NCBI GenBank assembly: GCA_027487685.1
Contig: JAIYDC010000020.1
Span: 1-37,835, forward strand
Origin: Pseudomonadota bacterium
Lineage (GTDB): Bacteria; Bdellovibrionota; Bacteriovoracia; Bacteriovoracales; Bacteriovoracaceae
DNA length: 37,835 bases
Reading direction: 5' to 3'
In this document: positions 1 through 37,835 of the stretch, piece after piece
Position numbering within the stretch: the stretch's first letter is position 1
Layout: every line of letters starts with the position of its first letter
Notes under the pieces: model-generated
The model's database searches: none
The model's input: the letters and a program-made list of their open reading frames with translations, nothing else
What the model was told of the DNA's origin: nothing
Translations under genes and position numbers: made by a program

Positions 1-891
1 CAGGGAGGCTTCAGTGTAAGTTCGGTGAGAGACCTTCCCCAGCTCCGTCTCCCAATCACGTAGATCATCAGATAAGAAATGGCCATGCTGAGCGTAGAAG
101 CGGAGTGCTTCGGAGTACACCTTGGACATGGTGCCTGCATAGAGATGGGACTTCATCCGGCCCTCGATCTTAAGGGAATCAATCCCCTCCTCTATAAAGA
201 GAGGGAGAACGCGCAGTCCCTCGAGATCCTTTGAACTCATAAAGAACGCCCTCTTCTTCTCGAGAGTATCAAGGCCTCCGATAGAGTACTCAAACCGACA
301 GGAATGGGCGCAGCCGCCGCGGTTTGAATCCCGGCCCTGGGTGAAGTTCGAGATCACGCAGTGGCCGGAGTAGGCCATGCACATGGAACCGTGGATAAAC
401 ATTTCGATTTCAATCTCCGCCTCGCGACGTATTTTCCCCGCTTCCCGAACAGAGACCTCGCGGCCAAGAACGATCCGCTCAGCACCCGCTTGTTTCCAGA
501 GAAGTGCGGAGTGGACATTGAGGGTCGAGGCCTGGGTTGAGACGTGGATCGGGATCCGAGAATGAGCGCGGACTGTACGGACAACGCCAAGGTCGGAGAC
601 GATGACAGCGTCAGTACCGATGCCATCCAGAAAAGAAACAAAGTCCGGAAGCTCGGCCAGATCCTTATCGTGGAGAAATGAGTTTAAAACCACATAAACC
701 TTGGCCCCTCGTGCGTGGGCAAAGGCCATGCCTTCTCTAAGTTCATCCTCGGTAAAGTTGTCGGCGGCCGTGCGAAGGCCGAATTTCTGTCCTCCGACAT
801 AAACGGCGTTTGCACCGTACAGGACGGCCACTTTTAACTTATCAAGAGATCCAGCAGGAGCCAGGACTTCAGGTAACTTCTGACTATTCAT
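1..891 (-). CDS. Peptidase U32 family protein, TrhP/YegQ type (partial, C-terminus beyond the left edge)
   Basis: The frame is open from an ATG at 889-891 to the left edge, giving 297 codons without a stop. Residues 9-33 carry the U32 opening with LAPAGSLDKLK followed by a YGANAVYVGG strand. The U32 signature is visible as EMFIHGSMCMAYSGHC, and a further Cys lies in the GGCAHSCRFEY segment, fitting the conserved cysteines of this family. SSKDLEGL and SLKIEGRMKS also match. The closest family I recognise is E. coli TrhP (YegQ), which acts in prephenate-dependent tRNA 5-hydroxyuridine formation; members are about 450 aa, so roughly a third is missing. No strong ribosome site precedes the ATG. 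It diverges from the gene at 963. The family is sure; the exact RNA target is inferred. Confidence 0.9.
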   Translation of the reverse strand, partial: MNSQKLPEVLAPAGSLDKLKVAVLYGANAVYVGGQKFGLRTAADNFTEDELREGMAFAHARGAKVYVVLNSFLHDKDLAELPDFVSFLDGIGTDAVIVSDLGVVRTVRAHSRIPIHVSTQASTLNVHSALLWKQAGAERIVLGREVSVREAGKIRREAEIEIEMFIHGSMCMAYSGHCVISNFTQGRDSNRGGCAHSCRFEYSIGGLDTLEKKRAFFMSSKDLEGLRVLPLFIEEGIDSLKIEGRMKSHLYAGTMSKVYSEALRFYAQHGHFLSDDLRDWETELGKVSHRTYTEASL

Positions 892-962
892 AGAGCAGGT
901 TTACCAAAATTGGGACGTAAGTTAAACTTCTACTACTAGGCCGATGTAGAAAGGGTTTTCGA

Positions 963-2078
963 TTGAAAAAAGTACTGCCCATACTCCTGGGGGCCAGCGT
1001 CCTTGGGCTTGTAAGCGCCGGATATTTCATTTGGGGACGGGTTTCCAAGAACCCGGAGCAGATTGTTCCCTTCCCCTACACCTTCTCCGCGCAAGCTGGG
1101 GCGCTCAAGCCCGAGGCCCCAATCCTGATCGTTGGCGACCGCATGGGCGCCTACTTTAGTAAGTTTATCCCTGGGCTTGCGGAAACGATTTCCCAAAACC
1201 TGGAAAAACCGATCCGGATTCAGTCGATCGCCCGTAAGGGTGAAGGCCTCCATCGGACTCTTCATACACTCCGCTCCCTGACCCAATGGCCTCAGATTCT
1301 GATCTACCATGGCGCCTCGGAGGAATTTCTTGAACGCAAGTTTGAGCTCTCTGAAATGTTGCGCATCCGGAAGAACTTCGCCCGCTACCGCGATGATCGG
1401 CTCGAGACGCTGCTCATCCTCTACCCCTGGTTTTCGCGGATTGCCTATGAACCGGTCAAGCGTGTCGTGCTCTCGCCCGACCCCCTCCCCGCTGACTTCG
1501 AAGAGGGCGAGTACCTGCGACGACTGGAAACGGAGCTCCTCTTATTTGAGCAGCACCTCCTCCAACTCATCGCCTTAAGTAAGGACCGGAACTCCCTCCT
1601 CATCCTGACCACCACCCCCATCAACCTAGACGAGCCGCCGAAAAAAGTCTGTGAGTTCACGGCCACGTCGGAAATTGATGCCGAAATTCTCTCTCTCAGG
1701 GAACTCTTGAAGCGTAATAATCCGAAGGAGGCCTATGCAAAATCCTCGAAACTTATTGGCCTTTATCCAGGCAACGCCGAACTCCTCTACCTTCATGGTC
1801 AGGTCGCCAAGCGCCTGGGCAAATTAGACGAGGCGGTGGACACACTCCTATCGGCTAGTGCTTACGACTGCAGTTCCTGGCGGACCACCGCAGTTCACAA
1901 CACCATTATCCGGCGTGTGGCCAGGGCCCAGCAGGTGCTGCTCTTCGATTTCGCCAAGCTGACTGAAAACGACCTCACTGAAACGACCTTTTTCGACGAG
2001 CTCTATCCGCAAAATATCTACTACGACCGGGGCCTCGAGCAACTGGGCCTGGTTATCAAGCAGATCCTTAAACTCTAG
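963..2078 (+). CDS. Membrane-anchored SGNH-hydrolase-like protein with TPR-like segment
   Basis: This 371-aa protein starts at TTG and has an N-terminal membrane helix (residues about 4-24), so it is probably anchored in the inner membrane and faces the periplasm. Residues 53-65 read ILIVGDRMGAYF, which resembles SGNH block I, but the usual Ser after Gly-Asp is Arg. Near the C-terminus FFDELYPQNIYYDRGLEQLG resembles the block V D-x-x-H-P region, with Tyr in place of His. Between them (about 225-300) is a helical stretch resembling tetratricopeptide repeats (AELLYLHGQVAKRLGKLDEA). The catalytic residues of the family are therefore absent or replaced, so a binding or scaffold role is as likely as hydrolysis. 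It ends 8 bp before the cyclic-nucleotide-binding gene, so the two probably form one operon. The fold assignment is moderate. Confidence 0.6.
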   Translation: MKKVLPILLGASVLGLVSAGYFIWGRVSKNPEQIVPFPYTFSAQAGALKPEAPILIVGDRMGAYFSKFIPGLAETISQNLEKPIRIQSIARKGEGLHRTLHTLRSLTQWPQILIYHGASEEFLERKFELSEMLRIRKNFARYRDDRLETLLILYPWFSRIAYEPVKRVVLSPDPLPADFEEGEYLRRLETELLLFEQHLLQLIALSKDRNSLLILTTTPINLDEPPKKVCEFTATSEIDAEILSLRELLKRNNPKEAYAKSSKLIGLYPGNAELLYLHGQVAKRLGKLDEAVDTLLSASAYDCSSWRTTAVHNTIIRRVARAQQVLLFDFAKLTENDLTETTFFDELYPQNIYYDRGLEQLGLVIKQILKL

Positions 2079-2086
2079 GAGGGAAT

Positions 2087-2509
2087 GTGAAAAAAGTAAC
2101 CCGAGAACTTCCCGCCCTGGGCGTACTCTTTCGCGAGGGCGAGCCCTCGAAAGACCTGTTCTATTTGCGTGATGGCCAGCTTCTGGTCTGCACTGTCAGC
2201 GGCACTCAGGTCAAGGCCATAGCCCGGATCGGGCCAGGAGAATTTGTCGGCGAGCTCTCCTTCTTTGACGGAAGTCCTCGCTCCACCCACGTCATAGCCA
2301 ACGTTCCAAGTGTCCTGATTCAAATCTCCAGAGCGGACCTTCAGGCCCAGCTACCCTTCTGGTTTCAGGAAATAGGCAAGAATCTGACTAAGAAAATCCG
2401 GCATCTCGACGCCATCGTAAATAGCTCGATCGTGCGCCGGGGAAGCGGGGACAGTAAGCCTCTCACCATCGAAGAGCAACGCTCCATCCTTGCTGCACTC
2501 AATAAGTAA
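2087..2509 (+). CDS. Cyclic-nucleotide-binding domain protein
   Basis: This 140-aa protein is almost entirely one cNMP-binding (CAP-like) beta-roll. The LFREGEPSKDLFYLRDGQL opening, the glycine pair in RIGPGEFVGELSFFDGSPRS and a helical tail fit the family. The phosphate-binding cassette G-E-L-(x)n-R-(S/T) is present as GELSFFDGSPRST, so ligand binding is plausible. There is no DNA-binding domain, so it is not a CRP-type regulator by itself; it may act as a sensor or partner of the upstream membrane protein. The start is GTG at 2087, because the ATG at 2085 runs straight into TGA; the Shine-Dalgarno sequence AGGAGGGA lies at 2077-2084. Which nucleotide it binds cannot be told. Confidence 0.85.
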   Translation: MKKVTRELPALGVLFREGEPSKDLFYLRDGQLLVCTVSGTQVKAIARIGPGEFVGELSFFDGSPRSTHVIANVPSVLIQISRADLQAQLPFWFQEIGKNLTKKIRHLDAIVNSSIVRRGSGDSKPLTIEEQRSILAALNK

Positions 2510-2534
2510 CAATCTTAAGTATTTGAGACAAGTT

Positions 2535-2602
2535 GGCCCCTCTCGGTTCGCTTCTGCCACTGACCAGTGCGGTTTCGGTGTCAGTTTATCATGGGAGGGG
2601 CC
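2535..2602. repeat. Nested inverted repeats in the 180-bp gap after the cNMP-binding gene
   Basis: An outer pair GGCCCCTC (2535-2542) and GAGGGGCC (2595-2602) encloses an inner pair ACTGAC (2559-2564) and GTCAGT (2580-2585). Neither arm is followed by a T-run, so it is not a standard intrinsic terminator. It may be a folded RNA element or a regulatory site before the small lipoprotein gene. I recognise no known RNA family here. Confidence 0.35.
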
Positions 2603-2691
2603 CTCAACCGGCAACATGGGCCCTTGTCACTTGGCATCCAACTCGCAACGTAAGGAGGTAGGAGCTAAAACGGACAACACGGAGGTTGACC

Positions 2692-2850
2692 ATGAAGACC
2701 CGGAAATACTTTACCCTAGCGCTCGTCGTCCTATTTGTCAGCGCCTGTGCCTCAAAACGAGACATTGCTAGTGATCCCAAAGGACAGCAGGAGCGAGAGT
2801 GGGCCCAACATGCTCAAATGATTGACGGTCAATCATCTCGGCTTCGTTAA
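2692..2850 (+). CDS. Small lipoprotein, 52 aa
   Basis: A 52-codon frame starts at ATG 2692 behind a good Shine-Dalgarno sequence GGAGG (2681-2685). The product has a basic start (MKTRK), a hydrophobic core and a lipobox ending FVSAC with Cys19, so signal peptidase II cleavage and lipidation at Cys19 are expected. The mature part is only 34 residues, polar and Gln/Arg-rich (CASKRDIASDPKGQQERE), similar in style to small entericidin-like or envelope lipoproteins but with no family I can name. It sits alone between the cNMP-binding gene and speA and has its own downstream hairpin. The combination of ribosome site, lipobox and stop makes a real gene likely, although it is too short for standard gene callers. 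Confidence 0.75.
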   Translation: MKTRKYFTLALVVLFVSACASKRDIASDPKGQQEREWAQHAQMIDGQSSRLR

Positions 2851-2885
2851 AAAAAATACCCGCCCGGGGAAAATTGTTTTTTAAC
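2846..2885 (+). terminator. AT-rich stem-loop between the lipoprotein gene and speA
   Basis: GTTAAAAAA (2846-2854) pairs perfectly with TTTTTTAAC (2877-2885) and encloses a GC-rich core CCCGCCCGGGG. The A-tract, GC core and T-tract layout fits an intrinsic terminator that starts on the lipoprotein stop codon. It could work in both directions. Confidence 0.5.
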
Positions 2886-2946
2886 TCCAACTTTTATCCT
2901 ATATTGCGAGTTAAAACTGACAGTTATTTCCCGGAGGGATTTTGAG

Positions 2947-4896
2947 TTGAAGACATCACCGAATTCGACACGCTTCCATAACCTCGACGCTATCAAAGAA
3001 TGGACCACGGCAGATGCCGATGAGATCTACCAGATTAGCCGTTGGGGCGAAGGCTATTTTTCCGTCAACGAGAAGGGTGATCTCTGCATCAACCCAACCC
3101 AGACGAAGAACGGTCCCGTCATCAATATGATGGAGATTGTGGAGGAGATGAAGAACAAAAACATCCCTTTCCCGGCCGTTATCCGCTTCCATGACATTCT
3201 CCGGTCTCAGGTCGCAAGCCTGAATAAAACATTCCGCGCCCTCATTGAGGAAGCACGGTTCAACGGCTCCTACTACGGTGTCTATCCGATCAAGGTCAAC
3301 CAGATGCGCGAAGTGGTGGAAGAGATCGTCGACGCTGGAGCTCCGTTCAATTATGGTCTCGAGGCCGGCTCGAAGCCCGAGCTCCTCGCGGCCCTGGCGA
3401 TGAACACCAACCAAAACTCGCTCACCGTCGTTAACGGTTATAAGGACCTTGACCTCCTCCGTCTCGCTCTCTTGGGGAATCAACTCGGCCGCAAGGTTAT
3501 CGTCGTAGTTGAGAAATACTCCGAGCTCCTCGACATTATGAAGCTCTCTCAGGAAATCGGGGTCGAGCCGATGATTGGTCTTCGCGCTAAGATCGCTACC
3601 AAGTCTTCTGGCAAGTGGGCCAGTTCAGGGGGCGACTACGCTAAATTCGGTCTGACCATCACAGAGATTCTGCAGGCCGTGAAGTACATGAAGTCCATCG
3701 ACAAGGCCCACTGCCTGAAGCTGTTTCATTTTCACATCGGCTCTCAGATCCCGGATCTTCGAACTATTAAGGACTCCATCTCCGAGGGAGCGCGGATCTA
3801 CGCCAAGCTCTACAAAGAAGGCGCACGCCTGGAGTACTTCGACGTCGGCGGCGGCGTCGGTGTCAACTACGACGGGACGCGCTCGAACTCGGCGTCATCC
3901 ATCAATTACACCACCCGGGACTATGTGGCGGACGTGGTCTACATTCTTAAGCAGATTTGTGACCTCGAGGATGTTCCACACCCGAACATCGTCTCTGAGT
4001 CGGGTCGGGCCATCACTGCCCACCACTCCTGCGTGATCACAAACGTCTTCGGCTCTGTCGAAATCGGTGCCGACGACTTTAATACTGACAAGAGCATCAG
4101 CGAAAACATCCTGGTCACAAACATGCGCGAGCTCTCCCAGGAACTCACCGAAAAAAATTACCAGGACGTCTATAACGACGCCACCAAACTTAAAGAAGAA
4201 TCCATCTCGGCCTTTAAGTTCGGGATTCTCTCCCTCGATGAACGGGCCAAACTTGAAACGCTCTACTGGCGCATTTGCCGCCAGATCGTGACAGCAGCAT
4301 CCCTCGACGAGTACGCTCCAGATGAGATCCTTCAACTCAAGAATCAGATGGCAGCACAGTATATGTGTAACTTTTCCATCTTCCAGTCGGCCCCTGATAC
4401 CTGGGCAATTGGCCAAATTCTTCCGGTCATGCCCATTCATAAGCTGAATCAAAAGCCCACCGAGCTTTGCACCTTGGTCGACATTACCTGTGACTCCGAC
4501 GGTAAGCTCGACACCTTCCTGTCGGCCGATGGGCCCACCAACACGGTGCCGATGCATAAGCTCTCTGGCGACGACTACTACATCGGTCTCTTTATGACCG
4601 GCGCATACCAAGACATTATGGGTGATAATCACAATTGTTTTGGTCGTTTGAACGAAGTCCATATCTTTTGCGACGATGATGATCCGACAGACTTCTATAT
4701 CGAAGAGGTCATCTTCGGGAATAAGGCTTCTCAGGTTCTTGCAACTCTCCAGTATAACCCCGAGACCATGGCGCAGACCTTGAAAGGCGCTATTGATACC
4801 CAGGTTAAGCGTGGCAAAATACGGCCACGGGATGGGGTTGGGCTCACGGATTTCTATGAAAGCTGCCTTAAGAGCTACACCTACCTCAAAAAATAG
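2947..4896 (+). CDS. speA: Biosynthetic arginine decarboxylase
   Basis: This 649-aa PLP enzyme converts arginine to agmatine, the first step of polyamine synthesis through agmatine. It has the full length of the SpeA family. The PLP lysine motif YPIKVNQ, GLEAGSKPEL, HFHIGSQ, the glycine loop FDVGGGVGVNYDG, SESGRAITAHHS and the C-terminal CDSDGK active-site motif are all present, so the enzyme should be active. The start is TTG 2947 with a Shine-Dalgarno sequence CGGAGGG just upstream (2932-2938); the usual N-terminal WTTADADEIYQISRWGEGYF follows, which supports this start. A possible -10 element TATATT is at 2900-2905, without a clear -35. The gene stands alone and ends at an intrinsic terminator facing the convergent yihY-like gene. 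Confidence 0.97.
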   Translation: MKTSPNSTRFHNLDAIKEWTTADADEIYQISRWGEGYFSVNEKGDLCINPTQTKNGPVINMMEIVEEMKNKNIPFPAVIRFHDILRSQVASLNKTFRALIEEARFNGSYYGVYPIKVNQMREVVEEIVDAGAPFNYGLEAGSKPELLAALAMNTNQNSLTVVNGYKDLDLLRLALLGNQLGRKVIVVVEKYSELLDIMKLSQEIGVEPMIGLRAKIATKSSGKWASSGGDYAKFGLTITEILQAVKYMKSIDKAHCLKLFHFHIGSQIPDLRTIKDSISEGARIYAKLYKEGARLEYFDVGGGVGVNYDGTRSNSASSINYTTRDYVADVVYILKQICDLEDVPHPNIVSESGRAITAHHSCVITNVFGSVEIGADDFNTDKSISENILVTNMRELSQELTEKNYQDVYNDATKLKEESISAFKFGILSLDERAKLETLYWRICRQIVTAASLDEYAPDEILQLKNQMAAQYMCNFSIFQSAPDTWAIGQILPVMPIHKLNQKPTELCTLVDITCDSDGKLDTFLSADGPTNTVPMHKLSGDDYYIGLFMTGAYQDIMGDNHNCFGRLNEVHIFCDDDDPTDFYIEEVIFGNKASQVLATLQYNPETMAQTLKGAIDTQVKRGKIRPRDGVGLTDFYESCLKSYTYLKK

Positions 4897-4904
4897 CCAA
4901 TGCC

Positions 4905-4933
4905 AGAGGGCCTCATTTGGGGCCCTCTTTTTT
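4905..4933 (+). terminator. Intrinsic terminator of speA
   Basis: AGAGGGCC (4905-4912) pairs with GGCCCTCT (4921-4928) around an 8-nt loop and is followed by a run of T to 4933. It begins 8 bp after the speA stop and overlaps the last codons of the convergent gene. Confidence 0.85.
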
Positions 4934-5764
4934 CTGATCTCTCTGGCCTCGACCTAGAAACTCAAAAATCTCCACCGAAAGAAATAGTGTAAACGACGAA
5001 TAGTAGGCCCAAACAAGAAAGATGAACAGCGTCCCGGCGGCGCCGTAGATCGAACTCGTGGCGACCGTTCTGAAGTAGACTCCGAGAAGAATGTTCCCGA
5101 GGATAAAAAAGATCGAAGAGAGAGCACCCATCTGAAGGGCCCGAAGCTTCCCAGGTCGCTTCGATGGGGTGAAAAAGTGAATCCCCCAAAACATCAGAAT
5201 ATTGACTGCTAAATTGACAACGAATCCCGTCGCAACGTAGTCCTGATCCGGAAAAATCAGTCGGAGAAGTCCCGGGATCGAGCTCGAAACAATGAGAAAA
5301 ATTCCGGCGACGATCACAACCAGCATAGCAAAGAGCTTTTCTACAATGGTCGCCCACAGGGAAACGGCCCCTCGGGTTTCATGATGACCATAAATGACGT
5401 CCAAGGCAAAACGCACCTGTAGGAACACAAGAGATGCCATAAAGAGGAGCACTCCGACGCCGACAAGGCCCGAAGTCGAACCAAGATCATAAAGCTGTGT
5501 GCCATCTTTTGCCTGAATGTTATGGAAAATAATTGCCACCATGCGACCTAGGTCTGGAGAGAATTCGAAGGCCTGGGCGATGATTCGCGACTGAACATCT
5601 CCACCTAGGACTGAGGCGACCGCAAGAATGATGACCATAAACGGTGCGAGCGCCACGGCCGAATAGTAAGAGACAGATGAGGCGAGTAGGAAGAGATTGT
5701 CGTCGTAAACTTTGAGACCAAAGTCCTTAATCCGCGCTCCCAGACCTTTTATCAGAATTTCCAT
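4913..5764 (-). CDS. YihY/BrkB-family inner-membrane protein
   Basis: This 283-aa protein has about six hydrophobic helices and the YihY hallmarks: an N-terminal SVSYYSAVALAPFMVIILA segment, a middle RFALDVIYGHHETR loop, and a C-terminal SSIYGAAGTLFIFLVWAYYSS followed by a membrane strand ending EIFEFLG. Family members are often misannotated as ribonuclease BN; their real function is not settled, with proposals around envelope transport. A strong ribosome site GGGGGAG precedes the ATG at 5762-5764. The start lies inside the 3' end of the gamma-carbonic-anhydrase-like gene (38-bp overlap), pointing to coupled translation in a three-gene operon with that gene and the baeRF gene. The C-terminal tail is charged (RGQRDQKKEGPK). 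Confidence 0.9.
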   Translation of the reverse strand: MEILIKGLGARIKDFGLKVYDDNLFLLASSVSYYSAVALAPFMVIILAVASVLGGDVQSRIIAQAFEFSPDLGRMVAIIFHNIQAKDGTQLYDLGSTSGLVGVGVLLFMASLVFLQVRFALDVIYGHHETRGAVSLWATIVEKLFAMLVVIVAGIFLIVSSSIPGLLRLIFPDQDYVATGFVVNLAVNILMFWGIHFFTPSKRPGKLRALQMGALSSIFFILGNILLGVYFRTVATSSIYGAAGTLFIFLVWAYYSSFTLFLSVEIFEFLGRGQRDQKKEGPK

Positions 5765-6278
5765 GCTCCCCCATCGTCAGGTACTGTTCTTTGTAACTTA
5801 CATAGGCCCGGTAGTGATTGGAAACGCGCTCGATCTCCTCTGGTGAAAGAGGTCGCTCGACAACTGCCGGGCGGCCTTTGATCATGCTGCCTGCAGGGAA
5901 GCGCTTGTTGGGTGTCACCATGGAGCCCGCAGCGACAAGGCAGTTATCACCGATCTCAGCGCCATCAAGAACGATCGCGCCCATCCCTATCAGGCACCCG
6001 CTTCCGATCTTACAACCGTGAAGGATGACACTGTGGCCGAGGGAAGTGTTCTCACCGATTGTGAGGGAATTTTGCTCGGTGACGTGGAGCATGCACAGGT
6101 CCTGAATATTGGTATTGCGACCAATCTTGACGAAATTCACGTCGGCCCTGATCACCGTATTGAACCAAATATTCACATGGTCACCCAGCTCTACGCGGCC
6201 GATGATCTTAGCTCCATCAGCGGCAAAGACCCGCTCACCAAGAGTGGGATGATAATCAAAGTAGTTTGAATAGATCAT
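5727..6278 (-). CDS. Gamma-carbonic-anhydrase-like left-handed beta-helix protein
   Basis: This 183-aa protein is a hexapeptide-repeat (LbH) protein of the gamma-CA/YrdA/PaaY group. The three metal-binding histidines are present at His65 (CMLHVTE), His82 and His87 (GHSVILHGC), and the RADVNFVKIGRNTNIQD strand is typical. The C-terminal helix (LSPEEIERVSNHYRAYVSYKEQY) packs across the trimer in relatives. Carbonic anhydrase activity has been shown for only some members; others are structural or act on CoA thioesters, so the reaction is open. The ATG overlaps the stop of the upstream baeRF gene as ATGA, so translation is coupled. The last 12 codons overlap the start of the yihY-like gene and are unlike the rest of the family, probably a consequence of that overlap. 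Confidence 0.93.
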   Translation of the reverse strand: MIYSNYFDYHPTLGERVFAADGAKIIGRVELGDHVNIWFNTVIRADVNFVKIGRNTNIQDLCMLHVTEQNSLTIGENTSLGHSVILHGCKIGSGCLIGMGAIVLDGAEIGDNCLVAAGSMVTPNKRFPAGSMIKGRPAVVERPLSPEEIERVSNHYRAYVSYKEQYLTMGEHGNSDKRSGSAD

Positions 6279-7333
6279 AAATGGCCTTTTACGACAGCAA
6301 GCACGCTGGCGTCACCGGGGAAGAAGGTGGGGCCCAGGATCTGAATGCGGCCACCCTGCCGGATCACTTCCTCCGCGAGTTCGTTCAGAATGTCAGTCGA
6401 TGTCTTACCAAGTTTTTTATGGATAATGAATTCGCCCGTCTCTAAGTCGACGCGGCCCCAGAGCTTCTTCTCCGATGGAATCACGAGGTGCCCAACCCGC
6501 CCTGCGCCCACCGCCCGAACGATATCCCCAAGATCGGAAAGGAGTCGCCGCGACTTTTTTAGGCGCCGCAGTCTCTCTTTAAGTTGAAGAGAATAATAGT
6601 CAGTCACAGCATCCCGGAACGCAGAGCACTTCTCCAGAATTTCCATGCAAGATTTCTCATAGAAGTCATGCTCGAAGTGGGAAAAAACGCCTGAGACGTC
6701 GGAGAGGGATCGCAGGAACGGTTCCTTCATGTCGTCAAGGCCAGTGACAATAACAGGAAGTGATTCGTAGAGGATCTGATCTTTAACTCTCTGAGCGATG
6801 GTCTTCAGAGCGAGGATGGTTTTGTAGGGGATCAGTCCCAGGTGCTGAGGAGCATACAGCCGGTTAACGGCAGCGCTAAAATTCTTCGGAAGTTGGTCAA
6901 ACTCGTACTGCTGGATAACCTCAAGATGCTGAAAATCTCCGCGATAGATCTTTATATCGTAGAGCGAGACATTGATAAGGAGGAACTCAGGGTTCACGAA
7001 AAGCTCTTCCAGCAGCGGTCGCACGTGAAAGGTCTTGCCTACCAGGTAATAGGGGTCCACTCGATTCTGGAGGATGATGTAGCCCTGAAGCTCCTCGGCC
7101 AGGAAAAAACCATGGGACTTCTCGGGGTGACCTCGGAGGATCTTACTCACCTTGCTCCGATTTTTTTCCAGGAGCTGCAGAAGCCCGACCTGCTCATCTT
7201 TTTGCAGGGTAAGTGCCAATTTGTCACAGAAGGCTTCGACTTCAACCTCGGGACGTAGGGTGGGCGGCAGAAAGAAGCTCAGTGAGTCAGACTTTGGATG
7301 AAAGAGAAGTTGGTTCAAGTTAACCGGTTTCAA
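6275..7333 (-). CDS. Bacterial archaeo-eukaryotic release factor (baeRF) family protein
   Basis: This 352-aa protein fits the bacterial eRF1-like group. The C-terminal third is an eL30/Pelota-like domain with TSTDILNELAEEVIRQGG and RIQILGPTFFPGDASVLAVV, the usual ending of baeRF proteins. The central part (about 170-260) corresponds to the eRF1 domain 2 fold, and the N-terminal 150 residues form a domain with VNVSLYDIKIYRG-like strands. I see no GGQ motif, the catalytic tripeptide of true release factors. The role is unproven; ribosome-associated or rescue functions have been proposed from domain logic. The start is TTG at 7331-7333 with GAGG upstream; the nearby ATGs are out of frame. It heads the operon with the gamma-CA-like and YihY-like genes and diverges from the ROK kinase gene. 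Confidence 0.82.
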   Translation of the reverse strand: MKPVNLNQLLFHPKSDSLSFFLPPTLRPEVEVEAFCDKLALTLQKDEQVGLLQLLEKNRSKVSKILRGHPEKSHGFFLAEELQGYIILQNRVDPYYLVGKTFHVRPLLEELFVNPEFLLINVSLYDIKIYRGDFQHLEVIQQYEFDQLPKNFSAAVNRLYAPQHLGLIPYKTILALKTIAQRVKDQILYESLPVIVTGLDDMKEPFLRSLSDVSGVFSHFEHDFYEKSCMEILEKCSAFRDAVTDYYSLQLKERLRRLKKSRRLLSDLGDIVRAVGAGRVGHLVIPSEKKLWGRVDLETGEFIIHKKLGKTSTDILNELAEEVIRQGGRIQILGPTFFPGDASVLAVVKGHL

Positions 7334-7414
7334 GTTTGACCCTCATGGCCATGGGATAAATGACTAATGTCCTATTATAGCCTTGCCTCATCTTTCATGA
7401 TAGCGTTTTAACCT

Positions 7415-8356
7415 ATGAAGAAGGACCAAGTAGCTATCGGTATTGATATCGGGGGAACGAATACAAAGATCGGACTCTTCGACCATGCGGGAACACTCCT
7501 AAGCTATCAGACCCACCCAACCCCCAAGGCTTCGGATCCGGAGCCATTTATTGAGCAGCTCGCTCGGGAATGCGACCAGATTCTTTTCACTGAGCTTGGG
7601 ATTAACCTCGGCAACTCGCGACTTGTGGGGGTCGGTGCAGGGGCACCTATGGCCAACTACTTCACAGGCCGAGTCGATAATGCTCCGAACCTTGGCTGGA
7701 GCAACGTGCCACTCCGGGACCTGTTCGCAGAAAAGTTCAAAACGAATGCCGTTATTGAAAACGACGCCAACCTCGCGGCCGTAGGTGAGAAGAGGTGGGG
7801 AGCAGGAAAAGATTTTTCTGATTTTGTTCTGATTACGCTTGGCACCGGAGTCGGTTCAGGCCTGATCTTGAGCGGGAAACTGTACCGAGGTTTTAATGCT
7901 CTTGGGGCTGAGGGCGGCCACATTATTATCCCTCATGACAAGAAGCGCCTCTGTTCTTGCGGAGGCATCAATCACCTCGAGAGTTATCTCTCAGCGCGAG
8001 GAATTAAGCAGACCATTACCGAACTTACTGGTGAAGAGTGGACCATCGAAAAACTTGGGATTGAGTTTAAACAAGGCAACCTTCGGGCGCAAACCATTAT
8101 CAACTGCATCGCCGACGAACTCGCCACGGGCTTTGTCAGCATGGCCGTTCTCTTTGGACCCCAGGCCTTCGTTATCGGGGGTGGAGTCTCCAAGCTAGGA
8201 GATCCCTTTTTCGCTGTGGTTCTCCGGAAGTTTGATGAACTCGTGCACTTCTCGCTCAAAGGGAAAGTGCGAATCATAGGAGCGAGCCTTTCATCCGACA
8301 AAGGGGCCATCTACGGCGGCGCTGCTCACATCATCGACGAGGTTTTCCGGACATGA
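7415..8356 (+). CDS. ROK-family sugar kinase (glucokinase-like)
   Basis: This 313-aa protein has the ROK layout: phosphate-1 loop IGIDIGGTNTKIGLFD (residues about 7-22), sugar site ENDANLAAVGEKRWGAGKD with the catalytic Asp, adenosine loop TLGTGVGSGLI, the EGGHIII signature Glu-His pair, and a C-terminal GPQAFVIGGGVSK. It likely phosphorylates glucose or a related hexose or amino sugar with ATP. The zinc site is unusual: the normal CxCGxxGC motif reads CSCGGINH, so the last Cys is replaced by His, which may still bind zinc. It is the first gene of a run of four overlapping genes (ROK, 101-aa protein, Maf, PhoD-like); its stop overlaps the next ATG by 4 bp. The substrate cannot be decided from the sequence. 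Confidence 0.92.
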   Translation: MKKDQVAIGIDIGGTNTKIGLFDHAGTLLSYQTHPTPKASDPEPFIEQLARECDQILFTELGINLGNSRLVGVGAGAPMANYFTGRVDNAPNLGWSNVPLRDLFAEKFKTNAVIENDANLAAVGEKRWGAGKDFSDFVLITLGTGVGSGLILSGKLYRGFNALGAEGGHIIIPHDKKRLCSCGGINHLESYLSARGIKQTITELTGEEWTIEKLGIEFKQGNLRAQTIINCIADELATGFVSMAVLFGPQAFVIGGGVSKLGDPFFAVVLRKFDELVHFSLKGKVRIIGASLSSDKGAIYGGAAHIIDEVFRT

Positions 8357-8658
8357 CCTTACCCGCTGACTGGCATCTTGATCCAGAGAAACCTGAATCG
8401 AAGAAGCTCAGTGAGATGATGACGTCTCAGGCGCGCAAGCTCCAAAAAACTCTTTTGGAAGCGAGTGACCTCGAAGAAAAGCGTCAGGCGGTCTATGCCT
8501 TCTATCGGAAATACTATACGCTTACGCTGAACAAGAGCTGTGTCCACGCCGGGATTAACCGCTCTCCGACCCGAGATATCATCCTTGATTTACCGTGGAA
8601 GGAATTTAACCAGGATAGGATTTTTTGCTTAAAGATATGGGAAAAAATCAACCACTGA
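8353..8658 (+). CDS. Conserved-looking hypothetical protein, 101 aa
   Basis: This short soluble protein has charged helices (ESKKLSEMMTSQARKLQKTL, LEASDLEEKRQAVYAFYRKYY) and an unusual centre with NKSCVHAGINRSPTRD. I do not recognise a family. It begins with ATG overlapping the ROK stop (ATGA), and its end overlaps the Maf start by up to 34 bp, so it is clearly embedded in the operon and translated with its neighbours. No signal peptide or membrane helix is visible. The tight overlaps and ordinary codon use argue that it is real; the function is unknown. Confidence 0.8.
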   Translation: MTLPADWHLDPEKPESKKLSEMMTSQARKLQKTLLEASDLEEKRQAVYAFYRKYYTLTLNKSCVHAGINRSPTRDIILDLPWKEFNQDRIFCLKIWEKINH

Positions 8659-9239
8659 CCCTCCCCTACCCTTTGGTCCTCGCGTCGACATCAAAGTACC
8701 GTGGGGCCCTCCTGGCACAACTCGGTTGGGCCTTCGAAGCGATGGCCCCTGGTGTTGATGAAGATGAGGCGAAAGTCCAAGGTCTTAATCCTGCGGCGGT
8801 TGCCATGACACTGGCCTTACAAAAGGCCCAGGCCGTCTTTCAGCTCCGACCTGACGCATGCGTGATTGGTTCCGATCAAGTTTGCACCATCGACGGAAAG
8901 CTTTTCTCAAAGCCCGGTGGCCGTGATGCCGCTATCGCTCAACTGCTTCAACTCAGTGGAAGGGCCCACGAGCTCCTCACTGCAGTCGCCGTCCTGGCAC
9001 CCGGTAAGTCTGAGAGTTTTCTTAACCGGACAGTTCTACACATGCGCCCTCTCTCCCTCGCCGCGGCCGAAGCCTACGTAGACTCAGACCTGCCCCTTGA
9101 CTGCGCCGGAAGCTACAAGCTCGAGGCCCGCGGTATTCGTCTCTTTGAGAAAATCGAGATGGACGACCATACGGCGGTTATTGGACTTCCCCTGATTAAC
9201 CTTACGACAACGCTCATAAACCTTGGATACCCACTGTGA
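8625..9239 (+). CDS. Maf-like nucleoside triphosphate pyrophosphatase, YceF type
   Basis: Maf proteins hydrolyse non-canonical or methylated nucleotides to monophosphates. This 204-aa protein has the LASTSKYR opening (S-x-S-x-x-R), VIGSDQVCTIDG, SKPG, SGRAHELLTAVAV and the ending DCAGSYKLEARGIRLFEKIE. The GSDQVC and CAGSYK-E pattern is closest to E. coli YceF, which prefers 7-methyl-GTP, rather than to YhdE. Two starts are possible: TTG 8625, well spaced from the ribosome site AGGATAGGA (8612-8620), or ATG 8637, which gives the more usual N-terminal length. It overlaps both the 101-aa gene before it and the lipoprotein gene after it (stop and GTG share 4 bp). Confidence 0.93.
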   Translation: MLKDMGKNQPLTLPYPLVLASTSKYRGALLAQLGWAFEAMAPGVDEDEAKVQGLNPAAVAMTLALQKAQAVFQLRPDACVIGSDQVCTIDGKLFSKPGGRDAAIAQLLQLSGRAHELLTAVAVLAPGKSESFLNRTVLHMRPLSLAAAEAYVDSDLPLDCAGSYKLEARGIRLFEKIEMDDHTAVIGLPLINLTTTLINLGYPL

Positions 9240-10600
9240 AACTCGCCTGGCTTCCCCTCCTACTATTCCTAAGTTCATGCGCTGACCTTCCGGCGCGAAG
9301 AACGGACAAACTCTCTATTCTTCAAGGCGTGACCAATTCCAAGGAAGTCGAGTTCAGTGTCGTGGCCCGTAAGGGTATGGAACTGCGCTTCGAGCTTCGC
9401 GCGGAGGACGGCGACCTCATCGCCCCCGATGAGACTAAGGTCGTAGAGCGCTCATTCTCCTCTTATGTCGTCCACAAAGTGGTCTTTGTTCGAGAGCAGC
9501 AAAAAACATTTAACCTCTATGTATATGAGGGGGGAAAAGTTATTGACCAGCGGCTCGTAGGCCGAGGTCAGCGAGAGAGCACCAAACTGCGGCTCGCAGT
9601 CCTCTCGTGTATGAACGATTTTACAGTAAAAGACTTTAAAATCTGGGATGTGCTCCAGTCCCAGGCCCCCGAATACATCGTCATGATCGGGGATAACGTC
9701 TACGCAGACGCAGCATCCCTTAAGACCACACAGGTTACGGATCCAGAGATTATCTGGAACCGCTATGTGGACACCCGACTGACCCTGCCAGTTTTTTTTC
9801 AGGAGCGCCTTCTCCCGACCCACGCCCTTTGGGACGACCACGACTACGGCGAGAATAATGCAGACTCGACCTTCAAGCATAAGGAGGCTTCAAAGAATAT
9901 CTTCGAAGCCTTCTACGCCCAGGACCTGTCCGAAGATGACTGGACGCCAGGATATGGAACCGGAGGTCTTCTCTCCCTCGGGGACTTCAACCTTTATTTT
10001 CTCGATGGCCGGAGTTTTCGCTCCCCTCAGAAGAGCGGGCCTCACCTGGGCTTAGATCAGACTGCTTGGTTTTACTCGAAGCTCCGGGAGCAGACGTCTC
10101 CAAGCTTCGTGATCAAAGGGGATCAGTTCTTCGGGGGCTATCAGGAGTTTGAATCGTTCGAAGGAAGCCACCCACAAGACTTCCAAGAGTTTGTGGGGCA
10201 GCTGCGGCAGATACCTACACCCTTTGTGTTCCTCTCAGGGGATCGCCACCTGTCAGAGATCATGCAATTTCCGCGCAGCCTTTTCGGGAAGCCAAGCTTT
10301 GAGATCACCTCGAGTCCGATGCACGCCAAGACCTTCGGCCCAAATGAGGATAAGAACCCCTGGCGGGTCGTAAGTGAGAAAGAACGCTCAAACTTTCTTA
10401 TCGTCGACAGTGTCGCCAGAGATAATCATTGGTTCCTGGATGTCACAAGTTTCGGGGCCTCAGGAGAAACTCTTTTTCACCGGGAGCTCGCTGTCTATAT
10501 TAAAGACCTCCAGGATAACCTCAAAGAGAACCGCAAGCGCCGATCAGGCAGGCGCAACTACCGGAAGCTGAGACGCCAACGTAGGTCATCCCGCCGCTAA
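9236..10600 (+). CDS. PhoD-like metallophosphatase lipoprotein
   Basis: This 454-aa protein starts with a lipoprotein signal (LLLFLSSCA, Cys at residue 15), so it should be anchored in the envelope. A beta-rich N-terminal part (about 30-110) precedes the PhoD-type catalytic domain: SCMND, GDNVYAD with metal-binding Asp, WDDHDYGENNAD, LDGRSFRSP and LSGDRHLSEI. These motifs match the alkaline phosphatase D / phosphodiesterase group, which uses Fe and Ca. The substrate could be a phosphodiester such as teichoic-acid-like polymer or phospholipid, but this is open. The C-terminal 25 residues are strikingly Arg-rich (NRKRRSGRRNYRKLRRQRR), suggesting contact with an acidic polymer. GTG overlaps the Maf stop. 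Its stop codon is shared with the convergent 969-aa gene (CTAA at 10597-10600). Confidence 0.9.
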   Translation: MKLAWLPLLLFLSSCADLPARRTDKLSILQGVTNSKEVEFSVVARKGMELRFELRAEDGDLIAPDETKVVERSFSSYVVHKVVFVREQQKTFNLYVYEGGKVIDQRLVGRGQRESTKLRLAVLSCMNDFTVKDFKIWDVLQSQAPEYIVMIGDNVYADAASLKTTQVTDPEIIWNRYVDTRLTLPVFFQERLLPTHALWDDHDYGENNADSTFKHKEASKNIFEAFYAQDLSEDDWTPGYGTGGLLSLGDFNLYFLDGRSFRSPQKSGPHLGLDQTAWFYSKLREQTSPSFVIKGDQFFGGYQEFESFEGSHPQDFQEFVGQLRQIPTPFVFLSGDRHLSEIMQFPRSLFGKPSFEITSSPMHAKTFGPNEDKNPWRVVSEKERSNFLIVDSVARDNHWFLDVTSFGASGETLFHRELAVYIKDLQDNLKENRKRRSGRRNYRKLRRQRRSSRR

Positions 10601-13506
10601 GGGGTGTTCGGCTCGACTTTTTTCTTTCGGATGAGGATTTTATCGAGGTTTCGCACATAGGCCTTTGACACCTTCTTAAAGATCCCATCCTCCTCACTTC
10701 CAAGGTACTGCTCTTTATCCGCCTCTGCAGCTCCGAACAGTTTGTCTTTGTCCGAGTTGGATAGACCTGAGGCATCCGCCGTCGCCGGTGTTGATGACGG
10801 CGCGGGTTTGACATTATTGGAAGCCGCTGCTCCCGCCGGTAGAATGACGGTGCCTGGAACTGGAACCGAATTGCCTGTCGGTCCTTCGGGTTCACTATGC
10901 GTCTCCCTGGGTGATACAGCCGCAGTTCCACCGCCGAAAGAGAAGCCCCTTCCCTTCACATTCCCGGTAGTGCCTTTCCCGACAGGGGCAACTCCACTCC
11001 CCGATGCACCCATGCTTGCGATGATTTCATTCGCACTTTTCTGTTTGGCGGCGACTTTAACTCCTGCCTTCGCTGCAGCGGTGTTGGCCTTGATCATAGC
11101 TTCTCTTCTTATGGCAAGGCGCCCGAGAGTTTCGGCCGTAACGTTCCCGCTTGCCGCTTCAATAACGCTGGCGGTGTTATTCGAGCTACTGCCTTCGCTT
11201 AAGCTCGTAAGTGACGAGGTGCTCATTCCCCTCCCAGGCGAGGCCTTAAGATCGAAGAAAAAGCGTGAACGACTCAGGCGTTCGAGGGGGCCAGTCGCTG
11301 ACCGGAAAGTCTGAGCAGTTGACCCAACATTTGACACAGCATTTGACCCAGCATTTGATTGAAGGCCACCACCAGTAATTTGTGCGGAGTTGTTACCAGT
11401 CCCCTGATTCTGGGATCCGCCCCCTGTGCGAATACCATTGGAACCTTCGGCCAGGATTCCAGACTTTACCATTCCCCCGACGACTTCCTTAATGCAATCA
11501 TTCTGTTTATTCCGGTGATCGATGACCTTAGAATAGTATTCGGAAAGGTTCTGCACATCCACCTCAAGCTTCGCCAGAAGCCTGCGTCGGTAAGTCTGCG
11601 CGTTTATAAAAAATCCTTCATAGGAACCACGATCGCTGTAACCATAGGCCAGGAAGTGCGCGAAGGCTTCGTCGGCCACACCGTCAAGAAAGGCACTAAA
11701 GTCCTGACAGTTCTGAGGAGTTCCTTCGAGACAGTCTTTTGCGCTGGTGGATAGGATCTCAGGTTCGTAAACAAAACCTTTGCTCTTGCCCGCCGTGCTC
11801 TCAGCAGTAGTCGTATTTGCGGTAACCCCGAGGGAAGTGCTGGTGAAGCTCTCACCCTCTCCTTTGAGAGTCGGGTCACGTAAACCACGGTAGAACTCCT
11901 CGAGCTGCTCTCGGATTTTAGTATGGAACTGAACGTAGCTTCCACTACTGTCCCCTCGCAGATAGAAGGCCTTTCGCTTATCCTCGAAGCCCCCGAATAT
12001 GCCTAAAAATCCGCTCGACTTATTCAGGGGCTTTCCTACCCCAAGGTCCCCATGCTTTACGGCCGCAAACAACATGGGATCTACCAGAAAATAGGTCGGC
12101 TTCGTGAACGCCTCAATCGCCTTCGTCATCCCATTCTGTGGGTTCTCCTCTTCGAAGCCCCCTAGAAGGGCCAGAGGGCCGGCCACACCAGGGCGAGTGA
12201 CCACACTCGCATTATCCGGTACATTTCCGGTTACTTCATAATGGTAGGCCCAGCGATCCTTCACACTCATGTAGTGCCGTGTCTGCCAGGTGAGAAACGA
12301 GCGCTTGCGGTATTTGGAAGCGTCGCACTTGTAAGCGCTTACTGTGGTTGACCCAAGGCCCCAAGAACTTGCCCCGTCTTTCCAGTCGACCATGCCTTTT
12401 GAAAGCCCCTCAATTTTTCCCCCGACGTCGCTCAAGGTCTTAAGCATGGCCGCCTCATAGGATTGGAAGAGAAGGTTTCGTCTGAACATGAGGGCCAGAG
12501 TATCGTAGCCAGAACTCTGCCGGGAACCGAGATCGTCCATGCTGATCACCTCGTCTCGGTGAATTGTAAGCTTTGAGGTGTTCTCATTTGCATTCGCCTC
12601 ACGCTTTTGGAGCGACAGCTTGTAGTTTTCGCCAGCAGCAAGGATCTTATCATAGTCGGCTTCAATCTCCGCCAGGACCTGGTTGAAATTCGCAAGGATG
12701 GTCTTCCGCTGTCCCAGGAGATTTTGTCCAATCTCGTTTTTCAACAATGGAAGAACTTGAAAGCATTCCTGACTGGGCTCTACCGAGATCGTAGCGAGAA
12801 AATACTCCATCGCCCGGAGAGAGCGCATTGCTACGATGCTCTTGGACTGCGTATCATCATCGAGACGGAACTCGCATTTTCCAATAGGCGCGATGGTCGT
12901 ATCTCCATTCAGTCCGAGGTAGACGGTATTGGTTGATACTGGGGGGACCTGGCAAGTACCGTTTGGCATCTTAATGAGGGAGCCCCCACACTTAACTCCA
13001 GTGCCCGCGACCTCACCCTCGCCCGCGTACCGGCAGACTTTCTTCTCCAGGCAAGTGCCGGAGACGCAGTTGTAGGATTCACATTCCCGGGAGTGGACGC
13101 AGGAGAGTCCTACCTTCTTAGGATTTGGATAATCGGCCAGCTGGGCCCCGAGAATTTTTCTTAGCGCTTCCACTCTATCTGGATTTTCCGTTTCCGGGGC
13201 CATCCCTGAGTACAGGTGGGCCCTGGACTGAGGCAGGCAGGCCGTTCCACCCCCGCAAGTGGCGTCGGTGACGCAGGAAGAAAAACTTGTATCATTATAG
13301 GCCGGCTCGTCGCAGAGGCCCCCAGAGTTTTTCTCCAGACCAACGCAGCAAACCCCGTTACTGCCCGGGGCCTGGTCAATGACGGTACATTGAACACCTG
13401 CCGGCGTGTTCGGCGGGTTAGTTGCAGTTGGCGACGATGCCAGCACTCCTTGGGAGGCGAGGGAGAAGACAAGAACGAGGGAAACAATTTGTTGGAGAAG
13501 TTGCAT
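10597..13506 (-). CDS. Large secreted protein with Cys-rich head and Ser/Gly/Ala-rich tail, 969 aa
   Basis: I choose ATG at 13504-13506 because it gives a clean signal peptide (residues 1-23, cleavage after QGVLA); upstream in-frame starts add a basic stretch without a ribosome site. Residues about 39-205 are Cys-rich, with disulfide-type spacing such as SCVTDATCGGGTAC, LSCVHSRECESYNC and CLEKKVCRYAG, like the Cys modules of secreted deltaproteobacterial proteins. The middle (about 210-690) is helical, including a segment with EIEADYDKILAAGENYKLSL that may form a coiled coil. From about 700 to 930 it is low-complexity, rich in Gly, Ser, Ala and Asn (GGGSQNQGTGNNS), ending in a basic helix (KAYVRNLDKILIRKKKVE). 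I recognise no enzyme domain. It is likely a surface or periplasmic protein. Confidence 0.8.
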   Translation of the reverse strand: MQLLQQIVSLVLVFSLASQGVLASSPTATNPPNTPAGVQCTVIDQAPGSNGVCCVGLEKNSGGLCDEPAYNDTSFSSCVTDATCGGGTACLPQSRAHLYSGMAPETENPDRVEALRKILGAQLADYPNPKKVGLSCVHSRECESYNCVSGTCLEKKVCRYAGEGEVAGTGVKCGGSLIKMPNGTCQVPPVSTNTVYLGLNGDTTIAPIGKCEFRLDDDTQSKSIVAMRSLRAMEYFLATISVEPSQECFQVLPLLKNEIGQNLLGQRKTILANFNQVLAEIEADYDKILAAGENYKLSLQKREANANENTSKLTIHRDEVISMDDLGSRQSSGYDTLALMFRRNLLFQSYEAAMLKTLSDVGGKIEGLSKGMVDWKDGASSWGLGSTTVSAYKCDASKYRKRSFLTWQTRHYMSVKDRWAYHYEVTGNVPDNASVVTRPGVAGPLALLGGFEEENPQNGMTKAIEAFTKPTYFLVDPMLFAAVKHGDLGVGKPLNKSSGFLGIFGGFEDKRKAFYLRGDSSGSYVQFHTKIREQLEEFYRGLRDPTLKGEGESFTSTSLGVTANTTTAESTAGKSKGFVYEPEILSTSAKDCLEGTPQNCQDFSAFLDGVADEAFAHFLAYGYSDRGSYEGFFINAQTYRRRLLAKLEVDVQNLSEYYSKVIDHRNKQNDCIKEVVGGMVKSGILAEGSNGIRTGGGSQNQGTGNNSAQITGGGLQSNAGSNAVSNVGSTAQTFRSATGPLERLSRSRFFFDLKASPGRGMSTSSLTSLSEGSSSNNTASVIEAASGNVTAETLGRLAIRREAMIKANTAAAKAGVKVAAKQKSANEIIASMGASGSGVAPVGKGTTGNVKGRGFSFGGGTAAVSPRETHSEPEGPTGNSVPVPGTVILPAGAAASNNVKPAPSSTPATADASGLSNSDKDKLFGAAEADKEQYLGSEEDGIFKKVSKAYVRNLDKILIRKKKVEPNTP

Positions 13507-13663
13507 GCATGGACCCTGATGGTTAAGCCTTTTATCAAGATTACCACGCCTGGGCTTTGCTGCTGAGGTAGGTAAGATCCACCTGGGGATATTCACTCAA
13601 AGTATTCGGCACTTGGGCCTTCTCTTGGTAGACTCTCGAACCACAACGAAGGGGCAAGAAAAG

Positions 13664-14695
13664 ATGGCAACCGATGAGAATCTCTGGGGTGCGGAGACCC
13701 GACATTTCCACCTCCTGACTCCGGACCACGTGCTGAACGCCGTCGAGGCCTACGGGAAGCGCCTCACAGGCCGGGTGATGGCCCTCAATAGTCTTGAGAA
13801 CCGTGTTTACGACATCGAACTTGCGGCAACCCTCGATTTCGGCAAAGGCTTCAGTACGAGCAATGTGATCCTTAAGTTCTACCGCCCGGGCCGCTGGAGT
13901 GAGGCGCAGATCCTTGAAGAGCACAATTTCCTTAATACCCTGGTAGAGTTCGAAGTTCCGGTCGTTCCCCCCATCGAGTTTAATGGAAAGACGCTCCATC
14001 ATCATCAGGAGACGAACCTCCTTTTCGCTCTTTTCCCTAAGGTTCAGGGAAGGCTCAAGGATGAACTCTTAAGAGAGGAACTTGAGCAGGCGGGTCGACT
14101 AATTGGCCGAATCCATAACATCGGATCTATGGCGCCCTTCACCAAACGCCTGGCCTTGAACCCAGGGACATTTGTCGCCGCTAACCACGCCGCTCTCGAG
14201 GCAGCAAAGCCTGTCGACCACCTGAGTTTTAACCATTACCTCTCCCTTTTGCCCCAATTAAACGCCCTCCTCGCTCCGCGCTTTGCGGGTCTCACAATTC
14301 AGCGGCTCCACGGAGACTTCCATCGAGGCAACATCGTCTGGACCTCTGTGGGACCATTCGCCGTTGATTTCGACGACTGCCTCACAGGCCCCGTCGAGCA
14401 GGACCTATGGCTTCTATTTCCTGGAAACGATGAATACAGCCAGGCAGACCGGGACCGCTTCCTGGGCGCTTACCGGGAGATGACCCGGAAGGAATACCTT
14501 CGGATGAACCTTACCGAGGCCCTGCGGGCGATGCGTATGGTGCACTTCAATGCCTGGATCGCTAAGCGCTGGGACGACCACTCCTTCCAACGGATCTTTC
14601 CTCAGTTCACCTCCGCCAATTATTGGGAGCAGGAGCTCCTCGACCTTCGGATCCAGCTCGGGCAGCTCCAGGAGTCTGGCATGGGACTTGAATAA
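13664..14695 (+). CDS. srkA: Stress response kinase A (YihE/RdoA-like Ser/Thr kinase)
   Basis: This 343-aa protein matches E. coli SrkA across its length: LNSLENRVYDIEL, VILKFYRPGRWSEAQILEEH, an FPKVQGR segment, the catalytic loop RLHGDFHRGNIVW, the metal-binding VDFDDCLTGPVEQDLWLL, and EALRAMRMVHFNAWIAKRW. Catalytic Asp (HGD) and DFD are intact, so it should phosphorylate proteins or small substrates with ATP. In E. coli it protects cells during stress, partly against MazEF-linked death. ATG 13664 is preferred over the TTG at 13613 because GAAGGGG (13648-13654) is well spaced and the relatives begin close to this point. It diverges from the 969-aa secreted protein across a 157-bp gap. Confidence 0.94.
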   Translation: MATDENLWGAETRHFHLLTPDHVLNAVEAYGKRLTGRVMALNSLENRVYDIELAATLDFGKGFSTSNVILKFYRPGRWSEAQILEEHNFLNTLVEFEVPVVPPIEFNGKTLHHHQETNLLFALFPKVQGRLKDELLREELEQAGRLIGRIHNIGSMAPFTKRLALNPGTFVAANHAALEAAKPVDHLSFNHYLSLLPQLNALLAPRFAGLTIQRLHGDFHRGNIVWTSVGPFAVDFDDCLTGPVEQDLWLLFPGNDEYSQADRDRFLGAYREMTRKEYLRMNLTEALRAMRMVHFNAWIAKRWDDHSFQRIFPQFTSANYWEQELLDLRIQLGQLQESGMGLE

Positions 14696-14783
14696 ACGTC
14701 GGTAACACAACATGCGGCTGTAGGTGTTCGGGGCACTTATCCTGACCACGCCTTTGACAGCTGTCTACGTTCCGGAGGTTTTT

Positions 14784-15248
14784 ATGAAACTCACTCTCTC
14801 ACTTGTTCTCCTTTGCATGACCCAAATCGCCCTCGCGAAATCCTTGAACGATCGGCGGGTCAAAGAAGAGATGATCACCCGGGCCGAGACCCTGGTTGAG
14901 AAATCCAATGCGGCCCGTGAATTCGTCAAGAACGAAGATCCTGGCAATGCCTGCAAGGTGATTGGGGAGCTCTTCCGGATTATCCCTGAGCATCTGGTCG
15001 CCGTCGGTACGCGCATGGACTTCAGCGACCGCCGGGTCGTCCGGATGGAGCAGGAAACGAAGATGATCTTGGTTTATGTCCATCAGCAAGTAAACACCTG
15101 CGCTCAGGATAACGGAGACCACCTCAACCTTGAAGAGGCGTCGAAAAAACTCCGCTCCATGCGCCGGGCCTTCGCTAAACATAAGCGCAAAATCCGTCGC
15201 TCCGATGTCAACTTTCAGAACACCTACAATTACTCTTACGAATTTTAA
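14784..15248 (+). CDS. Small secreted helical protein, 154 aa
   Basis: ATG 14784 follows a good ribosome site CGGAGG (14773-14778). The product has a signal peptide (MKLTLSLVLLCMTQIALA, cleavage before KS) and a mature part of about 135 residues that is mostly charged helices with two cysteines (GNACKVIG and VNTCAQD), which could form a disulfide. The C-terminus is basic, then aromatic (FAKHKRKIRRSDVNF, ending YNYSYEF). I recognise no family. A terminator follows at once, so it is probably a single-gene unit with its own promoter in the 88-bp gap after srkA, where a perfect palindrome GACAGCTGTC (14756-14765) lies just upstream. A periplasmic role is inferred. Confidence 0.85.
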   Translation: MKLTLSLVLLCMTQIALAKSLNDRRVKEEMITRAETLVEKSNAAREFVKNEDPGNACKVIGELFRIIPEHLVAVGTRMDFSDRRVVRMEQETKMILVYVHQQVNTCAQDNGDHLNLEEASKKLRSMRRAFAKHKRKIRRSDVNFQNTYNYSYEF

Positions 15249-15255
15249 GTTCTCT

Positions 15256-15287
15256 GGCGGCCCCTGTATCCGGGGCCGCCTTCTTTT
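15256..15287 (+). terminator. Intrinsic terminator after the 154-aa secreted protein
   Basis: GGCGGCCCC (15256-15264) pairs perfectly with GGGGCCGCC (15272-15280), with a 7-nt loop and a T-rich tail to 15287. It also separates this gene from the convergent PilZ gene. Confidence 0.9.
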
Positions 15288-15297
15288 AAAACCAAGA

Positions 15298-16113
15298 CTA
15301 GTCCTGACCTTGGTCAAACTTGCACCCGATCTTGAACTCTATTTGGTGTTCATCCACTCCTCGCTGGGACATCACTTCAGCAATGAGTGGGTCGTCGAGG
15401 TTGAAGCCTTCGAATCCAACGATCAAAATCTTCGACCCCTTCGGGAAAAGTTGAGGCTCGAGAGTAATAAACCCCATCCCGCCGCGAGAGAGATCAAAAA
15501 CCTTTAGAATTTGCAGGACCTCGGACTCGAGAGTTTGCACCTTAACAAATTTATCTACTTTAAATCGGGCCCGTGGAGACTCGCGCTTTTCAGCAAAGAG
15601 CTTATCCTCATCATCGAGGCTTACTGAATCGAATTCGGCATTAAGAAACTCCTGATCTCGAGAAGTTCGCTCGATCATGGGTTTGACCCGCATGAATCCT
15701 TTATCAATCCTATCCGCAGGACGATTAGTCATCCCACCCAACTGGCCGCCGAAGTTCACATTTTCCGAAGCCTCAGGAGGATCATCCTTGTTATCAAGGA
15801 TCTTAATCTCCCCAGGGATTGCCGCACTCAGAACGGAGTCACGGATATCTGTAAGGTTGGTCTTAAAGATGAAGGGACCGAAGTCAGAGTAGACGAACAA
15901 CTCCAACTCAAGAGACACACTAGTCCCGGGAGGGAGCTCGAAATGAAGCAGGTTAGATTCAAAATGAAAAGAGTTCAACTTACTCTGAAACACCTGGCGC
16001 TTCCCGGCAGGGGTCATCTGCCAAAGCACCAGACCCAGGCCATTGGCCTGAATCTGCTTGAAGTACTTTTGGTAAGCATAGATTCCAGAAGAATCCGACT
16101 TAATGACTCGCAT
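15298..16113 (-). CDS. PilZ-domain protein (c-di-GMP effector candidate)
   Basis: This 271-aa cytoplasmic protein has an N-terminal beta-rich domain (about 1-100) without a recognised family, an acidic linker, and a C-terminal PilZ domain. The PilZ signature is seen as KRESPRARFKV (the R-x-x-x-R loop) followed by DLSRGGMGFI (the D-x-S-x-x-G motif), and the barrel closes with IEFKIGCKF. Both c-di-GMP-binding motifs are intact, so it probably senses c-di-GMP, perhaps to steer motility or surface behaviour; this role is inferred. It is a single gene. Its start region can be masked by an 8-bp inverted repeat (16113-16167). It converges on the terminator of the 154-aa gene. Confidence 0.88.
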   Translation of the reverse strand: MRVIKSDSSGIYAYQKYFKQIQANGLGLVLWQMTPAGKRQVFQSKLNSFHFESNLLHFELPPGTSVSLELELFVYSDFGPFIFKTNLTDIRDSVLSAAIPGEIKILDNKDDPPEASENVNFGGQLGGMTNRPADRIDKGFMRVKPMIERTSRDQEFLNAEFDSVSLDDEDKLFAEKRESPRARFKVDKFVKVQTLESEVLQILKVFDLSRGGMGFITLEPQLFPKGSKILIVGFEGFNLDDPLIAEVMSQRGVDEHQIEFKIGCKFDQGQD

Positions 16114-16167
16114 TTATCCCGTTTGTCTCAGTGTCTGAAGAAATTCTAGCACAACCAGAGGGATAAA
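16113..16167 (-). promoter_or_regulatory. Inverted repeat that can mask the ribosome site of the PilZ gene
   Basis: In the minus-strand transcript TTTATCCC (16167-16160) pairs perfectly with GGGATAAA (16120-16113), which holds the Shine-Dalgarno GGGA and the A of the start codon. The two arms are 39 nt apart. A long-range stem could reduce translation; this is inferred from pairing only. Confidence 0.35.
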
Positions 16168-16200
16168 CAATATAACGGAAGAGGGAGATTTCAGCTCCGC

Positions 16201-16917
16201 TTAGTCTTCGAGACGATTAAAAAACAATAAGCGGTGCTCCCATTTTTTTGATGGTCGACGGTCCTCGGGCAAGGAGAAGGGCTTCTTCCGGTACCCCGCT
16301 CGGTCCGGGTCCCGGGCCAGCTCCACCTGCTGGATCACTGTGTGACGAAAAACCTCCATCAGATTTTCTTCTCGAGGGGATGATGTCTCGAGACCAAGAC
16401 GATTGAGGTCACAGAGCACCTGATGGATGGACTCAACAGTGGATAGACAGCCCGGACGGGGCTGTTGCTTCACCTTAAACTCCGACACCCGGCCGGATTG
16501 AAAACTCACCCGCGGAAGATGATGGAGACATGTGGAGAGCTTCATCATTTTCTTGGCACAGGGCCAGGTTCCATCGATGACGACGAATTGGGCGCGCTTA
16601 AGAGGCCGTTCTCTTAGCTCTTCACCCCCGAGGTCAATGGCGTCAACTCCCGGATAGAGAAGAAAGGTCTCATACTCAGGATCTGTAAGAAGCTGACGCA
16701 GACGCAGGTCCTGGTCAAATTCCACGCCCACGAGGACCTCTGAATTTTTGAGAATGAGATGAGTAAACCGGCCCGTGCCTACTTTCTCTTTTTTAAACTC
16801 CATGGGGTGCATGAGAATAAGAAAGCGTGAGACGGTATCGAATGGAGCGAGCAGTGAGCAGACACAGGTCCGGCGGCGGCGGCGGCAACGGAGGCAGAGA
16901 TTCATTTCGCTATCCAC
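16201..16917 (-). CDS. DTW-domain tRNA/rRNA uridine aminocarboxypropyltransferase
   Basis: DTW proteins (TapT, and TSR3-like relatives) transfer the 3-amino-3-carboxypropyl group of SAM to uridine, making acp3U. This 238-aa protein has the N-terminal Cys motif CLRCRRRRRTCVC, LILMHPMEF, the DTW signature as IDGTWPCAKKMM, and a C-terminal helix FRHTVIQQVELARD. The zinc-type Cys4 and the D-G-T-W motif are complete. The first candidate start is GTG 16917, inside the stop region of the eIF1-like gene (8-bp overlap); ATG at 16903-16905 is an alternative four codons later. Either way translation is coupled to the eIF1-like gene. A run of CGG/CGC codons encodes five consecutive Arg near the N-terminus. 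The RNA target is probably tRNA but not decided. Confidence 0.9.
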   Translation of the reverse strand: MDSEMNLCLRCRRRRRTCVCSLLAPFDTVSRFLILMHPMEFKKEKVGTGRFTHLILKNSEVLVGVEFDQDLRLRQLLTDPEYETFLLYPGVDAIDLGGEELRERPLKRAQFVVIDGTWPCAKKMMKLSTCLHHLPRVSFQSGRVSEFKVKQQPRPGCLSTVESIHQVLCDLNRLGLETSSPREENLMEVFRHTVIQQVELARDPDRAGYRKKPFSLPEDRRPSKKWEHRLLFFNRLED

Positions 16918-17260
16918 CGGCGAGCTTCACTTTAAAACCGGTCTTCTCTAGAAACGCTTTGATCTTCTCCCGATGGTCCCCCTGGATTTCAATCACATTA
17001 TTCTTAAACGCTCCACCGGTGCCACAGAGGGCCTTTAACTTTTTTTCTAGGTCTTTAAAGTAAGGGTCGTTAACCGGTAGCTCGAAGATAACCGTGACTG
17101 TCTTCCCGCCTCGACCATTTTTCTCCAAGCGGACCTTTAAAGTATGCTCTCGCGGTACGAGATCTGTGGCCTTGGGACAACAACAAGGATACTTCCCACA
17201 TTTCGGACAGCGCTTCTTAAAATTAGGGTCATCGGAGTAAACGATTTCGTAGTCGGACAT
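16910..17260 (-). CDS. eIF1/SUI1-family translation factor (YciH-like) with Cys cluster
   Basis: This 116-aa protein has a SUI1 domain over the last 75 residues: KNGRGGKTVTVIFELP, ALCGTGGAFKNNVIEIQGDHREKIKAFLEKTG and the terminal KVKLAGG, nearly the same as YciH. YciH affects initiation fidelity in E. coli. The N-terminal 30 residues carry five cysteines (Cys18, 21, 26, 27, 28; CPKCGKYPCCCP) that could bind a metal. ATG at 17258-17260 follows a ribosome site TGGGGA and is preferred over a TTG 31 codons upstream, which lacks one. It lies upstream of, and overlaps, the DTW gene, pairing a ribosome-binding factor with an RNA modifier. A 26-codon frame lies 40 bp upstream. Confidence 0.92.
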   Translation of the reverse strand: MSDYEIVYSDDPNFKKRCPKCGKYPCCCPKATDLVPREHTLKVRLEKNGRGGKTVTVIFELPVNDPYFKDLEKKLKALCGTGGAFKNNVIEIQGDHREKIKAFLEKTGFKVKLAGG

Positions 17261-17300
17261 GTTCCCCAATTTAGGGTCGCTCAGATCTTGCGTCAAGTCC

Positions 17301-17381
17301 CTAGTTGCAGAGTGCGTTCGAAACAAAGCCTCCTGCCAGAGAGACGATGCCAAGACAGATCAATAGAAGAATCTTTTCCAT
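17301..17381 (-). CDS. Hydrophobic 26-residue microprotein
   Basis: ATG at 17379-17381 is preceded by a very strong Shine-Dalgarno sequence GAGGAGGAG. It opens a 26-codon frame: a basic start (MEKIL) followed by a hydrophobic stretch (LLICLGIVSLAGGF) and a short polar end (SNALCN). It could be a small inner-membrane peptide, or a short leader peptide for the eIF1-like gene, whose start is 40 bp downstream in the same direction. A 7-bp inverted repeat lies directly 5' of the ribosome site. I recognise no family. The ribosome site and composition argue for translation, but conservation cannot be judged. Confidence 0.55.
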   Translation of the reverse strand: MEKILLLICLGIVSLAGGFVSNALCN

Positions 17382-17393
17382 ATCTCCTCCTCG

Positions 17394-17423
17394 TGGACTC
17401 AAGGGACCGTAACGAAGAGTCCA
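17394..17423. promoter_or_regulatory. Inverted repeat between the microprotein and rluE
   Basis: TGGACTC (17394-17400) and GAGTCCA (17417-17423) form a perfect 7-bp inverted repeat with a 16-nt spacer. It ends just upstream of the microprotein ribosome site, so it may be an operator or an mRNA hairpin in its leader. Confidence 0.35.
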
Positions 17424-17458
17424 TCCCCGCGTCTCTGACTTTTACTACCAGACAGAAT

Positions 17459-17486
17459 TTGTAGGCCCGGTCATCAGAGTTATGCT
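17459..17486 (+). promoter_or_regulatory. Candidate sigma-70 promoter of rluE
   Basis: TTGTAG (17459-17464) and TATGCT (17481-17486) are separated by 16 bp and lie 10 bp before the rluE ATG, implying a very short leader. This is a motif match only. Confidence 0.35.
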
Positions 17487-17496
17487 AAGATAGGCC

Positions 17497-18054
17497 ATGG
17501 CGAGATATATCCTCTTCCATAAGCCCTATGGAGTTCTTTCACAGTTCACCCCCGAGAAAGATTCCCGTTCACTTATCGAGTTCGATCTGCCCAAGGATGT
17601 CTACCCGGCGGGACGACTGGACAAGGACTCAGAGGGGCTGTTGCTCCTGACTGATGATGGCCCCCTCATCGAGCGGCTCCTGAACCCAAAGAATGAAAAA
17701 CCTAAGACTTACTGGGTACTGGTTGAACGTGTCCCAACCCAGGATGAGCTCGAACGCTTCTGCGGAGGTCTTCAGATCGAGGACTACGTCACCAAAAAGT
17801 GTGAGGCCCGCATCCTGACCCCGCAGCCGCAGGTGGCGCCGAGGTCACCCCCTGTGCGTTATCGCAAATCAGTTGAGGATGTCTGGCTGGAAATCGTTCT
17901 CACTGAGGGTAAAAATCGACAGGTACGTAAAATGACCGCGGCCATCGGCCACCCCACTCTGCGCCTCTTGCGCTTGGCGATTGCCAATCTAGAGCTAGGG
18001 GACCTAGGCCCCGGGGAGTGGTGTGAAGTCCCGCGCCACCAGATCAAATTTTAG
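17497..18054 (+). CDS. rluE: 23S rRNA pseudouridine synthase, RluE type
   Basis: This 185-aa protein belongs to the RsuA/RluB/E/F family. The catalytic motif AGRLDKDSEGLLLLT contains the nucleophilic Asp. ILFHKPYGVLSQFTPE, RSPPVRYRKS and EGKNRQVRKMTAAIGHPTLRL match RluE, which isomerises U2457 in 23S rRNA. There is no N-terminal S4 domain, as in RluE. ATG 17497 gives the family start (MARYILFHKPYG). It is a single gene next to other RNA-acting genes (eIF1-like, DTW). After the stop, CTTGG-AGCG-CCAAG forms a short hairpin without a T-run. Confidence 0.93.
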   Translation: MARYILFHKPYGVLSQFTPEKDSRSLIEFDLPKDVYPAGRLDKDSEGLLLLTDDGPLIERLLNPKNEKPKTYWVLVERVPTQDELERFCGGLQIEDYVTKKCEARILTPQPQVAPRSPPVRYRKSVEDVWLEIVLTEGKNRQVRKMTAAIGHPTLRLLRLAIANLELGDLGPGEWCEVPRHQIKF

Positions 18055-18214
18055 TCGCTCTCCCGCTTGGAGCGCCAAGTCGGCGAAGTTCCAGTGGAGA
18101 TTAAAGAACATTAAAATACATGAAGCGTAATTAACACCTTTTCACTCGTAAAGTAGGGCCATGTCGATCAAGAATAGGGGGTAAGCAAAACTAACACTGG
18201 TGAAGGAAGTTACG

Positions 18215-19732
18215 ATGAAAGACACAACATCAATCAAGGCCGATCTCTCTGCCGGCTTTTCCGTAGCACTCGTCGCTCTCCCCCTCTCAATCGGTATTGC
18301 CCTCGCCTCCGGAGCTCCGGCCTCATCAGGACTCATCGCCGCCATTATCGGGGGGCTCCTGGGCTCCTGGCTTGGGGGAAGCTACGTTACTATTAACGGT
18401 CCGGCAGCTGGGCTCATTGTCATCGTTCTGGATGCTATTAGCAGTCTTGGATTTCGAGGAATGTTGGGGGCGGCCGTGGTCGCAGGGGTGGTTCAAGTTG
18501 CCATGGGGGCCATGAAACTGGGTCGAAAAGCTGCGGCCTTCCCAGCATCTGTCATCCATGGCATGATGGCGGCCATCGGGGTGATCATCATCGCTAAGCA
18601 AACTCACACACTCATCGGTCACACCCCGGTATCAAAAAATCCTCTCATGCTCTTGGCCGAGATTCCTGTGTCGTTTTCCAATTTTCAACCCCTGGTTTTT
18701 GTCGTCGGCGCCTTGACTCTCGCACTCCTCATCACTTGGACTAAGCTCAAATCCCCATGGTTGAAAAAAGTACCTGGCCCCTTGGTGGCGGTTATTTTTG
18801 GAAGTGCCATTGCTGCATTTCTAGGTCTCGAGGGAAAAACTCTCTTAGATGTACCAAGCGACCTCCGTAGCTGGGTTGTTTTTCCGGAATTCTCTCAAGT
18901 CGGCACTCTCCTGTTTTGGAAGGCCGCAATCACGCTAGCTCTGGTAGGATCTCTTGAGACCGCGCTCTCCGCGGCTGCCGTAGATAAGATTGACCCATTA
19001 AAGCGCAAATCTAACCTTGACCGGGACCTCCTTTCGAAAGGTGTCTGTAACCTTGGGAGTGCCCTCCTTGGCGGACTTCCCATGATCGCTGAAATCGTCA
19101 GGAGTTCGGCCAACGTATCCTATGGTGCTCGTACCTGGCGGGCGAACTTTTCCCATGGTCTCTTGATTCTCCTCGCCGTGATCGTACTTCCCGCAGCCTT
19201 AAATCTGATCCCGCTCTCAGCACTGGCCGCGATCCTTGTCATGATCGGCTGGCGTTTAGCAGGGCCAACGCATTTCAAACATGCTCTTAAAATCGGCAAA
19301 GATAACTTGGTGGGGTTCCTGGTCACTTTGATCCTGACCCTCGCGGTAGATCTCCTAGTAGGAATATTCTTTGGTGTACTGGCCCAGTTTGCCGTCGAGA
19401 TCTACCTAGGTCTAAAGTTCAAGCACTGCTTCCGGGCAGATTTTGAGACCAAAATTAAAGACGATTCTGTCTGGATCGATGTTAAAAGTTCTCTCATTTT
19501 CTCAAATTTTCTTACGATCAAAGAAATGATACTGGGCTACGTTGCGCAGAAGAGGACAATAAAACTTAACCTTGAGAATTGCGATTACATCGATCACTCG
19601 GTGATGGAACAAATTGAAGAACTGACCGACTTCACAGCGAATCAGGGAACGAGCTTCGCCGTTATCATATCCCCGAATCAAAGCGCTTTGGGAGAGGATC
19701 ATCTGTCGGCCAGGCGTCGTAGGCCCGCCTAG
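18215..19732 (+). CDS. SulP-family anion transporter with STAS domain
   Basis: This 505-aa inner-membrane protein has the SulP fold: DLSAGFSVALVALPLSIGIALASGAP in helix 1, GSYVTINGPAAGLIVIV in helix 3, and SLETALSAAAVDKIDP with the family Glu near helix 8, followed by GLPMIAEIVRSSANVSYGARTWRANF. A cytoplasmic STAS domain occupies about residues 425-505 (KLNLENCDYIDHSVMEQIEEL). The transported ion is not certain; bicarbonate or sulfate are the usual substrates, and the pattern is closer to the BicA-like bacterial group. ATG 18215 has the ribosome site AAGGA (18203-18207); an in-frame GTG at 18200 would overlap it. The stop codon is shared with the convergent U32 gene (CTAG at 19729-19732). Confidence 0.92.
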   Translation: MKDTTSIKADLSAGFSVALVALPLSIGIALASGAPASSGLIAAIIGGLLGSWLGGSYVTINGPAAGLIVIVLDAISSLGFRGMLGAAVVAGVVQVAMGAMKLGRKAAAFPASVIHGMMAAIGVIIIAKQTHTLIGHTPVSKNPLMLLAEIPVSFSNFQPLVFVVGALTLALLITWTKLKSPWLKKVPGPLVAVIFGSAIAAFLGLEGKTLLDVPSDLRSWVVFPEFSQVGTLLFWKAAITLALVGSLETALSAAAVDKIDPLKRKSNLDRDLLSKGVCNLGSALLGGLPMIAEIVRSSANVSYGARTWRANFSHGLLILLAVIVLPAALNLIPLSALAAILVMIGWRLAGPTHFKHALKIGKDNLVGFLVTLILTLAVDLLVGIFFGVLAQFAVEIYLGLKFKHCFRADFETKIKDDSVWIDVKSSLIFSNFLTIKEMILGYVAQKRTIKLNLENCDYIDHSVMEQIEELTDFTANQGTSFAVIISPNQSALGEDHLSARRRRPA

Positions 19733-22182
19733 GTCTTAACCTGGGCCCCTTTCTTTCGGTCCTTGTAAGTGTCCGATCGGGCCAGCTGTCCTGCTCCTAG
19801 TCCGTAGGTCTCGACCACCTTGAGAGCAGAGAGTGCGGCCTCAGGGGTGAGTTCATGGTTTAATAAACGCAGGTAGGTGAGAAGCTTTAAGTTTAGCTCA
19901 TCGGCCCCTTCGTTGAGGGCCTCGAGCCTAAAGGCACTTACTCCAAGCTGAGTGAGCTCTTTCACGAGAAAACCGGCCGACTGGGGTGTCGCCTTGAAGA
20001 AAGTATTCCGGCACTCCTGGTCTGCCTTTAGGAAGTGAAAATTACCATAGGGATCCTTAAGCTTTACCTCGTGTTTCTCACACGGCTTGCCACAATCCCG
20101 GAAGGTTGAACCGGTCGAGAGGAAAGCGGCAAACACACAGTGCTCCATATGAAATTCCGGCATGTACTGATGCAGAGTGACTTCCATCTGTCCGGGGTCT
20201 CCCATACGGACAAGATCGAGAAGCTGATCCTGATTAAGATCGTAAGAGAGGTTCACCGTGCCAAGACCTTTGTCCGTCAGGTAGCCCAAGGCAAGGGAGT
20301 TAGTGACGTTTAACGAAAAATCTCCGATGAGAGGAATCGTGCACTTGGTGCGCAGGTACTCGAGTGCCCCGAGGTTTCGCACCAGGATAAGATCGGGAGC
20401 GCAGCGGATGATGGTGTTCAAGTTGTAGTACTCGGCGGGCTTTAGGATCCGGGTTGTGGCAATCCCGGTCGTAAGGCCCAAAGACTTCAGAATCGCGAGG
20501 GAGGGCGCGTAGTCCTTCCCGAACTCGAAGTCCAGGATCACACTCTTTAACAGAGAACGGTAAGGTGCCAGTTGCGTGAAGTCTCTCACTAGTCCATCCA
20601 CTTGGGACTTAGAACGCAGGAGCAGATTTAAACCCGAGGTCCCAGCATGGGACACCATCGGGGCGAGGGTGACGGGAACAAGATCCCGATGAGGCCGCTC
20701 AAGACGTGCCAGGTTCATCTTCTCCACGAGCTCACGCCTAAGTTCCTTGAGCTCACGATGGTTGAGAAAGAGTCCTTCCTGAATGAAGCACTCGAAGCGC
20801 TCGAGCTCATAGACGCTGGTACTGAGCGCACTCAGTTCGTCCTTTAAAAACTCTTCGGTGATGGCCCGCCCTCGGGCCGGAGTAAGAAATGAAATCGTCT
20901 GAGCGTAGACTTCTCGGCCCTCTGAATCCATTGCCTTCACGAGGAGTGGCTCGTTGAACATTCCCTGCACAAGAAGCTTCAACGGGATGCGTTTCTGATG
21001 CTGGCGCGATCGCCAGCCCTTTTGAAGCTCAAGGAAGAAGGCTTCATCGGAGTTCAAGAAAACTTTTGCGCCCTTTTCCACCGGCAGATTCTTTTGCAAC
21101 AACTCAACTTCGTAATGGGCGCCCTGGCGAGTTACGGCAAAGATCTTCGAGCCATTTTCCTGAGTGCCTGCGAAAAGAAGCCCCTGTCCGGCCTTGAGTT
21201 CAACGCTCGAAGCGACCACGAGTGTGCGCTTGCGAACCTCAATGACCTTACCCACCGGATGCCCTCGGTGGGCACTGTAAGTTCCATCCACCAGCTGCTG
21301 GTGATCGACACCACGGAGCCAGCCACTGAAAAACCCTCGCGAGTAGGTGGTCGCAAGATCACGGGCCCGGGCCTCGAGATTGACCGGGGCGCCGTCTAGG
21401 ACCTCACGGTAATTCCGGGCAGCGGCAGCGACGTACTCAGGGGTTTTGAGTCGTCCTTCCACCTTGAACGAATTTACGCCCAGGGCCTTCAGGGTCGGCA
21501 CCTCGTCAATCCCCATCAGATCTTTCGGGCTCACAAGATACTTCCGGGATCCAAGATCTTTTTTCACATCATCCACGAAAAGTTCATACTCCAGGCGGCA
21601 ACTTTGAGCGCACTGCCCTCGATTCGCACTTCGCCCACCGAGAGACTCAGAGGTAAAACACTGGCCAGAGTAAGCTACACAGAGGGCGCCGTGGACGAAC
21701 ACCTCGAGCTCTTTATCCGTTTTCTCCCGGATAAGCTTTATCTCGTCGATGGAGTTTTCACGCCCCAGGACGAAGCGGTTGATCCCTAAATCATCGAGGA
21801 GCTTAATGGCGTCAGAGTTGGTGACGGTCATTTGAGTTGAGGCATGAATACGCTGGTGCGGGGCCATCTGCCGGATGAGCTTTGCCAGACCCAGGTCCTG
21901 GACAATAAAGGCGTCTGGGTGGAGAGGAAGGATCTGCCGCAGAAGCTCCACCACCTGGGGTAGCTCTTCCTGATAGATCACCACATTAAAGGCGAGGTTA
22001 ACTTTCACGCCGTAAAGGTGACAGAGCTCGATCATTTCTCGAAGCTCTTCCAGGGACAGGTCTTGACTGCGTCCACGGGCATTAAAAAGAGGAACGCCGA
22101 CATAAATGGCGTCAGCACCGTGATGCACGGCAGCTAGACACATCTCCATGTTGCCAACGGGGAGCAGAAGTTCACTTTCCAT
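19729..22182 (-). CDS. Long peptidase U32 family protein, RlhA-like
   Basis: This 817-aa protein has a full U32 barrel at the N-terminus: LLLPVGNMEMCLAAVHHGAD, GVKVNLAFNVV, HASTQMTVTN and the signature EVFVHGALCVAYSGQC followed by RGQCAQSCRLEY. A second U32-like half follows (about 480-760), with RCAPDLILVRNLGALEYL and CVFAAFLSTGSTFRDCGKPCEKH. The four-plus-four Cys pattern and length resemble E. coli RlhA (YdcP), which makes 5-hydroxycytidine in 23S rRNA, and the U32-DUF3656 group. The ATG is 9 bp downstream of the CoA-binding gene stop, so the two form an operon. It is the second U32 protein in the window, the first being TrhP-like at the left edge. An rRNA target is inferred. Confidence 0.9.
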   Translation of the reverse strand: MESELLLPVGNMEMCLAAVHHGADAIYVGVPLFNARGRSQDLSLEELREMIELCHLYGVKVNLAFNVVIYQEELPQVVELLRQILPLHPDAFIVQDLGLAKLIRQMAPHQRIHASTQMTVTNSDAIKLLDDLGINRFVLGRENSIDEIKLIREKTDKELEVFVHGALCVAYSGQCFTSESLGGRSANRGQCAQSCRLEYELFVDDVKKDLGSRKYLVSPKDLMGIDEVPTLKALGVNSFKVEGRLKTPEYVAAAARNYREVLDGAPVNLEARARDLATTYSRGFFSGWLRGVDHQQLVDGTYSAHRGHPVGKVIEVRKRTLVVASSVELKAGQGLLFAGTQENGSKIFAVTRQGAHYEVELLQKNLPVEKGAKVFLNSDEAFFLELQKGWRSRQHQKRIPLKLLVQGMFNEPLLVKAMDSEGREVYAQTISFLTPARGRAITEEFLKDELSALSTSVYELERFECFIQEGLFLNHRELKELRRELVEKMNLARLERPHRDLVPVTLAPMVSHAGTSGLNLLLRSKSQVDGLVRDFTQLAPYRSLLKSVILDFEFGKDYAPSLAILKSLGLTTGIATTRILKPAEYYNLNTIIRCAPDLILVRNLGALEYLRTKCTIPLIGDFSLNVTNSLALGYLTDKGLGTVNLSYDLNQDQLLDLVRMGDPGQMEVTLHQYMPEFHMEHCVFAAFLSTGSTFRDCGKPCEKHEVKLKDPYGNFHFLKADQECRNTFFKATPQSAGFLVKELTQLGVSAFRLEALNEGADELNLKLLTYLRLLNHELTPEAALSALKVVETYGLGAGQLARSDTYKDRKKGAQVKT

Positions 22183-22191
22183 AACGGAAAC

Positions 22192-22572
22192 TCATAACTT
22201 ATCCCTCGCCCACTGGCCAGTCCTGAGAAGTACCAGAGTGCAGGCGTTCTCAACTTTAATCCCCTTGGACGTCAGGCCTTGCTCAAGCCGTGGATTCTCG
22301 GCCCCCGGATTAAAGATCACCCGCCCAGGCCTGAGCGCCAAAAGCTCCTCTTCGTACTTGTCAGAGATAGACGGGTTTACGTAGACCGTAACCGTATCAA
22401 TCTTTGTGCCTATGAGGTCTCTGAGTCGGTGAACCACAGCATGGCCCCGAACCGATGTTTCCCTAGGGTGGACCGGGATGGGTCGATGGCCATATTGCTC
22501 AAGGAGCTCTACCGCTTGATAAGCGTACTTAACGGGATCACTACTTGCGCCAATGACCGCAACAACTTCCAT
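22192..22572 (-). CDS. CoA-binding domain protein (YccU-like)
   Basis: This 126-aa Rossmann-like protein opens with the nucleotide loop VVAVIGASSDPVKYAYQAVE, followed by HRPIPVHPRE, DTVTVYVNPSISDKY and VIFNPGAENP, the usual CoA-binding-2 pattern of YccU. Such proteins bind CoA in vitro, but their cellular role is unknown. A strong ribosome site AAGGAGAGG precedes the ATG at 22570-22572. It is the first gene of a two-gene operon with the long U32 protein and diverges from the FAD oxidase gene, with only 49 bp between the two starts. Confidence 0.92.
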   Translation of the reverse strand: MEVVAVIGASSDPVKYAYQAVELLEQYGHRPIPVHPRETSVRGHAVVHRLRDLIGTKIDTVTVYVNPSISDKYEEELLALRPGRVIFNPGAENPRLEQGLTSKGIKVENACTLVLLRTGQWARDKL

Positions 22573-22621
22573 GGCCTCTCCTTAAAAAAAACGCTAAAAT
22601 TCCTCTAACGTGAGGTGCATT

Positions 22622-23956
22622 ATGGCGTTTGTAACTAAGACATTCTACTCTCAGGACGACCTCCAGAGTCACCTCAAGGCGCATCATCCGAGTTTTTATT
22701 TCTCATCGAAAACTTCCACTGTTATTCCCTACGATAAGATAGAAAGTCTCCTGAGTTGGGAGCGAAGCGAGGACTTCTACCTGTGTGACCTCTCGAAACT
22801 TCCCCCGCACCTCGAACTCAAGGCCAACGGCAACCTGGTCCTGAGTGGCGCCGTCTCCTGGGAAGAGGCGAAAGTCTTCCTCCGGGCCAAAGGACGCACT
22901 CTCAAGACTTCCCCGACTGAGCAACTCGCCCTGATCACTGCCGGTATTGCGACTTCCTGCACGGGAGAGCGGTGCTTTGCCTTTGGCAACCTTCGCTCCC
23001 AGGTGGTGCGGCTTCGCTACCTCGACCACCAAGGCGAGGAGCGTGAACTCCGGCGCGAAGATGCCTTCGAAAGCTCCTCACCGGCACTGAAGGCCTACCA
23101 AGAGGACTTTAAGTTCTATGAGAAATTCAAAAATGCTCCCTACCCCCGCTTTGACCGCGCCATCGATCTGATGATCGGGACCGAGGGCCAGCTGGGCCTC
23201 GTGACAGAAGTGGAAATAGAGACCGCCCTGCATGAAGCGGTGACTTACGTCTTTCTTCTCCTGCCCCAATGGGAGGATGAAATCACACCCCATCTAGAGA
23301 TCTTTAATGCCGTCCAGGCCCATAGGAGCTCGATCATCTCCTGTGAACTTCTTGACTCTAACTGCATGGGCTACCTCAAGCCGGACGAGCGTCTGGGTTC
23401 TGGCCAGGACGTCATCTTTTTAGAAATCCTGAGTGCAGATTTTGAGATGATCTATGGCGACGTGCTGGGTCACCTAAAGACTGTTTCTCCTGAGAATGTT
23501 TTTGAAATCGCCGAGAGCAAATTCCACCGGATTCGCGCCGGAGTCCCCCGCGCGATTTTTGAAGAGAACTCGAAGATGGGAGTCGTGAAAATCGGTACCG
23601 ATGTCCAAGTCTCCGGGGATCGATTCCCAGAACTCATGAAGTTCTACCGCGAGGCCTCGAAAATCGGCGTGCGCTACTGCCTGTTTGGGCACTTCGGTGA
23701 CGCCCACTTACACTACAACTACATGCCAAAGAAAGAGGAATCGGCCCGTTGCCTGGAAGAGCTCCAAAGACTCTACGACGAAGTGTTAGGCTGGAGAGGG
23801 TCCCCTTTTGCTGAGCACGGTATAGGTCTTCTGAAGCAGAAATACATCAAGAAATTCCATGGCCCTCATCAGCGGGCGCTGTTCCAGGACCTGAAGCAAG
23901 AGCACGATCCGCTCAATCAATTCTTCCCCCAGGGCTTCATGTCAACAAAACCTTAA
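22622..23956 (+). CDS. FAD-linked oxidoreductase (D-lactate dehydrogenase/glycolate-oxidase-like)
   Basis: This 444-aa protein has an N-terminal PCMH-type FAD domain, with ITAGIATSCTGERCFAFGNLRSQV replacing the more common glycine-rich loop, and DLMIGTEGQLGLVTEVEIE. The C-terminal domain has the family motifs LFGHFGDAHLHYNYMP and FAEHGIGLLKQKYI. It likely oxidises a 2-hydroxy acid such as D-lactate. The FAD loop is shorter and less glycine-rich than usual, so substrate and cofactor attachment may differ. ATG 22622 with ribosome site GAGG (22612-22615) is chosen over the GTG 12 bp upstream, which contains that site. The stop codon is shared with the convergent methyltransferase gene (TTAA at 23953-23956). 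Confidence 0.85.
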   Translation: MAFVTKTFYSQDDLQSHLKAHHPSFYFSSKTSTVIPYDKIESLLSWERSEDFYLCDLSKLPPHLELKANGNLVLSGAVSWEEAKVFLRAKGRTLKTSPTEQLALITAGIATSCTGERCFAFGNLRSQVVRLRYLDHQGEERELRREDAFESSSPALKAYQEDFKFYEKFKNAPYPRFDRAIDLMIGTEGQLGLVTEVEIETALHEAVTYVFLLLPQWEDEITPHLEIFNAVQAHRSSIISCELLDSNCMGYLKPDERLGSGQDVIFLEILSADFEMIYGDVLGHLKTVSPENVFEIAESKFHRIRAGVPRAIFEENSKMGVVKIGTDVQVSGDRFPELMKFYREASKIGVRYCLFGHFGDAHLHYNYMPKKEESARCLEELQRLYDEVLGWRGSPFAEHGIGLLKQKYIKKFHGPHQRALFQDLKQEHDPLNQFFPQGFMSTKP

Positions 23957-24861
23957 GTGTGAAGTGCCAGCAGGCAGATTTCTTTTTTGTGAGAAGGAAG
24001 ATACTTCAATTCTACTTTAGGGAAGCCTTGTTTTCTGAGTTGCGCGCGGACCGAAGCCACGACCTCAAGGTGTTTTAGATCATTCATCTTGAGCGTCACA
24101 AGCAGGCCCCGCGGCTCAAGGAATGTCAGAAGGCGAAAGACTTCCCTCAGCACCACCGTCGGCGGAAGATTGATGTCGGAAATAATCCAATCAACACCGC
24201 TTCGAAAATCCTCTCCCGTAAGCGTCTCAAACGGCTTCCGGATCTGCTTAAAGTTGATGCTTTTTAAAATTTTCGGGTCCATCTCTGCCGGATCTACCCC
24301 CATTACCTTAAGGTCTTGCTCCAAAAGAAAGAGACTCGCTCCACCTGGCGCAGACCCCAGTTCAAGGATTGTTTCTTGCTGCTCAAAAGGAAGGTCAAAG
24401 GACGCATAGGCCTCGGCGATTTTATAATAGGCCCGACTTGGCACGTCGCGCTGAAGAATCGAAGAAATCTCCCCCGGAGTCTGAAAGTGATGAGACCTGA
24501 GGGTATAGGAACAAACCCAGAACTCTTCGGGACCGGCCATCACAATCAACCGGACCGTCTCTCCCTTCTTAAACAAGGACTGCTCAGAGAGCGCTTTGAG
24601 TCCGGGTGGGAGTTCGAGGCCACTGTGCACCGGATAGACCCAGGCCCGCTCTGTTCCAAGTTCGCTCAGTTTGAATTTTCCATGGCACAGTCCAGAGACG
24701 CGACAAAAGAGAGGATCGAATGGTCCCTCTTTATCCGCTTTAAAAGTAATGAAGCCGGGTCTAGAATAGCTCATCCGCAGGTCGGGATACCGCAGCCGGA
24801 TCTCTTGCTTCAAGATAGGTTCGGCGTCGACGTTCGTGAGGACAAAAAAGAAATGGCCCAT
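23953..24861 (-). CDS. RlmM-like SAM-dependent rRNA 2'-O-methyltransferase
   Basis: This 302-aa protein has an N-terminal part resembling a THUMP-like region (about 1-100: TNVDAEPILKQEIRLRYPDL) and a C-terminal FtsJ/RrmJ-type fold. SAM motif I is ELGSAPGGASLFLLEQ, followed by VMGVDPAEM, the motif IV SDINLPP with its Asp, and LLVTLKMND with the catalytic Lys. This matches E. coli RlmM (2'-O-methyl-C2498 of 23S rRNA), although shorter than its 366 aa. The ATG at 24859-24861 lies 5 bp from the ATG of the divergent YkgJ-like gene, so its promoter must lie inside that gene. The stop is shared with the FAD oxidase gene. Confidence 0.85.
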   Translation of the reverse strand: MGHFFFVLTNVDAEPILKQEIRLRYPDLRMSYSRPGFITFKADKEGPFDPLFCRVSGLCHGKFKLSELGTERAWVYPVHSGLELPPGLKALSEQSLFKKGETVRLIVMAGPEEFWVCSYTLRSHHFQTPGEISSILQRDVPSRAYYKIAEAYASFDLPFEQQETILELGSAPGGASLFLLEQDLKVMGVDPAEMDPKILKSINFKQIRKPFETLTGEDFRSGVDWIISDINLPPTVVLREVFRLLTFLEPRGLLVTLKMNDLKHLEVVASVRAQLRKQGFPKVELKYLPSHKKEICLLALHT

Positions 24862-24866
24862 CTTAA

Positions 24867-25436
24867 ATGAATATCAGAGAATTTTCCCATAATCTCGAAA
24901 AAATTTATCAGGCAATGTCCGCCGAGTTCTCGAGCTACCAGTCAAGTACAGGTCTGGCCTGCCTCCCAGGCTGCGGCCGCTGCTGCTTAAATCCCGAGAT
25001 CGAGGCTTCGGCCCTTGAGCTCATTCCCATGGCGCTGGCGATCTATGACGAGGGCAAACTCGATGAATGGGTGGAGAAACTTACGAATACTGAACGGGAG
25101 ACCTGCGAGGCCTACATTGAAGGCCCACGGCCAGGCGAAGGTCAATGTGGCCGCTACCACCAGCGGCCTAGTGTGTGCCGCATGTTCGGAGTGGCCGGGT
25201 ACCTTAACAAACGGGATCAGGTCACGCTCTCCGTCTGCCGATATATTAAAGAGCATTATGGGGCCTCGGAATCACCGGCCGACTACGGTAGTTCAGAAAT
25301 TCCCATGCTGGTCGAGTGGTCATATCGGATGGCGGCGATTGATCCCGATCTCATCCAAAGGAGGCAACCCATCAATCAGGCCCTCCTAGGCGCGCTGCAA
25401 AAAGTCGCCCTCTACTCGTCGTATCAAGATATTTAA
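24867..25436 (+). CDS. YkgJ-family Cys-cluster protein
   Basis: This 189-aa protein carries the YkgJ (zinc/iron-chelating) signature: LPGCGRCCLNPEIEASALELIPMA, then EGQCGRYHQRPSVCRMFG and a later LSVCRYIKE. The conserved cysteines that bind an iron-sulfur cluster or zinc are all present. Function is not known for most members; in some it is linked to metal handling or Fe-S chemistry. The start is ATG 24867, 5 bp from the divergent methyltransferase ATG; ATG 24915 (MSAEFSSYQ) is an alternative, since neither has a strong ribosome site. The gene ends before a 165-bp AT-rich gap. Confidence 0.88.
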   Translation: MNIREFSHNLEKIYQAMSAEFSSYQSSTGLACLPGCGRCCLNPEIEASALELIPMALAIYDEGKLDEWVEKLTNTERETCEAYIEGPRPGEGQCGRYHQRPSVCRMFGVAGYLNKRDQVTLSVCRYIKEHYGASESPADYGSSEIPMLVEWSYRMAAIDPDLIQRRQPINQALLGALQKVALYSSYQDI

Positions 25437-25545
25437 CGCTTAGAGCCAGCGAGAGGCCTAGCAAGATAAGTTTTTGTAATTAATATTAGCATTTTACCAT
25501 CGCTTCCTTAACAGAATCCTCACAGCAGATATTAGTTTTAATTAA

Positions 25546-25574
25546 GTGACAATTAAGTTTTGCTTTCCTAAAGT
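25546..25574 (+). promoter_or_regulatory. Candidate sigma-70 promoter of the endonuclease gene
   Basis: GTGACA (25546-25551) and TAAAGT (25569-25574) have a 17-bp spacing and lie 27 bp before the ATG in an AT-rich gap. This is a motif match only. Confidence 0.4.
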
Positions 25575-25601
25575 CTGTAAAAATTTCAACCAAGGATTTT
25601 T

Positions 25602-26441
25602 ATGAAGCTCTGGTGTGTCCTTTTTGTTTCGATTGTGTCTTCGCTGAGCTTTGCCCAGCAAGATCAAAAACTTTCTGATGGGAAGTGGGCCTACTACGGA
25701 GCGGAGTTCTATGCCACTGCCACGGGGGCAAAGAAACTCGACCGTGCCATCCTGTCCAAAATTTTCAACGAATCTCACCGCTCGGTCAGAGGTGCTCCGG
25801 ATCTTATCGAGTCTCAGTGCAGCGGAAGTTGCTACCGCCACACATCTGTGGGCTATGACCAGGCCCGTAGGATTATGTTCGGAGAACTTGATGTCCAGCG
25901 AGACGCCAAGGGAACTCATGTCGTCGACGTCTACTGTGGCAAGAAATTTTACTTCACTTCAGTTGATGAAATTGCCCGGATGTCAGAGGTCGTGAACATC
26001 GAACACACCTGGCCTCAGTCGAGATTTAATTCTCAGTATCCGCGCGAGGTCCAGAAGGCCGACATGCATCACCTTTACCCGTCTGATTCACGGGCAAATG
26101 CAGTCCGTGGAAACTCGCCCTTTGGATTTGTGATGCAGCTCGACGACCGCTCTGGCGCTGATGGCTGTGGTGGCTCACGGCTTGGATTCGTGGACTCTCG
26201 TGAAGTCTACACTCCACCGGTCCCACACCGCGGGAACGTCGCTCGCGCCCTCTTCTACTTCTCCATGCACTATGGTTTGCCCATCTCCGCTCAAGAGGAA
26301 CGAGTTCTTCGGCAATGGCATGCCAATGATCCGGTTGACGCCAACGAAGTCCGCCGTCACGAGCTCATCGCTCGCTATCAAAAGGTGAGAAATCCGTTCG
26401 TAGATCATCCTCAGATCGTTGATATGGTTAGCGACTTCTAA
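25602..26441 (+). CDS. Secreted endonuclease I (HNH-like beta-beta-alpha Me nuclease)
   Basis: This 279-aa protein begins with a signal peptide (cleavage after SSLSFA, before QQDQ), so it is exported. The catalytic core is clear: VNIEHTWPQSRF with the active-site His, DMHHLYPSDSRANAVRGNSPF, the cofactor-binding region HRGNVARALFYFSMHYG, and RHELIARYQKVRNPFVDHPQIVD, the usual end of endonuclease I. Four or more cysteines (SQCSGSCYR, VYCGKK, DGCGGS) may form disulfides, fitting the periplasm or outside. It probably cleaves DNA non-specifically; for a predatory or scavenging bacterium this would help degrade prey or environmental DNA (inference). It is a single-gene unit with its own candidate promoter and terminator. 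Confidence 0.95.
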   Translation: MKLWCVLFVSIVSSLSFAQQDQKLSDGKWAYYGAEFYATATGAKKLDRAILSKIFNESHRSVRGAPDLIESQCSGSCYRHTSVGYDQARRIMFGELDVQRDAKGTHVVDVYCGKKFYFTSVDEIARMSEVVNIEHTWPQSRFNSQYPREVQKADMHHLYPSDSRANAVRGNSPFGFVMQLDDRSGADGCGGSRLGFVDSREVYTPPVPHRGNVARALFYFSMHYGLPISAQEERVLRQWHANDPVDANEVRRHELIARYQKVRNPFVDHPQIVDMVSDF

Positions 26442-26454
26442 AGATCTACTTCCA

Positions 26455-26486
26455 AAGAAAGGCCCAGAACTGGGCCTTTCTTTTTT
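26455..26486 (+). terminator. Intrinsic terminator of the endonuclease gene
   Basis: GAAAGGCCCAG (26457-26467) pairs with CTGGGCCTTTC (26470-26480) and is followed by six T to 26486. Confidence 0.9.
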
Positions 26487-26636
26487 CATCCCTACAAATG
26501 TCCCCTCCTAAGCATCGTACCTGATTCACTCTGTGACACTCATGGTCGCCTAGTCACCATCACAAGATCACATCTTCTCTCCCCTACACTTATTCATCGC
26601 TTCAGGTTGCGCCCTTCGGAAACGTTATGTTAAGGT

Positions 26637-26655
26637 TTTGCGAATCTTTCGCAAA
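26637..26655 (+). promoter_or_regulatory. Hairpin abutting the ribosome site of scoA
   Basis: TTTGCGAA (26637-26644) and TTCGCAAA (26648-26655) form an 8-bp perfect stem with a 3-nt loop. Its 3' arm shares bases with the Shine-Dalgarno sequence AAGGAG (26654-26659) of the CoA-transferase alpha gene. It may tune translation or be an operator. Confidence 0.45.
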
Positions 26656-26665
26656 GGAGCGGTTA

Positions 26666-27367
26666 ATGTCCGGTTTTAACAAGGTCGTGAAGACCTACGA
26701 CGAGGCCCTTGCTGGACTTCGGGACAATATGTTTTTAATGGTCGGAGGCTTTGGCCTTTGTGGCATTCCAGAAAACCTCATCAAAAAGGTCCATGACCTG
26801 AGTGTAAAAGGTCTCACAATCGCCTCCAACAACGCTGGAGTCGATGGCTTTGGCCTCGGCATCCTTTTGGAGAAAAAACAGGTCAAAAAAATGATCTCAT
26901 CCTACGTCGGTGAGAATGCGTTGTTTGAAAAACAGGTTCTGTCAGGAGAGCTCGAGCTCGAACTAACTCCCCAGGGAACACTGGCGGAGAAAATCCGTGC
27001 CGCTGGCGCCGGAATCCCTGGCTTCTTTACGGCCACTGGTTATGGGACCATCGTGGCCGAAGGAAAAGATGTGAAAATGTTCAACGGCCGACCTTACGTG
27101 CTTGAACCCGCTTTCCCGAAGGCCGACTTCGCCCTCGTTAAGGCGTGGAAGGCCGACACCTACGGAAACCTCATTTTCCGGAAGACTGCCGCCAACTTTA
27201 ATCCCATGATTGCAACCGCTGGTAAGATGACCGTCGTTGAAGTGGAGGAGATCGTGGAACCTGGGGAGCTGGACCCGAACCATATCCACGTCTCGGGGAT
27301 CTTCGTCGACCGCCTGATCAAAGGCACGTTTGAGAAGAGAATAGAACAACGAACAGTGAAAAAATAA
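26666..27367 (+). CDS. 3-oxoacid CoA-transferase subunit A
   Basis: This 233-aa protein is the alpha subunit of a class I CoA-transferase (ScoA/AtoD type): [56 protein letters not shown] and [21 protein letters not shown] match. With subunit B it moves CoA between succinyl-CoA (or acetyl-CoA) and acetoacetate, allowing ketone-body or short-chain acid use. ATG 26666 has the ribosome site AAGGAG; the longer frame from 26627 begins inside the leader hairpin. The gap to subunit B is 12 bp, so the two form one operon. Confidence 0.94.
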
Positions 27368-27379
27368 GGACCAATCCAT

Positions 27380-28042
27380 ATGGCACTATCAAGAGAACAG
27401 ATCGCCCAAAGAATCGCCAAAGAACTTCGGGATGGCTACTACGTTAACCTCGGCATTGGAATTCCTACCCTCGTTGCCAATTTCATCCCAAAAGGGATGG
27501 AAGTGATGTTCCAATCTGAAAATGGGATCCTCGGCATGGGTGAATTCCCGACCGAAGAAAATGTCGACGCTGACCTGATCAACGCCGGCAAGCAGACTGT
27601 CACAGTCGTAAAGGGCGCCGCTTTCTTTTCTTCCGCCGACTCATTTGCGATGATCCGTGGGGGTCATGTTGACCTGACAGTTCTCGGGGCCTTCGAGGTA
27701 GATCAGACGGGTGCTCTCGCTTCCTGGATGATTCCCGGTAAGCTGGTTAAGGGCATGGGCGGGGCGATGGATCTCGTGGCCGGCGCAGACAATATCATCG
27801 TCGCTATGTCACACGCCTCTAAGGACGGGGCCTCTAAGATTCTCAAGAAGTGCTCCCTTCCGTTGACCGGGGTTGATTGCGTTAAACTCGTGGTCACAGA
27901 CCTGGCAGTGATTCGCTTGGAAGGTGGAAAGTTCCATCTCTTGGAACGGGCCCCGGGAGTATCGGTGGAAGAAATTAAGAGACTAACTGAAGCTGATCTT
28001 GTGATCTCAGGCACAGTGCCGGAGATGACTTTTAATAGCTAA
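27380..28042 (+). CDS. 3-oxoacid CoA-transferase subunit B
   Basis: This 220-aa beta subunit contains the catalytic Glu in [11 protein letters not shown], which forms the glutamyl-CoA intermediate. [36 protein letters not shown] and [12 protein letters not shown] are all family motifs. It pairs with the subunit A gene 12 bp upstream. Length and motifs are complete, so the enzyme should be active. The gene ends in a long imperfect hairpin that separates it from the convergent Cys-rich gene. The exact donor (succinyl-CoA or acetyl-CoA) cannot be told. Confidence 0.95.
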
Positions 28043-28062
28043 CTTTCCTGCTTCAACTAAGA

Positions 28063-28112
28063 CCCCCCAAATGGGTGACAGGAATTTTCTTTCCTGTGAC
28101 TCATTTGAGGGG
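28063..28112. terminator. Long imperfect hairpin between convergent genes
   Basis: The segment 28063-28085 pairs imperfectly with 28091-28112 (core GACAGGAA with TTCCTGTG and CCAAATG with CATTTGAG). It has no long T-run on either strand, yet it lies exactly between two convergent genes and may end transcription both ways. Confidence 0.45.
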
Positions 28113-28141
28113 AAATCATGACTTACTGTTTTCTTTTTAAC

Positions 28142-28576
28142 TTAGCGGCAAGAACGACGAGAAACTTGCTGACGCTCTTCTCGGCATGAAGTAATGCCGC
28201 ATGAGCGCATGGACCGATCCCATTCACACTGGCGCATGGCCTCGCGCTCCGCTGTCCAGCGGTCTTGCGCCCGAACAGTAAAGGTCCGGATCCTGCCTTG
28301 AAAATCTGATCCTTGAGCTTCGCAGATATAACGAAGTTCATAGCAGCTCTCAACACAGTCCCCGTGGCGCTGAACGCACTCTCCACAAGAGCCATGTCCG
28401 CCCCAGTGCTCTTCCCAGCCACGATCCGTGGCAGTGCAGGTGACGCGCCCGCGAGAATGGTAATCGTCAGGACGAGGGTTGTAACGAGGTCCGCGGCGGC
28501 CCTGGGCCGAGGCGTGATCCACGACGGAAACGAAGAGGAAGAAGAATGAAACGAGAACAAGTTTTAGATTCAGCAT
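28142..28576 (-). CDS. Small secreted Cys-rich protein, 144 aa
   Basis: ATG at 28574-28576 follows a good ribosome site AAGGAG. The product has a signal peptide (about 1-24, cleavage after HASA) and a mature part with ten cysteines: VTCTATD, GSCGECVQRHGDCVESCY, YICEAQG, RQCEWD and SCGITSC, likely disulfide-bonded in the periplasm or outside. The C-terminus is Arg-rich (REERQQVSRRSCR). I do not recognise a named family. Its style (short, secreted, Cys pairs with AE-A helices) is like the small proteins at 36230 and 37180. It is a single gene divergent from proB and convergent with the CoA-transferase operon. Another frame overlaps it (28123-28560) but lacks a signal peptide or ribosome site. 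Confidence 0.85.
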   Translation of the reverse strand: MLNLKLVLVSFFFLFVSVVDHASAQGRRGPRYNPRPDDYHSRGRVTCTATDRGWEEHWGGHGSCGECVQRHGDCVESCYELRYICEAQGSDFQGRIRTFTVRAQDRWTAEREAMRQCEWDRSMRSCGITSCREERQQVSRRSCR

Positions 28577-28676
28577 GTCGGTGCTCCTTTGCAGAGGTAA
28601 CTCTTAAACCGACTTTCTCCTAGGCAAAATTTTCTGTCACTCGCAAAAACAACCTCTGAGAATTTATGAGATTTTC

Positions 28677-28714
28677 TGGTGTCACATTGATCCCGAGGTC
28701 CGATAGTGACACCA
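28677..28714. promoter_or_regulatory. 9-bp inverted repeat upstream of proB
   Basis: TGGTGTCAC (28677-28685) and GTGACACCA (28706-28714) are perfect and 20 nt apart. The site lies 64 bp before the proB ATG. It could be an operator or a leader hairpin. A second short hairpin (ACTCC-GGAGT, 28729-28743) follows it. Confidence 0.45.
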
Positions 28715-28777
28715 CTATTCCTTTACAAGACTCCAGAAAGGAGTTGTACCTTTAGCTATTTCCCTTACCATTTAGGT

Positions 28778-29902
28778 ATGAAAAAACGTGTCGTCATAAA
28801 GGTCGGGTCCCTGGCCGTCACCGATGAAGCGGGTGGTGTCTCAAAAAGCAAGATCCAGGCCCTGGTGAGGGAACTCCTCGAGCTTCGAGAGAAAGGATTT
28901 GACCCCATTCTCGTGAGCTCTGGCGCTATCAACTCTGGCCGAGGTTTCATCAAACGGCCGGAAGAAAAGAAGATGATGATCTCCTTCCAGCAGGCCGCGG
29001 CCGCTGTGGGTCAGCCCCTCCTCATGCGCGCCTACGTGGATGCTCTGGAGGCCCTCGGCGCCCATGGCGCTCAGATTCTAGTGACTCACGAGGACTTCAA
29101 AGAAAGGCAGCGCTTCCTGAATATCCGGAACACCATCAATCGACTGCTGGAAAACGATGTCCTGCCTATCGTAAATGAAAACGATACGGTCTCGTTTGCT
29201 GAAATCACCGTCGGCGACAATGATCAGTTAGCGGTGATGATCGCCGAGGCCACTGACGCCGAAAAGCTCATCCTCTTAACAGAAGCTGACGGCCTGTATG
29301 ACAAGAACCCCAAGGATCCAGATGCACAGCGCTTCGACGTAGTCGACTTCCGGGAGAACTTTGCAGGTGTGAAGTTCGCGGCGAAGACCTCCGTCGGCCG
29401 GGGCGGGATGGATACCAAGCTTAAGGCGGTGAGGAAGCTCACACCCATCGGTGTCGACGTCTGTATCGGAACCTTCTTGGTGGACTCACCGCTCACTCGC
29501 CTCCTCTCGGGAAAAGGTGGAACGCTTTTCAAGGGCAATCCAGAGCGCCAGACCTCCCGTCGCAAGTCCTGGCTCTCCACCATGGTGAAAAACGACGCCT
29601 GGGTGGTGGTTGACGAGGGTTGTGCCGAGGCCATGCTCCGGGCGACGACTTCTCTTCTTCCTATCGGGATCCGCAAAGTCCAGGGCGTTTTTCGGCGTGG
29701 GGACGTGATTGGGGTGAAGCACCGGAATAAGACCATCGCTGTGGGGATCACGGAGTTCGACCACCGGGAACTCTCGCTGGTGATGGGAAAAAAGTCGGCG
29801 GAAATCTCGGCCATCATTGAGAACGCGCCGTCTAAAGTTGCGATCCACAAGGACAACCTTCTCCTCAAAGCCGACATTCCCCTGAATTTGACTCGGAGCT
29901 AA
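28778..29902 (+). CDS. proB: Glutamate 5-kinase
   Basis: This 374-aa protein phosphorylates glutamate to start proline synthesis. The amino-acid kinase domain shows VVIKVGSLAV, PILVSSGAINSGR, LPIVNENDTVSFAEITVGDNDQLAVMIAEATDAEKLILLTEADGLYDKNP and GRGGMDTKLKA. A C-terminal PUA domain follows (about 275-365), with VVVDEGCAEAM and VGITEFDH. ATG 28778 gives the normal family start (MKKRVVIKVG), but AGG is only 1 nt away. An in-frame GTG at 28706 has a better spaced GAGG (28695-28698) and would add 24 residues of no known kind. It leads the run proB-proA-yajQ-yqeY-M24. Confidence 0.95.
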   Translation: MKKRVVIKVGSLAVTDEAGGVSKSKIQALVRELLELREKGFDPILVSSGAINSGRGFIKRPEEKKMMISFQQAAAAVGQPLLMRAYVDALEALGAHGAQILVTHEDFKERQRFLNIRNTINRLLENDVLPIVNENDTVSFAEITVGDNDQLAVMIAEATDAEKLILLTEADGLYDKNPKDPDAQRFDVVDFRENFAGVKFAAKTSVGRGGMDTKLKAVRKLTPIGVDVCIGTFLVDSPLTRLLSGKGGTLFKGNPERQTSRRKSWLSTMVKNDAWVVVDEGCAEAMLRATTSLLPIGIRKVQGVFRRGDVIGVKHRNKTIAVGITEFDHRELSLVMGKKSAEISAIIENAPSKVAIHKDNLLLKADIPLNLTRS

Positions 29903-29968
29903 GTTAAAAAGAGCCTTATCTTAAAGTTCTCGAGACTATAGAATGAGACCTTCTCCAGAAGGATACCC

Positions 29969-31195
29969 ATGACCGTCGTCGAGATCGCAACCCAGGCCAA
30001 GGCGGCCACCCTTACGCTCCAGTCACTTCCGGAAGCCCAGCGACTCATGGCCCTGGACGCGATCGCTGACGCTCTCATCCGAGAAAGCAGTGCTATCCTC
30101 ACAGAAAACCAGAAAGATCTGGCAGAGGCCCAACGGCAGAATCTTAAGAGCGCTTTGGTGGACCGGCTCACACTGACGGAGAAGTCCATCATCTCACTGG
30201 CCCAGATGTGCCGGGATGTAGGGGCCCAGGAACAGGTGGTTGGGACTGTGGTCGAAGAATACAAAAGACCCAATGAGCTGGTGATCCGAAAGCAGAGGAT
30301 TCCCCTTGGGGTCATCGGGATGATCTTCGAATCGCGCCCGAACGTGGTGGTTGACGGTGCGGCCCTGGCCATCAAGTCCGGCAACGCCATCATCTTGAAA
30401 GGCGGCAAAGAAGCGACCTTCTCTAACCGGAAGCTTTTTGAGGTCATCTCCGAAGGGATTGCACGGATTCTTCCCCCCGGTTCTGTGTCGCTGGTCGAAA
30501 CTCGCGAGGACGTGAGCGAACTCCTGAGGCTCAATAAGTACATTGATCTGATGGTTCCGCGGGGGGGAAGTGCGCTGATCGAGTTCGTCAGGAAGCACGC
30601 TACGATGCCGGTTGTGGCACACGACAAGGGACTCTGCCATATCTATGTTCACGCGGACGCGGACCCCGCAATGGTGCTGCCCATCCTTTTGAATGCTAAG
30701 ACTCAGAGGCCTGGTGTATGTAATGCTATGGAGTCGCTTCTTCTTCACCAGAACTATCCGGGTGCAAAAGAGGCACTGATGGCACTCCTGGAAGCTGGCG
30801 TCGAACTCCGGGGGTGTACGAAGTCCATAGCCCTGGATTCAAGAGTTAAGCAGGCCACGAGCGCAGACTACGGCACTGAATACCTGGAGACGATCCTCTC
30901 GGTTAAGATTGTTACCTCCCCCGATGAAGCGATCACTCACATCCAGCAGCACGGCTCTCATCACACCGAAGCGATCCTTGCCCGAGATCCGATGGTGATT
31001 GAAGAATTCTTAAACGCCATCGATGCTTCGGCCCTGGTGGTAAACGCCTCGACCCGCTTTAATGACGGCGGTGAGCTGGGCCTTGGGGCCGAACTCGGCA
31101 TATCTACTTCAAAACTCCACGCCTATGGCCCTATGGGGGCCAGGGAAATGACAACCACCCGCTTCCTCGTTTTGGGGAAGGGACAGATAAGATAA
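29969..31195 (+). CDS. proA: Gamma-glutamyl phosphate reductase
   Basis: This 408-aa enzyme reduces gamma-glutamyl phosphate with NADPH, the second step of proline synthesis, and works with ProB just upstream. IPLGVIGMIFESRPNVVVDGAALAIKSGNAIILKGGKEA, PVVAHDKGLCHIYV, the catalytic Cys in QRPGVCNAME and the end GELGLGAELGISTSKLHAYGPMG are all typical. The length is normal. It starts at ATG 29969 after a 66-bp gap from proB, with AGAAGGA as ribosome site. The next gene follows in 8 bp. Confidence 0.97.
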   Translation: MTVVEIATQAKAATLTLQSLPEAQRLMALDAIADALIRESSAILTENQKDLAEAQRQNLKSALVDRLTLTEKSIISLAQMCRDVGAQEQVVGTVVEEYKRPNELVIRKQRIPLGVIGMIFESRPNVVVDGAALAIKSGNAIILKGGKEATFSNRKLFEVISEGIARILPPGSVSLVETREDVSELLRLNKYIDLMVPRGGSALIEFVRKHATMPVVAHDKGLCHIYVHADADPAMVLPILLNAKTQRPGVCNAMESLLLHQNYPGAKEALMALLEAGVELRGCTKSIALDSRVKQATSADYGTEYLETILSVKIVTSPDEAITHIQQHGSHHTEAILARDPMVIEEFLNAIDASALVVNASTRFNDGGELGLGAELGISTSKLHAYGPMGAREMTTTRFLVLGKGQIR

Positions 31196-31203
31196 GAGGA
31201 TTT

Positions 31204-31698
31204 ATGGCATCGTTTGACTTAGTTTCAAAAATTGACGAGATGGAACTCCACAACGCACTCAAGAATACAGAGAAGATGGTCCAGGGCCGCTTCGATTTCA
31301 AGGGCTCCGACGCCAAGGCCGAGTACAAGGAGAAGGAGAAAGTGATTGAGATTCGCGCCGAGGATGAGATGAAAGTGAAAGCTGTCCTCGATATCTTGCG
31401 CACCAACATGGGCAAGCGTGGGATTGGCTTCCGGGGCATGAAGGAGTCACCCATCGAGAACTCAGGACTCAAGGCCAAAAAGCTTACTCTCTCCCTCACC
31501 ACAGGTTTTGACAAGGACGCTCAGAAGCTCATGAACCGGCTCATCAAGGAGTCCGGGTACAAGGGCAAATCCCAGTACATGGACGAGAAGTACCGCCTTG
31601 AGAGTAAGAGCATCGACGAGCTCCAAACACTCTTCCAGTTCCTTCGCACCCACAAAGACATGACACTCGAACTTCACATGGAAAATATGAAAAGGTAG
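31204..31698 (+). CDS. YajQ-family nucleotide-binding protein
   Basis: This 164-aa protein matches YajQ over its whole length: MASFDLVSKIDEMELHNALKNT, GRFDFKGSDAKAEY, DILRTNMGKRGI, NSGLKAKKLTLSL, IKESGYKGKSQYMDEKYRLESKS and a short helical end. YajQ proteins bind nucleotides or RNA, and one relative in Xanthomonas binds c-di-GMP, so it may join the PilZ protein of this window as a second c-di-GMP-linked candidate (inference). It sits 8 bp after proA and 6 bp before yqeY, so it is transcribed with them. Confidence 0.95.
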   Translation: MASFDLVSKIDEMELHNALKNTEKMVQGRFDFKGSDAKAEYKEKEKVIEIRAEDEMKVKAVLDILRTNMGKRGIGFRGMKESPIENSGLKAKKLTLSLTTGFDKDAQKLMNRLIKESGYKGKSQYMDEKYRLESKSIDELQTLFQFLRTHKDMTLELHMENMKR

Positions 31699-31704
31699 GT
31701 CCCA

Positions 31705-32115
31705 ATGACGCTCATGGAACAAGTAAACAATGACATCAAAGAAGCGATGAAGGCCAAGCAGCAGGAGCGCCTCGACGCCCTTCGGATGCTTAAGGCCGAA
31801 TTTATCAAGAATAACACGGCCGCCAAGCCAACCGACGAGCTGTCCGTGACGGTGGCCCATGCTAAGCGCATCCAGGACTCCCTTGAAATGTACCAGGCCG
31901 GCTCAGACGCTCACACAAAAATCGTTAAAGAGCTTGAAGTCGTGAAGGCCTATCTTCCGAAGCCCCTCGAGGAGGCGGAAGTCGTCTCTTTCATCGGCGA
32001 CATCAAGGCCAGAGGTGCAAAAGATATGGGTGCGGTCATGAAAGAGCTCCAGCCTCTGATCAAGGGCCGCTTCGACGGCAAGCGCGCCTCGGACCTGGTG
32101 AAGGCCAGCATCTAA
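31705..32115 (+). CDS. yqeY: GatB/YqeY-domain protein
   Basis: This 136-aa protein is a stand-alone YqeY domain, related to the tail of the GatB amidotransferase subunit. LMEQVNNDIKEAMKAKQQERLDALRMLKAE, RIQDSLEMYQAGSD, KELEVVKAYLPKPL and GAVMKELQPLIKGRFDGK are conserved features. Its tRNA-binding or amidotransferase-related role is unproven. AGGT precedes the ATG, 6 bp after yajQ. Its stop TAA is directly followed by the ATG of the M24 gene with no gap. Confidence 0.94.
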   Translation: MTLMEQVNNDIKEAMKAKQQERLDALRMLKAEFIKNNTAAKPTDELSVTVAHAKRIQDSLEMYQAGSDAHTKIVKELEVVKAYLPKPLEEAEVVSFIGDIKARGAKDMGAVMKELQPLIKGRFDGKRASDLVKASI

Positions 32116-32763
32116 ATGGGGATTCAGAGTTTTGGCGATGCCTTCGACCTCCATAAGCTCCTCCGGGCCCGGGATGTGGCCCGGGACCTCACTTACGCTC
32201 TGGCGGGGAAGCTCGAACCCGGCATGACCGAGGACGATGCCCACGCACTTTATAAAGAGCTCTGCCGCGAACACCCGGTGGAAAAGCAGTGGCACCCACC
32301 AAAACTGCGCTTTGGCCCCAATACGATTTGTAACTTCAAGGACGTCTCGGTCCCCTACGTCTTAAAGGAAGAGGATATCTTCTTCGTGGATATAGGCCCA
32401 GTGGTTGAGGGCCATGAGGCCGACTACGGTGAGACGTTTAGTCTAGGATCTAACTTTGACTTGAAGTTCATCTGCGAGGCCCAGAAGTTGGTCTTTCAAG
32501 AAGTGGCGGACCATTGGCGGAAGACCAAGGCGTCGGGGCCTGAGCTTTACGCCTTTGCTGAAACCCGGGCAAGAGCTCGGGATCTCATGCTAAATTCAGG
32601 TCAAGACGGTCATCGGATAGGTGACTTTCCTCATCATGTTCATTTCCGGGGAGGGCTCACTGAGCATTCAGAAGAGCTGGTGCCTAACGCTTGGATTCTT
32701 GAAATTCATCTCTGGGGTCCGGGGAAGCGGTATGGGGCGTTTTTTGAAGATCTGCTAGTTTAG
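32116..32763 (+). CDS. M24-family metallopeptidase-like protein
   Basis: This 215-aa protein has the pita-bread fold of M24 (Xaa-Pro or methionine aminopeptidase) enzymes. Metal ligands can be placed: Asp and Asp in FVDIGPVVEGHEADYGETF, His in HRIGDFPHHVHF, Glu in WILEIHLWGP, and the last Glu near the C-terminus (AFFEDLL). It is shorter than aminopeptidase P and lacks the creatinase N-domain, so it may act on other small substrates. It starts at ATG right after the yqeY stop and ends the proB operon, followed by a GC-rich hairpin. Confidence 0.85.
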   Translation: MGIQSFGDAFDLHKLLRARDVARDLTYALAGKLEPGMTEDDAHALYKELCREHPVEKQWHPPKLRFGPNTICNFKDVSVPYVLKEEDIFFVDIGPVVEGHEADYGETFSLGSNFDLKFICEAQKLVFQEVADHWRKTKASGPELYAFAETRARARDLMLNSGQDGHRIGDFPHHVHFRGGLTEHSEELVPNAWILEIHLWGPGKRYGAFFEDLLV

Positions 32764-32780
32764 GTCGGGTGCTCATAGGT

Positions 32781-32810
32781 GGGCCCTGCGAGAGGGCCCC
32801 TGCTATTTTG
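32781..32810 (+). terminator. Hairpin after the M24 gene
   Basis: GGGCCCT (32781-32787) pairs with AGGGCCC (32793-32799) around a 5-nt loop; the tail is only weakly T-rich (ATTTTG). It closes the proB operon and touches the end of a minus-strand microprotein gene. Confidence 0.6.
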
Positions 32811-32907
32811 TAGCAACGGCCTGCCGCCGCCGGTACAGGGAGTGCTGAAGAGCAAGGCTAGTCATCATCATCATCATTAGTCCCGCAAGTCCAAACATCA
32901 TTTCCAT
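32803..32907 (-). CDS. Single-helix microprotein with RRR motif, 34 aa
   Basis: ATG at 32905-32907 is preceded by AGGAGA, 8 nt upstream. The 34-residue product starts MEMMFGLAGL, contains five consecutive Met within one hydrophobic stretch that could span the membrane, and ends with a basic tail (HSLYRRRQAVATK). The same plan, down to the Met-Glu start, GLM/GIM near the middle and an Arg-Arg-Arg motif in the tail, recurs in the 30-aa frame at 33604-33696. The layout predicts the N-terminus outside and the basic tail in the cytoplasm. No family is known to me. The long frame that runs through here on the same strand has no ribosome site further upstream, so this short start is preferred. Confidence 0.6.
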   Translation of the reverse strand: MEMMFGLAGLMMMMMTSLALQHSLYRRRQAVATK

Positions 32908-33094
32908 TTGAGGTTCTCCTGTTGCACTCTTATCTTCCTGATGTTCACTTGGGGTCTCCATCCTGGTGACTCCGATGCAAACTCTTAAAGCAGGAATCGT
33001 GCCAAGAAGTTTCAGGAGAAAACCAAGTATTTTGCGGGAACTTGGTGCCACTGTGGCCTTGGTCGGGGCCATTTGCGCTATGGGTGCTGGGCCA

Positions 33095-33547
33095 TTAAGG
33101 GCAGAAGCGGTTCCGGAAGGAGGTCTGGATATCAATCGCTTCCGACTCAAGAGCGTCGTCGTTAAGGTCCCGCTCCTGGTACTTGGACTGAACATAGTGA
33201 ACGAGTTCATGAGCGAGGGAATCGTCGATACACCGGCGAAAACGCGCGTAGTACGTGGGTTCATCGGAAAGGAAAATGGTGTTGTGTCGGGCGCTGAAGG
33301 CGTTAATGATGACGTGAGGCCTGAAACCCCACTGGGGCTCAATCATGTCCTGGAAGACCTCGAGAGGGGTCCGGCTCTCAAGGAGCAAGCTCGGAAGTGG
33401 TAGGTCTTTGCGTTCTTCAAGTCTCTTGGCCTGGAGGACCTCCGCTAGAATGAACTCCAGGGAGTAAGTGAGTTTGGCCGGTGCTGGTGCGGCAGTGGCC
33501 GAGAGTGAGGTGGCGGCTATGAGACTTAAGGCAAGAAGGGTTTTCAT
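33095..33547 (-). CDS. Secreted HExxH-motif protein (putative metallopeptidase), 150 aa
   Basis: The protein has a signal peptide (MKTLLALSLIAATSLSATA, cleavage near residue 20) and a gluzincin-like zinc motif HELVH at residues 113-117, within DDSLAHELVHYVQSKY, followed by ALESEAIDIQ, in which a Glu can be the third zinc ligand. A small peptidase domain of about 110 residues is likely, exported to the periplasm or outside. I cannot name the family. The ATG at 33545-33547 has no clear ribosome site. It lies between two related microprotein genes on the same strand (gaps of 56 and 187 bp), and the three may form one unit. Confidence 0.82.
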   Translation of the reverse strand: MKTLLALSLIAATSLSATAAPAPAKLTYSLEFILAEVLQAKRLEERKDLPLPSLLLESRTPLEVFQDMIEPQWGFRPHVIINAFSARHNTIFLSDEPTYYARFRRCIDDSLAHELVHYVQSKYQERDLNDDALESEAIDIQTSFRNRFCP

Positions 33548-33603
33548 GGAGCAAGACTATAACCCCAGAGATCGCCTGGAACAACCTCCCCTATAAAAAA
33601 GGT

Positions 33604-33696
33604 CTACTTCCGGCGGCGTGTGAGCCGTTGAAAGATGAGAGAAAAGCTCACCGAGGAGATCATAATTCCACCGAGGACAAGCAGTTCTTCTTCCAT
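33604..33696 (-). CDS. Single-helix microprotein ending in RRRK, 30 aa
   Basis: ATG at 33694-33696 has a strong ribosome site TAGGAGG. The 30-residue product reads MEEELLVLGGIMISSVSFS at the start, then a short hydrophobic stretch and a basic end (FQRLTRRRK). It aligns with the 34-aa microprotein at 32803 with one gap: Met-Glu start, Leu-x-Gly, Leu/Ile-Met, Ser, Leu and Arg-Arg-Arg all coincide. It is the first gene of the set microprotein, HExxH protein, microprotein. It probably inserts in the inner membrane with the basic tail inside. No family is known to me. Confidence 0.65.
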   Translation of the reverse strand: MEEELLVLGGIMISSVSFSLIFQRLTRRRK

Positions 33697-34135
33697 TGAG
33701 GCCTCCTATTAAGAAGTTAAAAAAGGTGGTTCTTCCTTGAACCGGGTGGGCCCGTCTATCCGTGGACTCTCACCGCTCTTTTCCATGAGACAATTTTAAA
33801 AACTTAGAATTCATCCTGAATCTGTGCTGACCCCTACCATCCTGGCGGAGGAACTCGCTGATTCGAAATAAGACTGAGCATGAACCGTGCCAAGCATGGC
33901 ACCTTGCACTTCTGAAGAGTTGCACCGACTCAGGGCCGCACCGGTGTCGGGCGGGCACCGGTTCGGCCGACACCAGGGCCATCATGGGGGCGAAGAAGTT
34001 GAGTACGATGAAATGGTAAAGACCATGAGAAAAAGTTAATCCGGGGGTCTTGTGAAGTTTTGCGTTCCATGAAACCATCAAAGAAGAAAGGGAGTTCAAG
34101 ACGAACTCTCTCATCTCACCAGGAGGGTGAAGGTC
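33697..34135. other. 440-bp gap with several hairpins and no supported gene
   Basis: I see no convincing gene here. There are perfect short hairpins: GTGCCA-AGCA-TGGCAC (33887-33902), GGTGTCGG with CCGACACC (33943-33974), and GAGTTC-AAGAC-GAACTC (34092-34108) just before the ribosome site of the next gene. A short open stretch in the middle of the plus strand reads LTPTILAEELADSK without a start, like a gene remnant. The region could hold a small RNA or decayed genes; no known RNA family is recognised. Confidence 0.4.
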
Positions 34136-34393
34136 ATGGCCCCACACTACTACCTCATGAAGTCTAAGAAGATCCTCCGCCTCGAGGCCGATACGGACTT
34201 CGCGGCCCTCCCGCTTCCCGTGCGCTTGAGGGTCTTAGACGACGAGGACGTCACGGCGCTGGACCAGAACCAGGCCAACTGGCGCGTGGTTATCTTCCGT
34301 GACGAGATCATGGACCTTGAAGAATTCAACACCTGGCTCTCCGACCCCGAGTCTTCCCAGGATGAAGTCGACTTTGAGCAAATCGCCAACTAA
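34136..34393 (+). CDS. Acidic hypothetical protein, 85 aa
   Basis: ATG 34136 follows a strong ribosome site AGGAGGG (34121-34127); the in-frame GTG 34127 overlaps that site and is not used. The product is small, soluble and acidic in its second half (DDEDVTALDQNQ, FRDEIMDLEEF, PESSQDEVDFEQ) after a basic start (MAPHYYLMKSKK). No family is recognised. It lies 129 bp upstream of the sigma-factor gene on the same strand, with a weak hairpin in between, so a link to that sigma factor (for example as an accessory protein) is possible but unproven. Confidence 0.75.
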   Translation: MAPHYYLMKSKKILRLEADTDFAALPLPVRLRVLDDEDVTALDQNQANWRVVIFRDEIMDLEEFNTWLSDPESSQDEVDFEQIAN

Positions 34394-34458
34394 GCTTGGC
34401 ACAAAACACCTAGTAAACTTTTCAAAAGAACCTGCCGCGCACTCTAAGCTATTGAACT

Positions 34459-34481
34459 CTGGAAAGAGCGAAATTTTCCAG
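34459..34481 (+). terminator. Weak hairpin between the 85-aa gene and the sigma gene
   Basis: CTGGAAA (34459-34465) pairs with TTTCCAG (34475-34481) around a 9-nt loop; the following bases (CGTTTACG) are only weakly T-rich. It may be a terminator or attenuator. Confidence 0.35.
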
Positions 34482-34497
34482 CGTTTACGTGTCACAA

Positions 34498-34520
34498 TGG
34501 CCTCATCTCACAGGAGGCCA
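34498..34520 (+). promoter_or_regulatory. Hairpin enclosing the ribosome site of the sigma-factor gene
   Basis: TGGCCTC (34498-34504) and GAGGCCA (34514-34520) form a perfect 7-bp stem with a 9-nt loop, 2 nt before the ATG. The 3' arm contains the Shine-Dalgarno sequence GGAGG (34513-34517). Such a fold would hide the site, so translation may respond to temperature, a trans-acting RNA or a protein. Confidence 0.55.
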
Positions 34521-34522
34521 GT

Positions 34523-35224
34523 ATGCAGAACACGAACCCACAAGAGACTTCTCGGCAGGACATCATAAAAAATTTCATGCCCTCAATTCGGTACTGGGCC
34601 AAGCACTACCACTACCAGTACCACCAGGTACTTGAGTTCGAAGACCTGGTCATGGTGGGAGTGATAGGGCTCATCGATGCCATGAACAAGTACAAGAAAG
34701 AAAAAAAGAACCAGTTTAAGACCTATGCTGAGTTCCGGATCCGTGGCGAGATTATCGATGAGCTCCGGAAGCAGGACTGGATGACCCGGTCTGAGCGCAA
34801 TAAGCAGAAAAAATATAAGAAAGCGAAGGGCAACCTGACTGAGGAGCTGGGTCGTGCTCCGACTAGTAATGAGATGTCTAACGTTCTGCCGTTTAAGTCG
34901 CGGGACATGGTACGAATGGAACAATACGAGAGTGGGGATACAATCAAGCAGTACGTCGAGGGAGAAACGTTTCATCAGTCCACTCTCCAAAACCATGAGT
35001 TTGAGAGTTATAGCTTAAAGAAGACATTGAGTGTGGTGATGGATCAGCTCCCGCGGAACATGCAGTTGATTCTGACTCTGAAGTACTTTGAGGATCTTAA
35101 CTTCTTCGAGATCTCGAAGGTGGTGAATCTTTCCGAGGGACGGATCTGTCAGCTTCACGCTGAGGCGTTAGAGCTTTTGAAGTCCTACCTTGATGAGCAG
35201 CAGGTCGATATTCTTGCGGCTTAG
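34523..35224 (+). CDS. FliA-like alternative sigma factor (sigma-70 family)
   Basis: This 233-aa protein has sigma-70 region 2 (about 15-85: LEFEDLVMVGVIGLIDAMNKY and FKTYAEFRIRGEIIDELRKQDW), region 3 (about 90-150: RKAPTSNEM-type helix NLTEELGRAPTSNEM), and region 4 (about 165-225: LPRNMQLILTLKYFEDLNFFEISKVVNLSEGRICQLHAEALELL). The layout and IRGEIIDELRKQDW are typical of the FliA/WhiG group, which directs flagellar or developmental genes. No anti-sigma gene or flagellar gene is next to it, so it is an orphan here. Its start is fixed by AGGAGG at 34512-34517. A decayed partial copy lies 1.5 kb downstream. Confidence 0.93.
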   Translation: MQNTNPQETSRQDIIKNFMPSIRYWAKHYHYQYHQVLEFEDLVMVGVIGLIDAMNKYKKEKKNQFKTYAEFRIRGEIIDELRKQDWMTRSERNKQKKYKKAKGNLTEELGRAPTSNEMSNVLPFKSRDMVRMEQYESGDTIKQYVEGETFHQSTLQNHEFESYSLKKTLSVVMDQLPRNMQLILTLKYFEDLNFFEISKVVNLSEGRICQLHAEALELLKSYLDEQQVDILAA

Positions 35225-35266
35225 AAAAAAACGCTGAGAGAATATTTTAAAAAGTTATTCTCTCAG
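35224..35266 (-). terminator. Intrinsic terminator reading the minus strand
   Basis: CTGAGAGAAT (35234-35243) pairs perfectly with ATTCTCTCAG (35257-35266). On the minus strand the stem is followed by a run of seven T (GCGTTTTTTTC), while the plus strand has none after it. It therefore best fits termination of a minus-strand transcript and begins on the stop codon of the frame at 35263. Confidence 0.7.
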
Positions 35267-35577
35267 AATTTAGATAATAACGGAATCAAGGGGATTAATG
35301 AGTCACACGCAACGGTAACGACACATCTCGCCCTTGAAATATATCTCACTCCGGGGATTACCTCTCTACTAGACTCACGACACTGAGATGGACTGTGCCC
35401 ATTTCTAGCAGCGATCTCCAATGCTTTAAATCTTGCAAAACAGCACTTACCCAAGCTGTTATTTGGCATCGTCCAAAATCCTGACACACGAATGTAATTC
35501 GTTCTATGAGCATGTGAAGCTCTCAGAATCCGTTCAATAATTAAATGAATTAAAACAAGCAGTGGACACGTGGCCAC
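35263..35577 (-). pseudogene. Remnant of a small Cys-containing secreted-protein gene
   Basis: The frame is open for 104 codons and its C-terminal half resembles the mature part of the secreted protein at 37180-37461: SGFWT against SGGFQTT, a Cys followed by ALEIAARNGHSPSQC against a Cys and ARIYASGRGYTTDQC, and ARCVVTVAC against RHCQVVIAC. The Cys spacings agree within a few residues. The N-terminal part, however, has no signal peptide and no ribosome site, so the exported form seems to be lost, or the start is undetected. A good minus-strand terminator sits on its stop codon, suggesting that a transcript still ends here. In-frame ATG at 35470-35472 would give 69 aa. Confidence 0.45.
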
Positions 35578-35603
35578 ATCAGTATCTGACGAGGAGAATT
35601 TAT

Positions 35604-36080
35604 ATGAATCTTAAAGCTCAAGTTTTGATTGTGGCATTCCTTCAAATTGGAGCCTCGGCCCAAGCGGCCAACGAAACGTATCCGGTTGCCCCAGGCCATC
35701 GATGCGCACAAGGATACGCCCATAACGGAGTGATAACTAATGGATATGGCACGTGCATTAAACTAGGCGCATTCAACGAATACCATTTAGGTCAAGGTCA
35801 GCCTTGTGGAGCGGGGTACGCACACAATGGAGTCATCACCAACGGATACGGAACGTGCATTAAACTTGGCGCGTTTAACGAATACTACGTAGGTCAGGGC
35901 CAGAGGTGTGGAGCTGGATACGCGCACAACGGATTAATCACGAACGGATATGGCACTTGCATTAAACTTGGCGCGTATACCGAATACCAGGTAGCTCCCG
36001 GTCAGCCTTGTGGAGCAGGATATGCAAGCAACGGAATAATGACGAACGGCTATGGAACATGCTTCAAAGTGGGAAATTAA
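35604..36080 (+). CDS. Secreted protein of four 34-residue Cys-pair repeats, 158 aa
   Basis: ATG 35604 follows the ribosome site GAGGAG (35591-35596). A signal peptide (about 1-21, cleavage after GASAQA) precedes four tandem units, at residues 26-59, 60-93, 94-127 and 128-158 (the last is cut short). Each unit has two cysteines 16 residues apart, in CGAGYAHNGVITNGYGTC, followed by a KLGA(F/Y)xE spacer. The Cys pair probably closes a disulfide within each unit, giving a rigid secreted rod or adhesive module. Units differ by many silent changes, so the repeat is old and kept at protein level. I recognise no family. The gene stands alone in the accessory end of the window. Confidence 0.88.
   Translation: MNLKAQVLIVAFLQIGASAQAANETYPVAPGHRCAQGYAHNGVITNGYGTCIKLGAFNEYHLGQGQPCGAGYAHNGVITNGYGTCIKLGAFNEYYVGQGQRCGAGYAHNGLITNGYGTCIKLGAYTEYQVAPGQPCGAGYASNGIMTNGYGTCFKVGN
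35679..36077 (+). repeat. Tandem repeat of about 102 bp, four units
   Basis: Units begin at 35679, 35781, 35883 and 35985, the last about 93 bp. All lie in one frame of the gene and encode the 34-residue units. Confidence 0.9.
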
Positions 36081-36172
36081 TATCCCCCATAGCCTGAGTT
36101 GCAGGTTGGGTCTTCAGGGCCCGCCTGCCTACGCTCCGCTTTATCAGATCCCGAAGGAGGACTGTTTTAATA

Positions 36173-36209
36173 TGAGGATATGTTGTGCATGAATGCCTTC
36201 ATATCCTCA
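36173..36209. repeat. 10-bp perfect inverted repeat between two convergent genes
   Basis: TGAGGATATG (36173-36182) pairs with CATATCCTCA (36200-36209), with an inner GCAT-GA-ATGC. It lies in the 149-bp gap between the repeat protein and the minus-strand gene at 36230. No T-run follows on either strand; a terminator role is possible. Confidence 0.45.
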
Positions 36210-36229
36210 GTTAGTGCGAAAAAACAAAG

Positions 36230-36568
36230 CTAGTTCTTAATAACTACAGATCGACAATAACCATCAAGCTTTAAATTACTCGCTGTCATGATCGCATTTT
36301 CTGCAGCCAAGTCCTGACTTGGTAGATTGGCATTTTCCTCGACCCATTGTGATCCATAGGTAGAGATGCAAAATTGCTCCTCAGGTGAATCACTTGAAAC
36401 AGGTTTGGTAAATGGGAAAGACCGAATATCTTCGACACGCGAGTAAACACGATAGCTCCCATAACATTCACCGTTCGATTTTGCTACGTAGCAAATCAGA
36501 GGAACTTCCTCTGATTGCGCTTGCAAAACGCCTGCACTTAATAAAAAAAACGCTAAAAGTAATTTCAT
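36230..36568 (-). CDS. Small secreted protein with four cysteines, 112 aa
   Basis: I place the start at ATG 36566-36568, where a signal peptide begins (MKLLLAFFLLSAGVLQA, cleavage before QSEE); a longer frame adds a segment without a ribosome site. The mature part is about 95 residues with cysteines in PLICYVAKSNGECYG, EQFCIST and GYCRSVV, likely two disulfides. Acidic and aromatic residues alternate. I know no family. It has the same style as the secreted proteins at 28142 and 37180 (short mature part, paired Cys, C-terminal CxxVVI-like strand) but no clear alignment to them. Confidence 0.8.
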   Translation of the reverse strand: MKLLLAFFLLSAGVLQAQSEEVPLICYVAKSNGECYGSYRVYSRVEDIRSFPFTKPVSSDSPEEQFCISTYGSQWVEENANLPSQDLAAENAIMTASNLKLDGYCRSVVIKN

Positions 36569-36752
36569 AGATACCCCCGAAGTGCAATGGCAAAAATTCA
36601 TTCATGTGTCGCAGAAAACAATACTCATCATTGTAAGAGAGTTCATTAAATTTTCCAATCCTGCATACACTCAAACTAATTTACTCAACTGCCTCTCTTT
36701 GAGGGAATTGCCCCTTTACATGAATCACACAGGACTCTAGGAGAATTGCTCG

Positions 36753-37099
36753 ATGCAATTCAGCACTTTCACATCGGGCTAGCCTTAATCGCCGCCCCTA
36801 CGCTCTGCCGTTTAAGTCGCGGACGTGATCCGGATCGAGCTGTACAAGAGCGGCGATACCATTCAGCAACATATCCAAGAGAAACGTTAAATCAACCCAA
36901 TCTTCAGAACCGTGAGTTAGAGAGTTACGGCCTTAAGAAGACATTGAGTGTTGTGTTGGATCAGCTGCCGCAGAGCATGCAGTTAATTCAGACCCTAAAG
37001 TACTTCGAGGACCTTAACTTCTTTGAAATTTCGAAAGTCGTGAATCTCTCGGAAGGGAGAATCAAGGATCGGGACAACGTCGACAACCTCCCGGCCTAG
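36753..37099 (+). pseudogene. Decayed partial copy of the FliA-like sigma-factor gene
   Basis: From about 36801 the DNA follows the intact sigma gene (34523-35224). In the best-kept part KKTLSVVLDQ to LSEGRI, 39 of 43 residues agree. Two single-base losses are visible relative to the intact gene, near 36821 (after LPFKSR the frame runs into TGA) and near 36878 (a segment DVIRIELYKSGDTIQQHI then ends in TAA). Region 2 is missing, and the recognition helix of region 4 is cut after SEGRI, so it cannot work as a sigma factor. AGGAG and ATGCA at 36739-36757 recall the start of the intact gene, but the first frame stops after nine codons. Confidence 0.85.
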
Positions 37100-37179
37100 A
37101 GAGAACGGTGTTGAGAAGAAGGGCAAGAGAGGTCTTCTTAAACTTCGTTCACCCTCAGCAAAGGTTCCGATCCTTTAAT

Positions 37180-37461
37180 TCACTCAAGGGCGTCATTACT
37201 GCAGGCGATAACAACTTGACAGTGTCTGTTGAAAGAAACTCCGTTGAATCTAACTTCAGACTCTCTATCTTTTACCCTGCACTGATCGGTTGTGTAGCCT
37301 CTACCACTTGCATAGATTCGAGCGTATTCTTCTGCGACCCCATAATCGGCTTTGCGACAACGGCGTGAGGTTGTTTGGAAACCACCGCTAAAATCTTGAT
37401 CCGCGGCGAACGATGGTAAGGCCATAAGAGTTGCAAAGAGAGCGGAGAATAGTACTTTCAT
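37180..37461 (-). CDS. Small secreted Cys protein, 93 aa
   Basis: ATG at 37459-37461 with GAGAGG upstream gives a signal peptide (MKVLFSALFATLMALPSFA, cleavage before ADQD). The mature part, about 74 residues, has four cysteines in SRRCRKA, TDQCRVK, NRHCQVV and IACSND, likely two disulfides, and a helix (YGVAEEYARIYASGRGY). Its C-terminal half aligns with the remnant at 35263-35577, so the two form a small family in this locus. No function is known; export is well supported. Confidence 0.82.
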   Translation of the reverse strand: MKVLFSALFATLMALPSFAADQDFSGGFQTTSRRCRKADYGVAEEYARIYASGRGYTTDQCRVKDRESEVRFNGVSFNRHCQVVIACSNDALE

Positions 37462-37835
37462 GATGAGACCTCTCAAGATAATGCTTAATAGATAATGATG
37501 GATAGTAGAACGTGAAGTTGTCATGACGAAGGGGTCATGTATTATCTTCTCGTCGCTCGCAGGAACTGACTAAAGAATTCACACCCCCCGCATCAAAATT
37601 AATGCTTGGGAAAGCAAGCTCTTAAGAGCTGATTTAACAGGAAAAAGCGCTCTTATCTAAGATTCACTCTCTCTCTAGATTGTTGCTCGTGCCAAAAATT
37701 GGGTTTCAACGCGAAGTAAAAAGTCAATTAGATCAGCCGCTGTAAGCATTACTGGATGACTAGCTATAATCATCCACACTAAAAACAAACGATTATCCAA
37801 AGCAACCTCTTACCGGTCACAAAAATTCAGACCTC
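37462..37835. other. AT-richer end gap with palindromes and one possible short ORF
   Basis: No large gene is seen. A perfect 14-bp palindrome AGCTCTTAAGAGCT lies at 37617-37630, and TGGATGA with TCATCCA form a 7-bp inverted repeat at 37753-37776. The minus strand carries a 41-codon frame (37675-37800), listed separately. Confidence 0.4.
37675..37800 (-). CDS. Possible small protein, 41 aa
   Basis: A TTG at 37798-37800 has AAGAGG upstream at a normal distance and opens 41 codons. The product has a hydrophobic middle (FLVWMIIASHP) and an amphipathic helix (AADLIDFLLRVETQFLARA), which looks protein-like. In-frame stops bound it on both sides, so it is either a real microprotein or the tail of a decayed gene. 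No family is recognised. Confidence 0.3.
   Translation of the reverse strand: MDNRLFLVWMIIASHPVMLTAADLIDFLLRVETQFLARATI

Follow-up and report, generated by a model that had tools for sequence, protein, structure and literature searches.

A probable sigma-54-dependent locus of CsrA-type RNA leaders and membrane microproteins in Bacteriovoracaceae

The decoy RNAs of the Csr/Rsm systems are best described in Gammaproteobacteria, and weak, short hairpins are usual for the ligands of CsrA. Another RNA motif thought to be CsrA related, TwoAYGGAY, consists of paired hairpins with GGA-containing loops. In the bacterial inner membrane, AcrZ, MgtS and CydX are regulators of about 30-50 aa with one helix. 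Published CsrA ligands present GGA in hairpin loops, the repeats of CsrB reading CAGGA(U/A/C)G; the RsmE site is an ANGGAN hexaloop, and glgC offers CsrA one hairpin site and one Shine-Dalgarno (SD) site (PMC7652899). In Escherichia coli, CsrB carries 22 GGA sites and CsrC 14 (PMC11882849). A literature search of open-licence PMC papers found no work on CsrA in Bdellovibrionota. Here we describe in this phylum what is, judging from its sequence, quite probably a sigma-54-dependent riboregulatory locus, made of CsrA-type RNA leaders and membrane microproteins.

The whole stretch of DNA analysed, 37.8 kb, is called the window below, and it was compared with 129 genomes of the family, of which 26 form its own genus, g1. 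A sequence-only reading had pointed to two short frames, each with a strong SD sequence, that bracket a signal-peptide-bearing HELVH ORF on the same strand. All three genes, named microA, HELVH and microB, were confirmed on the minus strand, with a structured RNA 5' of microA:

33716-33868, minus strand: A RNA, conserved and structured, about 150 nt long, with five hairpins, four of them with a GGA loop (covariance model R1, E = 2.0e-28)
33604-33696, minus strand: microA, a 30-aa single-helix membrane microprotein, MEEELLVLGGIMISSVSFSLIFQRLTRRRK, with the SD sequence AGGAGG just 5' of its ATG
33095-33547, minus strand: HELVH protein, 150 aa with a signal-peptide-like start, a secreted putative gluzincin-like zinc peptidase
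32803-32907, minus strand: microB, a 34-aa single-helix membrane microprotein, MEMMFGLAGLMMMMMTSLALQHSLYRRRQAVATK, with the SD sequence CAGGAG

The A RNA resembles CsrB/CsrC and RsmX/Y/Z in being intergenic, in running from a promoter to a terminator, in its short GGA-loop hairpins and CAGGAUG-type repeats, in its terminator hairpin standing last and in the presence of csrA in the genome. It differs from them in its sigma-54-type promoter, in the microprotein ORF found behind it in over half of the genomes, in its occurrence outside Gammaproteobacteria and in its fewer GGA sites; their count here, 5-9, is below that of well-known CsrB-type decoys and counts against the proposed mechanism. It also lacks a sequence match: in Rfam, the RNA matched none of the CsrB, CsrC, RsmX/Y/Z and TwoAYGGAY models, neither at the gathering score nor at E<=10, although it has paired GGA-loop hairpins in common with TwoAYGGAY. 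Two Rfam hits that did fall in the interval, at E 0.25 and 4.7, were put down to chance. The leader of microB is closer to the glgC-type CsrA-repressed leaders (PMC7652899), with its GGA-loop hairpin(s) just 5' of a GGA-holding SD sequence; unlike them, it precedes a 34-aa membrane protein, has a sigma-54-type promoter and keeps its hairpin pair genus-wide. The flaA mRNA of Campylobacter jejuni is likewise reported to be a translated RNA in a CsrA network outside Gammaproteobacteria (PMC4894983), but there it codes for a major structural protein, whereas here the RNA is short and the ORF tiny or absent. The microproteins match AcrZ, MgtS and CydX in size and single helix and have no sequence relation to them in Pfam or NCBIfam. 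As read here, the locus works like the known Csr systems, yet it is no member of a described RNA family.

Both transcripts appear to start in the same way. The exact sequence TTGGCACNNNTCNTGCT occurs twice in the window, once 5' of each microprotein, and the GG (-24) and GC (-12) of a sigma-54 element stand ten bases apart within TTGGCAC..TGCT:

33877-33893, minus strand: sigma-54 -24/-12 element of the A transcript, TTGGCACGGTTCATGCT; an equivalent precedes the A RNAs of the genus
32989-33005, minus strand: sigma-54 -24/-12 element of the B transcript, TTGGCACGATTCCTGCT; an equivalent precedes the microB copies of the genus
33943-33959, minus strand: GGTGCCCGCCCGACACC, a palindrome upstream of A that may be an activator site (UAS); weak, the motif having been read by eye from the sequences themselves
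33044-33060, minus strand: AAGGCCACAGTGGCACC, a palindrome upstream of B that may likewise be an activator site (UAS); weak, its motif from the same sequences

Genus-wide, the element follows the pattern TTGGCAY, 5-6 bases, TGCT. It lies 93-105 nt before the microB ATG in the g1 copies found by this pattern, and about 175-230 nt before the microproteins that follow an A RNA. Palindromes like GGTGYCANNNTGRCACC were seen 40-100 bp further upstream, with a mean of 3.2 mismatches against 5.2 in shuffled sequences, the motif having been taken from the same sequences. The gene rpoN is present in 26/26 g1 genomes, the copy of our own genome being cut by the contig end. We infer from the promoter elements that the locus is transcribed by sigma-54.

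The A RNA folds, according to its alignment, into the following hairpins:

33831-33851, minus strand: hairpin 1, CCTCCGCCAGGATGGTAGGGG, loop AGGAU, with a covarying stem
33808-33822, minus strand: hairpin 2, GATTC-AGGAT-GAATT, which becomes GTTTC-AGGAT-GAAAC in a subset of relatives
33775-33791, minus strand: hairpin 3, CTC-ATGGAAAA-GAG, with an invariant stem
33745-33775, minus strand: hairpin 4, GGTG..GTCC-..-GGGC..CACC, with a covarying stem
33728-33743, minus strand: hairpin 5, GGTTC-AAGGAA-GAACC, with an ANGGAN hexaloop and then a U-run; terminator-like

In that alignment, which comprises 20 genomes, the five helices are 97.9% paired and show 24 double changes against 6.5 in shuffles (0/500), the stem of hairpin 5 being invariant in all 20 relatives. 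The motif C[NNGGAN]G is found 21 times in nine A leaders, as compared with 2.6 times in shuffles and a maximum of 7. Several observations count against the reading. Folding energies of single sequences were no better than those of shuffles (z 0.57 and 0.33), and some of the hairpins are missing from the predicted minimum-energy folds. Since there is no excess stability in single sequences, it is covariation that carries the structural case. The U-run after hairpin 5 is also short, often 5-6 U, and this counts against a Csr RNA.

The transcript of microB has a simpler leader:

32952-32972, minus strand: B leader hairpin 1, GAGTCACC-AGGAT-GGAGACCC, covarying
32932-32942, minus strand: B leader hairpin 2, ATC-AGGAA-GAT; the stem varies among relatives and the pairing is kept
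32781-32800, minus strand: GC-rich hairpin 3' of microB, GGGGCCC..GGGCCC, a putative 3' end

For hairpin 1, 89.6% of the cells are paired and 26 double changes were counted against 8.5 in shuffles (0/500); as a control, the pairing fell to 32-52% when the partner was shifted by one, two or three columns. Hairpin 2 comes with eleven different stems, which were picked by eye, and 32 of their 33 pairs are kept. Among 27 such second hairpins, again picked by eye, five have no GGA in the loop, and this counts against the proposed function. In 28 B leaders, 38 instances of C[NNGGAN]G were counted, where shuffled sequences gave 4.0 on average and never more than 9. Many relatives have a hairpin and U-run terminator behind microB.

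How such a locus might operate can be proposed as follows. An enhancer-binding activator would switch on two similar tandem transcripts. The A RNA would bind CsrA, either as a decoy, in the manner of CsrB/RsmZ, or, on read-through, as a CsrA-controlled leader of microA, hairpin 5 and the U-run acting as its terminator. The B transcript would be a short mRNA whose 5' UTR presents two GGA-loop hairpins and an SD sequence; since this is the layout of the glgC leader, we propose that CsrA tethers at the B hairpins and blocks the translation of microB until it is titrated. Titration of CsrA by the A RNA would free microB and other targets from this repression. The microproteins would be single-pass proteins of the inner membrane, most likely modulating a membrane protein or complex that belongs to the same switch, and, given their acidic N-terminus and basic C-terminus, the latter would probably be cytoplasmic. 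CsrA binding, a decoy or repressive outcome, and the topology and role of the microproteins are put forward here on the strength of sequence patterns.

The distribution of the A RNA was established with R1, which was built without G080, G093 and all matches from outside g1. The model finds the RNA in 23 of the 26 g1 genomes at E<=2.3e-10, including the two that it had not seen (G080, 4.6e-17; G093, 2.3e-10). Beyond the genus, it recovers two copies in G024 (g10; 4e-19) and also detects the RNA in G063 (g25; 1.5e-7) and in five genomes of g43, with E-values from 3.5e-13 to 1.5e-6. The frame around the slot is constant, with a FliA-like gene on one flank and an M24 peptidase-like gene, together with genes that we take to be GatB/YqeY-like, YajQ-like, proA and proB, on the other:

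34127-34393, plus strand: 88-aa ORF with no known function, a divergent neighbour kept in g1, g5, g10 and g43
34523-35224, plus strand: FliA/WhiG-type sigma factor gene, a conserved neighbour
32116-32763, plus strand: M24 peptidase-like gene, a conserved neighbour on the opposite side

In g43, the FliA-like gene, the 88-aa ORF and the M24 gene flank an A RNA and a 38-aa single-helix protein; g10 keeps FliA and the 88-aa ORF at the locus, and g5 keeps the 88-aa ORF. This conservation of neighbours in three other genera indicates that the locus and its arrangement predate the genus.

Other observations were made on this flank of the window. The 88-aa ORF, which belongs to no family, accompanies the RNA locus in four genera and could be functionally linked to it. 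The C-terminal part of the FliA-like gene product recurs in a second, shorter ORF (36746-37099, plus strand), a partial duplication, and the ORF at 35562-36080 (plus strand) codes for a secreted protein with four near-identical repeats of about 35 residues (CGAGYAHNGVITNGYGTCIKLGAFNEY).

What follows the A RNA varies. Reading of the loci showed microA or a similar microprotein 3' of it in 13 of the 23 g1 genomes, our window among those in which it is present, and the other ten have the sigma-54 element, hairpin 5 and the U-run with no microprotein behind them:

A RNA then microprotein: G000, G081, G083, G084, G086, G087, G088, G089, G093, G094, G101, G103, G104
A RNA without microprotein: G080, G082, G085, G091, G092, G095, G097, G099, G100, G102

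A possibility was that the A RNA acts purely in cis, as an attenuator or translation switch of the ORF behind it and not as a decoy, a ligand (CsrA or other) setting the read-through at hairpin 5. The SD sequence and ORF behind it in 13 of 23 genomes fit this view. So do a divergent copy before a DksA/TraR-like gene in G063 and the other microproteins found behind the A RNA in g43 and g10, as a transferable leader predicts. However, RNA, terminator hairpin and promoter are equally conserved in the ten genomes that have no microprotein ORF, which is more than a pure leader would need, and we consider this explanation rather unlikely.

Another view is that the locus is a sigma-54-controlled microprotein locus in which a protein other than CsrA binds the GGA hairpins, or in which these are RNA stability elements. 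CsrA binding is here a prediction and the single-sequence fold energies are unremarkable, which would be compatible with such a view. On the other hand, loop and closing pair are close to the published CsrA/RsmE ligands, and csrA is single-copy in 24/26 g1 genomes with a near-identical score throughout. This alternative seems improbable to us.

Coming back to the sigma-54-dependent riboregulatory locus that we favour, we can tentatively go one step further, to a scheme that we regard as possible, though less likely than not. The A RNA may be a dual-function Csr RNA of a new class, that is, a sigma-54-switched CsrA decoy with a membrane microprotein behind its own terminator, and its duplication would have produced a further microprotein mRNA, repressed by CsrA. 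It would be an ancestral switch of the family, whose leader module moved onto DksA/TraR-like and subtilisin-like protease genes. A search with a sigma-54 element plus AGGANGG gave about 130 matches in 65 of the 129 genomes of the family, whereas the reversed pattern gave a handful; some of the 130 are plain SD sequences, and our own genome gave just A, B and a third match that is probably an SD sequence. The multi-GGA leaders stand before varied genes, so that the coupling of sigma-54 to GGA leaders looks like a habit of the family.

Individual loci from the survey are listed here for themselves, their genes being named by inspection. A sigma-54 element and a multi-GGA leader precede a DksA/TraR-like zinc-finger gene at L120-L122, L124 and L125 (g13), and at L171 (G063, g25) the leader of the DksA/TraR-like gene is the divergent A RNA mentioned above. 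The same type of leader is found in four genomes (L127, L129-L131; g16) before an exported, probably subtilisin-like protein of about 486 aa. At L119 (G028, g11), four GGA hairpins and a long U/C-rich tract lie downstream of a sigma-54 element and there is no ORF; this may be a CsrA decoy RNA that stands alone. At L114 and L115 (g5), microproteins of 38 and 42 aa stand behind leaders with several GGA hairpins, adjoining the same 88-aa ORF, and a further one stands behind a multi-GGA leader at L117. On the minus strand of L091 (G101), going down from about position 5860, the array has a third tandem copy of the sigma-54/GGA leader, which precedes an ORF of at least 69 aa instead of microB. B-type leaders (GCTAGGATGGTGA and a second GGA hairpin) also occur elsewhere in the genome at L139-L141 (G093, G094, G095), before a different ORF starting with MNALAIQ or MNTLTLQ.

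The two short frames had been taken for a related pair of single-helix membrane microproteins, and both conservation and selection bear this out. A profile search found microB homologues in 24/26 g1 genomes (E<=7e-6), several of them with two tandem copies, and no convincing microB in genus g4; microA is rarer among relatives. Both genes are under purifying selection. For microB, among pairs of more than 70% identity, pN/pS was 0.26 in the coding frame and 1.15 and 1.49 in the two others, synonymous change being dominant in the coding frame only; for microA it was 0.077 (G000 vs G088). Each protein contains a single hydrophobic stretch, whose highest Kyte-Doolittle mean over 19 residues is 1.95 for microA and 1.53 for microB, between an acidic N-flank and a basic C-flank. 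Among the shared features proposed from the sequence, relatives keep the helix, the basic tail and, in most cases, the Met-Glu start, while the Arg-Arg-Arg motif is not kept, the tails reading RRK, KRK or RKK for A and KKV, RRV or KVKV for B. The two proteins are probably paralogues. Their direct profile comparison is weak (hhalign probability 45%, E 2e-4), and the argument is drawn from A/B intermediates in G103, G024 and G094, which outscore all shuffles on the B profile. Neither protein has a family in Pfam or NCBIfam; DUF6724 came up for microA at E 0.23, far under the cut-off, and was discarded. The g43 and g5 microproteins show no significant sequence relationship to microB and are linked to it by place and leader alone. 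By sequence, the microproteins drift beyond recognition across genera.

The same proteins had also been suspected of being a toxin-like pair, and one might think of a type I toxin-antitoxin locus in which microA and microB are membrane-depolarising peptides whose translation is checked by structured leaders. Size, the single hydrophobic helix and the basic tail do fit small membrane toxins, and the leader hairpins seem to guard translation. Yet an Rfam search identified no antisense RNA gene. The locus is kept as one syntenic locus over the genus and, by place, in other genera, with few extra copies; in our own genome there are just two copies, in a conserved neighbourhood, and the purifying selection on both proteins also argues against toxins. 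To our knowledge, the known type I modules have neither sigma-54 control nor loops of the CsrA type. The toxin idea thus received no positive support and we regard it as very improbable.

There remained the HELVH gene, to which the microproteins had been supposed to be tied:

33556-33584, minus strand: sigma-70-like promoter of HELVH, TTGTTC-N17-TATAGT, by sequence only

The residues H113, E114, H117 and E134, that is, HExxH and a downstream Glu, are invariant in 14 relatives. The predicted fold is small and confident (pLDDT 90), and there is no Pfam match. The best fold matches are the minigluzincins (selecase, jannalysin), which are small HExxH zinc peptidases as well; the match is weak (Foldseek E 0.06 and higher, probability 0.4-0.7, TM-score up to 0.46) and, unlike them, HELVH is secreted. 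The gene is present in 13/129 family genomes, seven in g1 and six in g4. In g1, the slot between the A RNA and microB holds HELVH in seven genomes, an unrelated secreted protein (cluster F11) in six, and is empty in G084 and G101. Both microproteins flank HELVH in six of the seven, the seventh (G082) having microB and the leader of microA, with microA itself absent. In the six g4 genomes, HELVH lies in a different context with neither RNA nor microproteins adjoining, so that both short frames are absent from 6 of the 13 HELVH genomes, the very outcome that the sequence-only reading had named as refuting it. A three-gene unit, with the microproteins as regulators or substrates of the peptidase, is scarcely credible: HELVH does sit between the A RNA and microB in 7/7 of the g1 genomes that carry it, but it is missing from 17/24 genomes with microB, lacks the microproteins in g4, gives way to another secreted protein in its slot and appears to have its own promoter. 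HELVH is swappable cargo of the slot, not a conserved partner.

Thus, the earlier interpretation, which did not include the sigma-54-type promoters and the GGA-hairpin leaders, is partly supported, and what looked like a gene trio would be two riboregulated genes flanking a chance passenger. Two unannotated microprotein families gain a clear regulatory address. If the dual-function scheme is true, one activator signal would both release the CsrA regulon and deliver a membrane effector. In relatives of predatory bacteria, a conserved, sigma-54-driven RNA of the CsrA type would suggest a lifestyle or stress switch, and would provide a handle on it.
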